Shown: piece by piece, positions 1 through 64,000 of the stretch
Numbering within the stretch: position 1 is the first letter of the stretch
Layout: every line of letters starts with the position of its first letter
Origin: Listeria cossartiae subsp. cayugensis
GTDB lineage: Bacteria; Bacillota; Bacilli; Lactobacillales; Listeriaceae
Assembly (NCBI RefSeq): GCF_014229095.1
Contig: NZ_JAARZC010000001.1
Span: 992,001 to 1,056,000 of the forward strand
Length of the DNA: 64,000 bases
Reading direction: 5' to 3'
The notes under the pieces: generated by a model
Seen by the model: the letters and a program-made list of their open reading frames with translations, nothing else
The model's database searches: none
Told to the model about the DNA's origin: nothing
Translations under genes and position numbers: made by a program

Positions 1-1331
1 CAAAATATACAAAAGAAGACATTTTCCGCTTTGCAGATGAACAAAATGTAAAATTTATTCGTTTACAGTTCACGGATATTCTAGGAATAATTAAGAATGT
101 GGAAATTCCTGTTAGCCAACTAAAGAAAGCACTAGATAACAAAATCATGTTTGATGGTTCCTCCATTGAAGGCTTTGTACGTATTGAAGAGTCGGATATG
201 TATTTATTCCCAGATTTAGACACTTGGGTAGTATTCCCTTGGACAGCTGAAAAAGGAAAAGTTGCAAGAATGATTTGTGATATTTATAATCCTGATATGA
301 CACCTTTTGCAGGAGACCCGCGTGCTAACTTAAAACGTGTACTTAAAGAAATGGAAGAGCTAGGATTCACGGAGTTCAACTTAGGACCAGAGCCAGAATT
401 CTTCCTATTCAAATTAGATGAAAATCGTCGTCCGACACTTGAATTAAATGATAGCGGTGGTTACTTCGATTTAGCACCAACAGATCTAGGCGAAAACTGT
501 CGCCGTGATATCGTGCTTGAATTAGAAGAGATGGGCTTTGAAATCGAAGCATCTCACCATGAAGTAGCACCAGGGCAACACGAAATCGACTTTAAATATG
601 AAGATGCGATTACAGCATGTGATAGCATCCAAACATTTAAATTAGTAGTTAAAACAATCGCTCGTAAACATGGTCTGCATGCGACATTTATGCCAAAACC
701 ACTATTTGGTGTGAATGGTTCTGGAATGCATTTCAATATGTCATTATTTAATGAAGACGGCAATGCTTTCTTCGATGAAAATGGCGAACTTGAATTAAGT
801 CAAACAGCTTACCACTTCTTAGCTGGAATGTTAAAACATGCTCGTGGATATACGGCTGTTACAAACCCAACTATCAATTCATTCAAGCGTTTAGTTCCTG
901 GATATGAAGCACCTTGTTACATTGCGTGGTCAGGTAAAAACCGTAGCCCGCTTGTACGTGTTCCAAGCTCCCGCGGACTAAGCACTCGTCTGGAATTACG
1001 TAGTGTTGATCCATCTGCTAATCCATATTTAGCAATGGCTGTCTTACTAAAAGCTGGTTTATCTGGAATTAAAGATGAATTAACTCCTCCAGCACCAGTT
1101 GACCGTAACATTTACGGCATGAACGAAGAAGAACGTGAAGCGACTGGTATTTATGACCTTCCAGAAAGCTTAGGCCACGCTTTAATCGAACTTGAAAAAG
1201 ATGAGATTATTAAAGACGGTTTAGGTGAACACATTTTCGAACACTTTATTGAAGCGAAAACAATTGAGTGCGATATGTTCCGTACAGCGGTTCATCCGTG
1301 GGAACGCGAACAATATCTTGAAATCTATTAA
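1..1331 (+). CDS. glnA: Glutamine synthetase, type I (5' end cut by window)
   Basis: Makes glutamine from glutamate, ammonia and ATP in the cytoplasm; central to nitrogen assimilation. The reading frame is open from base 3, so about two N-terminal residues lie outside the window and the full protein would be about 444 aa, the usual length of the Firmicutes type I-alpha enzyme. Visible hallmarks are the [10 protein letters not shown] segment near the N-terminus, the ATP-binding stretch beginning [17 protein letters not shown], and [12 protein letters not shown]. In Bacilli glnA normally follows the repressor gene glnR, and feedback-inhibited GlnA controls GlnR/TnrA; that upstream gene is outside this window, so regulation cannot be read here. 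A strong hairpin terminator follows the stop codon. Confidence 0.98.
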
Positions 1332-1338
1332 TTGTCAA

Positions 1339-1376
1339 AAGCTCGTTTCCTCATCGGAGGGAAACGAGCTTTTTTT
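1339..1376 (+). terminator. glnA intrinsic terminator
   Basis: AAGCTCGTTTCC pairs with GGAAACGAGCTT around a 9-nt loop and runs into a T tract, starting 8 nt after the glnA stop. It separates glnA from the transporter gene downstream. Confidence 0.9.
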
Positions 1377-1465
1377 GTGCGGAATCCAAAATCAAATGTT
1401 TGATGTTTGGTTGATTGAGGCATATATTTAAAAATGTGTTAGTAAAAGAAGGGAAAAGGGAAGAA

Positions 1466-2761
1466 ATGCAAATTACTTTAGCTATTTTAGTTTTTGCAGT
1501 AACGCTTTTATTTGTTATTTGGCAGCCGAAAAACTTGTCGATTGGCTGGTCAGCTTGTGGTGGAGCGTTACTTGCTTTATTATTTGGCGTAGTTACTTTG
1601 CCAGATGTTGCAACGGTCACAGGGATTGTTTGGAATGCTACACTCGCGTTTATTGCTATTATTATTATTTCACTTATTTTGGATGAAATCGGATTTTTCG
1701 AGTGGGCTGCCCTGCATATGGCAAGGTTGGCAAATGGAAACGGCTTGTTGATGTTTGTGCTTATATCGATTTTGGGTGCTTTAGTTGCAGCGCTTTTTGC
1801 GAATGATGGTGCGGCTTTGATTTTAACACCAATTGTTTTAGCGATGGTGCGGGCGCTGAACTTTGATGAGAGAAAGGTATTTCCATTTATAATTGCTAGT
1901 GGATTTATTGCAGATACAACGTCATTGCCGTTAGTAGTTAGTAATTTAGTGAATATTGTTTCGGCCGATTTCTTTGGTATTAGTTTTTCACAGTATGCGC
2001 TTATTATGTGGATTCCAACGGTGTTTTCCTTGGTGGCGAGTATTGTTGTTTTATACATATATTTCCGAAAAGCGTTACCTAGAAAATATGATACGAGCGG
2101 AATTCGAGAGCCAGCATCTGCGCTTAAAGATAAGAAAATGTTTCGTATTTCATGGGGGATACTTGTTATCCTTGTAGCTGGCTATTTTTTGAGCAGTTTT
2201 TTAGGAATTCCAGTATCGTTTATTGCTTTGTTAGTTGCGTTTATCTTTTTATTAGTTGGTGCCAAGAGTCATGCAGTTTCCACCAAATCCATTTTAAAAG
2301 GGGCGCCTTGGAATATTGTGTTTTTCTCTGTGGGGATGTATGTGGTGGTGTATGGTTTGCAAAATGCAGGGATTACCAACTTATTAGCAGAAGTTATTTC
2401 TTATGTTGCCGATTTCGGATTATTTGCTGGTACTATCGGAATGGGTTTTATCGCCGCGCTACTTTCATCTGTTATGAACAACTTGCCTACCGTGATGATA
2501 AACGCGCTTGCTATTGATCACACTTCCTTTACTGGAGTGATGAAAGAAGCGTTAGTGTATGCCAACGTTATTGGATCCGACTTAGGCCCGAAAATAACGC
2601 CGATTGGTTCACTTGCGACCTTGCTTTGGCTACATGTGTTAGCTCAGAAAGGCATAAAAATAAGCTGGGGATCCTACTTTAAAATAGGAATTGTAATAAC
2701 GATTCCAGTATTATTTATTACGCTCGTAGGTCTCTATATTTCATTGTTAATTTGGAACTAA
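1466..2761 (+). CDS. ArsB-family arsenite/anion efflux permease
   Basis: Predicted 431-aa polytopic inner-membrane protein of the ArsB/NhaD ion transporter superfamily, probably exporting arsenite or a related oxyanion. The sequence shows about ten or more hydrophobic segments. It also has a conserved [12 protein letters not shown] block near one third of its length and an [11 protein letters not shown] / [19 protein letters not shown] half-repeat near the C-terminus, both typical of ArsB. ATG at 1466 is chosen because AAGGGA lies just upstream and the length fits ArsB (about 430 aa); an in-frame TTG at 1415 is possible but has no good ribosome binding site. There is no arsR, arsC or arsA beside it, so it is an orphan pump sitting between glnA and the lexA region. 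Substrate is inferred from family only. Confidence 0.85.
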
Positions 2762-2795
2762 AAAATCCCTGTGCACAACTTGCACAGGGATTTTT
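2761..2795. terminator. Bidirectional terminator between the transporter and acetyltransferase genes
   Basis: AAAAATCCCTGTGCA pairs perfectly with TGCACAGGGATTTTT around CAACT. The A tract and T tract on the two sides let it work for both convergent genes. It starts on the transporter stop codon. Confidence 0.9.
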
Positions 2796-2796
2796 A

Positions 2797-3318
2797 TTAT
2801 GCCTTATAAAGAACGTGTGGTTTAAGCGGATCACCATTTACTAAAGCTGGGTGTTGGAAAGTAGCTATCTTAGTAAAATGGATTTTTTTCATCACTTGTT
2901 CTGAAGGCTTATTTAAGGTTGCTGTGAAACTATATATTTCGTCAAATGAGGTGTGTTCGTTCGCATATGCAAGTGCGCCGAGTGCGGCTTCTGTTGCATA
3001 GCCTTGATTCCACACGCTGCTCTTTAAACGCCAACCAATTTCGATGCAAGGTGTAAATTCTGCTTCGAACGTAGCCTCATGAAATCCGGTGAATCCAATA
3101 AATTCGCCAGTAGTTTTTTCTTCGATTGCAAAAAGGCCGTATCCGAGGGAAGTTAGTTCTTTTTGATTCCTATCTAGCAGTGCATTGCTTTCTTTTGTAG
3201 TTAATAGGGCTGGGAAGTATTTCATCACTTCTTCATCTGCGTTCATTTGACTAAAAGGAAGGTAATCACTTGCTACATAATCTCTTGCGATAAGTCGTTC
3301 AGTTTCAAAATAAATCAA
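2797..3318 (-). CDS. GNAT acetyltransferase (RimJ/RimL type)
   Basis: Predicted 173-aa acetyl-CoA-dependent N-acetyltransferase. The N-terminal FETERLIARDY motif, the FIGFTGFH strand and the WNQGYATEAALGAL acetyl-CoA binding loop (Q-G-Y-A-T-E, near residue 110) are the standard signatures of the RimJ/RimL-like branch, which acetylates protein N-termini or small amines; the substrate cannot be told. I prefer the TTG at 3318 because AGGTGG sits 8-9 nt upstream; a GTG four codons earlier (3330) overlaps that site. The gene starts 19 nt after the lexA stop on the same strand with no terminator between, so it is probably cotranscribed with lexA and therefore mildly SOS-linked by position. Confidence 0.85.
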   Translation of the reverse strand: MIYFETERLIARDYVASDYLPFSQMNADEEVMKYFPALLTTKESNALLDRNQKELTSLGYGLFAIEEKTTGEFIGFTGFHEATFEAEFTPCIEIGWRLKSSVWNQGYATEAALGALAYANEHTSFDEIYSFTATLNKPSEQVMKKIHFTKIATFQHPALVNGDPLKPHVLYKA

Positions 3319-3337
3319 GCTAACAACCACCTGTTCC

Positions 3338-3952
3338 TTAGCGGATATCTCGATAAAGTCCGATTACTTTTCCAAGAATCGTCACATTATTTAAAAGGAT
3401 AGGTTCTAAAGCATCATTCTCGGGTTGTAATCTAAAATGATTTGCTTCTTTATAGAATCGTTTACAGGTTGCTTCGTTTTCGTCCGTCATTGCAACCACG
3501 ATTTCGCCATTTATTGCGGAACTTTGTTGTCTAACAATTACTTTGTCGCCGTCAAGAATTCCGGCGTTAATCATGCTTTCGCCGTCAATTTCTAACATAA
3601 AGACGTTGGTTTCTCCAGCTGCCATGTATTCTGGTAGTGGGAAATATTCATCAATGTTTTCGATGGCTGTGATGGGCATTCCGGCAGTTACTTTCCCGAT
3701 AATAGGAATATTTACTACATTTGGTGTTTCTGCTTCATCTTCTAAAGATAATATTTCAATTGCACGAGGCTTTGTTGGGTCACGTCTGATTAGGCCTTTA
3801 CCTTCAAGGCGAGCAAGATGTCCATGAACAGTCGAGCTGGAAGCAAGACCGACAGCTTCACCGATTTCCCGTACGGAAGGTGGATAACCTTTTTCTTTTA
3901 CTTCTGATTTAATAAATTCATATATATCTTGTTGGCGTTTAGATATTTTCAT
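3338..3952 (-). CDS. lexA: LexA SOS repressor
   Basis: Repressor of the SOS regulon; RecA filaments trigger its self-cleavage. The 204-aa protein has an N-terminal winged helix-turn-helix (residues 1-65, with [14 protein letters not shown] and the recognition helix around SSSTVHGHL). The Ala90-Gly91 cleavage bond lies in GKVTAGMP, and the catalytic dyad is Ser126 (IDGESM) and Lys164 (ATCKRF) in the C-terminal peptidase domain. The start has GAGGTGAAACC upstream. It is divergent from yneA, and SOS boxes lie in the shared spacer, implying autoregulation. Length and all key residues match the Firmicutes family (DinR of Bacillus). Confidence 0.98.
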
Positions 3953-3991
3953 GGTTTCACCTCATTAAATTAATGGTTATTTTATAATTCA

Positions 3992-4020
3992 AGTATAGCA
4001 AAAGAAAACCCAATATGCAA
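3992..4020 (-). promoter_or_regulatory. lexA: lexA sigma-A promoter
   Basis: Reading the minus strand, TTGCAT (4020-4015) and TATACT (3997-3992) are separated by 17 nt. The -35 hexamer overlaps an SOS box at 4018-4031, which fits LexA autorepression. Confidence 0.7.
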
Positions 4021-4090
4021 ACAAAGGTTCGTTTTTTATTGACATACACGAACAGTTGTTCTATAATATAGAAAAGCGAACATACATTCT
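4018..4090. promoter_or_regulatory. Cluster of three SOS (LexA) boxes between lexA and yneA
   Basis: The Gram-positive box is CGAAC-N4-GTTCG. Three matches lie in 73 bp: CAAAC-AAAG-GTTCG at 4018-4031 (one mismatch), CGAAC-AGTT-GTTCT at 4049-4062 (one mismatch) and CGAAC-ATAC-ATTCT at 4077-4090 (two mismatches). The first covers the lexA -35, the second touches the yneA -10, and the third lies in the yneA leader. This mirrors the multi-box arrangement known from Bacillus dinR-yneA. Confidence 0.85.
4039..4067 (+). promoter_or_regulatory. yneA: yneA sigma-A promoter
   Basis: Perfect TTGACA (4039-4044) and TATAAT (4062-4067) with a 17-nt spacer. The spacer contains the central SOS box, so LexA would block this very strong promoter. 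Confidence 0.85.
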
Positions 4091-4107
4091 TTTTGGAGGG
4101 ATTATTA

Positions 4108-4437
4108 ATGACTTTGAAATTAATTTGGGATAAATTTTATGTTTCTATCATATTTGTACTTACTTGCATCGTTCTGGGGATTATTTTAATGTGCACAGTA
4201 GTTGGCGGGGGAAAAGATTATTCAGAGGTAAATGTAAATGAAGGCGATTCGTTATGGGCTCTAGCAGACAAGTATGCTGGTAAGAGCGACATGGCCAAAG
4301 CAGATTTTGTTTCCTGGGTAGAAAAAGAAAATAATCTTTCGGATGGTCATGTAGAAGCTGGGGATTCTGTTGTAATTCCAGTCCACAAAACAAAGTTGTT
4401 AAAGAGTGACAGCACGATTCAATTAGCAAACCAGTAA
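4108..4437 (+). CDS. yneA: SOS cell-division suppressor YneA
   Basis: SOS-induced protein that delays septum formation while DNA is repaired. It has 109 aa: a short cytoplasmic N-terminus, one hydrophobic segment (about residues 11-33, then VVGGG), and an extracytoplasmic LysM domain (about 40-92) with [16 protein letters not shown] and the terminal [13 protein letters not shown] at 4108 is chosen over an in-frame upstream start because GGAGGG lies 7 nt ahead. In Bacillus the order is yneA-yneB-ynzC; here the resolvase-like yneB is missing and ynzC follows directly. Regulation by LexA is shown by the overlapping boxes. Confidence 0.92.
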
Positions 4438-4530
4438 GGTCGTTTTAGTGACCGTTTATGATACAATAGTAGAAAGTGGCATTTTGCTGCTTTCTTATTT
4501 TTATAATTTTGAAGAAAAGGATGAAGTGCT

Positions 4531-4761
4531 ATGCTAGAAAAAGCTAAAATAGATCGTATTAATGAGCTTTCTAAAAAGAAAAAAGCGGGAACTCTTACTG
4601 CCGCAGAAAAAGTAGAGCAAGATAAATTACGCAAAGAGTATATCAAATCATTTCGTGCTCACATGAAAGGCACGATTGAGAATACAACAATTATTGACCC
4701 TAATGGAAAAGATGTAACGCCGCACAAAGTAAAACAACTCAGAAAAAACAAGAACCAATAA
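4531..4761 (+). CDS. ynzC: DUF896 small protein YnzC
   Basis: A 76-aa basic, highly charged protein of the DUF896/UPF0291 family. The N-terminal half (residues 1-45) is a helical hairpin with [18 protein letters not shown] and the invariant-looking RKEYIKSFR; the C-terminus is flexible and lysine-rich. Function is unknown; in Bacillus the homologue belongs to the yneA SOS operon. Here it lies 93 nt after yneA with AAGGATGA as ribosome binding site and no convincing terminator between, so cotranscription from the yneA promoter is likely but not proven. Confidence 0.88.
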
Positions 4762-4835
4762 TTAGTACCAAATAAACATTTTCGCGCAAATGAACAAAAA
4801 TACCAATCAATTAAGCAATTTAAAGCAATTATTAG

Positions 4836-4864
4836 TTGTGTTAATTGTTTTTTAGGCTTATTAT
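4836..4864 (+). promoter_or_regulatory. tkt: tkt sigma-A promoter
   Basis: TTGTGT (4836-4841) and TATTAT (4859-4864) with a 17-nt spacer, about 40 nt before the tkt start. An AT-only hairpin (CAATTA/TAATTG) overlaps it and is too weak to call as a ynzC terminator. Confidence 0.55.
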
Positions 4865-4904
4865 TAAAAGTAGTTAAAATTATATTGAAGAGAGGATGTT
4901 TCAT

Positions 4905-6899
4905 TTGTTCGATAACACAGATAGTTTAGCAGTCAATACAATTCGTACTTTATCAATGGACGCAATTCAAAAAGCAAATTCTGGTCATCCAGGATTACCG
5001 ATGGGAGCAGCACCAATGGCTTATGCACTTTGGTCGCGCGTTTTAAAAACAAATCCTAAGAATTCACATTGGTTCAATCGAGACCGTTTTGTACTTTCTG
5101 CAGGACATGGTTCGATGCTTTTATATAGTTTATTACATTTAAGTGGATTTAAATTAGAATTAGAAGATCTTAAAAACTTCCGTCAATGGGAAAGTAAAAC
5201 GCCAGGTCACCCGGAATATCGTTATACGGATGGTGTTGACGCAACTACTGGTCCACTTGGTCAAGGTATTGCGATGGCTGTTGGTATGGCTATGGCAGAA
5301 AGACATTTGGAAGCAAAATATAATCAAGATGGTTTCCCGGTGGTAGACCATTATACTTATGCATTATGTGGAGATGGCGACTTAATGGAAGGTGTTGCTT
5401 CTGAAGCGGCTTCTTACGCAGGTCACCAACAATTGGGGAGATTAGTCGTTTTATATGATTCCAATGATATTTCTCTAGATGGTGATTTAGACAAATCTTT
5501 CTCTGAAAATGTAAAACAACGCTTTGAAGCTTATGGTTGGGAGCATTTATTAGTAAAAGATGGTAATGATACAGCTGAAATTCTAGCTGCAATTGAAAAA
5601 GCGAAACAAAATACTTCACAACCAACAATGATCGAAGTGAAAACAGTCATTGGTTTCGGTGCTCCTAATGAAGGTACTAGCAAAGTGCATGGTGCTCCGC
5701 TAGGTGATGAAGGCATTTTGGCAGCGAAAAAAGCTTACGGATGGAACTACGAAGAAAAATTCTTTGTTCCAGAAGAAGTTACTGCTCGTTTCAAAGAAAC
5801 AATTGGCGAACGTGGCGAAAAAGCAGAAGCTGAGTGGAATGAATTATTTGCTTCTTATAAAGCAAAATACCCAGAACTTGCACAACAATTAGAAGATAGC
5901 TTAAACCATAAATTACCTGCTGATTGGGATGCCGATTTGCCAGTGTATGATGATTCCAAAGCACTTGCTAGCCGTGCTTCAAGTGGAGAAGTTATCAATG
6001 CATTAGCTGGAAAAATTCCAACTATTTTTGGTGGATCAGCTGACCTTGCTGGTTCTAATAATACAACAATCAAGACAGATGGTGAATTTACAAAAGCAAC
6101 TCCAGGTGAAAGAAATATTTGGTTTGGTGTTCGTGAATTTGCAATGGGTGCAGCGTTAAATGGTATGGCACTTCATGGTGGTCTTCAAGTATACGGTGGA
6201 ACATTCTTCGTATTCTCTGACTATGTGCGTGCAGCAATTCGTTTATCCGCTATCCAACATTTACCTGTAACATATGTTATGACACATGACAGTATTGCAG
6301 TAGGAGAAGATGGCCCGACACATGAGCCAGTCGAACAACTTGCAAGCTTACGTGCAATGCCAGGACTTTCTGTTATCCGTCCGGCTGATGGAAATGAAGT
6401 TGTGGAAGCTTGGAAACTAGCGATCACATCTACATCCACACCACACGTACTTGTGCTTACTCGTCAAGGTCTACCAACTTTACCAAATTCTGCTAAATTA
6501 ACTGCAGAAGGCGTTAAAAAAGGTGCTTATGTTATCTCTCCGGCGAAAGGTGATGTACCAGAAGCAATCATCCTTGCAAGTGGTTCCGAAGTTAACTTAG
6601 CTGTGGAAGCGCAAAAAGAACTTCAAGCACAAGGAACAGATGTATCGGTTGTAAGTGTGCCATCATTTGATCTATTTGAACAACAATCTGCGGAGTACAA
6701 AGAAAGTGTTCTACCAAATGCTGTTAGAAAACGTGTAGCAGTAGAAATGGGCGCTAGCTTTGGATGGGAACGCTATGTTGGTTTAGATGGAAAAGTTATT
6801 GGAATCGACAAATTTGGTGCTTCTGCTCCAGGCGAAACAGTAATTAAGAATTATGGCTTTACTGTAGAAAACGTTGTTAATACAGTAAAATCACTTTAA
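4905..6899 (+). CDS. tkt: Transketolase
   Basis: Thiamine diphosphate enzyme of the non-oxidative pentose phosphate pathway, moving two-carbon units between sugar phosphates. The 664-aa protein shows the N-terminal [15 protein letters not shown] motif, [14 protein letters not shown], the ThDP/Mg motif ([15 protein letters not shown] ... YDSN), and in the pyrimidine domain [13 protein letters not shown] and [18 protein letters not shown]. The start is TTG at 4905, where GAGAGGA sits 8 nt upstream; the ATG at 4896 is part of that ribosome binding region. Monocistronic: own promoter before and strong terminator after. Confidence 0.97.
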
Positions 6900-6908
6900 T
6901 TAAACAAT

Positions 6909-6947
6909 CAGACCGTTGCTAGTTTTTCTAGCGCGGTCTGTTTTTTT
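6909..6947 (+). terminator. tkt intrinsic terminator
   Basis: CAGACCG pairs with CGGTCTG, with a second inner stem GCTAG/CTAGC, followed by seven Ts. Confidence 0.88.
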
Positions 6948-6960
6948 ATGCTTTTATAGA

Positions 6961-6989
6961 TTGCGCAGTGGTGCCATTAATGTTATAAT
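6961..6989 (+). promoter_or_regulatory. Distal yneF promoter
   Basis: TTGCGC (6961-6966), 17-nt spacer, perfect TATAAT (6984-6989). It would give a leader of about 120 nt before the yneF gene. Confidence 0.5.
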
Positions 6990-7052
6990 TACGAGGTTGT
7001 TTGCAGCTTTTATTGATAAATTGATCTAGATGATATGATTTCTTGAAAAGTA

Positions 7053-7081
7053 TTGTCTGTTTAATATAAATCAAGTACAAT
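7053..7081 (+). promoter_or_regulatory. Proximal yneF promoter
   Basis: TTGTCT (7053-7058), 17-nt spacer, TACAAT (7076-7081), giving a leader of about 30 nt. With the distal promoter this makes a tandem pair. Confidence 0.55.
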
Positions 7082-7118
7082 AAAAGAGGATTTTGTTTCA
7101 AGGAGGAGAAAAGAGACT

Positions 7119-7358
7119 ATGTGGATTTACATTCTTGTCGGCATTATTTGTTTACTAGCTGGTCTTGCGGGAGGATTCTTTATTGCAAGACGTTACATGA
7201 TGAGCTATTTAAAAAACAATCCGCCAATTAACGAACAAATGTTACAAATGATGATGGCGCAAATGGGTCAAAAACCATCACAAAAGAAAATCAATCAAAT
7301 GATGAGCGCAATGAACAAACAGCAAGAAAAAGAAAAACCAAAAAAAGCTAAGAAATAA
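7119..7358 (+). CDS. yneF: UPF0154 membrane protein YneF
   Basis: A 79-aa protein of unknown function, family UPF0154. One N-terminal transmembrane helix (residues 3-23, glycine-rich) is followed by [20 protein letters not shown], a methionine-rich helix with [19 protein letters not shown], and a lysine-rich tail ending KPKKAKK. The conserved NPPIN motif is the family signature. AAGGAGGAG lies 10 nt before the ATG. It stands alone, between tandem promoters and a terminator shared with the convergent methyltransferase gene. Confidence 0.9.
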
Positions 7359-7373
7359 TCTTTTTAACAAAGT

Positions 7374-7408
7374 AAAGCCCCTTCTATCCAAGTAGAAGGG
7401 GCTTTTTT
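7374..7408. terminator. Bidirectional terminator between yneF and the methyltransferase gene
   Basis: AAAGCCCCTTCTA pairs perfectly with TAGAAGGGGCTTT around TCCAAG, with T tract and A tract on the two strands. It marks the end of the minus-strand five-gene run. Confidence 0.9.
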
Positions 7409-7409
7409 A

Positions 7410-8141
7410 TTAGTTTTTAGTTGCAGATATAATTAACATCATCGGACGGCGGTATTCATCTTGCATTTCTGGCAAATCTTTTAACTCGGGAGCTGGTTCT
7501 GGTTCGATGACGCTGTTAATTTGGAAGCCGTTTTTTAGCAGTGTTTGGATATAGGTGGTGAGGGTGCGATGATATTTTTGGACATCTTCACCTAGAAAAT
7601 GACTTGTGCGTATCGATTCGGTGAAATAACGGTCGACGGGCCAGTGTAATTTGTTGCCAGCTTCATCTGTATACCAATCTTGGCGACCATCCGCTGTAAA
7701 TACCGGATGCTCTACAGAGAAAATAAAGGAGCCGCCCGTTTTTAAGTTAGTGTGAACTTTTTGACAGATGTCGTTAAAAGAAGCGACATAATGAAGCGCA
7801 AGGGAGCTAAGGATGATATCGTAAGTTTCTGGTTCGATGTCGATATCTTCCATTGCTTTTTGCTCATAATGGACTACGGATGAGGTTGTCTTTTGTTTTG
7901 CTTCGGCTAACATTCGTTCGGATAAATCGATGCCAAGAACTTTTTTTGCACCGTGCTCAGCTGCGTAAATGCAGTGCCAACCAAATCCGCAACCTAAATC
8001 AAGTACTACTTTTTGATGAAAATCAGGGAGTAGCTTTTTAAATTCATGCCATTCTCCGGCTGCTTTTAGCCCTTCTTTGGAACGGGGCATTTGGCTATAT
8101 TGTTCGAAAAATTGTTTGTCATCATATTTATTTTCTTTCAT
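7410..8141 (-). CDS. Class I SAM-dependent methyltransferase
   Basis: A 243-aa cytoplasmic methyltransferase of the Rossmann-fold type (methyltransf_11/25-like). Motif I is VLDLGCGFGWH (about residues 46-56), the acidic end of strand 2 is GIDLSERML, and motif IV is IILSSLALHYV. The closest general families methylate small molecules, but the substrate is not visible. AGAGGA lies 7 nt before the ATG. The gene begins 21 nt after the IbrB-like gene on the same strand with no terminator between, and a terminator follows it. It is therefore probably the last gene of the same transcript, which could make it part of the cassette or just a neighbour. Confidence 0.85.
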   Translation of the reverse strand: MKENKYDDKQFFEQYSQMPRSKEGLKAAGEWHEFKKLLPDFHQKVVLDLGCGFGWHCIYAAEHGAKKVLGIDLSERMLAEAKQKTTSSVVHYEQKAMEDIDIEPETYDIILSSLALHYVASFNDICQKVHTNLKTGGSFIFSVEHPVFTADGRQDWYTDEAGNKLHWPVDRYFTESIRTSHFLGEDVQKYHRTLTTYIQTLLKNGFQINSVIEPEPAPELKDLPEMQDEYRRPMMLIISATKN

Positions 8142-8162
8142 GTTTGTTCCTCTTTTCTTAAA

Positions 8163-8669
8163 TTAATCAGATGCTTGGCTGAATTCTTTATCTAAGAAGA
8201 GGTGAGCAAGGCCGCTCACTTGTTTTAAGCGTAAGATTTCATTGGCATCCATTCCAATATTTTTCATAATCCAACTATCGGACATGCCGCTATCTGTTAG
8301 TTCGCTAACTATATTCGACATTAATTCGACATTATGATATCCGCGTGCTCGATTATGGCGAATAGTCGATGCCATCCGGTTTACGGTATCTTTTTCTAAA
8401 ATGACAACCGGAAGAAATTCATTTTCCCGTTCGCGTATCCGTTTTGAGGTAGTCATAATTGTGTACCGATGAAACCCGTCTATTATTTCATATTTATCTG
8501 TGTTTTCCAAGGGATAGCAGACAATTGGTTGGGTAAAACCGTCTTCCCAAATTGATTTTTCAAGTAGTTTTAATTCGACGGCGGGAACGGTATTGGGATT
8601 ATAATTATTTGCTTGAAGTTTCGAGTAGTGAATGGGTGTGACACTATATACCGGGCTTTTATAATTCAT
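8163..8669 (-). CDS. IbrB-like ParB/sulfiredoxin-fold protein
   Basis: A 168-aa protein with an N-terminal ParB-like domain. Residues about 24-70 have the pattern of the fold (NPNTV ... LLEKSIWEDGFTQPIV ... YEIIDGFHRYTI). DGFHRY corresponds to the nucleotide-binding GERR/GGCHR loop of ParB and sulfiredoxin, and IRHNRARG (about 104-111) to the ENxxR motif. The second half looks like a small helical, possibly helix-turn-helix region (MSDSWIMKNIGMDANEILRLK). In enterobacteria such proteins (IbrB) are paired with a PP-loop protein (IbrA) and were described as regulators of prophage-borne eib genes. Here the IbrA-like gene lies 9 nt upstream and the ribosome binding site GAGGTGA overlaps its stop, so translation is coupled. 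Biochemical activity is unknown. Confidence 0.8.
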   Translation of the reverse strand: MNYKSPVYSVTPIHYSKLQANNYNPNTVPAVELKLLEKSIWEDGFTQPIVCYPLENTDKYEIIDGFHRYTIMTTSKRIRERENEFLPVVILEKDTVNRMASTIRHNRARGYHNVELMSNIVSELTDSGMSDSWIMKNIGMDANEILRLKQVSGLAHLFLDKEFSQASD

Positions 8670-8678
8670 TTTATCACC

Positions 8679-9983
8679 TCATAAAATATTATTATATTTC
8701 TCTAATGCGTTTTTTCGTTTCTCTAATTCTAATTTTGTTTGACCGAATCCCATATATTTGCAGGTATAATCATTTTTTAAAATGGCGATACACATTCGTT
8801 TATATGTAGGGACACTGGCGAATTCTTTGATTTTTAGGTCGTCAGGATATTCTTTAAAACGAACGATTTCCATTGGGTTTGTATAGACGCGATTGCTTTT
8901 TGGTGTGCCGAGGAAATCTGCTTGGACATCTAAATTTTTTAATTCTTCCACTGTTTCTACTTTTAAGGCACCACCTTTTTCGGTCCAGTAGGTGATGCTC
9001 GTTTTAAATTTTTTTAAATAACGTTCTCTTGTGTAGCTTGGTAGGGTGGTCAGTAGGAATTCTAAATATGATTTCCACGTGTGATTTTCCGGTAGTTTAA
9101 TTTCTTTCCAAGCCATTGCGGAAGTACCGCCGTATATCGCAGTAAAATTAGCGCCATTTACTCTGCCGACGAGCTTGGACCAAAGATCTGGTTCAATAAC
9201 GCGATATAGTTTAAGACTTTCTTTTGCGGAATCGTTAAAAGGGCTTGCAACACGCATATCGTGGACGGTTAGGCCGGCTTGGTAAAATAAGTCATAAATT
9301 TTATTGTAAGACCAATTGAATTTAGCATTTGCAACCCAAACATCTTCTACATGCCAGTCGTGGATGGGATAGGCATTAAAGATATTTTTGGAGATTTCGG
9401 TAGTCCAATTGTATGCTTGATACATGCGCTCTTTTTTATGAATAGCATTATAGCGATTTAGCGATTCTTGCTGACGAATGCCAATTAAAGCGATCGTTTT
9501 TTTGGCGTTGTTTTTAGTATGTAGCCATTGAATGATTTTTTTATTAAATTCGTAATCCCAAAGATTTTCAAAATCAAAATCGAATGGGGCGTTATCTTCA
9601 TTAATCACGTGCGGAAAAGTAGGCATTTCTCTTACCCAAATAGCTTGCTTGGACTTTTCCCATGGTTTCCAGTGATCCGTGAACATCGATACAGCTGATT
9701 GTGCTGCGATAGGGAGGCAACACCAAAGTGGTTCGATAATATCTAAATTAGAAGTTAGCATTTCTGTAACAAAATCAGTCGTGGCAGAGTACTGGCCTTC
9801 ATAATCCAAATGGTAAACATAAACTTTCCTGCGAATATTATTTTTACGCATATAATCAATCAAAAGGTGGAGCATGACCCCGCTATCTTTACCACCTGAA
9901 AAGGAGACGATGATATTATCAAACTCGGAAAAAATTACTTCCATTCTTTCTTGGGAAGCATCAAAGACTGTCTTAGAAAGCAT
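8679..9983 (-). CDS. IbrA-like PP-loop ATPase / DUF3440 protein
   Basis: A 434-aa protein. The N-terminal half is a PAPS-reductase-like PP-loop domain: SGGKDS at residues 29-34 binds ATP, and YHLDYEGQY around residue 60 continues the fold. The C-terminal part (from about residue 170) matches the DUF3440 layout as I know it from IbrA, with GIRQQESLNRY, YPIHDWHVEDVWVANAKFNWSYNKIYDL and MRVASPFND. I do not see the ECGLH-type catalytic cysteine motif of true PAPS reductases, so sulfate reduction is unlikely. DndC/SspD of DNA phosphorothioation use the same fold to activate a sulfur transfer, an analogy only. The start overlaps the end of the helicase gene by 11 nt and the stop is 9 nt from the IbrB-like gene, so the genes form one unit. 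Confidence 0.82.
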   Translation of the reverse strand: MLSKTVFDASQERMEVIFSEFDNIIVSFSGGKDSGVMLHLLIDYMRKNNIRRKVYVYHLDYEGQYSATTDFVTEMLTSNLDIIEPLWCCLPIAAQSAVSMFTDHWKPWEKSKQAIWVREMPTFPHVINEDNAPFDFDFENLWDYEFNKKIIQWLHTKNNAKKTIALIGIRQQESLNRYNAIHKKERMYQAYNWTTEISKNIFNAYPIHDWHVEDVWVANAKFNWSYNKIYDLFYQAGLTVHDMRVASPFNDSAKESLKLYRVIEPDLWSKLVGRVNGANFTAIYGGTSAMAWKEIKLPENHTWKSYLEFLLTTLPSYTRERYLKKFKTSITYWTEKGGALKVETVEELKNLDVQADFLGTPKSNRVYTNPMEIVRFKEYPDDLKIKEFASVPTYKRMCIAILKNDYTCKYMGFGQTKLELEKRKNALEKYNNIL

Positions 9984-11172
9984 CCATTATCACCTCAAAA
10001 GAATTTTTTTGTGAGAGCTCTTTTTTGAATTCTTGCAATAGGTTCGTTTTTTTAGAAATATTTGTGTCGATAAGGGAGTCGAGGCCGACGTTTCCGCTTA
10101 AATCATGGTAGTAGCAGTCTTGCGTTTGGCCTGTTCGGTAAATACGTCTTTCGGATTGGTCGCGCTGTGAATAATCAAATGTTTTATCGAAGTAAATAAT
10201 TTGGTTATAAAATTGTAAATTGAGTCCATAAGAAGATTTGGCGAAAGTAGTAATTTTGACATTAGGAAATGCTTTTTGTAAGGCTTCTTCTGAACGTTTA
10301 TATTTACAAAAAATAATGGTTGTTTCTTCTTTTCCGGCTACTAGAGATTCGGTAATAGTGAACTTTTCAGAGGAGAGGCAATAACAATGTTGCATTACTT
10401 GGGACATTTCTAAAAAGTTAATATTTATGGTGTATGCCGCTGCTTTTTGGAGATAATCATCTTTAATTTCGTAATATTGCTTTAAAAACGCTTCATCGAT
10501 GGAAAAATCATGGCGAATATAATGCCATTTGATTGCTAATTCATGTGAAGAACTAAAAATAAAAGGGGAGATTAATTCATAGAGATAATCTAAATTATGA
10601 TATTTTTTAATGATGTCCATCGATTGCTGCTTCGTTTGCGTTAGTTGTGTAATTGTTACATATTCACAAAATGTCTTTTTGAACTGCGAAAAACTTAGAT
10701 TTAATATTTTGGGGGATAAAAATTCTAGTTGAGACCATAAATCTAAAATATTTCGACTGAGTGGAGTTCCATTCATAATTAACTTGTACTTTGCAAAGCG
10801 GGAAAGTTTGATGGCTCGCTGTGTTCGAAGCGCATGGATATTTTTAATTTTTAAACTTTCATCCATTATAATGTAGCTATTAGTTGATTTTTTGAGTTTT
10901 TCTCGACAATAGAGATATAAACGATCTGAGTTTGAGAGGGATTCGATACCGATAATTTCTTGCGGAAAATCATAACCCCATTTGCGTATTTCGGCTGCGA
11001 GGTTCTCTTTGGTTTGGAAGGGGGTAATCCATAAAACATAATCTGGTTTCACATCACTGATTAATTCGCAAGCTACACGCGTTTTCCCACTGCCGGGTCG
11101 CATAAATAATGCGCCAACTTTATATTTTTTAAGTTTTTGTAGAGCTTGTTTTTGATTATCTAATAAGGTCAT
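9973..11172 (-). CDS. Compact SNF2-type DEAD-box helicase
   Basis: A 399-aa superfamily 2 ATPase with a minimal two-lobe core. Walker A is MRPGSGKT (residues 24-31). Motif II is IIMDESLKIKN (101-111), the SNF2 DEAHKLKN pattern with His replaced by Leu. Motif III is MNGTPLSRN (133-141), and motif VI is QRDQSERRIYRTGQ (336-349), also of SNF2 type. Typical SNF2 remodelers are much longer; short forms like this occur in phage and mobile-element modules. Its start overlaps the upstream 124-aa gene by 17 nt and its stop overlaps the IbrA-like gene by 11 nt, a sign of translational coupling. It probably moves on DNA, giving the PP-loop/ParB pair access to a DNA target; that role is inference. Confidence 0.8.
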   Translation of the reverse strand: MTLLDNQKQALQKLKKYKVGALFMRPGSGKTRVACELISDVKPDYVLWITPFQTKENLAAEIRKWGYDFPQEIIGIESLSNSDRLYLYCREKLKKSTNSYIIMDESLKIKNIHALRTQRAIKLSRFAKYKLIMNGTPLSRNILDLWSQLEFLSPKILNLSFSQFKKTFCEYVTITQLTQTKQQSMDIIKKYHNLDYLYELISPFIFSSSHELAIKWHYIRHDFSIDEAFLKQYYEIKDDYLQKAAAYTININFLEMSQVMQHCYCLSSEKFTITESLVAGKEETTIIFCKYKRSEEALQKAFPNVKITTFAKSSYGLNLQFYNQIIYFDKTFDYSQRDQSERRIYRTGQTQDCYYHDLSGNVGLDSLIDTNISKKTNLLQEFKKELSQKNSFEVIMDAF

Positions 11173-11530
11173 GTTGAATTATCACATCTTTTTCTATTTT
11201 TTTAGGGATATGTGTGCGAACTTTAATAATGCTTTCATTTACTTTTTTTGTTTGGAAAAATTGCATTATCGCTTCGCTTTCTTGCTTGAAAAGGAGTAAC
11301 ATTTTCGCGGCACTAATTTCTTTTTTTTCGGTATGTTTTTTTAGAAAGAAGTTCCACGTGTCTGGAAAATAGAAATAACTGTACTCAGGTGAAATAGAAA
11401 ATACCATTTTTTTCGGGAGCAAGAAAAAATAACCTTGAAATTCACTTTTTGAAGGCATTTCAATAATGGTTTGTTTGTCCCATTGTTCTACACGTTCGCT
11501 ATATATATAAATTTTGTGCCATTTTACCAT
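11156..11530 (-). CDS. Orphan 124-aa protein, first gene of the cassette
   Basis: I do not recognise this protein. It is 124 aa, soluble-looking, rich in Lys, Glu, Phe and Tyr, with no cysteine and no signal peptide or membrane helix. The middle (about 27-65) is aromatic-rich (YFFLLPKKM, YSYFYFPDTWNFF) and the C-terminal half looks helical, then ends in a basic strand (IIKVRTHIPKKI). It overlaps the helicase start by 17 nt, so it is clearly part of the same operon and is likely a partner of the helicase. The start ATG has GGAG 12 nt upstream. Base composition is markedly AT-rich. Confidence 0.65.
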   Translation of the reverse strand: MVKWHKIYIYSERVEQWDKQTIIEMPSKSEFQGYFFLLPKKMVFSISPEYSYFYFPDTWNFFLKKHTEKKEISAAKMLLLFKQESEAIMQFFQTKKVNESIIKVRTHIPKKIEKDVIIQHDLIR

Positions 11531-11591
11531 TTAAATCGAATACTCCTATGTATTTTGTCATTTTAGTTTATTTTTATCTATTTATGCGTTT

Positions 11592-11620
11592 ATTTTATCA
11601 CAAATTATGTTGGTGTATAA
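11592..11620 (-). promoter_or_regulatory. Possible promoter of the helicase/IbrAB cassette; AT-rich gap
   Basis: On the minus strand TTATAC (11620-11615) and TAAAAT (11597-11592) are 17 nt apart, about 60 nt before the first gene of the cassette. The 272-nt gap between that gene and pyrH (11531-11802) is very AT-rich with long T runs. On the plus strand TTTGTA and TAGAAT about 16 nt apart (near 11715-11742) may serve pyrH. I see no repeat or attachment site in the gap. Confidence 0.4.
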
Positions 11621-11802
11621 GGTAATATCCTTTAAATAGCGGGAGAAAAATTTGAAATTGGGGTAGTTTTATTTATATTTTTAAATGTTTTTTTATTTTT
11701 TGGTAGAAAACACTTTTGTAATAGCCAGCTTTTTAGTAGAATAGATAATGGTGGATGGAAAACTCTTCTATCTATGAATAGAATATGAAATTGGAGGCTA
11801 TT

Positions 11803-12531
11803 ATGGATACCCCAGATTATAAACGAGTTGTATTAAAATTAAGCGGTGAAGCACTTGCCGGAAATGATGGCTTTGGAATTAACCCGAGCGTGGTCAATTT
11901 GATTTCTGCTCAAATCAAAGAAGTAGTAGAATTAGGAGTAGAGGTAGCTATCGTTGTTGGCGGCGGAAATATCTGGCGCGGTAAACTTGGTAGTGAAATG
12001 GGAATGGACCGTGCAGCAGCTGACCAAATGGGTATGCTTGCGACTATCATGAATTCCTTGTCTTTACAAGATTCCCTTGAAAATATCGGAGTAGCAACAC
12101 GTGTGCAAACTTCCATTGATATGCGTCAAATTGCGGAACCGTACATTCGTCGTAAAGCGATTCGTCATCTTGAAAAAGGTCGCGTCGTTATCTTTGCAGG
12201 TGGAACAGGTAACCCGTACTTCTCCACAGATACAGCGGCAGCACTTAGAGCAGCCGAAATCGAAGCTGATGTTATCTTAATGGCGAAAAACAATGTGGAT
12301 GGTGTCTACAATGCCGATCCAAAACTAGATGAAAATGCGAAAAAATACGAAGAACTATCTTACCTTGATGTGATTAAAGAAGGTTTAGAAGTTATGGATA
12401 CAACTGCATCGTCTCTAAGCATGGACAATGACATTCCATTAATCGTCTTCTCATTTACAGAACAAGGCAACAATATTAAACGCGTTATTTTAGGTGAAAA
12501 AATCGGAACTACTGTTAGGGGGAAAAAATAA
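11803..12531 (+). CDS. pyrH: UMP kinase
   Basis: Phosphorylates UMP to UDP for pyrimidine nucleotide supply. 242 aa, amino-acid-kinase fold, unrelated to eukaryotic UMP kinases. Visible motifs are [12 protein letters not shown] at the N-terminus, [12 protein letters not shown], the [12 protein letters not shown] loop, and [12 protein letters not shown] near residue 165. ATG at 11803 is preceded by GGAGG at 7 nt, better than an upstream in-frame ATG at 11785. Its TAA shares one base with the frr ATG. In many Firmicutes rpsB-tsf precede pyrH; here they are absent and the accessory cassette lies upstream. Confidence 0.97.
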
Positions 12532-13088
12532 TGAGTAAAGAAGTATTATCGAAATCCAAAGAAAAAATGGAAAAAGCAGAACAAGCGTTAACAAGACAAT
12601 TAGGTACAATCCGCGCTGGACGTGCGAATGCATCACTTCTTGACCGTTTATCTGTAGATTATTACGGAGCTGCTACACCAGTTAACCAAATGGCTTCTAT
12701 CAGCGTTCCAGAAGCTAGAATGTTACTTATTACACCTTATGATAAAACTATTTTAGGTGAAATCGAAAAAGCAATTTTGAAATCAGACTTAGGTTTGACT
12801 CCAAATAACGATGGATCTGTGCTACGTTTAACAATTCCACAATTAACGGAAGAACGTCGTAAAGAGTTAGTTAAAGAAGTGAAAAAAGAAGCGGAGGAAG
12901 CGAAAGTTGCTGTCCGTAACATTCGTCGTGAAGCTAATGAAGAACTGAAAAAATTAGAAAAAAGTGGCGATATAACAGAAGACGATTTGCGTTCTTATGG
13001 TGAAGACGTTCAAAAATTAACGGACGAAAGCATCAAGAATATCGATAACATCACGAAAGACAAAGAAGCGGAAATCTTAGAAGTTTAA
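12531..13088 (+). CDS. frr: Ribosome recycling factor
   Basis: With EF-G, splits the post-termination ribosome so it can start again. 185 aa, the usual size, with the tRNA-mimicking three-helix bundle: [23 protein letters not shown], the small domain around TPYDKT, then [29 protein letters not shown]. The ATG overlaps the pyrH stop by one base (TAATG), so the two are translated in series. A terminator follows at 13143. Confidence 0.97.
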
Positions 13089-13142
13089 TTGATACTTTTC
13101 AAATAGTAACAAATAGGGTTAAACACCTTTTAAGTTGAAGTG

Positions 13143-13188
13143 ACATTCCTAATTCTTTCCATATGTGTTGGGTTAGGAATGTTTTTTA
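13143..13188 (+). terminator. frr terminator
   Basis: ACATTCCTAA pairs perfectly with TTAGGAATGT (10 bp, 20-nt loop), followed by five Ts. Confidence 0.75.
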
Positions 13189-13251
13189 ATGGGCAATTCC
13201 ATCTCTCTCATGAAAATCTCATCTGTTCACATGGAATTTTTAGTACATTAA

Positions 13252-13281
13252 TTGATTCTTTTTTGTTATTATAGGTATAGA
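13252..13281 (+). promoter_or_regulatory. uppS: uppS operon promoter
   Basis: TTGATT (13252-13257) and TATAGA (13276-13281) with an 18-nt spacer, about 30 nt before the uppS start and after the frr terminator. Confidence 0.5.
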
Positions 13282-13317
13282 CATGCTCTAAGAAGTGTAT
13301 CAATTGGAGGATTTATG

Positions 13318-14076
13318 ATGTTTAAAAAGCTATTTCGACAAGATGAAAATATATTAAATAGTGAACTTGCAGAAGATTTACCAATTCCGCGCCATGTTGC
13401 GATTATCATGGACGGGAATGGAAGATGGGCAAAAAAACGTTTCTTACCGAGAATTGCCGGGCATAAAGAAGGTATGGATGTCGTGAAGCGCGTGACACGT
13501 TATGCGAATGCAATTGGTATTGATGTGCTAACGCTCTATGCATTTTCAACTGAAAACTGGAAACGACCTACAGATGAAGTGGATTTTTTAATGAAACTAC
13601 CTGTAGAATTTTTTGACTCTTTTGTACCAGAGTTGATTGAAGAAAATGTTCGTGTTAATGTGATGGGGTACCGGGAAAATCTACCTGATCATACGATGCG
13701 TGCTGTTGAGAAAGCTATTGCTGATACAGCGCATTGTACTGGGCTTACGCTTAATTTTGCGCTTAACTATGGTGGACGTTCCGAAATCATCACCGCTGCA
13801 AAAGAAGCAATGAAAGAGTTAGTTCGAGAAGGGAAGTCATCAGAAGACTTAACGGAAGACTTGTTGAATGATCATTTGATGAGTAGTGGATTAGGCGATC
13901 CTGATTTGTTAATTCGTACTAGTGGTGAGTTACGATTAAGTAATTTTATGCTTTGGCAACTTGCGTATAGCGAGTTTTATTTTACAGAAACACATTGGCC
14001 TGATTTTTCCAAAGAAGATTTTTTACAGGCGATTATTGAATATCAAAACCGGTCGCGTCGTTTCGGAGGGCTCTAG
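13318..14076 (+). CDS. uppS: Undecaprenyl diphosphate synthase
   Basis: Adds eight isoprene units in cis to farnesyl diphosphate, giving the C55 lipid carrier for peptidoglycan and teichoic acids. 252 aa. The catalytic Asp32 lies in HVAIIMDGNGRWAKKR; other family motifs are YAFSTENWKRP, LNFALNYGGR and the C-terminal DLLIRTSGELRLSNFMLWQ and EFYFTETHWPDF. Two ATGs follow GGAGG; the second (13318) has 8-nt spacing and gives the usual length. It heads the uppS-cdsA-dxr-rseP-proS-polC run; cdsA begins 13 nt later. Confidence 0.97.
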   Translation: MFKKLFRQDENILNSELAEDLPIPRHVAIIMDGNGRWAKKRFLPRIAGHKEGMDVVKRVTRYANAIGIDVLTLYAFSTENWKRPTDEVDFLMKLPVEFFDSFVPELIEENVRVNVMGYRENLPDHTMRAVEKAIADTAHCTGLTLNFALNYGGRSEIITAAKEAMKELVREGKSSEDLTEDLLNDHLMSSGLGDPDLLIRTSGELRLSNFMLWQLAYSEFYFTETHWPDFSKEDFLQAIIEYQNRSRRFGGL

Positions 14077-14089
14077 GGAGGAAAAAAGA

Positions 14090-14878
14090 TTGAAAACGAG
14101 AATTATTACTGCAGTTGTTGCGCTTATATTTTTTATTCCATTCGTTGTCTACGGGGGAATTCCATTTGAATTATTAAGTATTTTACTTGCAACAATCGCT
14201 TTATATGAAGTACTTGTAATGACAAAGCAACGAATTTTTTCGATGAATGGAATAATTACATTACTATTGATGTGGTTAGTTGTCGTGCCAGATAGATATT
14301 TGGCCTTTTTAGGTACACTTCATATTACAGAAATGGAAGTTATTTTTATTTTAATGGCGCTCTTACTTGCGAATACAGTGTTTTCGCGAAACAAATTCCA
14401 TTTTGATCAAGTAGGGATTTGTATGGTTGCGGCTTTTTATACAGGATTTGGTTTCCATTACTTGGCGCTTACTCGTGAAGCTGGATTAATGTATGTGCTC
14501 TTTGCTTTACTTATTGTTTGGTCAACCGATACGGGGGCTTATTTTATTGGAAGAGCAATTGGAAAACACAAATTAGCTCCGAATGTTAGCCCAAATAAGA
14601 CGGTTGAAGGTTTCGTTGGCGGGATTATTTGTGCGCTTGTATTTGCAGGTGGTTTTTATTATTTTGCAGAACTACCAGGAAATATCGCGCTAGTTTTAGC
14701 ACTTTTAGTATTTCTATCTATTTTTGGACAGCTTGGAGATTTGGTCGAATCAGCTTTGAAACGCTTCTATGGTGTAAAAGATTCTGGGAAAATCTTGCCT
14801 GGACACGGTGGTATTTTAGACCGTTTTGACAGCTTGTTATTCGTTTTACCTCTGCTACATATACTTCAAATTATTTAA
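14090..14878 (+). CDS. cdsA: Phosphatidate cytidylyltransferase
   Basis: Integral membrane enzyme making CDP-diacylglycerol from phosphatidate and CTP, the branch point for membrane phospholipids. 262 aa with seven or eight hydrophobic segments. The C-terminal signature S-x-L-K-R-x-x-x-x-K-D ... [11 protein letters not shown] is complete. The start is TTG at 14090, with GGGAGG 8 nt upstream; longer in-frame extensions run into uppS and lack a ribosome binding site. Tight spacing to uppS and dxr points to one transcript. Confidence 0.95.
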
Positions 14879-14892
14879 TTGGAGATGGGATA

Positions 14893-17311
<2,419 letters not shown>

Positions 17312-17350
17312 AAAGAGAAAGACTAATAAAGGGAAAAAGGGGTGTTTTAA

Positions 17351-19057
<1,707 letters not shown>

Positions 19058-19162
19058 TTTATTGAGCAATTTGTGCCAGATGAAACTCCACTCGTTCCTA
19101 TAAAAACGGGCTATGAGGGACATCTGGCTTTTATAAATTTGAATGAAGGGGTGTTATTCGGA

Positions 19163-22100
19163 ATGACTGCAAAAGAGGAAGAAAAACAAGAACGATTTCA
19201 GCTGTTAATGACACAAATCGGTTTACAAGATGTAACGACTTACGAAGAATTTACAAAAGAAGCTAAAATCGAAAAGCTCATTGCCGACAAGAAAAATAAA
19301 ACATGGCAATTTTATTTACACGTTCCACAAATTTTCCCAGCAGCACTTTTCCATATGATGGACGTTGGGATGAAGCGCGCATTTAGCCAAATTGCGGAAA
19401 CGGAAATGCAAATAGTTCCAGAAAATCAAACAATCAACGAAACACTCATTCAAGATTATTGGAATTTAATCGTAGAGCCAATTGGCAAGCAGTCACCGAT
19501 GATTGGAAAACTTCTAATGGAGCAAAAGCCTACGTTTAAAGAGCCGCATTTTATTGAATTAGCTGTTCATAACGATATGGAAGAAGCAACTATTCAACAA
19601 CGATTCCAAGCGAAAATTATTGAAAGCTACGGAAAAGCTGGTTTTCCCCGTCTAGCAATGAAAATGCATATGCTCGATCAGTCAGAAACAGAAGAATATA
19701 AAGCTTTTGCGCAGGCTAAACAAGAAGAAGATCAGAAAAAAGCGGCAGAAGCTGTTCAAGTTATGCAAAAACGCCAAGCTGAAGGACAAAGCGGCGGCGG
19801 GGCAGCTCCACTTACTGGCCCATTCCAAATTGGTTATAAAATTAAAGATGACGAAGAAGTCAAACGTCTTGGCGATATTTATGATGAAGAACGTCGTATT
19901 ACCGTCCAAGGTTTAATCTTCGCAACGGAAATTAGAGAGCTTCGCAGCGGTCGTAGCTTGTTACAATTTAAAATTACCGACTATACAAGTTCGATGATTA
20001 TAAAAATGTTTTCTCGCGATAACGAAGATGCCGCGATGTTCCAGAATTTGAAAAAAGGCATGTGGGTTAAAGTACGAGGAAGCGTTCAAAATGATACTTT
20101 CGTGCGTGATCTTATTATGATGGCGCAAGATGTTAATGAAATCGCTGGCGTGAAGCGACTTGATACAGCCGAAGAAAAACGGGCAGAACTACACCTTCAT
20201 TCTCCAATGAGTCAAATGGATGCGACTTCATCCGTTGATGCGCTATTCAAACAAGCAGCTGATTGGGGCCATAAAGCGATTGCGATTACTGATCACTCTG
20301 TCGCACAATCATTCCCAGAAGCATATGGCGCCGGTCAAAAATACGGCTTAAAAGTTATTTTTGGTATCGAAGCCAATTTGATAGATGATGGTGTTCCGAT
20401 TGCTTATAACGATCAACACATCGCCTTACAAGATGCAACTTACTGCGTATTTGATGTAGAGACTACTGGTTTATCAGCCGTTTATGATACGATTATCGAG
20501 CTTGCGGGCGTAAAAATGAAAAATGGCGAGATTATTGATAAATTTGAAGCTTTTATTGATCCAGGGCATCCACTTTCCGCAACTACCATTAATTTAACAG
20601 GTATTACGGACGACATGGTCAAAGGTTCTGATCCAATCGATGTAGTGTTAAAACGATTCAAGGAATGGAGTGCTGACGATATTCTTGTAGCCCACAATGC
20701 TTCTTTTGATATGGGCTTTATTAACACTGCCTACGAAAAAGTTGGTTTAGAAAAAGCAGAAAATGCAGTTGTCGATACGTTAGAATTGGCACGTTTTCTT
20801 TATCCGCATTTCAAAAATCACCGCTTAAATACTTTAACGAAAAAATTCAATATTATTCTTGAGCAACATCACCGAGCTGTTTTTGATGCCGAAGCTACGG
20901 CATATTTAGCTTGGAAATTGATTAAAGATGCGAAAGAGATGCATGATATCGATTTCCACGATTCGTTAAATGACTACATGGGAGAAGGCGACGCATACAA
21001 ACGTGCGCGACCATTCCATGCTACAATTTATGCGCAAACAGCTGTTGGCTTAAAAAACTTATTTAAATTAATTACAATGTCTAATATCAATTACTTTTAT
21101 CGTGTGCCACGAATTCCGCGCTCACAATTAAAGAAATTACGCGAAGGCTTAATTATCGGAACGGCATGTAGCCAAGGGGAATTGTTTGAAGCAATGATGC
21201 AAAAAGGGATGCAAGCTGCGGAAAAAGTAGCGGAATTCTATGATTTCATTGAAGTTCAACCAAAACCAGTATACGCGCCGCTTATTGAGCGTGAACTCGT
21301 TCGTGATGAAAAAGCATTAGAAGAAATTTTGAAAAATATTGTCCGCGTTGGTGAAAAAACAGGCAAACCAGTTGTAGCGACCGGTAATGTGCACTACAAA
21401 GATCCTGTAGATAAAATTTATCGTAAAATCTTAATTCATTCACAAGGTGGGGCAAATCCGCTGAATCGCGCTGAATTACCAGATGTCCATTTCCGCACAA
21501 CAGATGAAATGTTAAAAGAATTTGCTTTCCTTGGTGAAGAAAAAGCGAAAGAAATTGTTGTAACGAATCCTAATGTTGTAGTGGATTGGATGGAAGATTT
21601 AAAGCCAATTAAAGACGAGCTATACACACCAAAAATCGACGGTGCCGAAGATGAAGTTCGTGATATGAGTTATGCAATGGCGCACCAATTATACGGTGAA
21701 AATTTGCCAGAAATCGTAGAAGCTCGACTAGAAAAAGAACTGAAAAGTATTATCGGACACGGGTTCGCGGTTATTTATCTCATCTCGCATAAACTTGTTA
21801 AGAAGTCACTTGTGGACGGCTATTTGGTTGGTTCGCGGGGATCGGTTGGTTCTTCCTTCGTTGCGACAATGACGGAAATTACCGAGGTGAATCCACTTCC
21901 ACCGCATTATCTTTGCCCGAATTGTAAGGATTCTGAGTTCTTTGATGATGGTTCGGTTGGTTCTGGTTTTGACTTACCTGACAAAGATTGCCCTCATTGT
22001 GGTACAGCCTATCAAAAAGAAGGACAAGATATTCCGTTTGAAACTTTCTTAGGATTTAAAGGGGATAAAGTACCCGATATCGACTTAAACTTCTCGGGAG

Positions 22101-23494
22101 ACTATCAACCCGTAGCCCATGCGTATACGAAAGAAATTTTTGGAGAAGATTACGTTTTCCGAGCTGGTACGATTGGTACGGTAGCCGAGAAAACTGCTTT
22201 TGGTTATGTTCGAAACTATGAACGTGATATGAATATGACTATTCGCGGCGCTGAAATTGATCGCCTTGTTGCAGGATGTACAGGCGTTAAACGAACTACC
22301 GGACAGCATCCAGGCGGTATTATCGTTATTCCAGATTATATGGACGTTTATGATTTTACACCAGTACAATTTCCGGCAGATGCGACGGATTCGGAATGGA
22401 AAACAACCCATTTTGACTTCCACTCGATTCATGATAACGTATTAAAACTCGATATACTTGGACACGATGATCCGACCGCTATCCGGATGTTACAGGATTT
22501 GAGCGGTATCGATCCAAAAACAATCCCAACCGATGATCCGGATGTGATGAAACTATTCGGTTCCACAGAGTCACTTGGTGTGAAACCAGCAGATATCGAC
22601 TCCAAAACCGGAACACTGGGAATTCCAGAGTTTGGAACACGTTTCGTACGACAAATGTTAGAACAAACGAAACCAACAACATTTTCTGAGCTAGTGCAAA
22701 TTTCTGGTCTTTCCCACGGGACGGACGTTTGGCTTGGAAATGCCGAAGAATTAATCAAAAATAAAACATGCGAACTACCAGACGTAATTGGTTGTCGTGA
22801 TGATATTATGGTATTCCTCATTTATCAAGGATTAGAAAGCTCGTTAGCCTTTAAAATTATGGAATCAGTACGTAAAGGGAAAGGCTTAACAGACGAAATG
22901 GAAGAAGCGATGATGGCAAATAAAGTGCCGCTTTGGTACATTGAATCTTGTAAAAAAATCAAGTACATGTTCCCGAAAGCCCATGCTGCAGCTTACGTTT
23001 TAATGGCAGTGCGGATTGCTTATTTCAAAGTACATCATCCACTATTTTTCTACGCAACTTATTTCACTGTTCGTGCCGATGATTTCGATTTAACATCGAT
23101 GGTAAACGGAAAAGAAGCTGTGAAAGCAACCATGAAAGAAGTGAATGACAAAGGATTAGAAGCTTCAACTAAAGAGAAAAACTTATTAACTGTTTTAGAA
23201 ATTGCGAACGAAATGCTTGCTCGTGGATACCATTTCCAAAAAGTCGATTTATACAAATCGTCTGCGGATGAATTTTTAATTGATGGCGACTCGCTTATCC
23301 CGCCATTCAACGCGATTCCGAGTCTTGGAACAAACGTAGCGAAGCAAATTGTTGCTGCTCGTGAAAACGGGGAATTCTTATCCAAAGAAGACTTACAACA
23401 ACGCGGAAAAGTATCGAAAACGATTATTCAGTACATGGATGATCAAGGATGCTTGGAAGGTTTGCCTGATCAAAATCAGCTATCACTGTTCTAA
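19163..23494 (+). CDS. polC: DNA polymerase III alpha subunit, PolC type
   Basis: Replicative polymerase of low-GC Gram-positives. 1443 aa. Order of parts: N-terminal and OB regions; split PHP domain starting about residue 342 ([15 protein letters not shown]); 3'-5' exonuclease from about 428 (FDVETTGLS, then HNASFDMGF and the second acidic motifs); second half of PHP; four-cysteine zinc finger near 916-940 (CPNC ... CPHC); polymerase palm from about 972 ([10 protein letters not shown]); helix-hairpin-helix region and C-terminal LFxx-like tail ending QLSLF, a probable beta-clamp binding peptide. ATG at 19163 (with AAGGGGTG upstream) is chosen over a GTG at 19073, which would add 30 residues. 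Confidence 0.97.
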
Positions 23495-23507
23495 AAATGG
23501 GCAAAAC

Positions 23508-23536
23508 TTGCTTGTAGTCACAATTTGTGATAAACT
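23508..23536 (+). promoter_or_regulatory. rimP-nusA-infB operon promoter
   Basis: TTGCTT (23508-23513) and TAAACT (23531-23536) with a 17-nt spacer, just after the polC stop. It gives a leader of about 130 nt containing a strong hairpin. Confidence 0.45.
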
Positions 23537-23565
23537 TATTTAAGAAATACTACGATAACTCAGCC

Positions 23566-23597
23566 AAGCGTGGGCCAATGCCCACGCTTTCGTTTTG
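23566..23597 (+). terminator. Leader hairpin of the nusA operon, possible NusA-dependent attenuator
   Basis: AAGCGTGGGC pairs perfectly with GCCCACGCTT around CAAT, followed by the interrupted U tract TCGTTTTG. A strong stem with a poor tract is what a NusA-stimulated terminator looks like, and in Bacillus the nusA operon is reported to be controlled by NusA-dependent attenuation. It could also end polC transcripts. Confidence 0.6.
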
Positions 23598-23675
23598 CAA
23601 ATCTGTCAAAGAGTCACCTGTGGCAGAAGTAGGGGACGAATTAGCTGGAAAAGCGTATCTCTTAAGGAGGCTGAA

Positions 23676-24143
23676 ATGAGTAAAGTACTAGAACAAGTAG
23701 AAGCAATTGTTGCGCCAATCACGGATGAACTTCAATTGGAACTCGTAGACATTGCCTTTGAAAAAGAAGGGCCGAATTGGTTTTTACGAATTTTTATTGA
23801 TAAAGATGGTGGCGTAGATATTGATGAATGCGCAGCCGTGAGCGAAAAAGTTAGTGGAAAAATGGACGAAAATGATCCGATTACACAAAACTACTTTTTA
23901 GAAGTATCATCACCAGGGGCTGAACGTCCACTGAAGAAAGAGCAAGATTTTGAAAATGCGGTAAGTAAATATGTCCACATAACTTCTTATGAGCCAATTG
24001 ATGGCCGTAAAATGTGGGAAGGAACGCTCGTTAGTTATGACGGGACAACACTTGTCATTACTATCACGGACAAGACACGCAAAATCACTTGTGAAATTCC
24101 TAAAGACAAAGTAGCCAAAGCAAGACTTGCAATTCAATTTTAA
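23676..24143 (+). CDS. rimP: Ribosome maturation factor RimP
   Basis: Helps assemble the 30S subunit. 155 aa, two-domain family protein (N-terminal alpha/beta, C-terminal SH3-like from about residue 85). Recognisable segments are [35 protein letters not shown] in summary form (key residues F/D/G/D/E/C) and [13 protein letters not shown], the family signature. ATG at 23676 has AAGGAGG at 6 nt; a longer frame from 23595 runs through the leader and is not used. First gene of the rimP-nusA-infB operon. Confidence 0.95.
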
Positions 24144-24172
24144 AAAGCAAAGAATAAGGAGCTGAATAAAAA

Positions 24173-25291
24173 ATGAGCACAGAATTATTAGATGCTCTTC
24201 ATGTGTTAGAACATGATAAAGGTATTTCAAGAGAGGTTTTAGTAGAAGCAATCGAAGCTGCTCTTACTTCCGCATATAAAAGAAACTTCAAAGATGCACA
24301 AAACGTACGCGTAGATTTAAATATGGAAAACGGTTCTATCCGTGTTTTAGCTAGAAAAGAAGCGGTAGAACAAGTATTTGACTCTCGCCTTGAAATTTCG
24401 ATGGAAGAAGCACACAAACTGAACCCTGTATATCAACCTGGTGACGTTGTTGAGCTTGAAGTAACGCCAAAAGATTTCGGACGTATTGCTGCTCAAACAG
24501 CGAAACAAGTTGTAACTCAACGTGTTCGTGAAGCGGAACGTGGCATCATTTATGATGAATTTATCGACCGCGAAGATGACATTATGACTGGTATCGTGGA
24601 ACGTCAAGATTCTCGTTTTATCTATGTAAACCTTGGTAAAATCGAAGCAATTTTGTCCCAAAACGAGCAAATGCCAAACGAAACTTACCATGCACATGAC
24701 CGCATCAAAGTGTATTTAACAAAAGTAGAGAAGACGACTAAAGGGCCGCAAATCTTTGTATCCCGTACACATCCTGGTTTACTGAAACGTCTTTTTGAAA
24801 TGGAAGTACCGGAAATTTATGACGGTGTTGTAGAAATTAAATCCGTTGCACGTGAAGCAGGAGACCGTTCGAAAATCTCTGTTTACACAGCAAATGAAGA
24901 AGTTGACCCAGTTGGCGCATGTGTTGGACCAAAAGGCGCACGTGTACAAACTATCGTTAATGAGCTTAAAGGCGAAAAAATCGATATCGTTGAATGGTCA
25001 GATGATCCTTTCACATTCGTAGCCAATGCACTTAGCCCGTCTAAAGTGTTAGATGTTATTGTGAACGAAGCGGACCAAGCAACAACGGTAATCGTACCAG
25101 ATTATCAGTTATCATTAGCAATTGGTAAACGCGGTCAAAATGCCCGTTTAGCAGCGAAATTAACTGGTTGGAAAATTGATATTAAAAGTGAAACAGTTGC
25201 AACTGAACTAGGCATCTATCCTCGTAACGGTGTAGAAGCGCCTGAAGTAGAAGAAGCAGAGAGTGAAACTTATACAGAAGATGAAGAGTAA
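24173..25291 (+). CDS. nusA: Transcription termination/antitermination factor NusA
   Basis: Binds RNA polymerase and modulates pausing and termination. 372 aa, the short Gram-positive form: N-terminal polymerase-binding domain (1-125), S1 (about 135-200, with GIVERQDSRFIYVNLGKIEA), KH1 (about 230-275, GACVGPKGARVQTI) and KH2 (about 300-345, LAIGKRGQNARLAAKLTGWKI). The C-terminal acidic repeats of the E. coli protein are absent and replaced by a short acidic tail. AAGGAG lies upstream of the ATG. It probably regulates its own operon through the leader hairpin. Confidence 0.97.
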   Translation: MSTELLDALHVLEHDKGISREVLVEAIEAALTSAYKRNFKDAQNVRVDLNMENGSIRVLARKEAVEQVFDSRLEISMEEAHKLNPVYQPGDVVELEVTPKDFGRIAAQTAKQVVTQRVREAERGIIYDEFIDREDDIMTGIVERQDSRFIYVNLGKIEAILSQNEQMPNETYHAHDRIKVYLTKVEKTTKGPQIFVSRTHPGLLKRLFEMEVPEIYDGVVEIKSVAREAGDRSKISVYTANEEVDPVGACVGPKGARVQTIVNELKGEKIDIVEWSDDPFTFVANALSPSKVLDVIVNEADQATTVIVPDYQLSLAIGKRGQNARLAAKLTGWKIDIKSETVATELGIYPRNGVEAPEVEEAESETYTEDEE

Positions 25292-25305
25292 AAAGGAGAA
25301 TTATC

Positions 25306-25590
25306 ATGCGTAATAAAAAAATCCCCCTTCGAAAATGTATTATTACCGGTGAACGCTTGCCAAAAGGCGAACTTCTTCGTATTGCGTATTCGAAAGACGG
25401 AGCGCTTACGATAGATCCTACAGGTAAAGCACCTGGACGTGGTTTTTACATTGTTAAAAGTGTCGAAGCCTGTGAAAAAGCGAAAAAGAAAAACGCTATT
25501 TTTCATCAACTAAAAATGCCAGAACAAGAGTCCTTTTATGATGAGCTAATCGCTTATGTGAAGTCTCTCGAGGAACCAACGAATGGATAA
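25306..25590 (+). CDS. ylxR: YlxR (RnpM) RNA-binding protein
   Basis: A 94-aa basic protein of the YlxR family (DUF448). It has the family start IPLRKCIITGERLPKGELLRI and the GKAPGRGFYI loop (about residues 42-50), which forms the conserved positively charged face. In Bacillus the homologue has been reported to bind RNase P RNA and alter its activity, hence the newer name RnpM. It overlaps ylxQ by 8 nt and lies 14 nt after nusA. Confidence 0.93.
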   Translation: MRNKKIPLRKCIITGERLPKGELLRIAYSKDGALTIDPTGKAPGRGFYIVKSVEACEKAKKKNAIFHQLKMPEQESFYDELIAYVKSLEEPTNG

Positions 25591-25882
25591 AAAAGCACTT
25601 TCCTTATTAGGCCTCGCGAACCGAGCACGTAAAATTACTACTGGTGAAGAATTAGTATTAAAAGCAGTTAGAAATGGGAAAGCAAAAATGGTTCTCATTT
25701 CAGAAGATATATCCGAAAAAACCGAGAAAACAATCCGCAACAAGTGTGAATACTATAATGTTGTCGTGAAAAAAGCCGGTACCCGGGAAATGATAGGGGG
25801 TGCAATCGGCAAAGATACACGTGCAATCGTTGCAATACTTGATAAAGGATTTGCTGTTAAATTAGCAGAATTACTCGGTTGA
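25583..25882 (+). CDS. ylxQ: L7Ae-family K-turn binding protein YlxQ
   Basis: A 99-aa protein of the L7Ae/L30e family that binds kink-turn RNA. Visible family features: the N-terminal [21 protein letters not shown] with the G-E-E of the RNA-binding helix, a central beta strand ([11 protein letters not shown]) and the C-terminal [26 protein letters not shown] pattern (key residues G, I, G, V/I). Its ATG overlaps the end of ylxR by 8 nt. Role in the operon is not settled; it may join ribosome assembly or RNase P work. Confidence 0.93.
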
Positions 25883-25904
25883 ATCTTATACGGAGGTGTA
25901 CGAC

Positions 25905-28253
25905 ATGAGTAAAGTTCGTGTATATGAATACGCAAAAGAACATCAAGTATCAAGCAAAAAAGTCATTGAAGCATTAAAAGACTTAGGTATTGAAGTGGCC
26001 AATCATATGTCCACTATTAATGAAAATGCATTAAGACAATTAGATAATGCCGTTGATGGCACAAATAAAAAAGCCGAAGCACCAAAGAAAGAAACTACTA
26101 GCAACGAAAATGGAAATAGTAAGGGGCCAAACAAACCGAATATGACAAATAGTAATGAAAAGTCGAATAAACCAAATAAACCAGCAGGGCAAGCTAATAA
26201 ACCAGCCACTGCAAACAAAAGCCAAGGTGCAAAACCAGCAACAAACAAACCAGCAAACACAGGAAACCAAACACAATCAAACGGTAACCAACAACAAGCT
26301 GGCGGACAAAAACGTAACAACAATAACAACAGCAATCGTCCAGGTGGCGGCAACTCAAACCGTCCAGGCGGAAACAATCGTCCGAATCGCGGCGGCAATT
26401 TTAACAATAAAGGCCGTAATACGAAGAAAAAAGGTAAGTTAAACCACAGTACGGTTCCGCCAACTCCGCCAAAACCAAAAGAACTTCCTGAAAAAATCGT
26501 TTTCAGCGAATCTTTAACAGTAGCGGAATTAGCGAAAAAATTATACAGAGAACCATCTGAACTTATCAAAAAATTATTTATGCTTGGCGTTGTTGCGACA
26601 ATCAACCAATCATTAGATAAAGATGCGATCGAACTAATTTGTGACGACTACGGTGTGCAAGTAGAAGAAGAAATTAAAGTCGATGTAACTGACTTAGATG
26701 TGTACTTTGAAAATGAACTAAATGAAGCAGTTGACGAGTCTAAACTTGTTGAACGCCCACCAGTTGTTACTATCATGGGACACGTTGACCATGGTAAAAC
26801 AACATTACTAGATTCTCTTCGTAATACAAAAGTTACTTTAGGAGAAGCTGGTGGTATCACGCAACATATCGGTGCTTACCAACTAGAAATTCATGACAAA
26901 AAAATCACTTTCCTTGATACACCGGGACATGCTGCCTTTACAGCGATGCGTGCTCGTGGTGCGCAAATCACGGATATTACGATTTTAGTTGTTGCAGCAG
27001 ATGATGGCGTTATGCCACAAACAATTGAAGCAATCAACCATGCGAAAGCTGCGGGAATGCCGATTATTGTTGCTGTCAACAAAATTGATAAACCACAAGC
27101 GAACCCAGACCGCGTAATGCAAGAATTAACTGAGTATGAATTAGTTCCAGAAGCATGGGGCGGCGATACAATTTTCGCACCAATCTCAGCTAAATTCGGT
27201 GAAGGTCTTGAAAACTTGTTAGATATGATTTTACTTGTTTCTGAAGTAGAAGAATTAAAAGCAAATCCAGACCGTCGCGCAATCGGTTCTGTCATCGAAG
27301 CAGAACTTGATAAAGGTCGTGGTCCAGTTGCGACTTTACTAGTACAAGACGGAACACTTAATATCGGAGACCCAATTGTTGTTGGTAACACGTTCGGTCG
27401 TGTCCGTGCAATGGTCAATGATTTAGGCCGTCGCGTGAAAAAAGTAGGTCCAAGCACACCAGTTGAAATCACTGGATTAAATGATGTACCTCAAGCTGGC
27501 GATCGCTTCGTTGTTTTTGAAGATGAAAAAACAGCAAGAAATATCGGAGAAACTCGTGCAAGCCGTGCGTTAGTAGCACAGCGTTCCGCAACAAACCGCG
27601 TAAGTTTAGACAACTTATTTGAACATATGAAGGCTGGCGAAATGAAAGAAGTTAACGTTATTATTAAAGCAGACGTTCAAGGTTCTGTAGAGGCTCTTGC
27701 TGCATCTCTTCGCAAAATTGATGTAGAAGGCGTTAACGTAAAAATCATTCATACTGCCGTTGGTGCAATCAATGAATCAGATATTACTTTAGCAGCAGCT
27801 TCAAATGCGATTATTATTGGATTTAACGTTCGTCCAACAACACAAGCGCGTGAAGCAGCAGAAAACGAAAGTGTAGATATTCGTTTACACCGTGTTATCT
27901 ATAAAGCAATTGATGAAATCGAAGCAGCGATGAAAGGGATGCTTGATCCAGAATTCCAAGAAAAAATTATTGGTCAAGCGCAAGTTCGTCAAACAATCAA
28001 CGTTTCTAAAGTGGGTACAATTGCCGGCTGTTACGTAACAGATGGTAAAATTACTCGTGATAGCGGCGTTCGTATTATCCGTGACGGAATTGTAGTCTTT
28101 GAAGGCGAAATTGCTACACTTAAACGCTTTAAAGATGATGCGAAAGAAGTTGCAAAAGGTTACGAATGTGGTATCACAGTACAAAACTTCAACGATATTA
28201 AAGAAGATGATGTCATTGAAGCGTACGTTATGGAAGAAATTGAAAGAAAATGA
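25905..28253 (+). CDS. infB: Translation initiation factor IF-2
   Basis: GTPase that brings fMet-tRNA to the 30S subunit. 782 aa. N-terminal IF2N domain (1-52, [23 protein letters not shown]), a long low-complexity linker (about 52-178) made of Asn, Gly, Lys, Pro and Gln with [12 protein letters not shown]-like repeats, a second IF2N-like domain, then the G domain from about 285 with [14 protein letters not shown] and NKID. Domains II, III and the tRNA-binding C-terminal domain follow. ATG at 25905 is chosen, 6 nt after GGAGGTG. The stop overlaps ylxP by 4 nt. Confidence 0.97.
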
Positions 28254-28528
28254 TTCAATCAGTCGTTAGTGAATTTTTCATGCAGGAACCACAAAACCTC
28301 AAAGAAAAACGCGCTATCCTGAAACGAATTGTAACAAGAGCAAAACAAAAATTCAATATCTCTATAGCTGAAACGGATTATCAGGATTTATGGCAGCGGG
28401 CGGAAATAAGCTTTGCTGTCGTATCTTCCTCGCATATTCAAGCAGAAAAAGAAGCCAGAGAAGTACTTGCTTTTCTCGATTCTTTTCCTGAGTGGGAACG
28501 CGCCGAGACAGTTATGGAGAAGTTATAA
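28250..28528 (+). CDS. ylxP: DUF503 protein YlxP
   Basis: A 92-aa protein of the DUF503 family. Features are the [25 protein letters not shown] segment (key residues K-R-A/S-I-K and N-I-S-I-A-E) and the central [14 protein letters not shown] strand. Function unknown; position between infB and rbfA is conserved in Bacilli and suggests a link to translation or ribosome assembly. Its ATG overlaps the infB stop as ATGA, so it is translationally coupled. Confidence 0.92.
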
Positions 28529-28544
28529 AAAGAGGTGAATACAC

Positions 28545-28889
28545 TTGAACGTACGAGCAAATCGTGTCAGTGAGCAAATGAAAAAAGAATTGGGCGATAT
28601 TTTAAATCGTAAAATTAAAGACCCGCGCTTAGGTTTTGTAACCGTAACTGGAGTAGATGTTACTGGTGACTTACAAGAAGCTAAGGTGTTCATTTCCATT
28701 CTTGGTACCGATAAGGAAAAAGAAAATACGTTACTCGCACTTGCGAAAGCGCATGGCTTTATCCGCTCTGAAATCGGTCGCCGTATTCGACTTCGTAAAG
28801 TTCCAGAAATGTCTTTTGAAATAGATAATTCCATCGCTTACGGAAATCGAATCGATGAATTGCTTCGTGACTTAAATAACGATCAATAA
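28545..28889 (+). CDS. rbfA: Ribosome-binding factor A
   Basis: Assembly factor for the 30S subunit, also needed at low temperature. 114 aa with a type II KH fold: [37 protein letters not shown] carries the core pattern (key residues D-P-R-x-G-F-V-T-V), followed by a helix-kink-helix and the [11 protein letters not shown] motif. Start is TTG at 28545 with AGAGGTGA 7 nt upstream. Last gene of the nusA-infB operon; a branched terminator follows. Confidence 0.96.
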
Positions 28890-28894
28890 TAAAT

Positions 28895-28967
28895 AAAAGT
28901 TTAAGGCAATCCCTTTATCTTCTCAGTCAAACGGGATGTAAGTGGGTCATTGTCTTAAACTTTTTTT
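28895..28967 (+). terminator. Branched terminator after rbfA
   Basis: AAGTTTAAGGCAAT pairs with ATTGTCTTAAACTT (14 bp, one G-U) and is followed by seven Ts. The 38-nt apical part contains a second short stem (CCC/GGG), so the hairpin is longer than usual. Confidence 0.8.
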
Positions 28968-28985
28968 CTTAGAAGGAGGAGCTTG

Positions 28986-29900
28986 ATGAACGGTATTATC
29001 CCACTGTGGAAAGAACGCGGGATGACAAGTCATGATTGCGTTTTTAAATTAAGAAAAATTTTACATACGAAAAAAGTGGGGCATACAGGTACACTTGATC
29101 CAGAAGTAGAAGGTGTGCTGCCAATTTGCATCGGACGTGCCACAAAACTCGCGGAATATGTAACTGATGAAGGTAAAGTCTATGTAGCAGAAATAACACT
29201 AGGTAAATCGACTACGACAGAAGATGCGACTGGTGAAACGGTTATGACCAAAGAACTAGCTGAAATTTCGGCAACAGAACTTCAAGCCGCACTCACGAAA
29301 CTAACGGGAAAAATTACCCAGATTCCACCAATGTTTTCCGCTGTAAAAGTCAACGGCAAGAAATTGTATGAATATGCAAGAGCTGGAATAGAGGTAGAAC
29401 GCCCATCCAGACAAGTGGATATTTATTCGTTAACCCGTTTAGATGGCGATACAGAGCTAAATGCAACGAATCCAACATTCCAATTAGAAATTGCTTGCGG
29501 AAAAGGAACCTATATCCGCACACTGGCAGTCATGATTGGCGAGTTACTAGGCTACCCGGCACATATGTCCAAACTAGAACGGACGCGCAGTGGTTTTTTC
29601 CAAAAAGAAGATTGCTTAACGCTCGCAGAAATTGACGAAATGATGCAAGCGAATGATAACGGCTTTTTATATCCACTTGAAAAAGGCATCGAATCGATGG
29701 CAAAACTTGTCATTGATGAAGAAACCCACGCAAAAGTACTAAATGGCGGACTTTTACCCAAATCAGTCTTTGCTGTAGTGGAAAATGAACCTCGTGCAGC
29801 GCTCATTTTTAACGATAAATTAACAGCAATATATAAACCACATCCAGAGAAAAAAGACCTTTGGAAACCAGAGAAGGTCATCGAGTTACATCAAGCATAG
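28986..29900 (+). CDS. truB: tRNA pseudouridine-55 synthase
   Basis: Makes pseudouridine 55 in the T-loop of tRNAs. 304 aa. Catalytic Asp38 lies in VGHTGTLDPEVEGVLPI; other motifs are KLTGKITQIPPMFSAVKVNGKKLYEYAR in part (key residues Q-x-P-P-x-x-S-A-x-K) and CGKGTYIRTLA. The C-terminus carries a PUA-like domain. ATG at 28986 has AAGGAGGA at 6 nt; the TTG one codon earlier is too close. It is followed by ribF with only 71 nt between. Confidence 0.96.
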   Translation: MNGIIPLWKERGMTSHDCVFKLRKILHTKKVGHTGTLDPEVEGVLPICIGRATKLAEYVTDEGKVYVAEITLGKSTTTEDATGETVMTKELAEISATELQAALTKLTGKITQIPPMFSAVKVNGKKLYEYARAGIEVERPSRQVDIYSLTRLDGDTELNATNPTFQLEIACGKGTYIRTLAVMIGELLGYPAHMSKLERTRSGFFQKEDCLTLAEIDEMMQANDNGFLYPLEKGIESMAKLVIDEETHAKVLNGGLLPKSVFAVVENEPRAALIFNDKLTAIYKPHPEKKDLWKPEKVIELHQA

Positions 29901-29971
29901 TTATTGCGACTGCAACTTTCTTATATTATGATATGAGAGGAATTCGAATTTAGAGGAGAAGTGGCAAAAAA

Positions 29972-30916
29972 ATGAAGACGATATACTTACATCATCCGAT
30001 TACAACGGACGAGTGGACAGACGTGAAAAAAGTAATGGCGCTTGGCTTTTTCGATGGCGTGCATTTAGGTCATCAAGCAGTTATTAAACAAGCGAAACAA
30101 ATTGCTGAACAAAAAGGCCTTCAAACCGCAGTACTAACTTTTGATCCGCATCCATCTGTCGTTTTAAGCAACATCCGCAAACAAGTAAAATATCTAACTC
30201 CACTGGAAGATAAAGCTGAAAAAATGGCGGAACTTGGCGTAGATATTATGTATGTAGTTCGCTTTACAACGCAGTTTTCAGAAATATCCCCGCAAGACTT
30301 TGTCGATAACTACTTAGTCGCTTTAAATGTAGAACACGTCGTAGCAGGTTTTGACTATTCTTACGGCAAAAAAGGTGAAGGCAAAATGAACGATTTGGCC
30401 GACTTTGCCAAGGGTCGTTTTGAGGTGACTGTTGTTGATAAGCAAACAGCTGCTAGTGATAAAATTAGCTCGACCAACATTAGACGCGCCATTACAGAAG
30501 GCGAACTAGAAGAAGCAAATCAATTACTAGGCTATCCTTACACAACAAAAGGAACTGTCATTCACGGCGATAAGCGTGGGAGAACAATTGGTTTTCCGAC
30601 AGCGAACATCCGCGTAAATGAAGATTATTTGATTCCGAAGCTTGGTGTCTATGCAGTGAAATTCCGTGTAAATGGAGAAACTCACTTGGGAATGGCAAGC
30701 ATTGGTTATAACATCACGTTTAAAGATGACCAAGCATTATCCATTGAAGTATACATTCTAGATTTCCACCGCGAAATTTACGGCGAAGAAGCAGAGATTG
30801 AATGGTATCAATTTTTCCGTCCAGAACTTAAATTTAATGGTGTAGAAGGTCTGATTGCCCAGTTAGAAAAAGACGAACAAGATACAAGAGCTTTTTTTGC
30901 TAATTTAGAAGATTAA
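29972..30916 (+). CDS. ribF: Bifunctional riboflavin kinase / FMN adenylyltransferase
   Basis: Makes FMN and then FAD. 314 aa. The N-terminal nucleotidyltransferase half starts with GFFDGVHLGHQ (HxGH-type motif, residues about 27-37) and has LTFDPHPS and ISSTNIRRAI. The C-terminal riboflavin kinase half starts near 185 with GTVIHGDKRGRTIGFPTANI, whose G-x-P-T-A-N motif binds flavin and ATP. In Listeria the gene has also been called ribC. GAGGAG lies about 12 nt before the ATG, a rather long spacing. Confidence 0.96.
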   Translation: MKTIYLHHPITTDEWTDVKKVMALGFFDGVHLGHQAVIKQAKQIAEQKGLQTAVLTFDPHPSVVLSNIRKQVKYLTPLEDKAEKMAELGVDIMYVVRFTTQFSEISPQDFVDNYLVALNVEHVVAGFDYSYGKKGEGKMNDLADFAKGRFEVTVVDKQTAASDKISSTNIRRAITEGELEEANQLLGYPYTTKGTVIHGDKRGRTIGFPTANIRVNEDYLIPKLGVYAVKFRVNGETHLGMASIGYNITFKDDQALSIEVYILDFHREIYGEEAEIEWYQFFRPELKFNGVEGLIAQLEKDEQDTRAFFANLED

Positions 30917-30930
30917 ACGACTATTTCTGC

Positions 30931-30959
30931 TTGCTTTTAGAGGCTAAATAGTGTATCTT
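30931..30959 (+). promoter_or_regulatory. rpsO: rpsO sigma-A promoter
   Basis: TTGCTT (30931-30936) and TATCTT (30954-30959), spacer 17 nt. Predicted start is near 30966, giving a leader of about 85 nt. Confidence 0.6.
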
Positions 30960-30964
30960 TAAAT

Positions 30965-31052
30965 CTGTACGAACAGAACCATTACTTGGCTTTTGCGACT
31001 CACCGACGCTTGGCTCAGTAATTGGGGATATTTTAGAAGGAGGTGGAAAGAA
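30965..31052 (+). promoter_or_regulatory. rpsO: Structured rpsO leader, possible S15 autoregulation site
   Basis: ATTACT (30981-30986) can pair with AGTAAT (about 31017-31022), enclosing an inner GCG/CGC hairpin (near 30997-31011). The closed element ends about 12 nt before the AAGGAGGTGG ribosome binding site. Ribosomal protein S15 is known to repress its own mRNA through leader structures in several bacteria; whether this leader binds S15 is inference. Confidence 0.4.
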
Positions 31053-31322
31053 ATGGCTTTAACTCAAGAACGCAAAAATGAAATTATTGCAGAGTACCGT
31101 GTCCATGATACAGATACTGGTTCACCAGAAGTACAAATCGCTGTATTAACTGCTGAAATCAATAGCTTAAATGAACACGTTCGCGTACACAAAAAAGATC
31201 ATCACTCTTACCGTGGATTAATGAAAATGGTAGGTCACCGTCGTAACCTATTAACTTACCTACGTAAAAAAGATGTTCAACGTTACCGCGAACTTATCAA
31301 ACGTTTAGGTTTACGTCGATAA
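31053..31322 (+). CDS. rpsO: 30S ribosomal protein S15
   Basis: Primary 16S rRNA-binding protein of the platform. 89 aa, the standard length, all helical: [21 protein letters not shown] (conserved T-G-S-P-E-V-Q), [19 protein letters not shown] and the terminal [12 protein letters not shown] at 31053 is fixed by a perfect AAGGAGGTGG 6 nt upstream; longer in-frame starts would invade the leader. rpsO-pnp order is the same as in most bacteria. Confidence 0.98.
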
Positions 31323-31332
31323 AAACCAGACG

Positions 31333-31365
31333 AAAGCGGGATACCAAAAGTTCCCGCTTTTTTTT
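31333..31365 (+). terminator. rpsO terminator
   Basis: AAGCGGGA pairs with TCCCGCTT around a 10-nt loop and runs into eight or more Ts. It separates rpsO from pnp, so pnp depends on readthrough or its own promoter. Confidence 0.88.
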
Positions 31366-31388
31366 GAGTATTAACTATACTAAATTTT

Positions 31389-31548
31389 GGAAAGCACGAC
31401 GAAGAAATGAAACTTTATCGCATGAATCCAAAAACGTGCTTCAGAAAATCGCTATTCGTAGTAGGTTTTTGGATTCATGTGTGCTTTAGACAATCTAAAG
31501 TGTGCGTGAACATTCTTATGCATGGTAAAGTTTCTGGTTCGTGTTTCC
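31389..31548 (+). promoter_or_regulatory. pnp: Large nested inverted repeat forming the pnp leader
   Basis: Outer arms: GGAAA (31389-31393) with TTTCC (31544-31548), CACGA (31395-31399) with TCGTG (31539-31543), and GAAACTTTA (31409-31417) with TAAAGTTTC (31526-31534). Inside are a 15-bp hairpin, CATGAATCCAAAAAC (31421-31435) with GTTTTTGGATTCATG (31465-31479), and CTTTAGA-CAA-TCTAAAG (31484-31500). A TATACT box at 31376-31381 would start RNA right at the first arm, though no good -35 is seen. The element ends 5 nt before the pnp ribosome binding site. Long double-stranded leaders cut by RNase III control pnp in enterobacteria; a comparable role here is inference. Confidence 0.7.
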
Positions 31549-31568
31549 TAATAAAAGGAGATTAAAAT

Positions 31569-33740
31569 ATGTCTGAAAAACAAGTGTTTTCAACAGAATG
31601 GGCAGGTAAAACATTATCTGTTGAAGTAGGTCAATTAGCAAAACAAGCAAGTGGGGCAGCATTAATTCGTTACGGTGATACAGTCGTTTTAACAGCAGCA
31701 GTAGGTTCTAAAAAACCACGTCCAGGCGACTTTTTCCCATTAACTGTTAACTATGAAGAAAAAATGTATTCCGTTGGTAAAGTTCCCGGTGGATTCTTAA
31801 AACGTGAAGGACGTCCAAGTGACCGTGCGACATTAACTGCGCGCCTAATCGACCGTCCAATCCGTCCATTATTTGCAGAAGGTTTCCGTAATGAAGTTCA
31901 AATTACTTCTACTGTTTTCAGTGTGGATCAAGATTGTTCTCCAGAAATGGCAGCAATGCTTGGATCTTCTGTAGCGTTAGTAATTTCTGATATCCCATTT
32001 GAAGGGCCAATCGCAGGTGTAGATGTTGGTCGTATTGATGGAAAATACGTTATTAACCCAACAATCGAGCAAGCAGAAAAAAGCGATATTAGCTTAACTG
32101 TTGCAGGAACTTATGATGCAATCAACATGGTAGAAGCTGGAGCGAAAGAAGTTTCAGAAGAAGCAATGCTTGAAGCAATTATGTTTGGTCATGAAGAAAT
32201 TAAACGTCTTTGTGAATTCCAACAACAAATTATCGCTGCCGTTGGTAAAGAAAAACGCGAAATCGAACTTTTCGTAAGCGATCCTGAACTTGAAGCAGAA
32301 GTAAAAGCAGCAAGCGAAGGCAAAATGAAAACTGCTATTAAAACAGAAGAGAAAAAAGCGCGTGAAGCAGCAATTGAAGATGTAAAAGAAGAAATCTTAG
32401 AAAGCTATAAAGCGAAAGAATTAGAAAATGAAGCTGAAATTCTTAGCGAAGTAGCTCATATTCTTGAAATGATTGAAAAAGACGAAATGCGTCGTCTTAT
32501 TTCGCAAGATAAAATCCGTCCAGATGGCCGTAAAGTAAACGAAATTCGTCCACTTTCTTCTGAAGTTGGCATGCTTCCTCGTGTCCATGGTTCTGGTTTA
32601 TTCACTCGTGGCCAAACACAAGCTCTAAGCGTATGTACATTAGCACCGCTTCGTGAACACCAAATCATTGATGGTCTAGGAACAGAAGAATACAAACGCT
32701 TTATGCATCATTATAATTTCCCGCAATTCAGTGTTGGGGAAACTGGTCCTCGTCGTGCTCCGGGTCGTCGTGAAATCGGTCACGGTGCATTAGGCGAACG
32801 AGCACTTCAATATGTTATTCCTTCCGAAGAGGAATTCCCATACACAATCCGTTTAGTATCAGAAGTTCTTGAATCTAACGGATCTAGCTCTCAAGCAAGT
32901 ATTTGTGGTTCTACACTTGCAATGCTTGACGCTGGTGTTCCAATTAAAGCGCCAGTTGCAGGTATCGCGATGGGTCTTGTAAAACTTGGTGATGACTACA
33001 CAATCCTTTCTGATATCCAAGGTATGGAAGATCACTTTGGTGATATGGACTTTAAAGTTGCTGGGACAAAAGACGGTATTACAGCACTTCAAATGGACAT
33101 CAAAATCGATGGCTTAAGCCGTCAAATTTTGGACGAAGCATTAACGCAAGCAAAAGAAGGTCGCTTACACATTCTAGAACACTTAACTAGTACAATTAGC
33201 GCACCTCGTGAAGAACTTTCTGCTTATGCTCCAAAAATTATTACACTTAATATCAAACCAGAGAAAATTAAAGATGTTATCGGACCTGGTGGAAAACAAA
33301 TCAATGCTATCATTGAAGAAACTGGCGTAAAAATTGATATCGAACAAGATGGCACAGTTTATATTGCTTCCCAAGATCAAGCAATGAACCGTAAAGCAAT
33401 TGCTATCATTGAAGACATCGTTCGTGAAGTAGTAGTGGGAGAAGTTTACACTGGTAAAGTTCGTCGTATCGAAAAATTTGGCGCATTTGTTGAATTATTC
33501 AAAGGTACAGACGGTTTAGTTCATATCTCTGAATTAGCGCATGAACGTGTTGGTAAAGTAGAAGATATTCTAAAACTTGGCGATGAAGTTACAGTGAAAG
33601 TTATCGAAGTAGACCAACAAGGTCGTGTTAACTTATCGCGTAAAGCTTTGCTTGAGAAAAAAGAACAACCAGAAGGCGACAAAAAACCACAAGCAGAGAA
33701 GAAATTCTACCCAAAAACGAAAAAACCAGAATCTAAATAA
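31569..33740 (+). CDS. pnp: Polynucleotide phosphorylase
   Basis: 3'-5' phosphorolytic exoribonuclease of the degradosome-like complex. 723 aa: first RNase PH domain (about 1-215), alpha-helical linker, second RNase PH domain (about 310-540, with [15 protein letters not shown] and FKVAG), KH domain (about 555-615, [12 protein letters not shown]) and S1 domain (about 620-690, [16 protein letters not shown]). The tail is lysine/proline-rich. AAAGGAGA precedes the ATG at 9 nt. The large leader structure upstream is the likely control point. Confidence 0.97.
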
Positions 33741-33743
33741 TAC

Positions 33744-33778
33744 AAAAAGCAAGTAGCCTGAGCTACTTGCTTTTTTTT
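33744..33778. terminator. Bidirectional terminator between pnp and the second rsgA
   Basis: AAAAAGCAAGTAGC pairs with GCTACTTGCTTTTT around CTGA, with T and A tracts on the two strands. Confidence 0.9.
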
Positions 33779-33779
33779 A

Positions 33780-34820
33780 CTATTTTTTCGGACGTGTTTT
33801 TAAATGTGTCCGAAGTGATTTTTGAATAACTTTCCAGCGATCACGTTCCTGTCTTGCTAGAGCAGGACTATTTTTTCGTGCATGGTAAGCCATTTCACGC
33901 TGTAATTTCAACCAATTCTCGTAGTGTTGCATGGATAAACTACCATCTTCTAGAGCAGCTTGTACAGCGCAACCAGGTTCTTGTGTATGGGAACAATCAT
34001 GGAAACGACAGCCTTCAGCAAGCTCCTCCACATCTGAAAAAGTAGTCTCCAATCCAGCTTGATTTAAACCAATTCCGAATTCGCGCATTCCTGGTGTATC
34101 AATCACAATCCAACCATTATCTAGCAAATGCATTTCTCGGTGTGTCGTAGTATGTTTCCCTTTACTATCATCTTCGCGAATACCAGCAGTTTTCATCAAA
34201 TCAGTACCTGCAAGCGAATTAATAAAAGAAGATTTACCAACACCAGAAGAACCGAGTAAAACAAGAGTGCTATTCGGCTTCAAATCGCGTTCTAGCGCTT
34301 CAAAACCATTGTGAGACAAATTATCCACATAATACGCTGGGACGCCATATGCGACAGTTTCGAGCTGCTGAGCATAGGAAGTTAAATCCTCGGCTAAATC
34401 TGCTTTCGTCAAAATAATAATCGGCGTAGCGCCACTATCCCAAGCAACCGTTAAATAACGTTCTAGGCGATTTAAATTAAAGTCGTGATTCAAACTCATC
34501 ACAATAAGCGCATAGTCAAAATTCGCCGCAATCAATTGTTCCTCAGAATCTTTATTCATTCGGGAAAAGACCGTTTTCCGTTCTAAAACAGACAGAATTT
34601 GTGCTTCACTGCTCACCTCGACAAAATCGCCAACAGCAGGCAGTGCAGTAGTGGATAATTCATAAAAATTCCCACGTTTAAGGGACGTTAAAAATTCCCC
34701 ATTTTCAGTAACTACTCGGTAATAATCTCTAAATACCGCAGTAACTCTGCCGTAAGAAGAAGTAGTAGCTATTTTTTGTTCATTAAAAAAATGTGTAAAA
34801 CCATATTTTTCTAGTATCAA
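33780..34820 (-). CDS. RsgA/EngC-type circularly permuted GTPase (second copy type)
   Basis: Ribosome-assembly GTPase of the RsgA (YjeQ/CpgA) family, 346 aa. The G motifs come in permuted order: G4 TKAD (138-141), G1 GSSGVGKSS (190-198), G3 DTPGMR (241-246). A zinc knuckle C271-x4-C276-x-H278-x5-C284 follows, then a long basic C-terminus. An N-terminal OB-like domain (about 22-85) is preceded by about 20 extra residues. It is longer than the usual 290-aa RsgA, and sits alone rather than in the stk-rsgA-rpe cluster, so it is likely the paralogue found in Listeria besides the main one (not in this window). Start is TTG at 34820, 8 nt after AAAGGAGCGG. Confidence 0.88.
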   Translation of the reverse strand: MILEKYGFTHFFNEQKIATTSSYGRVTAVFRDYYRVVTENGEFLTSLKRGNFYELSTTALPAVGDFVEVSSEAQILSVLERKTVFSRMNKDSEEQLIAANFDYALIVMSLNHDFNLNRLERYLTVAWDSGATPIIILTKADLAEDLTSYAQQLETVAYGVPAYYVDNLSHNGFEALERDLKPNSTLVLLGSSGVGKSSFINSLAGTDLMKTAGIREDDSKGKHTTTHREMHLLDNGWIVIDTPGMREFGIGLNQAGLETTFSDVEELAEGCRFHDCSHTQEPGCAVQAALEDGSLSMQHYENWLKLQREMAYHARKNSPALARQERDRWKVIQKSLRTHLKTRPKK

Positions 34821-34850
34821 TTTTTCCGCTCCTTTGTTGTTGGGAGCATC

Positions 34851-34907
34851 CTATAGGTAAAATACCCCCGTTTTAATAATGAGGTTATTCATTTTTACAT
34901 TTTCCAT
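34851..34907 (-). CDS. Possible 18-codon leader ORF before the second rsgA
   Basis: An ATG at 34907 (minus strand) with AAAGGATG just upstream opens an 18-codon frame, MENVKMNNLIIKTGVFYL, ending with TAG 30 nt before the TTG start of the GTPase gene. The ribosome binding site is decent and the frame lies in the leader of that gene. It may be a translated leader peptide or a chance ORF; there is no other support. Confidence 0.3.
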   Translation of the reverse strand: MENVKMNNLIIKTGVFYL

Positions 34908-34942
34908 AATTCATCATCCTTTCTTTCTTAAATAATAACATA

Positions 34943-34980
34943 AAAAAGGAAACAAGCTCTATACTTGTTTCCTTTTTTTT
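34943..34980 (-). terminator. Terminator of the coiled-coil membrane protein gene
   Basis: GGAAACAAG pairs with CTTGTTTCC around a 7-nt loop, flanked by A and T tracts on both sides. On the minus strand it ends the gene at 34984 and insulates the GTPase gene behind it. Confidence 0.85.
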
Positions 34981-34983
34981 GGA

Positions 34984-35463
34984 TTAATTTTTATGTGCTA
35001 AAATTTTAGCGATTGTTTCATAGCTCATATCGCTTTTGATAGTGTAGCTACCATCACGAATGTACTTTTCATAATTATTATCGCGTAAGTATTTATCAAA
35101 ATCGGAAGAACTCTTAACAATACCATTTGCTTGAAGTTCGTCACCAGCTTTAGAAGAAGGATCACCGCTAGAAATAGTTAAAGTATAACTTTTAACTTTT
35201 TTAGCTTCTTCTGCTTTCTTCTTAGCAGCTTCATCCGCTTTTTTCTTCGCTTCAGTTTCTTTTGCTTTCGCTACTTCTTGCTCTGCTAATAATTTTTCGT
35301 ATTTTGTTTTCCATGTGCTTGAATTTTCATCAGAACCAGCTTTTGTTGATGCGGCTTTTGTTTCATCTGCTTTAGTCTGAGTTGAGAAAAACTGATTGTA
35401 TACCAGTAAGACAACGGCAGATATTAAGAAACCTAACGCCAACATCCGTAAGTTTTTCTTCAC
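34984..35463 (-). CDS. Membrane-anchored protein with coiled coil and MltG-like N-terminal domain
   Basis: A 159-aa protein. One N-terminal transmembrane segment or uncleaved signal (about residues 7-24), then a Ser/Thr/Ala-rich spacer. A charged coiled coil follows (about 55-90, rich in KAKETEAKKKADEAAKKKAEEAKK-type heptads) and then a C-terminal domain of about 65 residues. That domain (LTISSGDPSSKAGDELQANGIVKS ... YIRDGSYTIKSDMSYETIAKIL in pattern) resembles the small LysM-like domain at the front of MltG/YceG, without the catalytic transglycosylase part. The homologue in Bacillus has no firm function. Start is GTG at 35463, 7 nt after AAAGGAGGAG. I infer a cell-envelope role. Confidence 0.75.
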   Translation of the reverse strand: MKKNLRMLALGFLISAVVLLVYNQFFSTQTKADETKAASTKAGSDENSSTWKTKYEKLLAEQEVAKAKETEAKKKADEAAKKKAEEAKKVKSYTLTISSGDPSSKAGDELQANGIVKSSSDFDKYLRDNNYEKYIRDGSYTIKSDMSYETIAKILAHKN

Positions 35464-35490
35464 AGATAGGCTCCTCCTTTAAAATTTAAA

Positions 35491-35847
35491 TCAATGTTTT
35501 AAATATTCTTCAATGATTTGTTCCACTTCTTCTTTAGGCAATGATGACTGTTCAGCAATCTCTGATGTTACGATTCCAGAAGTATAAAGTGTAATCACTT
35601 GTTTTTTCATCAATTCGCGAACTTTCGGGCTATCAGGTACTTGTTCAGCCTCAACGATGGGAGTATCCATTTTCATTGCTTTTTCTAGTTCAGTGACGCG
35701 TTGTTTTAGTTCAAAGTTTTCTTGCATCCACTGAGCAGCAACATCTTCCAGTTCTTTTTCTAATTGTTTATTGTCGCCTTTTTGAAGAAATGAGATAACA
35801 AACAGCGCAATAGCAGCAATTAGTAAGATAATTATGACTGTGGTCAT
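35491..35847 (-). CDS. Small membrane protein with predicted coiled coil
   Basis: A 118-aa protein not assigned to a named family by me. An N-terminal transmembrane helix (about 3-22, TVIIILLIAAIALFVISFL) is followed by a charged coiled-coil helix (about 28-58). A C-terminal helical, possibly helix-turn-helix segment (about 70-118) ends with SEIAEQSSLPKEEVEQIIEEYL in pattern. ATG at 35847 has AGAGGTG 10 nt upstream; a longer frame to 35958 has no ribosome binding site. It lies 27 nt ahead of the MltG-domain protein gene on the same strand, so both are likely one operon and may act together at the membrane. Confidence 0.75.
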   Translation of the reverse strand: MTTVIIILLIAAIALFVISFLQKGDNKQLEKELEDVAAQWMQENFELKQRVTELEKAMKMDTPIVEAEQVPDSPKVRELMKKQVITLYTSGIVTSEIAEQSSLPKEEVEQIIEEYLKH

Positions 35848-35965
35848 GGGTTTTATACACACCTCTCTTCCATAAACTCTACTACTAGTTATAGCATAAT
35901 TTATCTTAAAACACCATCCGAAATAAGGTTTTGTAAAGAAAATAAAAAGAAAATGCATAGAGTCC

Positions 35966-35994
35966 TTGCAACAACTCTTTAAAAATGATATTAT
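35966..35994 (+). promoter_or_regulatory. rpmG: rpmG promoter
   Basis: TTGCAA (35966-35971) and TATTAT (35989-35994) with a 17-nt spacer, about 45 nt before rpmG. Confidence 0.65.
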
Positions 35995-36044
35995 TATACA
36001 GGTTTAGTAAATAAATTCGTCAGTCGGAGTTGGAGGGAAAAATA

Positions 36045-36194
36045 ATGCGCGTTAATATTACTTTAGAATGCACTGAATGCGGTGATCGTAATTATATCAC
36101 TACTAAAAATAAGCGTGAAAATCCGGAACGTATTGAATTAAAAAAATATTGTCCAAGATTGCGCCGTGTAACTTTACACCGCGAAACTAAGTAA
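36045..36194 (+). CDS. rpmG: 50S ribosomal protein L33
   Basis: A 49-aa ribosomal protein of the large subunit. It starts [17 protein letters not shown] and ends VTLHRETK, both diagnostic. Three of the four cysteines of a full zinc ribbon are present (Cys9, Cys12 and the Cys in KKYCPR); the fourth is replaced, as in other partly degenerate Gram-positive L33 copies. GGAGGG lies 8 nt before the ATG. Single gene with its own promoter and terminator. Firmicutes usually have more than one L33. Confidence 0.95.
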
Positions 36195-36225
36195 GCAGCA
36201 GGATCTCCATTCTGTTGCTTTTTTT
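36194..36225 (+). terminator. rpmG terminator
   Basis: AGCAGCAGGAT pairs with ATTCTGTTGCT (two G-U pairs) around CTCC, followed by seven Ts; it begins on the last base of the stop codon. Confidence 0.8.
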
Positions 36226-36248
36226 ATTAGACAAAGGGGGAAGTCAAG

Positions 36249-36788
36249 ATGGAAGACAAACGCCTAATTCGAGAAAAGATTTTACGGAATTTAAATAGCA
36301 TCGATAAAGTAGAACATCGCGAACGTTCTATTAAATTAGCAGAAAAATTATTCTTATTACCAGAATGGAGAAACGCACAGGTTATTGGTATAACTTTGGC
36401 AAGACATCCTGAAATCGAAACAGAAACAATCATTCTACAAGCAAAAAAAGAAGGCAAGACCGTTTTAATTCCAAAAACATATTATCCAAGCAGAAAAATG
36501 GAATTTAAAAAGATGGATTCCGTACATCCGCTTGTAAAAACTAAATTTGGCATTTTGGAGCCTAACGAACTAGCGGAAACGGTTGAGAAGGAAGCAATAG
36601 ATTTATTAATTGTGCCTGGAGTTGCTTTTAATGAAGAGCATTATCGAATCGGTTTTGGCGGTGGTTTTTATGATAGGTTCTTAGTGGATTTCCAAGGCCC
36701 AACAGTATCTTTATACTTGTATGAACAAAAAATGGATTTTGCGCCGGAAAGCCATGATAAACCAGTTTCTATTCTAATTGAAGGATAA
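36249..36788 (+). CDS. fthC: 5-formyltetrahydrofolate cyclo-ligase
   Basis: Recycles 5-formyl-THF to 5,10-methenyl-THF with ATP. 179 aa. The N-terminal basic helix (RLIREKILRNL), the middle ARHPEIETETII and KEGKTVLIPKTY segments, and the ATP-binding GFGGGFYDRFL with preceding LLIVPGVAFNEEHYRIG pattern are the family marks. The Bacillus counterpart is yqgN, placed just before gluP as here. It links to folD and the glycine cleavage genes elsewhere in the window. GGGGGAAG precedes the ATG. Confidence 0.93.
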   Translation: MEDKRLIREKILRNLNSIDKVEHRERSIKLAEKLFLLPEWRNAQVIGITLARHPEIETETIILQAKKEGKTVLIPKTYYPSRKMEFKKMDSVHPLVKTKFGILEPNELAETVEKEAIDLLIVPGVAFNEEHYRIGFGGGFYDRFLVDFQGPTVSLYLYEQKMDFAPESHDKPVSILIEG

Positions 36789-36811
36789 CGAAAAATAATT
36801 CTATAGAAAAT

Positions 36812-36842
36812 AGGGTGGATTGTTTACAACACCCTTTTTTTT
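36812..36842 (+). terminator. Terminator after the cyclo-ligase gene
   Basis: AGGGTG pairs with CACCCT around a 12-nt loop and is followed by eight Ts. A weak promoter for gluP (TTTACA and TATAGT, 17 nt apart) overlaps it. Confidence 0.65.
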
Positions 36843-36885
36843 GCGTATAGTAGTAAATATAATTTGTAATGAAAGCAGGGATTTT

Positions 36886-38424
36886 TTGAGCTTCCAAGAA
36901 CAATATGTCTTCTGGCGCCTAACCAATTATTTCTTGGGTGTTGAAAAATACCGTTTAATCCATCTTCATGAGGAAAAACAAGAACTTTGGTTGGAAAATA
37001 TAAGCCAGAAAAAAAGACCAGTCATTCGTATCCAAATGAAAGAACTAAGTTGGGCTAATGTAGTGGAACGCGATGTGACACATACTTTACATGTTACTGA
37101 AAATCTTCGTAAGCAAATGGGGCGCTTAAAACTGCCCCTTGTGAATATTTATATAGCACCATTTGAACCAATGGGTGATATTTCGCCTTTTTTTGGACAA
37201 GCAATTGCATCTCCAAACGAAAAAGTGAAACTAGAAAATATTTTACTAGCGAACGAACAGATGAGAGAGCATCTAGATATACTTATAGAAACTTTAGAAT
37301 TACCCGAAGAAGCTTTTGTTCTTCCAGATGAAATAACAAAAGAGCTAGTGGCAAAAGAGCGCGAGCAAGTAATCACGTACATTACGACGAAAGTGAATGA
37401 AGAACAAAAAGTTGCCAGAAATTCCAAACCAATTGTTACGTATACGTTCATCGGTCTTTTAATTGCAGCGTATTTATGGCTTGCTTTTCAAGGCGGAACA
37501 ACGAATTCATTTAACTTAATTAAATGGGGCGGGAAGTTCAATCCACTTATTTATGCCGGTGAATGGTGGCGCTTTATTTCGCCAATCTTTCTCCACGGTG
37601 GATTAATGCACTTAGCCTCCAATGCGGTTATGTTATACATTGTTGGGGCATGGGCAGAACGTATTTATGGGAAATGGCGTTATATCCTGATTCTACTGCT
37701 AGGTGGAATTTGCGGAAATATAGCCAGTTTTGCACTAAATATGAATTTATCTGTTGGTGCTAGTACTGCTGTGTTCGCAGTCATGGGCGCGTTACTTTAT
37801 TTAGTAGTATTGAAACCAAATCTTTATGCAAAAACGATTGGAGTTAGTATTGCATCACTTGTTGCAATCAATTTGCTTATTGATGTGTTTTCTACGCAAA
37901 TTGACATTGCTGGACATATCGGTGGATTAGTTGGTGGTTTCTTACTTGCAGGAGCTTTATCACTACCAAAACAATTTTTCCATTGGCGCCGACTTGCATA
38001 TGGAATTTCTTTATTGGCGGTAGCTATTTTATTTCTGTATTTTGGCTATCAAAAAGGAGAGAAACCATACGATCCAATGCAAGCTAACGTAGCTGTACAA
38101 CAATATCTACAAGAACAAAATGAAAAAGAAGCAACGAAAATTACCGATACTTTAATTGCAAGCGGAAGTGCTGATGGCTATTCTTATACGTATGCTGCAT
38201 CTATGGCTTTGCAAAACAAGCAAGTAGATAAAGCAGAAGCAATGGCTAAAGAAGCAATTAGTATGGATAAAGACATCCCAGAGGCTCATTATTATTTATC
38301 CGTCTGCTATAGAATAAAGGGTGATATACCTAATGCAATCAAAGAAGCAAACAGCGCCAGACAATTATCAAGCAATCCATTTTTTGATTCTTATTACGAT
38401 GAGTTAGAAAAAATCAAAGAATAA
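36886..38424 (+). CDS. gluP: Rhomboid intramembrane serine protease GluP
   Basis: Cleaves membrane proteins within the bilayer; the Bacillus homologue has been linked to cell division and sugar uptake. 512 aa: a cytoplasmic N-terminal domain of about 200 residues, a rhomboid core of six or seven helices, and a C-terminal region with TPR-like repeats (about 425-510). The catalytic Ser lies in VGASTAVF (near residue 292) and the His in IAGHIGG. TTG at 36886 with AGCAGGGA upstream is chosen; it restores the family length. yqgQ and glcK follow closely, the same order as in Bacillus (yqgP-yqgQ-glcK). Confidence 0.93.
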   Translation: MSFQEQYVFWRLTNYFLGVEKYRLIHLHEEKQELWLENISQKKRPVIRIQMKELSWANVVERDVTHTLHVTENLRKQMGRLKLPLVNIYIAPFEPMGDISPFFGQAIASPNEKVKLENILLANEQMREHLDILIETLELPEEAFVLPDEITKELVAKEREQVITYITTKVNEEQKVARNSKPIVTYTFIGLLIAAYLWLAFQGGTTNSFNLIKWGGKFNPLIYAGEWWRFISPIFLHGGLMHLASNAVMLYIVGAWAERIYGKWRYILILLLGGICGNIASFALNMNLSVGASTAVFAVMGALLYLVVLKPNLYAKTIGVSIASLVAINLLIDVFSTQIDIAGHIGGLVGGFLLAGALSLPKQFFHWRRLAYGISLLAVAILFLYFGYQKGEKPYDPMQANVAVQQYLQEQNEKEATKITDTLIASGSADGYSYTYAASMALQNKQVDKAEAMAKEAISMDKDIPEAHYYLSVCYRIKGDIPNAIKEANSARQLSSNPFFDSYYDELEKIKE

Positions 38425-38436
38425 GAGGTTTTTAAT

Positions 38437-38649
38437 GTGAAAACAGTTTATGATGTTGCCCAATTACTAAGAAAGCATGGCATTATTGTTTATTTAGGAA
38501 AGCGACAATACGACATCGAAATGATGGAATATGAGATTACAGAACTTTTTAAACATAATATTTTAGATAGAGAAGTTTTTGCTAGAGCTAGAAGTATATT
38601 GAAGGAAGAATTAATCAAAGAACAACGTAAAAATAGTAGTTTAAATTAA
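38437..38649 (+). CDS. yqgQ: DUF910 protein YqgQ
   Basis: A 70-aa protein of the YqgQ family: a three-helix bundle with TVYDVAQLLRKHGIIVYLGKRQYDIE in pattern (key residues V, Q, L, G, Y/F, G, R, D, I) and an acidic-basic second half. Possibly nucleic acid binding by structure of the family, but function is unknown. Start is GTG at 38437, 7 nt after AGAGGT. It sits between gluP (12 nt upstream) and glcK (24 nt downstream). Confidence 0.92.
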   Translation: MKTVYDVAQLLRKHGIIVYLGKRQYDIEMMEYEITELFKHNILDREVFARARSILKEELIKEQRKNSSLN

Positions 38650-38673
38650 ATTGATTATAAGGAGAACAGCAGA

Positions 38674-39642
38674 ATGAACAAAAAATTAATTGGTGTAGAT
38701 TTAGGCGGGACAACGGCAAAATTAGCTATTTTAACAAAAGAAGGCGACATTGAAGAAAAATGGACTATTGATACTGACATTGCAGACAAAGGTGCTCATA
38801 TCGTAAAAAATATTGGAGACTCTATCAACCAAAAGCTAACAGATTTACAACTAGATAATGATACTTTTTATGGTATTGGCATGGGAACACCTGGAACAGT
38901 TAATTATGAAACAGGCACGGTTAAAGGTGCATACAATTTGGGCTGGGCAGAAGAACAAAACGTTAGCGAAGATTTAGAAAATATTACTGGCTTAAAAATA
39001 ATATTAGATAATGATGCAAATGTTGCTGCACTTGGCGAACGCTGGAAAGGTGCAGGAGAAGGCGGTGCGAATGTTGTTTTTGTAACACTTGGAACCGGTG
39101 TTGGCGGCGGAATTTTTGCAGAAGGTAAAATTTTACACGGCGTCCGCGGAGCAGCTGGTGAAATCGGCCACGTAACGGTAGTTCCAGAAAATGGTTACGA
39201 TTGTACTTGTGGTAAAACGGGTTGCCTAGAAACGGTGGCTTCTGCGACTGGTATTGTTCGAGTAGCAAAAGATTTAGCGAAAGAATTCACTGGCAAATCT
39301 GCACTTAAAGAGGCGATTGATAAAAACGAAACAATCACTTCTAAATTAATTTTTGAGTTAGGTGCGGAAGAAGATGCTCTAGCGAATGAAACGATTGATA
39401 AAATCTCTTTCTATTTAGCTTTAGCGCTTAGTCACATTGGAAACATGTTAAACCCTGAGAAAATCATTATTGGTGGTGGGGTTTCAGCGGCAGGTGCCCA
39501 ACTATTAACACCAGTTAAAAATTATTTTGAAACAATGGTTTTCCCAGCAGTAAAAGAATCTACTAAATTATCCATCGCGACAAAAGGGAATGACGCAGGG
39601 ATAATTGGAGCTGCATGGTTAGCATTACCGAATGAAGATTAA
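38674..39642 (+). CDS. glcK: Glucokinase, ROK family
   Basis: Phosphorylates glucose with ATP. 322 aa. GVDLGGTTAKLAIL (residues 5-18) is the phosphate-binding loop, DNDANVAALGE carries the catalytic Asp, and GEIGHVTV with CTCGKTGCLETV (near 178) forms the zinc-binding ROK signature. IIGGGVSAAG is the adenosine motif. GGAGAAC precedes the ATG. Probably cotranscribed with gluP-yqgQ. Confidence 0.95.
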   Translation: MNKKLIGVDLGGTTAKLAILTKEGDIEEKWTIDTDIADKGAHIVKNIGDSINQKLTDLQLDNDTFYGIGMGTPGTVNYETGTVKGAYNLGWAEEQNVSEDLENITGLKIILDNDANVAALGERWKGAGEGGANVVFVTLGTGVGGGIFAEGKILHGVRGAAGEIGHVTVVPENGYDCTCGKTGCLETVASATGIVRVAKDLAKEFTGKSALKEAIDKNETITSKLIFELGAEEDALANETIDKISFYLALALSHIGNMLNPEKIIIGGGVSAAGAQLLTPVKNYFETMVFPAVKESTKLSIATKGNDAGIIGAAWLALPNED

Positions 39643-39655
39643 TATTCATTATTAT

Positions 39656-39686
39656 AAGCTACAATAATACTCCATTATTGTAGCTT
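39656..39686 (+). terminator. Hairpin after glcK
   Basis: AAGCTACAATAAT pairs perfectly with ATTATTGTAGCTT (13 bp, 5-nt loop). The downstream stretch GATTTATC has few Ts, so it may be a weak terminator or an mRNA 3'-end stabiliser. Confidence 0.6.
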
Positions 39687-39774
39687 GATTTATCAAGAAA
39701 TCTTTCTATAACGCATTGTTTTAGCTTCCTATGAAAAGGGTAAAATTTTAGCATAGAGAGATTGGAGGCCAGAG

Positions 39775-40866
39775 ATGAAAAAATCAAATGCTTTTTTGCT
39801 AATTACCTTATTGATGGGATTGGTTTTTATCTCTTTTGGTTGCTCAGAGGAAAAAGAAACGCCAAAAAAGACTACAAAAGAAGTACAAGGTGTTCAAATT
39901 AAAACAAAAGAATTCCAGCGAGTTGTCGGTTGGCTATCAAAAGATTCTGTTTTGTTGCAAACGAAAAAGTCTGGAATTACCTATTTTGATGAACTTAATA
40001 TTTATAACAAGAAGAAACGCACTATCTTTAATACAAAAGAGTCTATTTCAGAAGTTCAAATTAGCCCGGATTATCGGAATGTTTTACTTTATTCTGCAGA
40101 ATCCGACAAAAAAGCGACGATGCGAATAATTGCTTTAAATGATGGATCAACGGTTGCATCTCGAGCAACAAAGCCATTAACGACCACGTTCTATTGGAAC
40201 GACGAATCCCCTGAAAAAATAATGTTTGTAACATATAGTCCAGAATGGGATTTTCAAATAGAGAATTGGGATTATACGTTAAACAAAGTAGATAAAATTG
40301 ATTTAGCTTCTCCTTTTATTTCGTGGTACGGCGATAATTTGGTGTTATCAAACAACAAAGATAAGCGAGATGATGAAGTAGGCAATCTTTATTTACAAGA
40401 TATTAGAGACAACGCAACTAAAAATTTAATTGTGGCTAATATTATGCAATTTGCTGTACACGATAATGTGCTCTTAACGATTGAGAAATCATCTGATGAA
40501 AAATTATTGTACGATTTTAGAACGATTGGATTCCAGAATTTCTATTCTTACAATGCCGCGCGTGAGTATGACGAGTTAGGCACGTTTGTTCCGTATTTTG
40601 ATATGAATTTTGATAAGAATACTTTTTTGACATTTGTTCCATATAAAAGTGCCAAAATTAGCGGCGGACCAAAAGAATATAAATTAGTAAAAATTGATCC
40701 AACGAATAGCAAAGAATCGACAGTGTTAGACTTGATGGATAATCAACCTATTTTATCGTATGAAACAGGAGATTTAGTTCTTTATGGTTATTTATTTGAT
40801 CAAGTTATCGATACAAAAACAGGTAAAATGTATAATTTAATTAACACCCCAACTAAATCTTTTTAA
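39775..40866 (+). CDS. YqgU-like putative lipoprotein
   Basis: A 363-aa exported protein. It has a lysine start, a hydrophobic stretch (residues 7-19) and SFGC ending at Cys23, a plausible though non-standard lipobox, so it is probably anchored outside the membrane. The rest looks like a beta-propeller: repeated short strands with ISPDYRNVLLYS- and FVTYSPEWDFQ-type segments. Position after glcK and before the comG operon matches Bacillus yqgU. No enzymatic motif is visible and function is unknown. Confidence 0.8.
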   Translation: MKKSNAFLLITLLMGLVFISFGCSEEKETPKKTTKEVQGVQIKTKEFQRVVGWLSKDSVLLQTKKSGITYFDELNIYNKKKRTIFNTKESISEVQISPDYRNVLLYSAESDKKATMRIIALNDGSTVASRATKPLTTTFYWNDESPEKIMFVTYSPEWDFQIENWDYTLNKVDKIDLASPFISWYGDNLVLSNNKDKRDDEVGNLYLQDIRDNATKNLIVANIMQFAVHDNVLLTIEKSSDEKLLYDFRTIGFQNFYSYNAAREYDELGTFVPYFDMNFDKNTFLTFVPYKSAKISGGPKEYKLVKIDPTNSKESTVLDLMDNQPILSYETGDLVLYGYLFDQVIDTKTGKMYNLINTPTKSF

Positions 40867-40906
40867 AACAACGAATTCCTGCATTTTAGGGATTCGTTGT
40901 TTTTGT
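40867..40906. terminator. Bidirectional terminator between the YqgU-like gene and the comG operon
   Basis: AACAACGAAT pairs with ATTCGTTGTT with an extra CC/GG pair, flanked by A and T tracts. It overlaps the last codons of comGG on the other strand. Confidence 0.8.
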
Positions 40907-41203
40907 TAATGTGTAACCGTTTTGCAAGATAACCTTACAGTCGAACGTAGCTGAATTACTACCTGTAACCTGACAACCAATAGTGGCATCATCATATTTA
41001 ATTTCAAACTGCTGGGAAAGTTGTGATGTTTCTTTGGCTTCTAGCAATGCTAGATTTAATTTGGTGGAAGCTAAATAATAATTTTGAATCATCTTTTCGT
41101 ATTGGATTTGTGTTCTGAAAATAGAAGCACTTCCAGTAACGATTAAAATGGTAATGAACGCAATGAAAATTGTAAACGGTAGTGTGAATGCATTGGTCTT
41201 CAT
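40886..41203 (-). CDS. comGG: Competence pseudopilin ComGG
   Basis: Last gene of the comG operon, 105 aa. An N-terminal hydrophobic helix (about 8-28) follows a very short leader (MKTNAFTLPF), but the usual Glu at position +5 of type IV pilins is absent, as in other ComGG proteins. The rest is a small soluble domain with two cysteines (CQVTGSNSATFDC) that could form a disulfide. Its ATG overlaps the comGF stop by 4 nt. Assignment rests on position and pilin-like start. Confidence 0.8.
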   Translation of the reverse strand: MKTNAFTLPFTIFIAFITILIVTGSASIFRTQIQYEKMIQNYYLASTKLNLALLEAKETSQLSQQFEIKYDDATIGCQVTGSNSATFDCKVILQNGYTLTKTTNP

Positions 41204-41667
41204 GGTAATTGTTTCGCTTCCGGTAATGGGAATACAGCGGTGTATGTTTTTGTTTGAACGTCTTGGATTTTTAGGTGTAATTGATGTTCTTTTTTTGTTA
41301 GCTGGTAGTCTTTTACTTTAGTGAGTAGCGGCTCGTGGCCTTTCCCATTTACTTGGCGACGAACCAAATCATTGTATTTGGAGTAGGTAATTAAGTCTTT
41401 GCCATTGTGAAAAGAAAGTGTATTACCATTTACTTGGATGTTGCTCGCTTTCTCTAATTCTAATCGAGTTTGAATGAGAAAAAGTTGCCATTCGGTTGTT
41501 TGATCGATATTACTAAGTTGAATCGTTTTGTTGTAGCATTCGAAAAATAAAGGAATGAGTGAACTAATGCTTAAAATAATCGTGATAGATAATATTGTTT
41601 CCAAAAGAGTAAATGCCGAGGAGCCATTTCTATAAGACGCATTTTTCTGTTGATTCATTCTTAGCAC
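41200..41667 (-). CDS. comGF: Competence pseudopilin ComGF
   Basis: A 155-aa pilin-like protein. The prepilin site is SSAFTLLETILS (cleavage before Phe, Glu at +5), followed by a hydrophobic helix and a globular domain. I place the start at GTG 41667 because AAGGAGGT lies about 10 nt upstream; the ATG three codons later is also possible. It overlaps comGE by 38 nt and comGG by 4 nt, typical of this operon. Confidence 0.82.
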   Translation of the reverse strand: MLRMNQQKNASYRNGSSAFTLLETILSITIILSISSLIPLFFECYNKTIQLSNIDQTTEWQLFLIQTRLELEKASNIQVNGNTLSFHNGKDLITYSKYNDLVRRQVNGKGHEPLLTKVKDYQLTKKEHQLHLKIQDVQTKTYTAVFPLPEAKQLP

Positions 41668-41914
41668 AGATTTGAATACCTCCTTGGTAATGAAAACTTT
41701 TAATATAATCTTCCTCATAGTTAATGGGAATACTTTTGTAACGAAGAAGTTCGCTATGTTCGAAAATTTGTTGATACAGTCTACTTGTTTCTTTTTGTTG
41801 GTCTAGTTTTTCAAAAATAGTCAAAGCGGTAGGTAGCAAAAAACTACAGACCATGGAAAATAATAGCAATGAAACCAAGCTCTCCACTAAAGAGAATCCA
41901 TTAATTTTGTTCAA
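41630..41914 (-). CDS. comGE: Competence pseudopilin ComGE
   Basis: A 94-aa pilin-like protein with a prepilin site INGFSLVESLVS (Glu at +5), one hydrophobic helix and a short charged C-terminus containing two cysteines near the end (CAKNESTEKC). The start is taken as TTG at 41914, about 10 nt after AAAGGGG; it overlaps the intact comGD end by 14 nt. Role by family: minor subunit of the competence pseudopilus. Confidence 0.8.
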   Translation of the reverse strand: MNKINGFSLVESLVSLLLFSMVCSFLLPTALTIFEKLDQQKETSRLYQQIFEHSELLRYKSIPINYEEDYIKSFHYQGGIQICAKNESTEKCVL

Positions 41915-42328
41915 TTCTAAAACGCCCCTTTCCAATTTGGAAGATTAGTTTGTAGTTATTGGTCGAACTTGCTAGGCGAATAGTTGAGAAACGGTTAATG
42001 GATCCGTCTGAGCTTGAGAAACGAAAATTTTCTGTTTTAGAATGCGTTAATTTTAAGTGTCTGCAAATGGAATAGTGCTAAGTGATTGCGAGTTAGTTGA
42101 AGCGGTAAGCTGATTTGTAAGTGGATCAAACGAAATGGTAGTATCTTGCTTCGTTGTGACTGCATTTATTTGTGCCAAATAGATGGTCGCTTTAACTTCT
42201 TCTAAGAGTTGTTTTTCTGTAAGTGTTGAGAGGCTGTTGGCGATAGGGAAGATGGTTAGGGTGATAAGCGTGAAGCTAATAGATAGCACGAGTAACATTT
42301 CTAGTAAAGTGAATCCGTTCGTTTTCAT
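41901..42328 (-). pseudogene. comGD: comGD, competence pseudopilin, broken by a -1 frameshift
   Basis: The first frame (42328 to 42053) gives 91 aa with the prepilin site TNGFTLLEMLLV, then stops at TAA after ...IPFADT. The -1 frame continues without a gap from 42056 to 41901: LKLTHSKTENFRFSSS ... FQIGKGRFRIEQN, 51 residues ending at a stop next to comGE. Joined, the two give about 142 aa, the normal ComGD length. One missing T in the run at the junction (ACT-TTA read as AC-TTA) explains it. No slippery heptamer suited to programmed frameshifting is seen. It could be a real inactivating mutation, a phase-variable T run, or a sequencing error. Confidence 0.85.
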
Positions 42329-42648
42329 TTTTTCTCGGAAACATTTCCAGAACTATCTATTTTAATGCTATTTCCATTGGGGCATGACTTTTGATTTGCT
42401 TTTAAATAACCACCGCTTACTAAGTCGCTGACAGAAGGAATCGTATTTTTGTCTAATTGATAAGACTGAACTTGTCCCTGTACCATCGAAATAAATGCCT
42501 CACAGCCTTTGTTATTAATGGATTTGCTTTGCGTTACAATATTGGGAATGGTTAAAAGTAGTAAAACACTAACAACTAACAATACAATTAACATTTCCAC
42601 TAAAGTAAAGCCGCTTTCATCTCGCCAATCTATTTTTAATTTAAACAT
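42325..42648 (-). CDS. comGC: Major competence pseudopilin ComGC
   Basis: Main subunit of the competence pseudopilus, 107 aa. Leader of 13 residues, then prepilin peptidase site Gly13-Phe14 in SGFTLVEMLIVL with Glu18, and a 20-residue hydrophobic helix. Two cysteines (KGCEAF and KSCPNG) match the intramolecular disulfide known from ComGC. The ATG has GGAGG 7 nt upstream; the stop overlaps comGD. In L. monocytogenes the com genes are reported to help phagosomal escape as well. Confidence 0.92.
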   Translation of the reverse strand: MFKLKIDWRDESGFTLVEMLIVLLVVSVLLLLTIPNIVTQSKSINNKGCEAFISMVQGQVQSYQLDKNTIPSVSDLVSGGYLKANQKSCPNGNSIKIDSSGNVSEKK

Positions 42649-42661
42649 TCAAACTCCTCCT

Positions 42662-43693
42662 CTAAATTTGATTTACCATTGAAAACATTGGATATAAAAT
42701 TGATAGGTAAATGGATACTATTAAGATGCCAATAATGATAAAAACTATCGGCTGAATAAATGAGAATAATTTTTCTGTCTTTTGAAGTGATTTTTGATGG
42801 CATAGATTATAATAAAATAAAAATTCTTCTGCTAAATTACCATTTTTCTCCCCATGAATCGCAATATAATAAAGCTCTTTTTCAAATATAGGCATTTTTT
42901 CAAGGGCTTTTGTAAGCGATAGGCCTTGTTCCAATGTGGGAAGTATTCGCTGAGCAATTGCCTGAAAGAATGCGGGTGATTCTTCTTGCGCGAATAGTTG
43001 CATAATGTGCGTTATTGATAGTCCACTTTTGAGTAGATAACCTAGTTCACGTGAAAAGGATTGCGAGTAATGAATTCTTAAAAATTGTCTAATATATGGA
43101 ATACGACAATAAAAGTAAGCTCGATCGTAAGCATTTTTTTGATTTTGCTTTCTGATAATAAGGCTAACAAGGAGAAAAAGACTGAGTAAAAATAAACCTA
43201 GTAAAATTGGCACTTTTTCTAGTAAGAAATAAGTGAAAGTAGTTCCTAGTGAGCCATTACTTGAGAGCTGAGAAAATAAAAGTTCAAATTTGGGCAAGAG
43301 GAAAATTCGAAGCAAGAAGAATACGACGATAACGGTAGAAAATAAGACTAAAGGATACTGAAAAGTTTTCATTAAAGCACTTTTTTCTTCGGATTTTCTT
43401 TTCATATGAATACCAGTTTCATGGATTGTTTGCGTAAAGTAACCATGGCTAGAAGCATAATGAAGCTGTGAACAAATAAATTCAGGAAAGCCGTTTTGCG
43501 AAAGGGCGAAGGAAAAAGAATTGCCAAGCGCAAGCGAACGTATAATTTGTTCATATCGTTTGCTATATTTTGGCGAAGTAATACTTAAATAGCTAATGGA
43601 TGCATCTAACGAGAAACCTTTTTCAAGCAAACTAGCAATTCTAATTAAAAATTCGCCATCGTCTTTCCAGTTAATGCGCTGAAAAAAAGCCAT
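42662..43693 (-). CDS. comGB: Competence type II secretion-like membrane protein ComGB
   Basis: Polytopic platform protein of the pseudopilus machine, GspF/PilC family, 343 aa. Two repeats of the T2SF domain are seen, each with the pattern of three membrane helices in total (about 110-135, 160-185, 315-340), and the motif ALSQNGFPEFICSQL in the first repeat. ATG at 43693 follows AAAGGAG at 6 nt and lies inside the comGA end (23-nt overlap). Confidence 0.9.
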   Translation of the reverse strand: MAFFQRINWKDDGEFLIRIASLLEKGFSLDASISYLSITSPKYSKRYEQIIRSLALGNSFSFALSQNGFPEFICSQLHYASSHGYFTQTIHETGIHMKRKSEEKSALMKTFQYPLVLFSTVIVVFFLLRIFLLPKFELLFSQLSSNGSLGTTFTYFLLEKVPILLGLFLLSLFLLVSLIIRKQNQKNAYDRAYFYCRIPYIRQFLRIHYSQSFSRELGYLLKSGLSITHIMQLFAQEESPAFFQAIAQRILPTLEQGLSLTKALEKMPIFEKELYYIAIHGEKNGNLAEEFLFYYNLCHQKSLQKTEKLFSFIQPIVFIIIGILIVSIYLSILYPMFSMVNQI

Positions 43694-44693
43694 AAGCAAC
43701 TCCTTTCTGATAGACAGATGCTATAGGGGATATTGGTTCAATAGGCTGCTTGTTTGTACGGAAATAGCTGGTTATCTCATGTTTAGTCAACACTTCATAC
43801 AGCGCCGTTCTTTTTTGCTTCAAATGTGTGCAAAGAGGGTGGCATTTTGCGCCACAAAAAGCGCAATGAAGATGAACGAGTCGTTGAAAGCTAATGCCAA
43901 GTAAGCATTGCGCTAATTCTTCAGAGCTAATACCAAATTCAAGCAATCTTAATAAAACGCCATAAGCGTTTCCAGCATGGACTGTACTCAAAACTAAGTG
44001 GCCAGTTAAAGCTGCGCGAATAACTATTTTGGCAGTTTCTGCATCGCGGATTTCTCCAATAATAAGAATATCAGGATCATGGCGCAACACAGAACGAATG
44101 AGAGGTGCATAAGTGATATTTGCTTTTTCGTTGATTTCAATTTGAAGGAAACCAGGTGAGTAATGTTCTACAGGGTCTTCAATAGTAATGATTTGCATTT
44201 CGTCTTTATTTTCTATGGAGGAAACTAAACTATACATCGAACTTGATTTTCCGCTGCCAGTGCTACCTGAAAAGAGAAATAAACCAGTTTGATTTTTACA
44301 CTGTTGCACGATTTGTTTCACAGCTATGGGAAATACGCTGGATTTTAAAAACGGAATAGGAAACTTATAACGAAAAATACGAATGACCATACTCTCATGG
44401 AAATCTTTGGCAGGCATAGTTGAAAGTCGTAAAGCGATTTTTTCAGAAACAGTGTCTTTTTCAAAACTGCCGGATTGAGGCCTTCTTTTCTCGCTTATAT
44501 CTAGGGCTGCTTGGAATTTAAGAAAAGATATTAATTTACCACCCGCATCTAATGGAAGATAGAGAAGGGGAATCAAAGTTCCGTTTACTCTAAGACGAAG
44601 TAAATAGCGGTTTGGTAATGGATGAATATGAATATCACTTGCATTGGCACGGAGCGCTTGAGCTATAATATGGTCTGTTAATTTTTGTGGCAT
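43671..44693 (-). CDS. comGA: Competence pseudopilus ATPase ComGA
   Basis: Cytoplasmic ATPase of the GspE/PilB family that powers pseudopilus assembly. 340 aa. N-terminal PAS-like part with ANASDIHIHPLPN, Walker A SGSTGSGKSS, Asp box and Walker B IIGEIRDAETAK, His box TGHLVLSTVHAG, and a C-terminal cysteine cluster (CAFCGAKCHPLC) that probably binds zinc. ATG at 44693 is 7 nt after AAGGAGG. First gene of the minus-strand comG operon; ComK-like boxes lie about 125 nt upstream. Confidence 0.94.
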   Translation of the reverse strand: MPQKLTDHIIAQALRANASDIHIHPLPNRYLLRLRVNGTLIPLLYLPLDAGGKLISFLKFQAALDISEKRRPQSGSFEKDTVSEKIALRLSTMPAKDFHESMVIRIFRYKFPIPFLKSSVFPIAVKQIVQQCKNQTGLFLFSGSTGSGKSSSMYSLVSSIENKDEMQIITIEDPVEHYSPGFLQIEINEKANITYAPLIRSVLRHDPDILIIGEIRDAETAKIVIRAALTGHLVLSTVHAGNAYGVLLRLLEFGISSEELAQCLLGISFQRLVHLHCAFCGAKCHPLCTHLKQKRTALYEVLTKHEITSYFRTNKQPIEPISPIASVYQKGVAYGFFSAH

Positions 44694-44817
44694 ATGAACC
44701 TCCTTACAAGTCATATTCTACATAACTTCAAAAAAACCTTCACACTGTATAATTTCACAAAAATGAAAACAGAATTTTGCCAGAAAAAAGAGGCATAACT
44801 AACCTATATTTGTATCG

Positions 44818-44861
44818 AAAAAATGATTTTTAGTTATGGGAGTCCTTGAAAAAACTTTTTT
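44818..44861 (-). promoter_or_regulatory. Candidate ComK-binding K-box upstream of comGA
   Basis: Two AT-boxes of the form AAAA-N5-TTTT lie at 44818-44830 (AAAAAATGATTTT) and 44849-44861 (AAAAAACTTTTTT), separated by exactly 18 bp, one of the spacings accepted by ComK in Bacillus. A third AT-box (AAAACAGAATTTT) lies at 44766-44778. A weak comGA promoter (TTCTGT, 17 nt, TATACA at 44751-44746) follows in the direction of comGA, as expected for an activated promoter. Confidence 0.5.
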
Positions 44862-44995
44862 CGGATCCCTTCATTTTTCACAATTTATGTGCATTTAGTA
44901 ACAAACGTATAATCGAACGTAAATATTTCGTTAAAGCCCTTACATTCCGAACCAATATTATAAATAGCGAAAATTTCAGCTTTAAAACTAATTAT

Positions 44996-45024
44996 TTGCC
45001 GAACAATACAACTCATGATAAGCT
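44996..45024 (+). promoter_or_regulatory. Possible gcvT operon promoter
   Basis: TTGCCG (44996-45001) and TAAGCT (45019-45024), 17-nt spacer, about 30 nt before the glycine aptamer. The stretch 44862-44995 between the K-box and this promoter is AT-rich and I see no gene in it. Confidence 0.35.
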
Positions 45025-45061
45025 ATAGAAAAGGCAAATACATAAAAGAATTAGCGGGTGA

Positions 45062-45208
45062 ATGTAAACAGAGAGACTGCGAAAAGCAGCGCCGACGGGG
45101 AAAGCATGTAGTATGTGAAACTCTCAGGCAAAAGGATGTTTACGGGACGCAACTCTGGAGTCATTTTTGTGTTACGACAGGGCTTATGAATCAAATAAGC
45201 CTTTTTGT
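45062..45208 (+). ncRNA. Glycine riboswitch (single aptamer) with terminator
   Basis: Controls the glycine cleavage operon. P1 is GTAAAC (45064-45069) with GTTTAC (45138-45143). Inside, GAGAG (45071-45075) pairs with CTCTC (45121-45125). CTGC-GAAAA-GCAG is a hairpin at 45077-45089, and the conserved GCGCCGACGGGG and CTCTCAGGCAAAAGGA cores are present. The expression platform is GGCTTAT-N7-ATAAGCC followed by TTTTTG (45181-45207), a terminator expected to be relieved by glycine. Most Firmicutes examples have two aptamers in tandem; only one is recognisable here, followed by a short CAACTCTGGAG tail that may be a vestige of the second. Confidence 0.88.
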
Positions 45209-45233
45209 TATGTGAAAAAAGGAGGATATAATG

Positions 45234-46322
45234 ATGACAGAATTACTAAAAACGCCGATTCATCCACTTTATGCAAAATATGGTGCGAAAACCATTGATT
45301 TTGGTGGATGGGATTTACCAGTACAATTTGCTGGAATAAAAGCAGAACATGAAGCCGTGCGAACGGATGCAGGGTTATTTGATGTGTCTCATATGGGAGA
45401 AATTTTGGTGGAAGGTCCTGATAGTACTTCCTATTTACAGTATTTGTTATCTAACGACATAGAGAAAATCAAAGTGGGTAAAGCGCAATATAATATTATG
45501 TGCTATGAAACCGGCGGAACTGTGGACGATTTAGTGGTTTATAAGAAATCAGAAACGGAATACATACTTGTCGTTAACGCGGCAAACACGGAAAAAGATT
45601 TTGAATGGATAGTAAAAAATATTCGCGGAGATGTGACAGTTACCAATGCATCTTCGGAATTCGGCCAATTAGCTCTTCAAGGGCCAAATGCAGAAAAAGT
45701 TCTTTCTAAGTTAACAGATGTAGATTTGAGTGCGATAAGTTTCTTCGGATTTGTGGAAGATGCCGATGTAGCTGGAGTGAAAACAATCATTTCGAGAAGT
45801 GGTTATACCGGAGAAGATGGTTTTGAAATTTATATGCCAAGTGCTGATGCTGGCAAAGTTTTTGAAGCAATTTTAGCTGAAGGTGTCGCACCAATTGGTC
45901 TAGGTGCCCGCGATACGTTGCGTTTAGAAGCGGTACTTGCACTTTATGGACAAGAATTAAGTAAAGATATTACGCCACTTGAAGCAGGATTGAATTTTGC
46001 AGTGAAATTAAAAAAAGAAGCAGATTTTATTGGTAAAAAAGCACTTATTAAGCAAAAAGAAGTAGGTTTAACAAGAAAATTAGTTGGTATTGAATTAATC
46101 GAACGCGGCATACCACGTCACGATTATCCAGTATTTTTAAATGAGCAAGAAATCGGTGTCGTAACTTCGGGAACGCAATCACCGACACTTGGAACGAATA
46201 TTGGTTTAGCTTTAATTGATACTGCTTATGCAGAAATAGGTCAAGAATTAGAAGTAGGGATACGAAACAAGAAAATAAAAGCAAAAGTTGTACCAACACC
46301 ATTTTATAAACGCGCAAAGTAA
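45234..46322 (+). CDS. gcvT: Glycine cleavage system T protein (aminomethyltransferase)
   Basis: Transfers the methylene group from the lipoyl-bound intermediate of the H protein to tetrahydrofolate. 362 aa. N-terminal [31 protein letters not shown], and [14 protein letters not shown] are family motifs; ARDTLRLEA and [10 protein letters not shown] lie in the folate-binding part. The second ATG (45234) has the better spacing to GGAGG. First gene of gcvT-gcvPA-gcvPB; the H protein is encoded elsewhere. Controlled by the glycine riboswitch. Confidence 0.97.
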
Positions 46323-46337
46323 AAAGGAGGAAATAAT

Positions 46338-47684
46338 ATGGCAAAACATCGTTATTTACCAATGACGGAACAAGATGAAAAGGAAATGCTTGATGTGATA
46401 GGGGTTAAGTCGATTGATGACTTATTTCAAGATATTCCAGAAAAAATTAGATTTAAACGGGATTATGATTTAAAACCAGCAAAATCAGAACCAGCTCTTT
46501 TACGCGAATTGTCTAAACTTGCTTCTAAAAATGCCAATACAACAGAATATGCATCCTTTTTAGGGGCGGGTGTATACAGTCACTACATTCCTACGGTGGT
46601 AGATCATGTTATTTCGCGCTCGGAGTTTTATACAGCTTACACGCCCTATCAACCAGAAATTTCGCAAGGGGAACTGCAAGCGATTTTTGAATTCCAAACG
46701 ATGATTGCTGAATTAACGGGGATGGACTTAGCGAATTCTTCTATGTATGATGGTGGGACAGCACTTGCGGAAGCGGCAATGCTTGCAAGTGGACATACTA
46801 AACGTAAAAAAATTCTTATTTCTGGGGCCGTTCATCCAGAAAGCACGAATGTATTAAAAACCTATGCAACTGGCCAGCATATTGAAGTAGAAGTTATCCC
46901 AGAAGTGGATGGCAAAACCGATATAGAAGCCCTGAAAAAAGCTCTTTCAGATGATATCGCAGGTTTTGTAGTGCAATATCCGAATTTTTACGGTCAAGTA
47001 GAACCGTTAGCAGAACTAGAAAAGTTAGTTCATGAAAATAATTCTTTACTACTTGTTTCTAGTAATCCGCTATCCCTTGGTTTACTCACACCACCGGGAG
47101 AATTTGGCGCGGATATAGTTGTTGGCGATTCACAAGTATTTGGTATTCCAGAATCATTTGGCGGACCGCACTGTGGTTTCTTTGCCGTAACGACTAAATT
47201 AATGCGTAAAGTTCCGGGACGTTTAGTTGGGGAAACGGTAGATGAAAATGGGAAGCGTGGCTACGTTCTAACATTACAAGCACGTGAACAACATATTCGC
47301 CGCGATAAAGCGACTTCCAATATCTGTTCCAACCAAGCCTTAAATGCACTAGCTTCTTCTGTTGCCATGGCGACACTCGGTAAAACGGGTCTAGTAGAAA
47401 TGGCGAAACAAAATCTAGATAAATCTCACTACGCAAAACAAAAATTCCGTGAGCGTGGTTTTGAAGTGTTATTTTCTGACGGCTTTTTCAATGAGTTTGT
47501 CGTGAAACTTTCGAAATCTATCAAAGAAGTGAATGAATCCCTTTTAGATGAGGGGATTATTGGTGGGTATGATTTAGGATTTTATGATGCCAAATATGAA
47601 AAACATATGCTTGTGGCAGTAACAGAAATGCGTACAAAAGAGGAAATTGATGCCTTTGTGGCGAGCTTGGAGGGTGTAAAATGA
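46338..47684 (+). CDS. gcvPA: Glycine dehydrogenase (decarboxylating) subunit 1
   Basis: N-terminal half of the split P protein; with GcvPB forms the PLP enzyme that decarboxylates glycine. 448 aa. Features: [31 protein letters not shown] and QPNFYG-like [12 protein letters not shown], all typical of GcvPA. AAAGGAGG lies 8 nt upstream of the ATG. Its end overlaps gcvPB by 4 nt, ensuring equal output. Confidence 0.97.
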
Positions 47685-49147
47685 ATTTAGAAGAAACAAT
47701 GCCGTTAGTATTTGAACGCTCGATTCCAGGAAGAATTGGTTTTAGTTTGCCAGAAAGTGATGTTCCCGAAACAAATGCCTCTGATTACTTTGATCAAGCC
47801 TATATTCGTTCTACACCAGCAGATTTGCCTGAATTGAGCGAACTGGAAATTATGCGCCATTATACGAATTTATCCAACCATAATTTTGGCGTAGACTCTG
47901 GTTTTTATCCGCTTGGTTCTTGTACGATGAAGTATAATCCGAAAATCAATGAAAAAGTAGCGCGATTCCCCGGATTTGCCAATATTCATCCAAACCAACC
48001 AGAAAGCTCTGTTCAAGGAGCGCTGGAGTTGTTATATGATTTGCAAACAAGTTTAGTTGAAATTACAGGCATGGACGAGGTAACCTTGCAACCGGCCGCT
48101 GGAGCACACGGTGAATGGACTGGATTAATGCTCATTCGTGCTTTCCATGAAAAAAATGGTGATACAAAACGGACAAAAGTAATTATTCCAGACTCCGCGC
48201 ACGGAACAAATCCAGCGTCCGCAGCAGTTGCCGGATTTGATGTTGTCACGGTTAAATCCAATGAAAAAGGACTTGTTGATGTGGCTGATTTGAAAAAAGT
48301 AGTAGGTGAGGATACTGCCGCACTAATGCTTACAAATCCAAATACACTAGGTCTTTTCGAAAAAGATATTGTTGAAATGGCGGAAATCGTCCATGCCGCA
48401 GGTGGTAAATTGTATTACGATGGTGCTAACTTAAACGCAATCATGGCCAAAGTTAGACCGGGCGATATGGGCTTTGATGTCGTACATTTAAATTTACACA
48501 AAACATTCACTGGCCCTCATGGCGGTGGTGGACCGGGTTCTGGCCCAATCGGCGTGAAAAAAGAATTAATTCCATTTTTACCAACACCAGTCCTTACAAA
48601 AAAAGAAGAAGTGTACACATTTGATTACAATTATCCGGATTCTATTGGTCGAGTGAAGCCATATTACGGGAACTTTGGTATTAATGTTCGCGCATATACG
48701 TACATCCGCACAATGGGGCCAGATGGCTTGAAATTAGTAACAGAGTATGCCGTTTTAAATGCCAACTATATGATGCGCAAACTGCAAGAAGCGTATGACT
48801 TACCATTTGACCAAGTTTGCAAACATGAATTTGTTTTAAGCGGTAATAGACAGAAGAAACTTGGCGTTCGCACCGTTGATATCGCGAAACGTTTGTTAGA
48901 TCATAATTTCCACCCACCAACTGTTTACTTCCCATTAATTGTTGGCGAAGCAATCATGATTGAACCAACCGAAACGGAATCAAAAGAAACGCTTGATTCG
49001 TTTATTGATACGATGCTAAAAATTGCTAAAGAAGCAGAAGAAAACCCAGAAATCGTTCAAGAGGCACCTCATAGCACTTATGTGAAACGTCTAGACGAAA
49101 CAAGAGCTGCAAGAAAACCAATTTTACGTTATCAAAAAGAAGTATAA
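47681..49147 (+). CDS. gcvPB: Glycine dehydrogenase (decarboxylating) subunit 2
   Basis: C-terminal, PLP-binding half of the split P protein, 488 aa. The PLP lysine is in [19 protein letters not shown]; other motifs are [26 protein letters not shown] and [13 protein letters not shown]. The ATG overlaps the gcvPA stop as ATGA. A strong terminator follows. Confidence 0.97.
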
Positions 49148-49150
49148 AAA

Positions 49151-49186
49151 GAAGCCTTGCTGTGAAATATCACGGCAAGGCTTTTT
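49151..49186. terminator. Bidirectional terminator after gcvPB
   Basis: AAGCCTTGC pairs with GCAAGGCTT, with an inner GTG/CAC stem, flanked by A and T tracts; serves gcvPB and the convergent rhodanese gene. Confidence 0.9.
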
Positions 49187-49187
49187 C

Positions 49188-49568
49188 TTATTTAGATTTA
49201 GTTTTTCCTGTCCATCTGCGGTAACCGCCTTTAAGCTGATACACTTGTTTGTAGCCACGTTTATAAAGCATAATTGCTGCGCGGTTACTACGTTGTGCAG
49301 TTTGGCAGTACAAGTAAACTGGCAAATCTTGACGAATTTCTGTTGTACGGTTTTTCATTTGTGTAACTGGAATATTTCTAGCTCCAAGAATATGTCCAGC
49401 ATCGAATTCATTTGGCTCGCGAACATCAATTAACTGAGCTTTACGATAACCTTTTTTAAATTCTTCTTCTGTTAAAACTTTTAGTGCTTTGCGTCGCATT
49501 ACAAACTGGTAAATTTCGTATCCTAAAAGAATAACCAGAATGATAATTGCTATAATCCAACTAATCAA
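49188..49568 (-). CDS. Membrane-anchored rhodanese-like protein (YqhL type)
   Basis: A 126-aa single-domain rhodanese with an N-terminal transmembrane helix (about 2-22). LIDVREPNEFDAGHILGARNIP is the CH2A region in pattern, and the catalytic Cys88 is in LYCQTAQRS, the active loop. It may carry sulfane sulfur or reduce arsenate; the exact donor and acceptor are unknown. The start is TTG, about 10 nt after AAAGGGG. Same gene order (yqhL beside the gcv genes) occurs in Bacillus. Confidence 0.88.
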   Translation of the reverse strand: MISWIIAIIILVILLGYEIYQFVMRRKALKVLTEEEFKKGYRKAQLIDVREPNEFDAGHILGARNIPVTQMKNRTTEIRQDLPVYLYCQTAQRSNRAAIMLYKRGYKQVYQLKGGYRRWTGKTKSK

Positions 49569-49629
49569 TTGTGTAAACCCCTTTCATCCTGAAAACTGCT
49601 TTTTCTAAAGCATCCTTTTCTATTATAAC

Positions 49630-49902
49630 TTATTTTTTGCCACCATCAATCACTTTGAAAGAAGATTTTCGTTTTTTCTTTGTTTTTTTCTTCGGATCGT
49701 GTAGATTTTTGGATTGTTTCACTGCTTTTTGATAATTGCTATCTGTTTTTCTATTAGCGAAAAGACGTAGCAGTAGGGTGAAAATCAGTGTTCCGATTAA
49801 AACGGAAATAATTAATACGAAAAATGATTTAAAACCACCCATCAAAAGCCCGATACCAACGAGCGCAAGTAAAACGATAACAATAAGAGGATATTTCTTC
49901 AA
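49630..49902 (-). CDS. Small membrane protein YqhP type
   Basis: A 90-aa protein with two transmembrane helices (about 5-22 and 26-47) and a highly basic cytoplasmic tail (KKKTKKKRKSS) ending VIDGGKK. SK-x-like SA1362/YqhP family by size and position; function unknown. Start is TTG at 49902, 8 nt after AGGAGTG. It begins 12 nt after the DUF1385 gene on the same strand, so both are one transcript. Confidence 0.8.
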   Translation of the reverse strand: MKKYPLIVIVLLALVGIGLLMGGFKSFFVLIISVLIGTLIFTLLLRLFANRKTDSNYQKAVKQSKNLHDPKKKTKKKRKSSFKVIDGGKK

Positions 49903-49914
49903 TTCAATTCACTC

Positions 49915-50880
49915 CTATTCTAAAAGTTCCAGATTCTCCGGTTCAGTTGCGTCCACTGGTGCGCCTTCTTTTTCAACACGTAAAAGTTCATTAAATGATG
50001 CGATGGCAACTTCTACTTGATCATCAGATGGCTCTTTGGTTGTAAGAAGTTGTAGCCATAACCCTGGAACACCTAAATATTTAAGCACAGGAATATTACG
50101 ACATTTATTCGTTAATTGTAACACTTCGAACGCAACGCCAAGCACGACAGGGATAAGCAAAATCCGGTCAACAACGCGAAGCCAAAGCGGATCAGTTGGT
50201 ACAAGCAAGTAAATAAACATACCAACAATAACTGTAAATAAAATAAAACTACTACCACAACGATAATGCAGTCGTGATTGTTTCTGGACATTTTCAACCG
50301 TTAAAGGTAAATTTTCTTCATAACAATTGATTACTTTATGCTCAGAACCGTGATATTGGAAGACTCGTTTAATAATCGGAGTCTGAGAAACAGCAAAAAT
50401 ATACGTTAATAGAAGAATTAACTTGAATAAGCTTTCTAAAAATACTTGCGCCGTATCTCCTGGAACGATTGGGCGGAACAACTCCGCTAAGAACACAGGG
50501 ATGAGCGTCATTACAAATTTAGCAAAAACGAAAGATAAAATACCAATGACCGCAACGCCTAACCACATCGCGACTTTTGATTCTTTCTTTTCAATTTTTT
50601 CTTCTTCTACGGGATTGTTTGGATCTTCGTCATATCGATCTGTCGCAAAAGCGAGGTGTTTGGAACCGATAGCACTAGATTCAATTAAGGCAACAATACC
50701 TCTTAAAAAAGGAATTTTCTTCATTCGCATAACCCAAACGGGACTATGTTTTTCTAAATAAAAATATTCTAATGAACCATCTATACGTCCAACTGCTGTT
50801 ACTGTCTGTTTTCTGCCGCCAAACATGACGCCTTCCACTACAGCTTGCCCACCATAAGATGGTACGTTTTGTTTGCTCAA
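49915..50880 (-). CDS. DUF1385 membrane protein YqhQ
   Basis: About 321 aa, four or so transmembrane helices in the middle (about 110-135, 155-180, 205-225, 235-255). Family marks are YGGQAVVEGVMFGGR at the N-terminus and the conserved YHGSEHKVINCYE with HYRCGSSF. Function unknown; conserved in Firmicutes and Thermotoga-like phyla. I take TTG at 50880 as start because an upstream ATG (50901) has no ribosome binding site; this is uncertain. Divergent from the aminopeptidase gene. Confidence 0.85.
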   Translation of the reverse strand: MSKQNVPSYGGQAVVEGVMFGGRKQTVTAVGRIDGSLEYFYLEKHSPVWVMRMKKIPFLRGIVALIESSAIGSKHLAFATDRYDEDPNNPVEEEKIEKKESKVAMWLGVAVIGILSFVFAKFVMTLIPVFLAELFRPIVPGDTAQVFLESLFKLILLLTYIFAVSQTPIIKRVFQYHGSEHKVINCYEENLPLTVENVQKQSRLHYRCGSSFILFTVIVGMFIYLLVPTDPLWLRVVDRILLIPVVLGVAFEVLQLTNKCRNIPVLKYLGVPGLWLQLLTTKEPSDDQVEVAIASFNELLRVEKEGAPVDATEPENLELLE

Positions 50881-51059
50881 AGTTTTCACCAGCCTATTCA
50901 TGTTTACTAATATGTTATTTTACGCTAAAAACAGTTTTTCGTATAGCGCAAAACGCCTAAAAAAAGTTATTTTTTCTAAATTGTGATAAAATAGTTTCGA
51001 ACGCGTTTAATAATGCGATTTTTGCGCGCCGAAAATTTACTAAAAGTGGGGGAATAAAA

Positions 51060-52121
51060 ATGTCTAATTTAACTAAAATCCAAGAAGCGCTAGGTAAGGA
51101 AAAGATAGAAGCGGCTCTTGTAACAAGTGAATTTAATAGAAGGTATGTATCAGGTTTCACTGGAACAAGCGGTGTAGCACTTATTTTGCCGGAAAAAGCG
51201 TATTTTGTAACTGATTTCAGATATACAGAACAAGCGGCGAAACAAGCAGAAGGATACGAAATCATTCAACATACTGGTCCGATTTTTGATGCAGTAGAAG
51301 ATTTGCTAATAAAACATGATACAAAAACATTACACTTTGAAGCGGATTATGTAACCGTATCTGAATTTAAACAAATGGAGCGAGTATTTAACCGTCAACT
51401 GATTCCGCTAACTGGTTTCTTTGAAGAAATGCGTAAAGTGAAAACTGCAAGCGAACTAAAAGCTATTCGTACAGCTTGTGATATCGCTGACGCTGCTTTT
51501 GCGCACATCATCAAATTCATTAAACCAGGCATGGCAGAAATCGAAGTATCGAATGAGTTAGAATTCTTCATGAGACGTGCCGGAGCTACTTCCTCTTCTT
51601 TTGATACAATCGTTGCCTCAGGTGTTCGTTCTGCATTACCTCATGGCGTTGCATCAGATAAAAAAATTGAAGTTGGCGATTTTGTCACAATGGATTACGG
51701 TTGTTACTATGATGGGTACTGCTCAGATATGACTAGAACCATTGCAATTGGCGAACCTGCTGAAAAATTAAAAGAAATCTATCAAATTACATTAGATGCA
51801 CAATTAAAAGTAATCGATAGCTTAAAACCGGGCATGACTGGAATTGAAGCGGATGCGATTGCGCGTGATTATATTGCTTCTTTCGGATACGGTGATGCAT
51901 TTGGTCACTCCTTAGGTCATGGTATTGGACTAGAAATTCACGAAGGACCAAACTTGTCATTCAAAAGCCCGCAAAAATTAGAAGTTGGTCACGTCGTTAC
52001 GGATGAACCAGGAATTTATTTACCGGGAATTGGCGGTGTTAGAATTGAAGATGATTTACTAATTACAGAAACAGGTAATGAGATTCTTACCCATTCATCA
52101 AAAGAATTAATTATTTTATAA
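51060..52121 (+). CDS. M24 Xaa-Pro aminopeptidase
   Basis: Metallopeptidase removing the first residue from peptides with proline in position two. 353 aa: N-terminal creatinase-like domain (1-125) and C-terminal pita-bread domain. Metal ligands lie in MDYGCYYDGYCSDMTRTI (two Asp), GHSLGHGIGLEIHEGP (His), and TDEPGIYLPG with GGVRIEDDLLI (two Glu). GTGGGGG lies 7 nt before the ATG. It precedes efp, as yqhT does in Bacillus. Confidence 0.93.
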   Translation: MSNLTKIQEALGKEKIEAALVTSEFNRRYVSGFTGTSGVALILPEKAYFVTDFRYTEQAAKQAEGYEIIQHTGPIFDAVEDLLIKHDTKTLHFEADYVTVSEFKQMERVFNRQLIPLTGFFEEMRKVKTASELKAIRTACDIADAAFAHIIKFIKPGMAEIEVSNELEFFMRRAGATSSSFDTIVASGVRSALPHGVASDKKIEVGDFVTMDYGCYYDGYCSDMTRTIAIGEPAEKLKEIYQITLDAQLKVIDSLKPGMTGIEADAIARDYIASFGYGDAFGHSLGHGIGLEIHEGPNLSFKSPQKLEVGHVVTDEPGIYLPGIGGVRIEDDLLITETGNEILTHSSKELIIL

Positions 52122-52128
52122 AATTCCT

Positions 52129-52157
52129 TTGTAACTTTGCTTATTTTATGGTTAAAT
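52129..52157 (+). promoter_or_regulatory. efp: Possible efp promoter
   Basis: TTGTAA (52129-52134) and TTAAAT (52152-52157), 17-nt spacer, with TG one base before the -10. Gives a leader of about 60 nt. Confidence 0.4.
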
Positions 52158-52224
52158 AAGGAAGAATGAGCGTATTTTTAAGCTCCCAAATAAAAGATAT
52201 TTTTCAAATTACAGGAGGATAAAC

Positions 52225-52782
52225 ATGATTTCAGTAAATGATTTTCGGACAGGTTTAACGATAGAAGTAGACAACGGTATTTGGCGCGTGCTAGATTTCC
52301 AACATGTAAAACCAGGTAAAGGTGCAGCATTCGTGCGTTCCAAATTACGTAATCTTCGTACTGGGGCAATTCAAGAAAAAACATTCCGTGGCGGCGAAAA
52401 AGTTGCAAAAGCGCAAATCGATAACCGCAAAATGGCTTACTTATATGCTGATGGAACGAATCATGTTTTCATGGATAACGAATCTTATGAACAAATTGAA
52501 CTTCCAGAAACACAAATTGCACACGAGCTTAAATTCTTAAAAGAAAACATGGAAATTAATATCGTAATGTACCAAGGCGAAACAATCGGAATCGACTTAC
52601 CTAACACAGTAGAATTAGTTGTTGCGGCAACTGATCCTGGAATTAAAGGTGATACATCTTCAGGTGGTTCTAAACCAGCTACACTAGAAACAGGGCTTGT
52701 TGTACAAGTGCCATTTTTCGTTAATGAAGGTGACAAATTAGTTATCAATACAACCGAAGCAGCGTATGTTTCTCGGGCGTAA
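52225..52782 (+). CDS. efp: Translation elongation factor P
   Basis: Relieves ribosome stalling at polyproline. 185 aa with three beta-barrel domains. The tip loop is [11 protein letters not shown], with Lys32 at the site that carries a post-translational modification in other species (in Bacillus, 5-aminopentanol). C-terminal [17 protein letters not shown] is the signature (G-L-x-V-x-V-P-x-F). AGGAGG precedes the ATG at 6 nt. Confidence 0.97.
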
Positions 52783-52798
52783 GAAAGAATCGCTTACT

Positions 52799-52829
52799 AC
52801 AGCTGGAGTTAATTCTTCAGCTGTTTTTC
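52799..52829 (+). terminator. efp terminator
   Basis: ACAGCTGGAG pairs with CTTCAGCTGT (one G-U) around TTAATT, followed by five Ts. Confidence 0.8.
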
Positions 52830-52870
52830 TATTTATGAGCGCTTCCAGTACACCTTTTGAATAAAAAGTA

Positions 52871-52879
52871 TGGTACAAT
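52871..52879 (+). promoter_or_regulatory. accB: accB extended -10 promoter
   Basis: TG-G-TACAAT is an extended -10 element; no good -35 is visible at the usual distance. It follows the efp terminator and would drive the accB-ispA gene run. Confidence 0.5.
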
Positions 52880-52941
52880 AAGGACAATGCGTGATTAATG
52901 CAATTTTATATTTTTAGTATTATTAAGGAGTGTAATTGAAG

Positions 52942-53412
52942 ATGTTATCAATAGATGAAATTAAACAGCTTATCGAGCTGATTGACGAATCAACCCTAGA
53001 TGAATTTGAGTTAGAAACGAAAGATAGTAAGATTTTGCTTAAAAAGAATAAAACAGTTGTTACTCAAGCGGTACAAGAAGCGGCAGTTGTTGCGCCAGTT
53101 CAAGCAGCTCCAGTGGCTCCTGTTCAAGCGGCAGCACCTCAAGTAGAAGCAAGTGCAGCAGAAGATACGAACTTGGAAGTAATTACATCCCCAATGGTTG
53201 GGACTTTTTATGCGTCTGCTTCACCAGAAGATGCTAATTTTGTTAGCGTTGGATCTAAAGTATCCGCACAATCTGTTGTATGTATTGTAGAAGCAATGAA
53301 ATTATTCAATGAAATTACTGCTGATATCGACGGAGAAATCGCAGAAGTGCTTGTTTCAAGTGGCGAATTAGTCGAATTTGGACAACCACTTTTCAAAGTT
53401 AGAAAAAAATAA
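52942..53412 (+). CDS. accB: Biotin carboxyl carrier protein of acetyl-CoA carboxylase
   Basis: Carries the carboxyl group in the first step of fatty acid synthesis. 156 aa from this start: N-terminal dimer region, an Ala/Pro/Val/Gln-rich hinge (about 48-75), and the biotinyl domain with VEAMKLFNE, where Lys120 is biotinylated, and the SPMVGTFYASASP thumb. ATG at 52942 follows AAGGAG at 11 nt; a TTG two codons earlier (52936, 5 nt) is an equal alternative. accC follows. Confidence 0.95.
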   Translation: MLSIDEIKQLIELIDESTLDEFELETKDSKILLKKNKTVVTQAVQEAAVVAPVQAAPVAPVQAAAPQVEASAAEDTNLEVITSPMVGTFYASASPEDANFVSVGSKVSAQSVVCIVEAMKLFNEITADIDGEIAEVLVSSGELVEFGQPLFKVRKK

Positions 53413-53425
53413 GGGGTCGAAAAAC

Positions 53426-54790
53426 ATGATTAAAAAAGTACTGGTAGCGAACCGTGGAGAAATCGCTGTCCGTATCATTCGCGCTGCAAAAGAACTTGGA
53501 GTGGAGACAGTGGCGATTTATTCGGAAGCAGATAGAGAAGCGCTACATATTCAGCTAGCGGATGAAGCTTATTGTGTAGGTCCCGCGGCAACAAAAGATA
53601 GTTATTTAAATATGTCAAACATTATTAGCCTTGCTGTTTTAACGAACTGTGACGCTATTCATCCTGGCTATGGTTTCTTAGCCGAAAATGCAGATTTCGC
53701 AGAACTATGCGAAGACTGTAATATTACTTTTATCGGACCAAGTGCTGCCGCTATTTCGCAAATGGGAACAAAAGACGTTGCCCGCGAAACAATGCGTAAA
53801 GCAGGCGTTCCAATCGTTCCCGGTTCACAAGGAATCGTTGCGGACGTGGAAGACGGTAAAAAAATCGCCAAGAAAATCGGATATCCGGTTATCATCAAAG
53901 CAACAGCTGGCGGTGGCGGTAAAGGTATTCGTGTAGCAGAAAATGAAGAGAAATTAATCTCTGGTATTCATACGACGCAACAAGAAGCTGAAGCAGCGTT
54001 TGGTGATCCAGGTGTTTATCTGGAAAAATATATTCAAGATTTTCGCCATGTAGAAATTCAAGTGCTTGCCGATAACCATGGTAATGTCATTCATCTAGGG
54101 GAACGTGATTGTAGTATTCAACGTCGCTTACAAAAGCTAATTGAAGAATCACCATCACCAGCTATCGATGAAAAAACACGCCAAAAAATGGGTAAAGCAG
54201 CCGTTAAAGCTGCTAAAGCCGTGAATTATTCTGGCGCAGGAACAATCGAATTTATTTACGATCATCACGAAAACAATTTCTACTTTATGGAAATGAATAC
54301 TCGTATCCAAGTAGAACATCCTGTAACAGAGCTTGTAACGGGCATTGATTTAGTGAAACAACAATTTTTAGTTGCTTCAGGTGAAGAACTGGAAATTAAG
54401 CAAGCTGATGTGAAATTAACAGGTTGGGCAATGGAATGTCGGATTAACGCTGAGAATCCGGAGAAAAACTTTATGCCAGCTCCAGGAGAAATTAAATTTT
54501 ATCTTCCTCCAGGCGGCTTAGGTGTCCGAATTGATTCCGCAGCATATCCAAACTACAAAATCCCGCCATTTTATGATTCGATGATTGCCAAAGTAATTTG
54601 TTATGCGGAAACACGTGAAGAAGTTATTCAAAAAATGAAACGCGCGTTGTCGGAATTTGCAATTGATGGCATTCCTTCGACAATCCCATTCCATTTACGT
54701 GTGTTAGATAATGATGTATTTTTATCAGGCGATTTCAATACAAAATTCTTGGAGCAAAACGATGTAATGAACCTTTCTAAGGAGGGCTAA
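53426..54790 (+). CDS. accC: Biotin carboxylase subunit of acetyl-CoA carboxylase
   Basis: ATP-dependent carboxylation of biotin on AccB. 454 aa, ATP-grasp fold. Marks: KVLVANRGEIAVRIIRA, the glycine-rich AGGGGKGIRVA loop, HLGERDCSIQRR and the active-site EMNTRIQVEHPVTE. AAGGGG lies upstream of the ATG at 53426. The gene is followed after 3 nt by the Asp23-family gene. Confidence 0.97.
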   Translation: MIKKVLVANRGEIAVRIIRAAKELGVETVAIYSEADREALHIQLADEAYCVGPAATKDSYLNMSNIISLAVLTNCDAIHPGYGFLAENADFAELCEDCNITFIGPSAAAISQMGTKDVARETMRKAGVPIVPGSQGIVADVEDGKKIAKKIGYPVIIKATAGGGGKGIRVAENEEKLISGIHTTQQEAEAAFGDPGVYLEKYIQDFRHVEIQVLADNHGNVIHLGERDCSIQRRLQKLIEESPSPAIDEKTRQKMGKAAVKAAKAVNYSGAGTIEFIYDHHENNFYFMEMNTRIQVEHPVTELVTGIDLVKQQFLVASGEELEIKQADVKLTGWAMECRINAENPEKNFMPAPGEIKFYLPPGGLGVRIDSAAYPNYKIPPFYDSMIAKVICYAETREEVIQKMKRALSEFAIDGIPSTIPFHLRVLDNDVFLSGDFNTKFLEQNDVMNLSKEG

Positions 54791-54793
54791 ATA

Positions 54794-55201
54794 ATGGCTT
54801 ATACAAAAGATTTGCGAAAACAAAATGATGCGCCGCTTGGCAAAATTGAGATTGCACCAGAAGTAATCGGCGTAATTGCTGGTCTCGCTGCAAGTGAAAT
54901 CGAAAATGTTGCTTATATGCAAGGTGGATTCGCGACAGAAATGCGCGAAAAATTCAGTGGTGCTGTAAACTACCGTAAAGGCGTAAAAGTAGAACTAACC
55001 GAAGAAGGAATTCTAATCGAACTTTATTGTTCAGTCTTATTTGGCGCAACAATTCCACTTGTTGCTCAAAATATTCAAGATGCTGTCAGAGATACCATTT
55101 TCAATATGACTGGTTTAAATGTACTCGAAATCAACGTTCATATCGTTGGCGTACAATTTGAAAAAACAGAAACACTTTCCTTCGATGATTTTGAACTATA
55201 A
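54794..55201 (+). CDS. yqhY: Asp23/YqhY family protein
   Basis: A 135-aa cytoplasmic protein of the Asp23/Gls24 family (DUF322), with APEVIGVIAGLAASEIENV and the VKVELTEEGILIELYCSVLFGATIPLVAQNIQDAV pattern. In Bacillus its homologue YqhY is cotranscribed with accB-accC and affects acetyl-CoA carboxylase activity, so a role in controlling fatty acid synthesis is likely. AAGGAGGG overlaps the accC stop. Confidence 0.93.
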   Translation: MAYTKDLRKQNDAPLGKIEIAPEVIGVIAGLAASEIENVAYMQGGFATEMREKFSGAVNYRKGVKVELTEEGILIELYCSVLFGATIPLVAQNIQDAVRDTIFNMTGLNVLEINVHIVGVQFEKTETLSFDDFEL

Positions 55202-55231
55202 AATTCAAGGAACAAAAGGAGCAGCTTTAAC

Positions 55232-55618
55232 ATGAAAAGAAGAGAGGCGCGCGAGAAAGCACTTCAAGCACTATTCCAAATAGAGCTAAACGAAATGTCG
55301 CTAGATCAAGCAATTAAAAACATCATGGAAGACGAGCAAGACGACTATATGGAAAAATTAGTCGAAGGTGTTATGGCCAATAAAGCAGAAATTGATGCTA
55401 TCATTGAGCCTAACTTAGACAATTGGCGTATGGATCGTTTGAGTAAAGTCGATTTATCTTTACTTCGCGTGAGTGTTTATGAAATTAAGTACTTGGATGA
55501 TGTGCCAAATAGAGTTAGTTTGAATGAGTCCATCGAAATTGCAAAAATTTACAGTGATGAAAAATCAAGTAAATTTATTAATGGCGTACTTGCTAATATT
55601 GCACCTGAAGATAAATAA
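55232..55618 (+). CDS. nusB: Transcription antitermination factor NusB
   Basis: All-helical RNA-binding protein that, with NusE/S10, forms the rRNA antitermination complex. 128 aa: N-terminal RREAREKALQALFQIE and C-terminal RVSLNESIEIAKIYSDEKSSKFINGVLANI in pattern are diagnostic (key residues N-E-x-x-x-x-A-K, F-x-N-G-V-L). AAAAGGAGC precedes the ATG. A hairpin follows, then folD. Confidence 0.96.
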   Translation: MKRREAREKALQALFQIELNEMSLDQAIKNIMEDEQDDYMEKLVEGVMANKAEIDAIIEPNLDNWRMDRLSKVDLSLLRVSVYEIKYLDDVPNRVSLNESIEIAKIYSDEKSSKFINGVLANIAPEDK

Positions 55619-55626
55619 GCTTGACT

Positions 55627-55652
55627 GAGTGCAAGGGAATTCTCTTGCACTC
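55627..55652 (+). terminator. Hairpin between nusB and folD
   Basis: GAGTGCAAG pairs with CTTGCACTC (9 bp, 8-nt loop). The downstream sequence CCTTATTTCG is a poor T tract, so it is a weak or partial terminator. Confidence 0.5.
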
Positions 55653-55713
55653 CCTTATTTCGTGATTTTTTAAGGATAATTACGTGGAAAGTATTTTTAA
55701 GGGGGCAATATTC

Positions 55714-56568
55714 ATGGGAGAAATTATTGACGGTAAAAAGTTAGCGAAAGAAATTCAAGAAAAAGTTACGAATGAAGTAGCTGAATTAGCAAAAACAGGT
55801 AAAAAGCCAGGTCTTGCAGTCGTGCTCGTAGGCGACAATCAAGCATCGCGTACATATGTAAGAAATAAACAAAAACGCACAGAAGAAGCAGGAATGAAAT
55901 CCGTTTTAATTGAACTTCCAGAAAATGTAACCGAAGAGAAGTTACTATCTGTCGTAGAAGAATTAAATGAAGATACAACAATCCACGGCATTCTTGTGCA
56001 GTTACCATTACCAAAACATATCTCAGAAGAAAAAGTAATTGATACAATTAGCTATGACAAAGATGTTGACGGTTTCCATCCAGTGAATGTAGGAAATTTA
56101 TTCATTGGCAAAGAGTCGTTTGTTCCTTGTACACCAGCGGGAATTATTGAACTCATAAAATCGACCGGCACTCAAATAGAAGGCAAACGCGCGGTAGTTA
56201 TTGGTAGAAGTAACATTGTAGGCAAACCAGTAGCACAATTACTGTTAAATGAAAATGCAACAGTAACGATTGCGCACAGCCGTACAAAAGATTTACCACA
56301 AGTAGCGAAAGAAGCAGATATCCTTGTTGTAGCAACAGGTTTAGCTAAGTTCGTGAAAAAAGATTATATCAAACCAGGTGCAATTGTTATTGACGTTGGC
56401 ATGGACCGCGATGAAAACAATAAGTTATGCGGTGATGTTGACTTTGATGATGTGGTAGAAAAAGCAGGATTTATTACGCCAGTACCAGGTGGCGTGGGTC
56501 CGATGACAATTACAATGTTACTTGCTAACACATTAAAAGCAGCGAAACGCATTTGGAAAACGAATTGA
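55714..56568 (+). CDS. folD: Methylenetetrahydrofolate dehydrogenase / cyclohydrolase
   Basis: Interconverts 5,10-methylene-, methenyl- and 10-formyl-THF with NADP. 284 aa. Signature [14 protein letters not shown] includes the catalytic Lys; [11 protein letters not shown], the NADP motif [18 protein letters not shown] and [18 protein letters not shown] are also complete. ATG at 55714 has AAGGGGGC upstream; ten extra in-frame codons before it are not used. It works with gcvT and the cyclo-ligase gene. Confidence 0.96.
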
Positions 56569-56586
56569 TTAATTGGATGTGAAATG

Positions 56587-57939
56587 ATGGAGCAAGATAA
56601 ATATTTGACGGTAGCAGCCATAACCAAATATATTGAAAAAAAGTTTGAAGTAGATCCATACATGAAACAAGTTTTTGTGCGCGGAGAAATTTCTAACTTA
56701 AAACAACCAGCGAGTGGACATCTATATTTTACGGTAAAAGATGAATTTGCGATGCTTCGTTCTGTCATGTTTCACAAAGCAGTTCAAAAAATTGGTTTTG
56801 TCCCAGAAGATGGTATGAACGTACTAATTGCAGGGCGAATTGGTGTATTTAACAAAGCTGGACGTTATCAGTTTTACGCAGAACATATGGAACCAGATGG
56901 CGTTGGAGCGCTTTATATTCAATTAGAGCAATTAAAAGCACAATTAGAAAAGGAAGGGCTTTTTGCGGAAACGCATAAAAAAGTGCTTCCTTCTTTCCCG
57001 TCCAAAGTCGCTGTAGTTACATCAAAAACCGGTGCAGCTGTTCGCGATATATTGACGACGATTCACCGCAGAATGCCATCTGTAGAAGTGATTGTTTACC
57101 CAACGATTGTTCAAGGTGAGAAAGCAGCACAGAAAATCGTTGAAAATATTGGCAAAATTAATCAACGGAATGATATTGACGTCATGATTATCGGCCGTGG
57201 TGGGGGTTCGCTGGAGGAATTATGGGCTTTTAATGAAGAACCCGTTGTTCGAGCAGTATATGATTCTGATGTACCGGTTATCTCTGCGGTCGGGCATGAA
57301 ACGGATTTTGCTTTAAGTGATTTTTCGGCAGATGTACGGGCTGCAACTCCAACTGCTGCAGCTGAACTCGCTGTCCCGGACTATCGTGATTTAGCAGAAC
57401 GATTAGCAGAACGCCAATACCGATTACGAGCAGTAACAAGGCAATTATTAGAAAGAAAAGAACGTTCACTAGAGCAATTGAAACAACATTTATTACTAAA
57501 TGGTCCGAAACATCAATTAGAACAACAAATGGAACGGACAGATTATTTTGCAGAACGTTTAAATAATGCCTTTTCTAAACAAGTATTTGTTAAACAAACT
57601 GCATTTCAGCGATTAAATGACCGATTACATTACTATCACCCGAAAAAAGAAATTGAACTTCAAAAAGAGCAGATCGCGTTACGACAACAAGCTTTAGATA
57701 AGGCGATGAAACAACTTTTGAAAGATAAACAACAATCTTTCTTTAGACAAGTAGACGCGCTAGAACATCTGAGTCCTCTTTCTTTATTGAAGCGAGGATT
57801 TGGTGTAACGTATAAAGAGAATACGTTGGTCAAATCAGTGCAGGAGCTTGAAGTCGGCGATAATATCCAAGTGAAAATGCAAGGCGGACACATAGATGCA
57901 CTCATTACCGCGAAGGAGGAAGATACAAGTGGCAACTAA
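56587..57939 (+). CDS. xseA: Exodeoxyribonuclease VII large subunit
   Basis: Single-strand DNA exonuclease. 450 aa: N-terminal OB domain (1-105, ITKYIEKKFEVDPYMKQVFVRGEISN), catalytic core with VTSKTGAAVRDIL, IIGRGGGSLEELWAFN, SAVGHETD and AATPTAAAE, then a long coiled coil (about 255-400). The second of two ATGs is taken as start, since GGATG lies at the better distance. Its end overlaps xseB by 11 nt. Confidence 0.95.
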   Translation: MEQDKYLTVAAITKYIEKKFEVDPYMKQVFVRGEISNLKQPASGHLYFTVKDEFAMLRSVMFHKAVQKIGFVPEDGMNVLIAGRIGVFNKAGRYQFYAEHMEPDGVGALYIQLEQLKAQLEKEGLFAETHKKVLPSFPSKVAVVTSKTGAAVRDILTTIHRRMPSVEVIVYPTIVQGEKAAQKIVENIGKINQRNDIDVMIIGRGGGSLEELWAFNEEPVVRAVYDSDVPVISAVGHETDFALSDFSADVRAATPTAAAELAVPDYRDLAERLAERQYRLRAVTRQLLERKERSLEQLKQHLLLNGPKHQLEQQMERTDYFAERLNNAFSKQVFVKQTAFQRLNDRLHYYHPKKEIELQKEQIALRQQALDKAMKQLLKDKQQSFFRQVDALEHLSPLSLLKRGFGVTYKENTLVKSVQELEVGDNIQVKMQGGHIDALITAKEEDTSGN

Positions 57940-58156
57940 AAAGAAAACTTTTGAAGAAGCAATTGCAGAATTAGAAACAATCGTAGAAGCGCTCGAAAAT
58001 GGTAGTGCCTCACTAGAAGATTCCCTCGACATGTATCAAAAAGGAATCGAATTAACGAAATTGTGCCAAGATAAATTACAAGCAGCAGAAAAACGAATGG
58101 CAAAAGTAGTCACAGATGCAGGAGAAGAAATTCCTTTTGAAGCGGATGGTGAATAA
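57929..58156 (+). CDS. xseB: Exodeoxyribonuclease VII small subunit
   Basis: A 75-aa helical partner of XseA, with the typical TFEEAIAELETIVEALENG and LEDSLDMYQKGIELTKLC segments. Start is GTG at 57929, 7 nt after AAGGAGGAAG; it lies inside the end of xseA. The ribosome binding site of ispA overlaps its last codons. Confidence 0.94.
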   Translation: MATKKKTFEEAIAELETIVEALENGSASLEDSLDMYQKGIELTKLCQDKLQAAEKRMAKVVTDAGEEIPFEADGE

Positions 58157-58158
58157 AT

Positions 58159-59040
58159 TTGCAAGATTTAAGCCTTTTTCTAGAACAGTACAAAAAAGTA
58201 ATCGATGAGTCGCTTTTTAAAGAAATAAACACACGAAATATTGAGCCTAAATTAAAAGAGTCGATGTTGTATTCTGTTCAAGCAGGTGGAAAACGAATAC
58301 GGCCAATGCTTGTTTTTGCAACGTTACAAGCTTTGAAAGTAAATCCGCTTTTAGGCGTAAAAACAGCAACTGCTTTAGAAATGATTCATACGTATAGTTT
58401 AATTCATGATGATTTACCGGCAATGGATAATGATGATTATCGCCGCGGGAAATGGACAAATCACAAAATTTATGGCGATGCGACAGCTATTTTAGCAGGA
58501 GACGCTTTACTTACGCTGGCATTTTCAATTTTAGCGGAGGATGACAATTTATCATTTGAGACGCGTTTAGCTCTGATTAAGGAAATTAGTTTCAGTAGTG
58601 GCGCAGAAGGCATGGTCGGCGGACAACAAGCAGATATGGAAGCTGAAAACAAACAAGTCTCACTAGAAGAGTTATCATCTATTCATGCACGGAAAACAGG
58701 GGAATTATTAATTTTCGCAGTAACTTCTGCCGCGAAAATTGCCGAAGCTGCCCCGGAGCAAACAAAACGATTACGAATTTTTGCGGAAAATATTGGTATC
58801 GGTTTTCAAATTAGCGACGATATTTTAGATGTAATTGGCGATGAAACAAAAATGGGTAAAAAGACAGGGGTGGATGCTTTTCTGAATAAAAGTACCTATC
58901 CCGGATTACTCACGCTAGATGGTGCCAAAAGGGCTTTAAACGAGCATGTTTCAATTGCAAAGTCAGCGCTTTCAGGACATGATTTTGATGATGAAATTTT
59001 GTTGCAACTTGCTGATTTAATCGCACTTAGAGAAAATTAA
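58159..59040 (+). CDS. ispA: Farnesyl diphosphate synthase
   Basis: Builds farnesyl diphosphate from IPP and DMAPP; feeds UppS. 293 aa, trans-prenyltransferase fold. First aspartate-rich motif HDDLPAMDNDDYRRGK (DDx4D), second ISDDILD; also AGGKRIRPML near the N-terminus and GGQQADME. Start is TTG at 58159, with GGATGGTGA overlapping the end of xseB. It ends the accB-ispA gene run. Confidence 0.95.
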   Translation: MQDLSLFLEQYKKVIDESLFKEINTRNIEPKLKESMLYSVQAGGKRIRPMLVFATLQALKVNPLLGVKTATALEMIHTYSLIHDDLPAMDNDDYRRGKWTNHKIYGDATAILAGDALLTLAFSILAEDDNLSFETRLALIKEISFSSGAEGMVGGQQADMEAENKQVSLEELSSIHARKTGELLIFAVTSAAKIAEAAPEQTKRLRIFAENIGIGFQISDDILDVIGDETKMGKKTGVDAFLNKSTYPGLLTLDGAKRALNEHVSIAKSALSGHDFDDEILLQLADLIALREN

Positions 59041-59093
59041 TCATAATTATCTAGTAATTTCAAAAAATTTTCACATATATAATTCAATTTGAT

Positions 59094-59122
59094 TTGCTTT
59101 TCCTAAAATACCGTGTTATACT
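59094..59122 (+). promoter_or_regulatory. cspA: cspA promoter
   Basis: TTGCTT (59094-59099) and TATACT (59117-59122) with 17-nt spacer. RNA start near 59129 leaves a 5' untranslated region of about 110 nt, a typical length for cold-shock genes. Confidence 0.7.
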
Positions 59123-59174
59123 AATGTAAGATTATTTTTGTGGGTGAAAGATACGATTGTGAACAACTTTCCAT

Positions 59175-59439
<265 letters not shown>

Positions 59440-59457
59440 TTCTATTTTTTGAATAAG

Positions 59458-59491
59458 AAAAAGCAAATCATTTCGGTGATTTGCTTTTTTA
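59458..59491 (+). terminator. cspA terminator
   Basis: AAAAAGCAAATCA pairs with TGATTTGCTTTTTT around TTTCGG, ending in a T tract. Confidence 0.9.
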
Positions 59492-59516
59492 TTTGCCTAA
59501 AACTACTTTACCTTGT

Positions 59517-59545
59517 TTGGTTTAACGGCAATTGTTTGCTATAAT
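59517..59545 (+). promoter_or_regulatory. dxs: dxs promoter
   Basis: TTGGTT (59517-59522), 17-nt spacer, TATAAT (59540-59545) preceded by TG-C, an extended -10. The leader holds a small CGCAT/ATGCG hairpin near 59580. Confidence 0.7.
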
Positions 59546-59620
59546 AAGAACAATTAATCGAGAAAAAAGACCTTGCACGCATTCATGCGAGCGACTCTTT
59601 GGAAAGTGAGTTGTTTTTAT

Positions 59621-61435
59621 TTGGATCTTTTAAAGATAAAGGATCCCTCCTTTATTAAGCAGTTGGATATACAAGAATTAGAAGCGCTTGCGGCAGATAT
59701 ACGCACTTTTTTAATTACTTCTACTTCCAAATCAGGTGGGCACATTGGCCCGAATCTTGGTGTGGTAGAACTAACGATCGCGCTGCATTATACTTTTAAT
59801 AGTCCGATAGATAAATTTATTTGGGATGTTGGTCACCAGTCTTATGTGCACAAAATCCTAACTGGAAGAGCGAATCAGTTTGATACATTGCGCCAGCACG
59901 GTGGTTTAGACGGATTTCCGAAGCGAAAAGAATCTGTACATGATGTATTTGAAACAGGCCACAGCTCGACTTCTTTGTCGGCAGCTGCTGGGATGGTTAT
60001 TGCGAGAGATATAAAAAAAGAAGCCTTTTATGTAGTTCCTGTAATTGGTGATGGTGCGCTGACTGGCGGAATGGCCTTAGAAGCCTTGAATCATATAGGT
60101 GATATGGGCAAAGATATGATTGTGATTTTAAATGATAATGATATGTCGATTGCACCGAATGTGGGGGCGCTCCACAATGTGCTTGGCAAATTAAGAACGT
60201 CCGATAAACCCCAACGAACAGAAACGTATGTAGGTAGTACTTTTTTTGAAGAATTAGGATTTATGTACCTTGGACCAATTGATGGACATAATTTAGACGC
60301 TATCATTACTAACTTGGAACTTGCTAAACGCACGAAAGGGCCTGTACTCATCCATATCGTCACAAAAAAAGGAAAAGGGTACCAACCTGCCGAATTGGAC
60401 TCTCGTGGCACCTGGCACGGTACAGGGCCGTATAAAGTTGAAACGGGTAGCTTTATTAAACCAGTTAAGCGCGCGCCGTCATGGAGTTCAATTATTAGTA
60501 ATGAATTAATGCGTTTAGCCGAAATCGATGACCGCATTGTAGCGATAACTCCCGCAATGCCGGTTGGATCTAAACTAGAAAAATTTGCGCAAGCTTTCCC
60601 TGAACGATTTTTTGATGTTGGAATTGCTGAACAACATGCGACAACGATGGCGGCCGGTTTAGCAACACAAGGAATGAAACCGTTCCTCGCAATTTATTCG
60701 ACCTTTTTACAGAGAGCTTATGACCAATTAGTTCATGATGTTAGCCGGCAAAAGTTGAATGTCGTTATTGGGATTGATCGAGCTGGACTAGTTGGTGCGG
60801 ACGGCGAAACACATCAAGGTATTTTTGATATTTCGTTTTTGAATAGTATTCCGAATATGACGATTGCGATGCCGAAAGATGAAGCCGAAGCGAGGCAGTT
60901 AATGGATACAGCGTTTGCTTACAATGATGGTCCATTTGCCATTCGTTATCCGCGTGGAAATGGACCTGGCGCCGCATTTGCTGAATCAACCGAACTTATT
61001 CCAGTCGGGCAGTGGGAAACGCTCCTTCAGCCGGTTGATGCCGTTATTTTAACTTTTGGACCAACTATCCAATTAGCACTTAAAGCGGCGAAACAATTAG
61101 AGACAGAAGGGCGCCATGTTGGTGTGATTAATGCGCGCTATATCAAACCGCTAGACGAAGCACTTTTACACCAAATTTTAAAGGAAAAGATTCCCATTTT
61201 AACCGTTGAGGAATCATTATTAAAAGGCGGATTTGGCGCGAGTGTGTTAGAATTTATTGAAGCGAATAATTATACGGATGTTGCGATACACCGAATTGGA
61301 TTGCCAGACGAATTTATTAGCCATGGTTCAGTACAGCTAATACTGGAATCGTTTGGTATATCAACAACTGGAATGGTATTAAAAATAAAAGAAATGCTCG
61401 CACAAAGCGAGAAGTTAAGGGCGAAGAGACTATGA
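59621..61435 (+). CDS. dxs: 1-deoxy-D-xylulose 5-phosphate synthase
   Basis: First enzyme of the MEP pathway; joins pyruvate and glyceraldehyde 3-phosphate with ThDP. About 604 aa. [35 protein letters not shown] (catalytic His), the ThDP motif [15 protein letters not shown] with [14 protein letters not shown], and [16 protein letters not shown] (catalytic Glu) are all present. TTG at 59621, 10 nt after GGAAAGTGAG, is taken as start; the upstream frame from 59573 looks non-coding. Slightly shorter than E. coli Dxs (620 aa). The stop overlaps the next gene by 4 nt. Confidence 0.95.
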
Positions 61436-62256
61436 CAATAAAAAAAGAACGCGCAGACATTCTGCTAGTAGAACAAGGTTTATTTGAAACAAGAGAAAAA
61501 GCCAAACGCGCTATTATGGCGGGGATTGTTTATCGAAAAGAAGAGCGTGTAGATAAACCGGGAGAAAAAATCCCTGTTGATAGCGAACTTCAAGTAAAAG
61601 GAAAGCAAATGCCATATGTCAGTCGTGGCGGCTTAAAGTTAGAAAAAGCATTACAAGTATTTGATTTCGATGTGAAAGACAAACTGATGCTGGATATTGG
61701 CGCTTCGACAGGTGGTTTTACAGACTGTGCTTTGCAAAATGGAGCAAGACACTCGTATGCCTTAGATGTCGGCTACAATCAATTGGCGTGGAAACTGCGT
61801 AATGATGACCGAGTTACCGTGATGGAAAGAACTAATTTCCGCCATGTGACACCAGCTGACTTTACAGAGGGTTTAGCTGATTTTGCGACGATTGACGTTT
61901 CCTTTATTTCGCTTAAACTGATTTTACCAGTGCTTAGAACGGTGCTTGTGACAGGTGGCGATGTGATGACGCTTATCAAACCACAATTTGAAGCCGGACG
62001 AGAGCAAGTTGGCAAAAAAGGCATTATTCGCGATCCAGCAGTACATGCGTCTGTCGTGGAAAACATTGTTCAATTTGCGCTCGATAATGGTTATGACTTG
62101 ATGGGCCTTGATTTCTCACCTATTACAGGTGGCGAAGGAAACATCGAATTTATCGCGCACCTTAAATGGACTGGCGAAGAAACGGGAACAAGCCATATAG
62201 AACCAGACGCGATTACAAAACTTATCGAAAAAGCACATACTAAATTAGATAAATAA
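61432..62256 (+). CDS. TlyA-family rRNA 2'-O-methyltransferase
   Basis: A 274-aa protein with an N-terminal S4 RNA-binding domain (about 5-65, [24 protein letters not shown] in pattern) and a C-terminal FtsJ-like SAM methyltransferase domain. Motif I is [15 protein letters not shown]; the K-D-K-E-like tetrad includes residues in [15 protein letters not shown] and LIKPQFE. In mycobacteria TlyA modifies 16S and 23S rRNA and determines capreomycin sensitivity; the old name hemolysin is misleading. ATG overlaps the dxs stop. Position dxs-tlyA-argR-recN equals Bacillus dxs-yqxC-ahrC-recN. Confidence 0.93.
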
Positions 62257-62261
62257 TGTAT

Positions 62262-62291
62262 ACCGGAAAGCAGCGATGTTTTCCGGTTTTT
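62262..62291 (+). terminator. Terminator after the TlyA gene
   Basis: ACCGGAAA pairs with TTTCCGGT around a 10-nt loop, followed by TTTTTG. Confidence 0.8.
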
Positions 62292-62360
62292 GCTTTTACC
62301 ATGCTATTTTGGCTCATTTTACGATGTATTTTCTATGTATAATGTATTAAAGAAACTTTT

Positions 62361-62378
62361 CTTGCATAAATTTGCACT
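62361..62378. promoter_or_regulatory. argR: Candidate ARG box upstream of argR
   Basis: CTTGCATAAATTTGCACT matches the Bacillus ARG box CATGAATAAAAATKCAAK at 13 of 18 positions and has the TGCA...TGCA dyad. It lies about 70 nt before argR, downstream of a TATAAT-like element at 62337. This suggests autoregulation, weakly. Confidence 0.35.
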
Positions 62379-62446
62379 AAATCCGTGACTTTATGCGTTT
62401 TTTCGGATAAGATGTAAGTAGAAAATTATCGTGAGGTGAAGAAGGA

Positions 62447-62896
62447 ATGAATAAAGGTCATCGTCATATTATTATTCGAGAATTGATTACATCTAATGAG
62501 ATTGACACGCAAGAAGATTTAGTAGAACTTCTATTAGAACGCGATGTTAAAGTTACCCAAGCAACCGTTTCCCGTGATATTAAAGAACTTCATCTTGTCA
62601 AAGTTCCAACACAAACAGGCGGCTACAAATATAGTCTTCCTGCCGATAATAGCTTTAACCCACACCAAAAATTAAAACGCGCTTTGATTGATTGCTTTAT
62701 TGGCATTGATAATGTGCAATTTATGATTATTTTAAAAGTAATGCCAGGTAACGGAAATTCCGTTGGTGCATTAATAGATAACTTGGACTGGCCAGAAAAA
62801 GCTGGAACTATTTGCGGAGATGACACTTGCTTGATTATTTGTCGCTCGGAAGAAAATGCCAAAACATTAACAGATCGTTTTATCGATATGCTTTAA
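62447..62896 (+). CDS. argR: Arginine repressor ArgR/AhrC
   Basis: Arginine-sensing hexameric regulator of arginine synthesis and breakdown. 149 aa. N-terminal winged helix with [17 protein letters not shown] (Ser-Arg DNA contact) and C-terminal hexamer/arginine domain with [11 protein letters not shown]-like [16 protein letters not shown] and [22 protein letters not shown] lies about 9 nt before the ATG. recN follows 22 nt later and is likely cotranscribed. Confidence 0.95.
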
Positions 62897-62918
62897 AATT
62901 TGTTGGAGGTGAAAGATT

Positions 62919-64000
62919 TTGCTTCAAGAAATGACAATTAAAAACTTTGCTATCATCGAATCGCTTTCTTTAACTTTTCAAGAAGGGATGACGGTATTAA
63001 CAGGGGAGACCGGCGCTGGTAAATCAATTATTATTGATGCGCTTGGTCTTCTTGTTGGCGGACGCGGATCAGCTGACTTTATCCGTCACGGCGAGGAACG
63101 CTTGGAACTTCAAGGGTTATTCGGATTAGCAGAGGATAATCACGCTTGCCGCAATGCACTTTTAGAAAATGGGATAGATGCTTCGGATGATATGGTCGTT
63201 TTGGAACGTAGCTTATTTCGGTCAGGGAAAAATAGTTGCCGAATTAACGGAAAACTCGTAACGACCGTTCTCTTGCGCCAAATTGGCTCGAAATTAATAG
63301 ATATCCATAGTCAGCATGAACATCAAGAATTGATGAATGACGAGTTTCATTTATCGTTACTAGATCGTTTTGCTTCTGACAAAATCAAGCCGGCACTAAC
63401 GAAATATCAAACTAATTTTAAAGAATACCAAGCGATTGAAAAAGAATGGAAAAATTGGACGAAAAATGAGCGGGAATTAGCACAGCGACTGGATATGCTT
63501 CGTTTTCAACAACAAGAAATCGAAAATGCCAATTTACAAGCTGGTGAAGAAGATCGCTTATTAGAGCAAAAAAATATTTTAGCTAATTTTGAAAAACTAA
63601 ATGAAAATTTGCAAGGTGCATACGCGGCGATTCAAGGAGAGCCTGGTGGGCTAGAGTTTGTCGGGGAAGCGATGCGCCAAATGGAAACAGCGGCCAGCAT
63701 TCATACCGACTATAAAGCAGTCAGTGAGGCGATTTCGTCTAGTTACTATATGTTAGAAGATAGCATGAGCCAAATTAGACAATCGCTCGACCAGTTAGAA
63801 TTTCAACCAGAAGAACTGAATCAAATTGAATCTCGTTTGAATGACTTAAATCAATTGAAACGCAAATATGGTAAAACAATTGAAGATATCATTCAATACG
63901 AACAAGAAATCAGCAGCGAAATGGAAAAACTAACGGACAGTGAATCGCATGTCGGCCACTTAGAGACAAAATTAGCAACACTCAAAACGGAACTAACCAA
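62919..64000 (+). CDS. recN: DNA repair protein RecN (3' end beyond window)
   Basis: SMC-like ATPase that acts early in double-strand break repair. The first 360 residues are visible. Start is TTG at 62919 (LQEMTIKNFAIIESL) with GGAGGTGAAAG upstream. Walker A is GETGAGKS (about residues 31-38), followed by a head region with SQHEHQELMN (the RecN Q-loop-like motif) and a long coiled coil from about 165. The frame is open to the last base. Confidence 0.95.
   Translation, partial: MLQEMTIKNFAIIESLSLTFQEGMTVLTGETGAGKSIIIDALGLLVGGRGSADFIRHGEERLELQGLFGLAEDNHACRNALLENGIDASDDMVVLERSLFRSGKNSCRINGKLVTTVLLRQIGSKLIDIHSQHEHQELMNDEFHLSLLDRFASDKIKPALTKYQTNFKEYQAIEKEWKNWTKNERELAQRLDMLRFQQQEIENANLQAGEEDRLLEQKNILANFEKLNENLQGAYAAIQGEPGGLEFVGEAMRQMETAASIHTDYKAVSEAISSSYYMLEDSMSQIRQSLDQLEFQPEELNQIESRLNDLNQLKRKYGKTIEDIIQYEQEISSEMEKLTDSESHVGHLETKLATLKTELT

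Follow-up and report, generated by a model that had tools for sequence, protein, structure and literature searches.

An operon in Listeria cossartiae subsp. cayugensis is a phage-type module (gene order small beta protein, SNF2, IbrA, IbrB) whose synteny extends across many Listeria species and which is under strong purifying selection. A four-gene set found elsewhere mostly in phages and mobile DNA is, in one Listeria branch, a stable and strongly conserved part of the chromosome, and its history was likely a phage origin followed by domestication. Taken as a whole, the best explanation is a phage-type, likely domesticated module for ATP-dependent nucleic-acid modification, to which we give a probability of about 0.4. 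No description of the four-gene module was found in the open-licence literature searched.

The operon and its conservation in Listeria

The window, meaning the whole 64,000-nucleotide stretch that was analysed, holds the following features:

11592..11619, minus strand: promoter-like site with extended -10, upstream of the operon, called from a consensus match alone
11156..11530, minus strand: small accessory protein gene, 124 aa (lmo1312 by position; phrog_27058)
9973..11172, minus strand: compact SNF2-type SF2 ATPase gene, 399 aa (lmo1311-like)
8679..9983, minus strand: IbrA-like gene, PP-loop with C-terminal DUF3440, 434 aa (lmo1310-like)
8163..8669, minus strand: IbrB-like gene, ParB/sulfiredoxin fold, 168 aa (lmo1309-like)
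7410..8141, minus strand: class I SAM-dependent methyltransferase gene, 243 aa, probably the transcript's fifth gene
7374..7405, no strand given: terminator-like hairpin of 13-14 pairs, between the operon and the converging yneF gene

The ORF coordinates bear out the original prediction of four minus-strand genes with overlaps of 17 nt (11156-11172) and 11 nt (9973-9983) and a gap of 9 nt (8670-8678). The methyltransferase gene is probably a further member of this unit, giving a five-gene transcript, because it starts 21 nt past the IbrB stop (window ORFs) and the hairpin with the longest stem, the strongest in our terminator scan (6 terminator-like sites observed against 4.0 expected), lies beyond it. 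It also adjoins IbrB in Listeria relatives, and neighbour clustering placed the methyltransferase proteins in one cluster of 14 loci. An AGGAG stretch lies ahead of the operon's first ATG. The promoter scan returned 18 promoter-like sites against 16.4 expected in shuffles, so these sites are no better than chance.

The operon genes correspond to lmo1309-1311 and, going by position, to lmo1312. The four-gene set is syntenic in 15 of the 25 genus genomes, with IbrA in a single frame in 14 of them and in two frames in one (G004). For all four genes dN/dS was far below 1, indicating strong purifying selection, in a comparison where dS was saturated in many pairs. Given this selection and the joint occurrence in 15 genomes, the set is not a chance association. 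Among 298 other sampled Bacilli, DUF3440 was found in two. Synteny, purifying selection and this rarity make the operon look like a domesticated phage module rather than a patchy defence island. In L. monocytogenes the same locus is flanked by genes with annotations such as pyrH, frr, tkt and yneF, and no dnd genes stand among these annotated flanks.

Relatives in phages and mobile elements

The same four genes occur in several phages. Streptococcus phage CHPC877 and Lactobacillus phage AQ113 carry the small protein, SNF2, IbrA and IbrB in identical order with overlapping genes (IbrA 50-53% and IbrB 61-63% identical to the window proteins), but their modules are phage-borne, have endolysin on one side and Cro or antirepressor genes on the other, and lack an annotated methyltransferase after the set. 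Streptococcus phage CHPC1148 has the four genes plus one extra small gene, and Fusobacterium phage phiFN37 has them reordered (phage small proteins were assigned by profile). Flavobacterium phage FCV-1 and its relatives also have a set of small protein, SNF2, ParB and IbrA; there, however, IbrB stands ahead of IbrA and the small protein is a remote relative only (hhalign probability 90.6, E 1.3e-6). In quick trees, thinned to roughly one in three viral and genome rows with selected rows added and one long-branch row (L005) excluded, Listeria IbrA and IbrB had the same nearest rows, namely a viral contig (L132), a genome (L065) and a plasmid (L044). The surrounding clades mix viral, plasmid and genome rows.

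The E. coli IbrA-IbrB elements and K-12 YbdN-YbdM have the same two proteins adjacent on one strand, IbrA then IbrB, with the same invariant motifs as the window proteins (32-33% identity for IbrA, 42-47% for IbrB), but neither SNF2 nor the small protein adjoins them in the two records. We found no DNA-modification gene beside ybdNM, which speaks against a modification role.

To count partners, we took the best 80 matches of each scan, so the sample leans towards close relatives, and removed loci cut by contig ends, as in another count whose 49 genome loci may contain one from Listeria (L052); the viral status of contigs was taken from IMG/VR. The resulting 140 non-Listeria loci include 15 hand-picked named loci and leave out L052, the remaining Listeria loci and duplicate IbrA proteins. 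IbrB stood beside IbrA in all 140. On the same strand and within 3.5 kb, SNF2 was present in 50 (matching a local profile at E 1e-5, so helicases beyond this profile go uncounted), a GNAT-like protein in 41, the ectoine-synthase relative EctC in 28 and none of these in 35. The presence of SNF2 in only 50 loci and the 35 loci lacking any searched partner also count against a modification role.

Distances between IbrA and IbrB correlated with r 0.55, where the highest of 999 permutations gave 0.226, while SNF2 distances correlated weakly with both IbrA (r 0.24) and IbrB (r 0.26), a further point against modification; additional Listeria relatives were left out so that Listeria counted once. Within 1 kb of IbrA lay 84 of 85 SNF2 matches. 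Recurrent neighbours, each type present in 7-22 of 248 loci, included Toprim/DnaB, DnaB, SSB, beta clamp, YqaJ and C5 DNA methylase. EctC is clearly related to ectoine synthase (PDB match 7e-22; the profile covers the domain alone and gave 65 matches) and lies beside IbrB or is fused with it, as in Mycobacterium phage Gaia, where it is fused to a ParB domain.

Features of the four proteins

The domain calls of the original prediction stood: IbrA scored 285.9 bits for DUF3440 (PF11922; cut-off 25) and 48.3 for PAPS_reduct (PF01507; 22.5), IbrB 31.7 for ParB_N (PF02195; 26.3) and the ATPase 48.6 for SNF2-rel_dom (PF00176; 24.9). Since all four operon proteins match phage families, the 124-aa protein is not the orphan it had been called; its match to phrog_27058 (E 8e-10) refutes that label. 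It consists of a beta-rich domain and a C-terminal helix.

The PP-loop ATP site of IbrA is invariant in 234 of 234 alignment rows. Two of its cysteines are near-invariant (C89 in 219 and C408 in 215 of the 234 rows) but none is invariant; E. coli K-12 YbdN, for instance, has alanine in place of C89. In a DndC protein, strict conservation would be expected of the catalytic cysteines. Dnd (DndBCDE) and BREX type 4 share a PAPS-reductase-like enzyme with the window operon, which differs in having DUF3440 instead, cysteines that are not invariant and no dnd neighbours. IbrA was also tried as DndC (TIGR03183, 28.6 bits against a cut-off of 290.4) and as a CysH PAPS/APS reductase (TIGR02057, 14.7 against 254.2; TIGR00434, 16.3 against 165.1; PRK02090, 21 against 154), and both were rejected. 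Unlike CysH, the PAPS reductase of sulfate assimilation whose name many phage genes bear, IbrA has a constant ParB-fold partner. In fold comparison its nearest relatives were FAD synthase, the ATP sulfurylase CysD and APS/PAPS reductases.

IbrB matches phage family phrog_2159 (3.7e-72) and has an invariant site, DGxHR...TxRHNxAxGxH, of which D64, G65, H67, R68, T102, R104, H105, N106, A108, G110 and H112 are identical in 214 of 214 rows. It was rejected as a ParB/RepB/Spo0J partition protein (TIGR00180, 25.2 against 58.45; the Noc model TIGR04285, 30.4 against 315). Against solved structures, its profile matched SbnI (E 0.016) and free serine kinase (0.13), with ParB and Noc scoring better. 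Its C-terminal helical stretch, which matched nothing but designed helical repeats and those weakly, may bind DNA.

The SNF2 profile, built with two ill-fitting rows (L042, L051), matched the solved Snf2/Rad54 helicase 1z63 at 8.9e-36, and the alignment has GSGKT, DES and QxxxRxxRxGQ stretches, which we take to be helicase motifs. The protein was rejected as Zorya type I ZorD (52.9 bits against 1500) and as DISARM DrmD (32.4 against 950); matches to the DpdE model, which has no curated cut-off, were partial. Domain searches found no nuclease or other effector domain in the four operon proteins.

Possible functions of the module

The four genes resemble components of a so far unstudied machinery for marking or remodelling DNA, and we infer an ATP-dependent nucleic-acid modification module acting most likely on duplex DNA. 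IbrA would adenylylate, and so activate, a group on its target (a base carbonyl or a phosphate). IbrB would bring this reaction to its substrate and would also bind or hydrolyse nucleotide or function as a SerK/SbnI-like kinase. The SNF2 motor would provide access by moving along double-stranded DNA, with the small protein as its adaptor. In other elements the IbrA-IbrB core is instead accompanied by a GNAT-like protein or by an ectoine-synthase-like cupin, and this replacement of partners suggests differing chemistry for the final mark. Its role in Listeria would be to serve the host, for example through changed expression or DNA protection. Points in favour of this reading are the phage families of all four proteins, the unbroken IbrA-IbrB pairing with its correlated distances, the closeness of SNF2 to IbrA, the replication, recombination and methylase genes among the recurrent neighbours, the EctC and GNAT-like partners, the invariant nucleotide-site residues and the fold of IbrA. 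We know of no modified base or backbone in any carrier.

A broader version is speculative and, on balance, doubtful: IbrA-IbrB might stand at the heart of a phage DNA-modification class that is widespread but unrecognised, pairing a PP-loop adenylylating enzyme with a ParB-fold nucleotide enzyme, with the final mark set by swappable partners (SNF2 and adaptor, GNAT or an ectoine-synthase-like cyclase) and one version domesticated by one Listeria branch as a core chromosomal trait. The link to ectoine-synthase-like and GNAT-like enzymes is unexpected and offers concrete, testable chemistry. If the modification reading holds, phage DUF3440-type genes reported as sulfur-metabolism helpers ("PAPS reductase / cysH") belong to a different machine, because they always accompany a ParB-fold partner in the sampled loci. 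Tractable hosts would then be the intact, strongly selected Listeria operon and the two-gene ybdN-ybdM of E. coli K-12.

Chief among the rivals is a co-activator of the IbrAB type, which would alter prophage or host expression by binding DNA and by SNF2 remodelling, without marking nucleic acid covalently. E. coli IbrAB reportedly activates prophage eib genes (Sandt, in 2002), the pair is annotated in phage records as co-activating the expression of prophage genes, three examined phages have antirepressor or Cro-like genes close to the module, and the helical stretch of IbrB may contact DNA. Yet the invariant PP-loop is unusual for a plain regulator, and EctC is an enzyme, as the GNAT-like partner probably is too. 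We judge this reading rather unlikely.

We consider it unlikely that the genes form a small-molecule pathway, in which IbrB, as a SerK/SbnI-like kinase, and IbrA, as an adenylyltransferase, would make or activate an amino-acid-like metabolite tailored elsewhere by GNAT or EctC. The kinase matches of IbrB and the ParB-fused EctC favour it, as do the nearest IbrA folds, which act on FMN and sulfate, but a motor of duplex-DNA type in 50 loci, replication and recombination genes among the recurrent neighbours and the better scores of ParB and Noc all argue against it. EctC and GNAT are equally compatible with such a pathway and, like the action of FAD synthase and CysD on small molecules, weigh against modification.

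An anti-phage defence or toxin-antitoxin operon is a still poorer fit. PMC7020466 lists lmo1309-1310, by association, among putative core toxin-antitoxin pairs and gives residues that co-vary between the partners. Defence was proposed in the earlier reading, and the SNF2 protein has partial matches to ZorD, DpdE and DrmD. However, the ZorD and DrmD scores fall below cut-off, no effector domain was found in the four proteins, cross-species synteny and strong purifying selection are unlike a fast-turnover defence locus, and phages themselves carry the module. The earlier reading as a whole is partly supported.

Phosphorothioation of Dnd/Ssp/BREX-4 type, with IbrA as sulfur transferase, is the least probable reading: superfamily membership, partial DndC matches, the nearly invariant C89 and C408 and the classing of DndB as ParB-fold (PMC10853773, which with PMC12839542 also places SWI2/SNF2-derived parts in Dnd systems) are outweighed by the DndC score, the lack of an invariant cysteine, the YbdN alanine and the dnd-free L. 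monocytogenes flanks.

A TGT-type gene, looked for as the DpdA partner that a Dpd system with a DpdE helicase would have and found in neither the ORFs nor the domain search of the window operon, adjoins the module solely in phiFN37 and two other viral contigs, and this confinement is another observation against modification.

Layout and conservation of the operon

Open reading frame and domain calls bore out the four minus-strand genes of the original prediction, with their overlaps and gap, and a further gene lies directly beyond them:

8163-11530, minus strand: genes for a small protein (124 aa), a SNF2 ATPase (399 aa), an IbrA-type PP-loop/DUF3440 protein (434 aa) and an IbrB-type ParB-fold protein (168 aa)
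7410-8141, minus strand: class I methyltransferase gene
7374-7405: terminator-like hairpin, the strongest in the scan

Because the methyltransferase gene starts 21 nt past the four-gene set and the strongest hairpin lies only beyond it, the methyltransferase is probably co-transcribed with the module as a five-gene transcript. A promoter-like site at 11592-11619 was no better than chance. In the window, yneF and tkt genes lie on one side of the set and pyrH on the other. Genes, order and place are conserved in L. monocytogenes NCTC7974 (IbrA 94% identical), where one additional gene, encoding a DUF2785 protein, follows the methyltransferase. The L. monocytogenes counterparts are numbered lmo1309-1311 in PMC5736727 and PMC7020466; by position, the small protein is assigned to lmo1312. 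The automated count gave one putative in-frame stop in the methyltransferase gene of the Listeria genome G002.

Nei-Gojobori dN/dS was calculated against G002 and G015, the two relatives in which dS stayed under 0.7 in each of the four genes. For G002 and G015, respectively, IbrA gave 0.011 and 0.018, SNF2 0.008 and 0.019, IbrB 0.019 and 0.024, and the small protein 0.107 and 0.085. No in-frame stops were found in the four genes in the nine relatives compared (eight for the small protein), a set that does not include G004. The operon is maintained as a working unit.

Among 25 genomes of the genus, 18 have IbrA relatives and 15 the small protein, which was found in 0/11 genomes from other genera of the family. 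Those 15 genomes carry all four genes together, followed by the methyltransferase; in one, G004, IbrA is split over two frames. Direct inspection of the window, NCTC7974, G010 and G004 showed pyrH adjoining the operon. Nine operon-less genomes showed no operon trace within 6-7 kb upstream of pyrH, and the contig of a tenth (G023) is too short to judge. DUF3440 was found in only 3/299 Bacilli genomes, that of the window among them, in contrast to its frequency in Listeria, and in 2/14 control genomes (E. coli and Lactococcus lactis).

A different version, consisting of IbrA, IbrB and a distantly related helicase, sits elsewhere on the chromosome of two other Listeria species, G003 and G009 (L283:7971-11382, L284:8587-11702), with identities of 28-29% for the helicase, 72-73% for IbrA and 72% for IbrB. 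At L283, a gene that is HTH-like by eye takes the small protein's place. A more distant pair occurs in G008 and G004 (L285:8187-10446, L286:4746-7040), each followed by a small gene, GNAT-like by eye.

The IbrA-IbrB core and its changing partners

We sampled the best 80 genome loci and two viral sets. Where more than 4 kb was available on both sides, IbrB lay near IbrA in 49/49 genome loci and in 48/48 and 35/35 viral loci, the viral sets sharing contigs. A second sample, cleared of repeated IbrA proteins and Listeria loci and limited to loci with flanks of over 3 kb each, comprised 140 loci: 15 named ones picked by hand, 70 from viral contigs and 55 from genomes. Here, IbrA and IbrB were together in 140/140 loci, SNF2 was present in 50, and the small protein or a remote relative in 23. 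Other partners were GNAT-like (41) or EctC (28) proteins, never both in one locus (0 of 140). None of these four partners was present in 35 loci, of which 5 are named, 16 viral and 14 genomic (for example L104, L106, L107, L108, L027 and L134).

SNF2 matches lay less than 1 kb from IbrA in 84/85 cases. Distance-matrix correlation across 60 loci was 0.55 for IbrA-IbrB, versus 0.24 and 0.26 for SNF2 with either, indicating a tight core and a motor that comes and goes.

The Pfam match of the GNAT-like family is weak (representative: E 0.0077, 16.9 bits against a cut-off of 20.7), while EctC matches are clear (1e-32 and 2e-35; PDB ectoine synthase, 7e-22). In Mycobacterium phage Gaia, EctC is fused to a ParB domain. 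In phages, the ectoine-synthase-like cupins that neighbour IbrB or form one protein with it (L041:7299-8195 in Gaia, L040:7302-7691) conserve an EctC-like sequence pattern. PMC6145125 treats the 'PAPS reductase' genes of phages Gaia and D4276 alongside sulfate assimilation; both genes belong to the IbrA/DUF3440 type and adjoin a ParB-like gene.

A possible role in nucleic-acid modification

Beyond the gene set, folds, conservation and co-occurrence, which we demonstrate, we favour ATP-dependent nucleic-acid modification, and infer its substrate, its product and the role of each subunit. This reading is favoured because nucleotide sites are invariant in two proteins, the motor is of a duplex-DNA type, other versions include tailoring-type enzymes, no effector domain was found in the four proteins, and replication and recombination genes recur nearby (each in 7-22 of 248 loci). 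A co-activator of the IbrAB type, as suggested by work on E. coli IbrAB, would be compatible with a mark on DNA. A defence system or a phosphorothioation system is less likely.

Occurrence in phages and plasmids

The observation of the operon was right, but neither the 'orphan' label for the small protein nor the 'unique combination' survived. All four proteins, the small one included, match phage families, and the four-gene set recurs, with homologies checked, in Streptococcus phage CHPC877 and Lactobacillus phage AQ113, with one extra small gene in Streptococcus phage CHPC1148, and in changed order in Fusobacterium phage phiFN37. In phiFN37 (L004:11168-15056), the module adjoins a gene of the queuine tRNA-ribosyltransferase type, one for a queuosine-precursor transporter and two further ParB-like genes. 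IbrA relatives occur in 218/50,697 phage records (66 covering at least 80% of IbrA) and 598/72,556 plasmid records, for the most part Klebsiella or Escherichia.

Quick trees on thinned row sets placed Listeria IbrA and IbrB within mixed clades, with identical nearest rows in both, from a viral contig, a genome and a plasmid; the nearest steps are moderately supported (SH-aLRT 75-97 for IbrA, 70-77 for IbrB). Transfer was likely from phage to host. The interest of the locus lies in this likely domestication and in the pattern of swappable partners.

Three short, unannotated 'Listeria phage' records (OR848903.1, OR848947.1, OR847553.1) have 85-88% DNA identity to the operon. One of them runs on into the methyltransferase gene, reaching window position 8000 or further, so the three look like pieces of host chromosome deposited under a phage name. 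Similarly, a 407-kb L. monocytogenes 'plasmid' (NZ_LR134403.1) looks like a piece of chromosome; it holds the operon, pyrH, frr and DNA polymerase III alpha.
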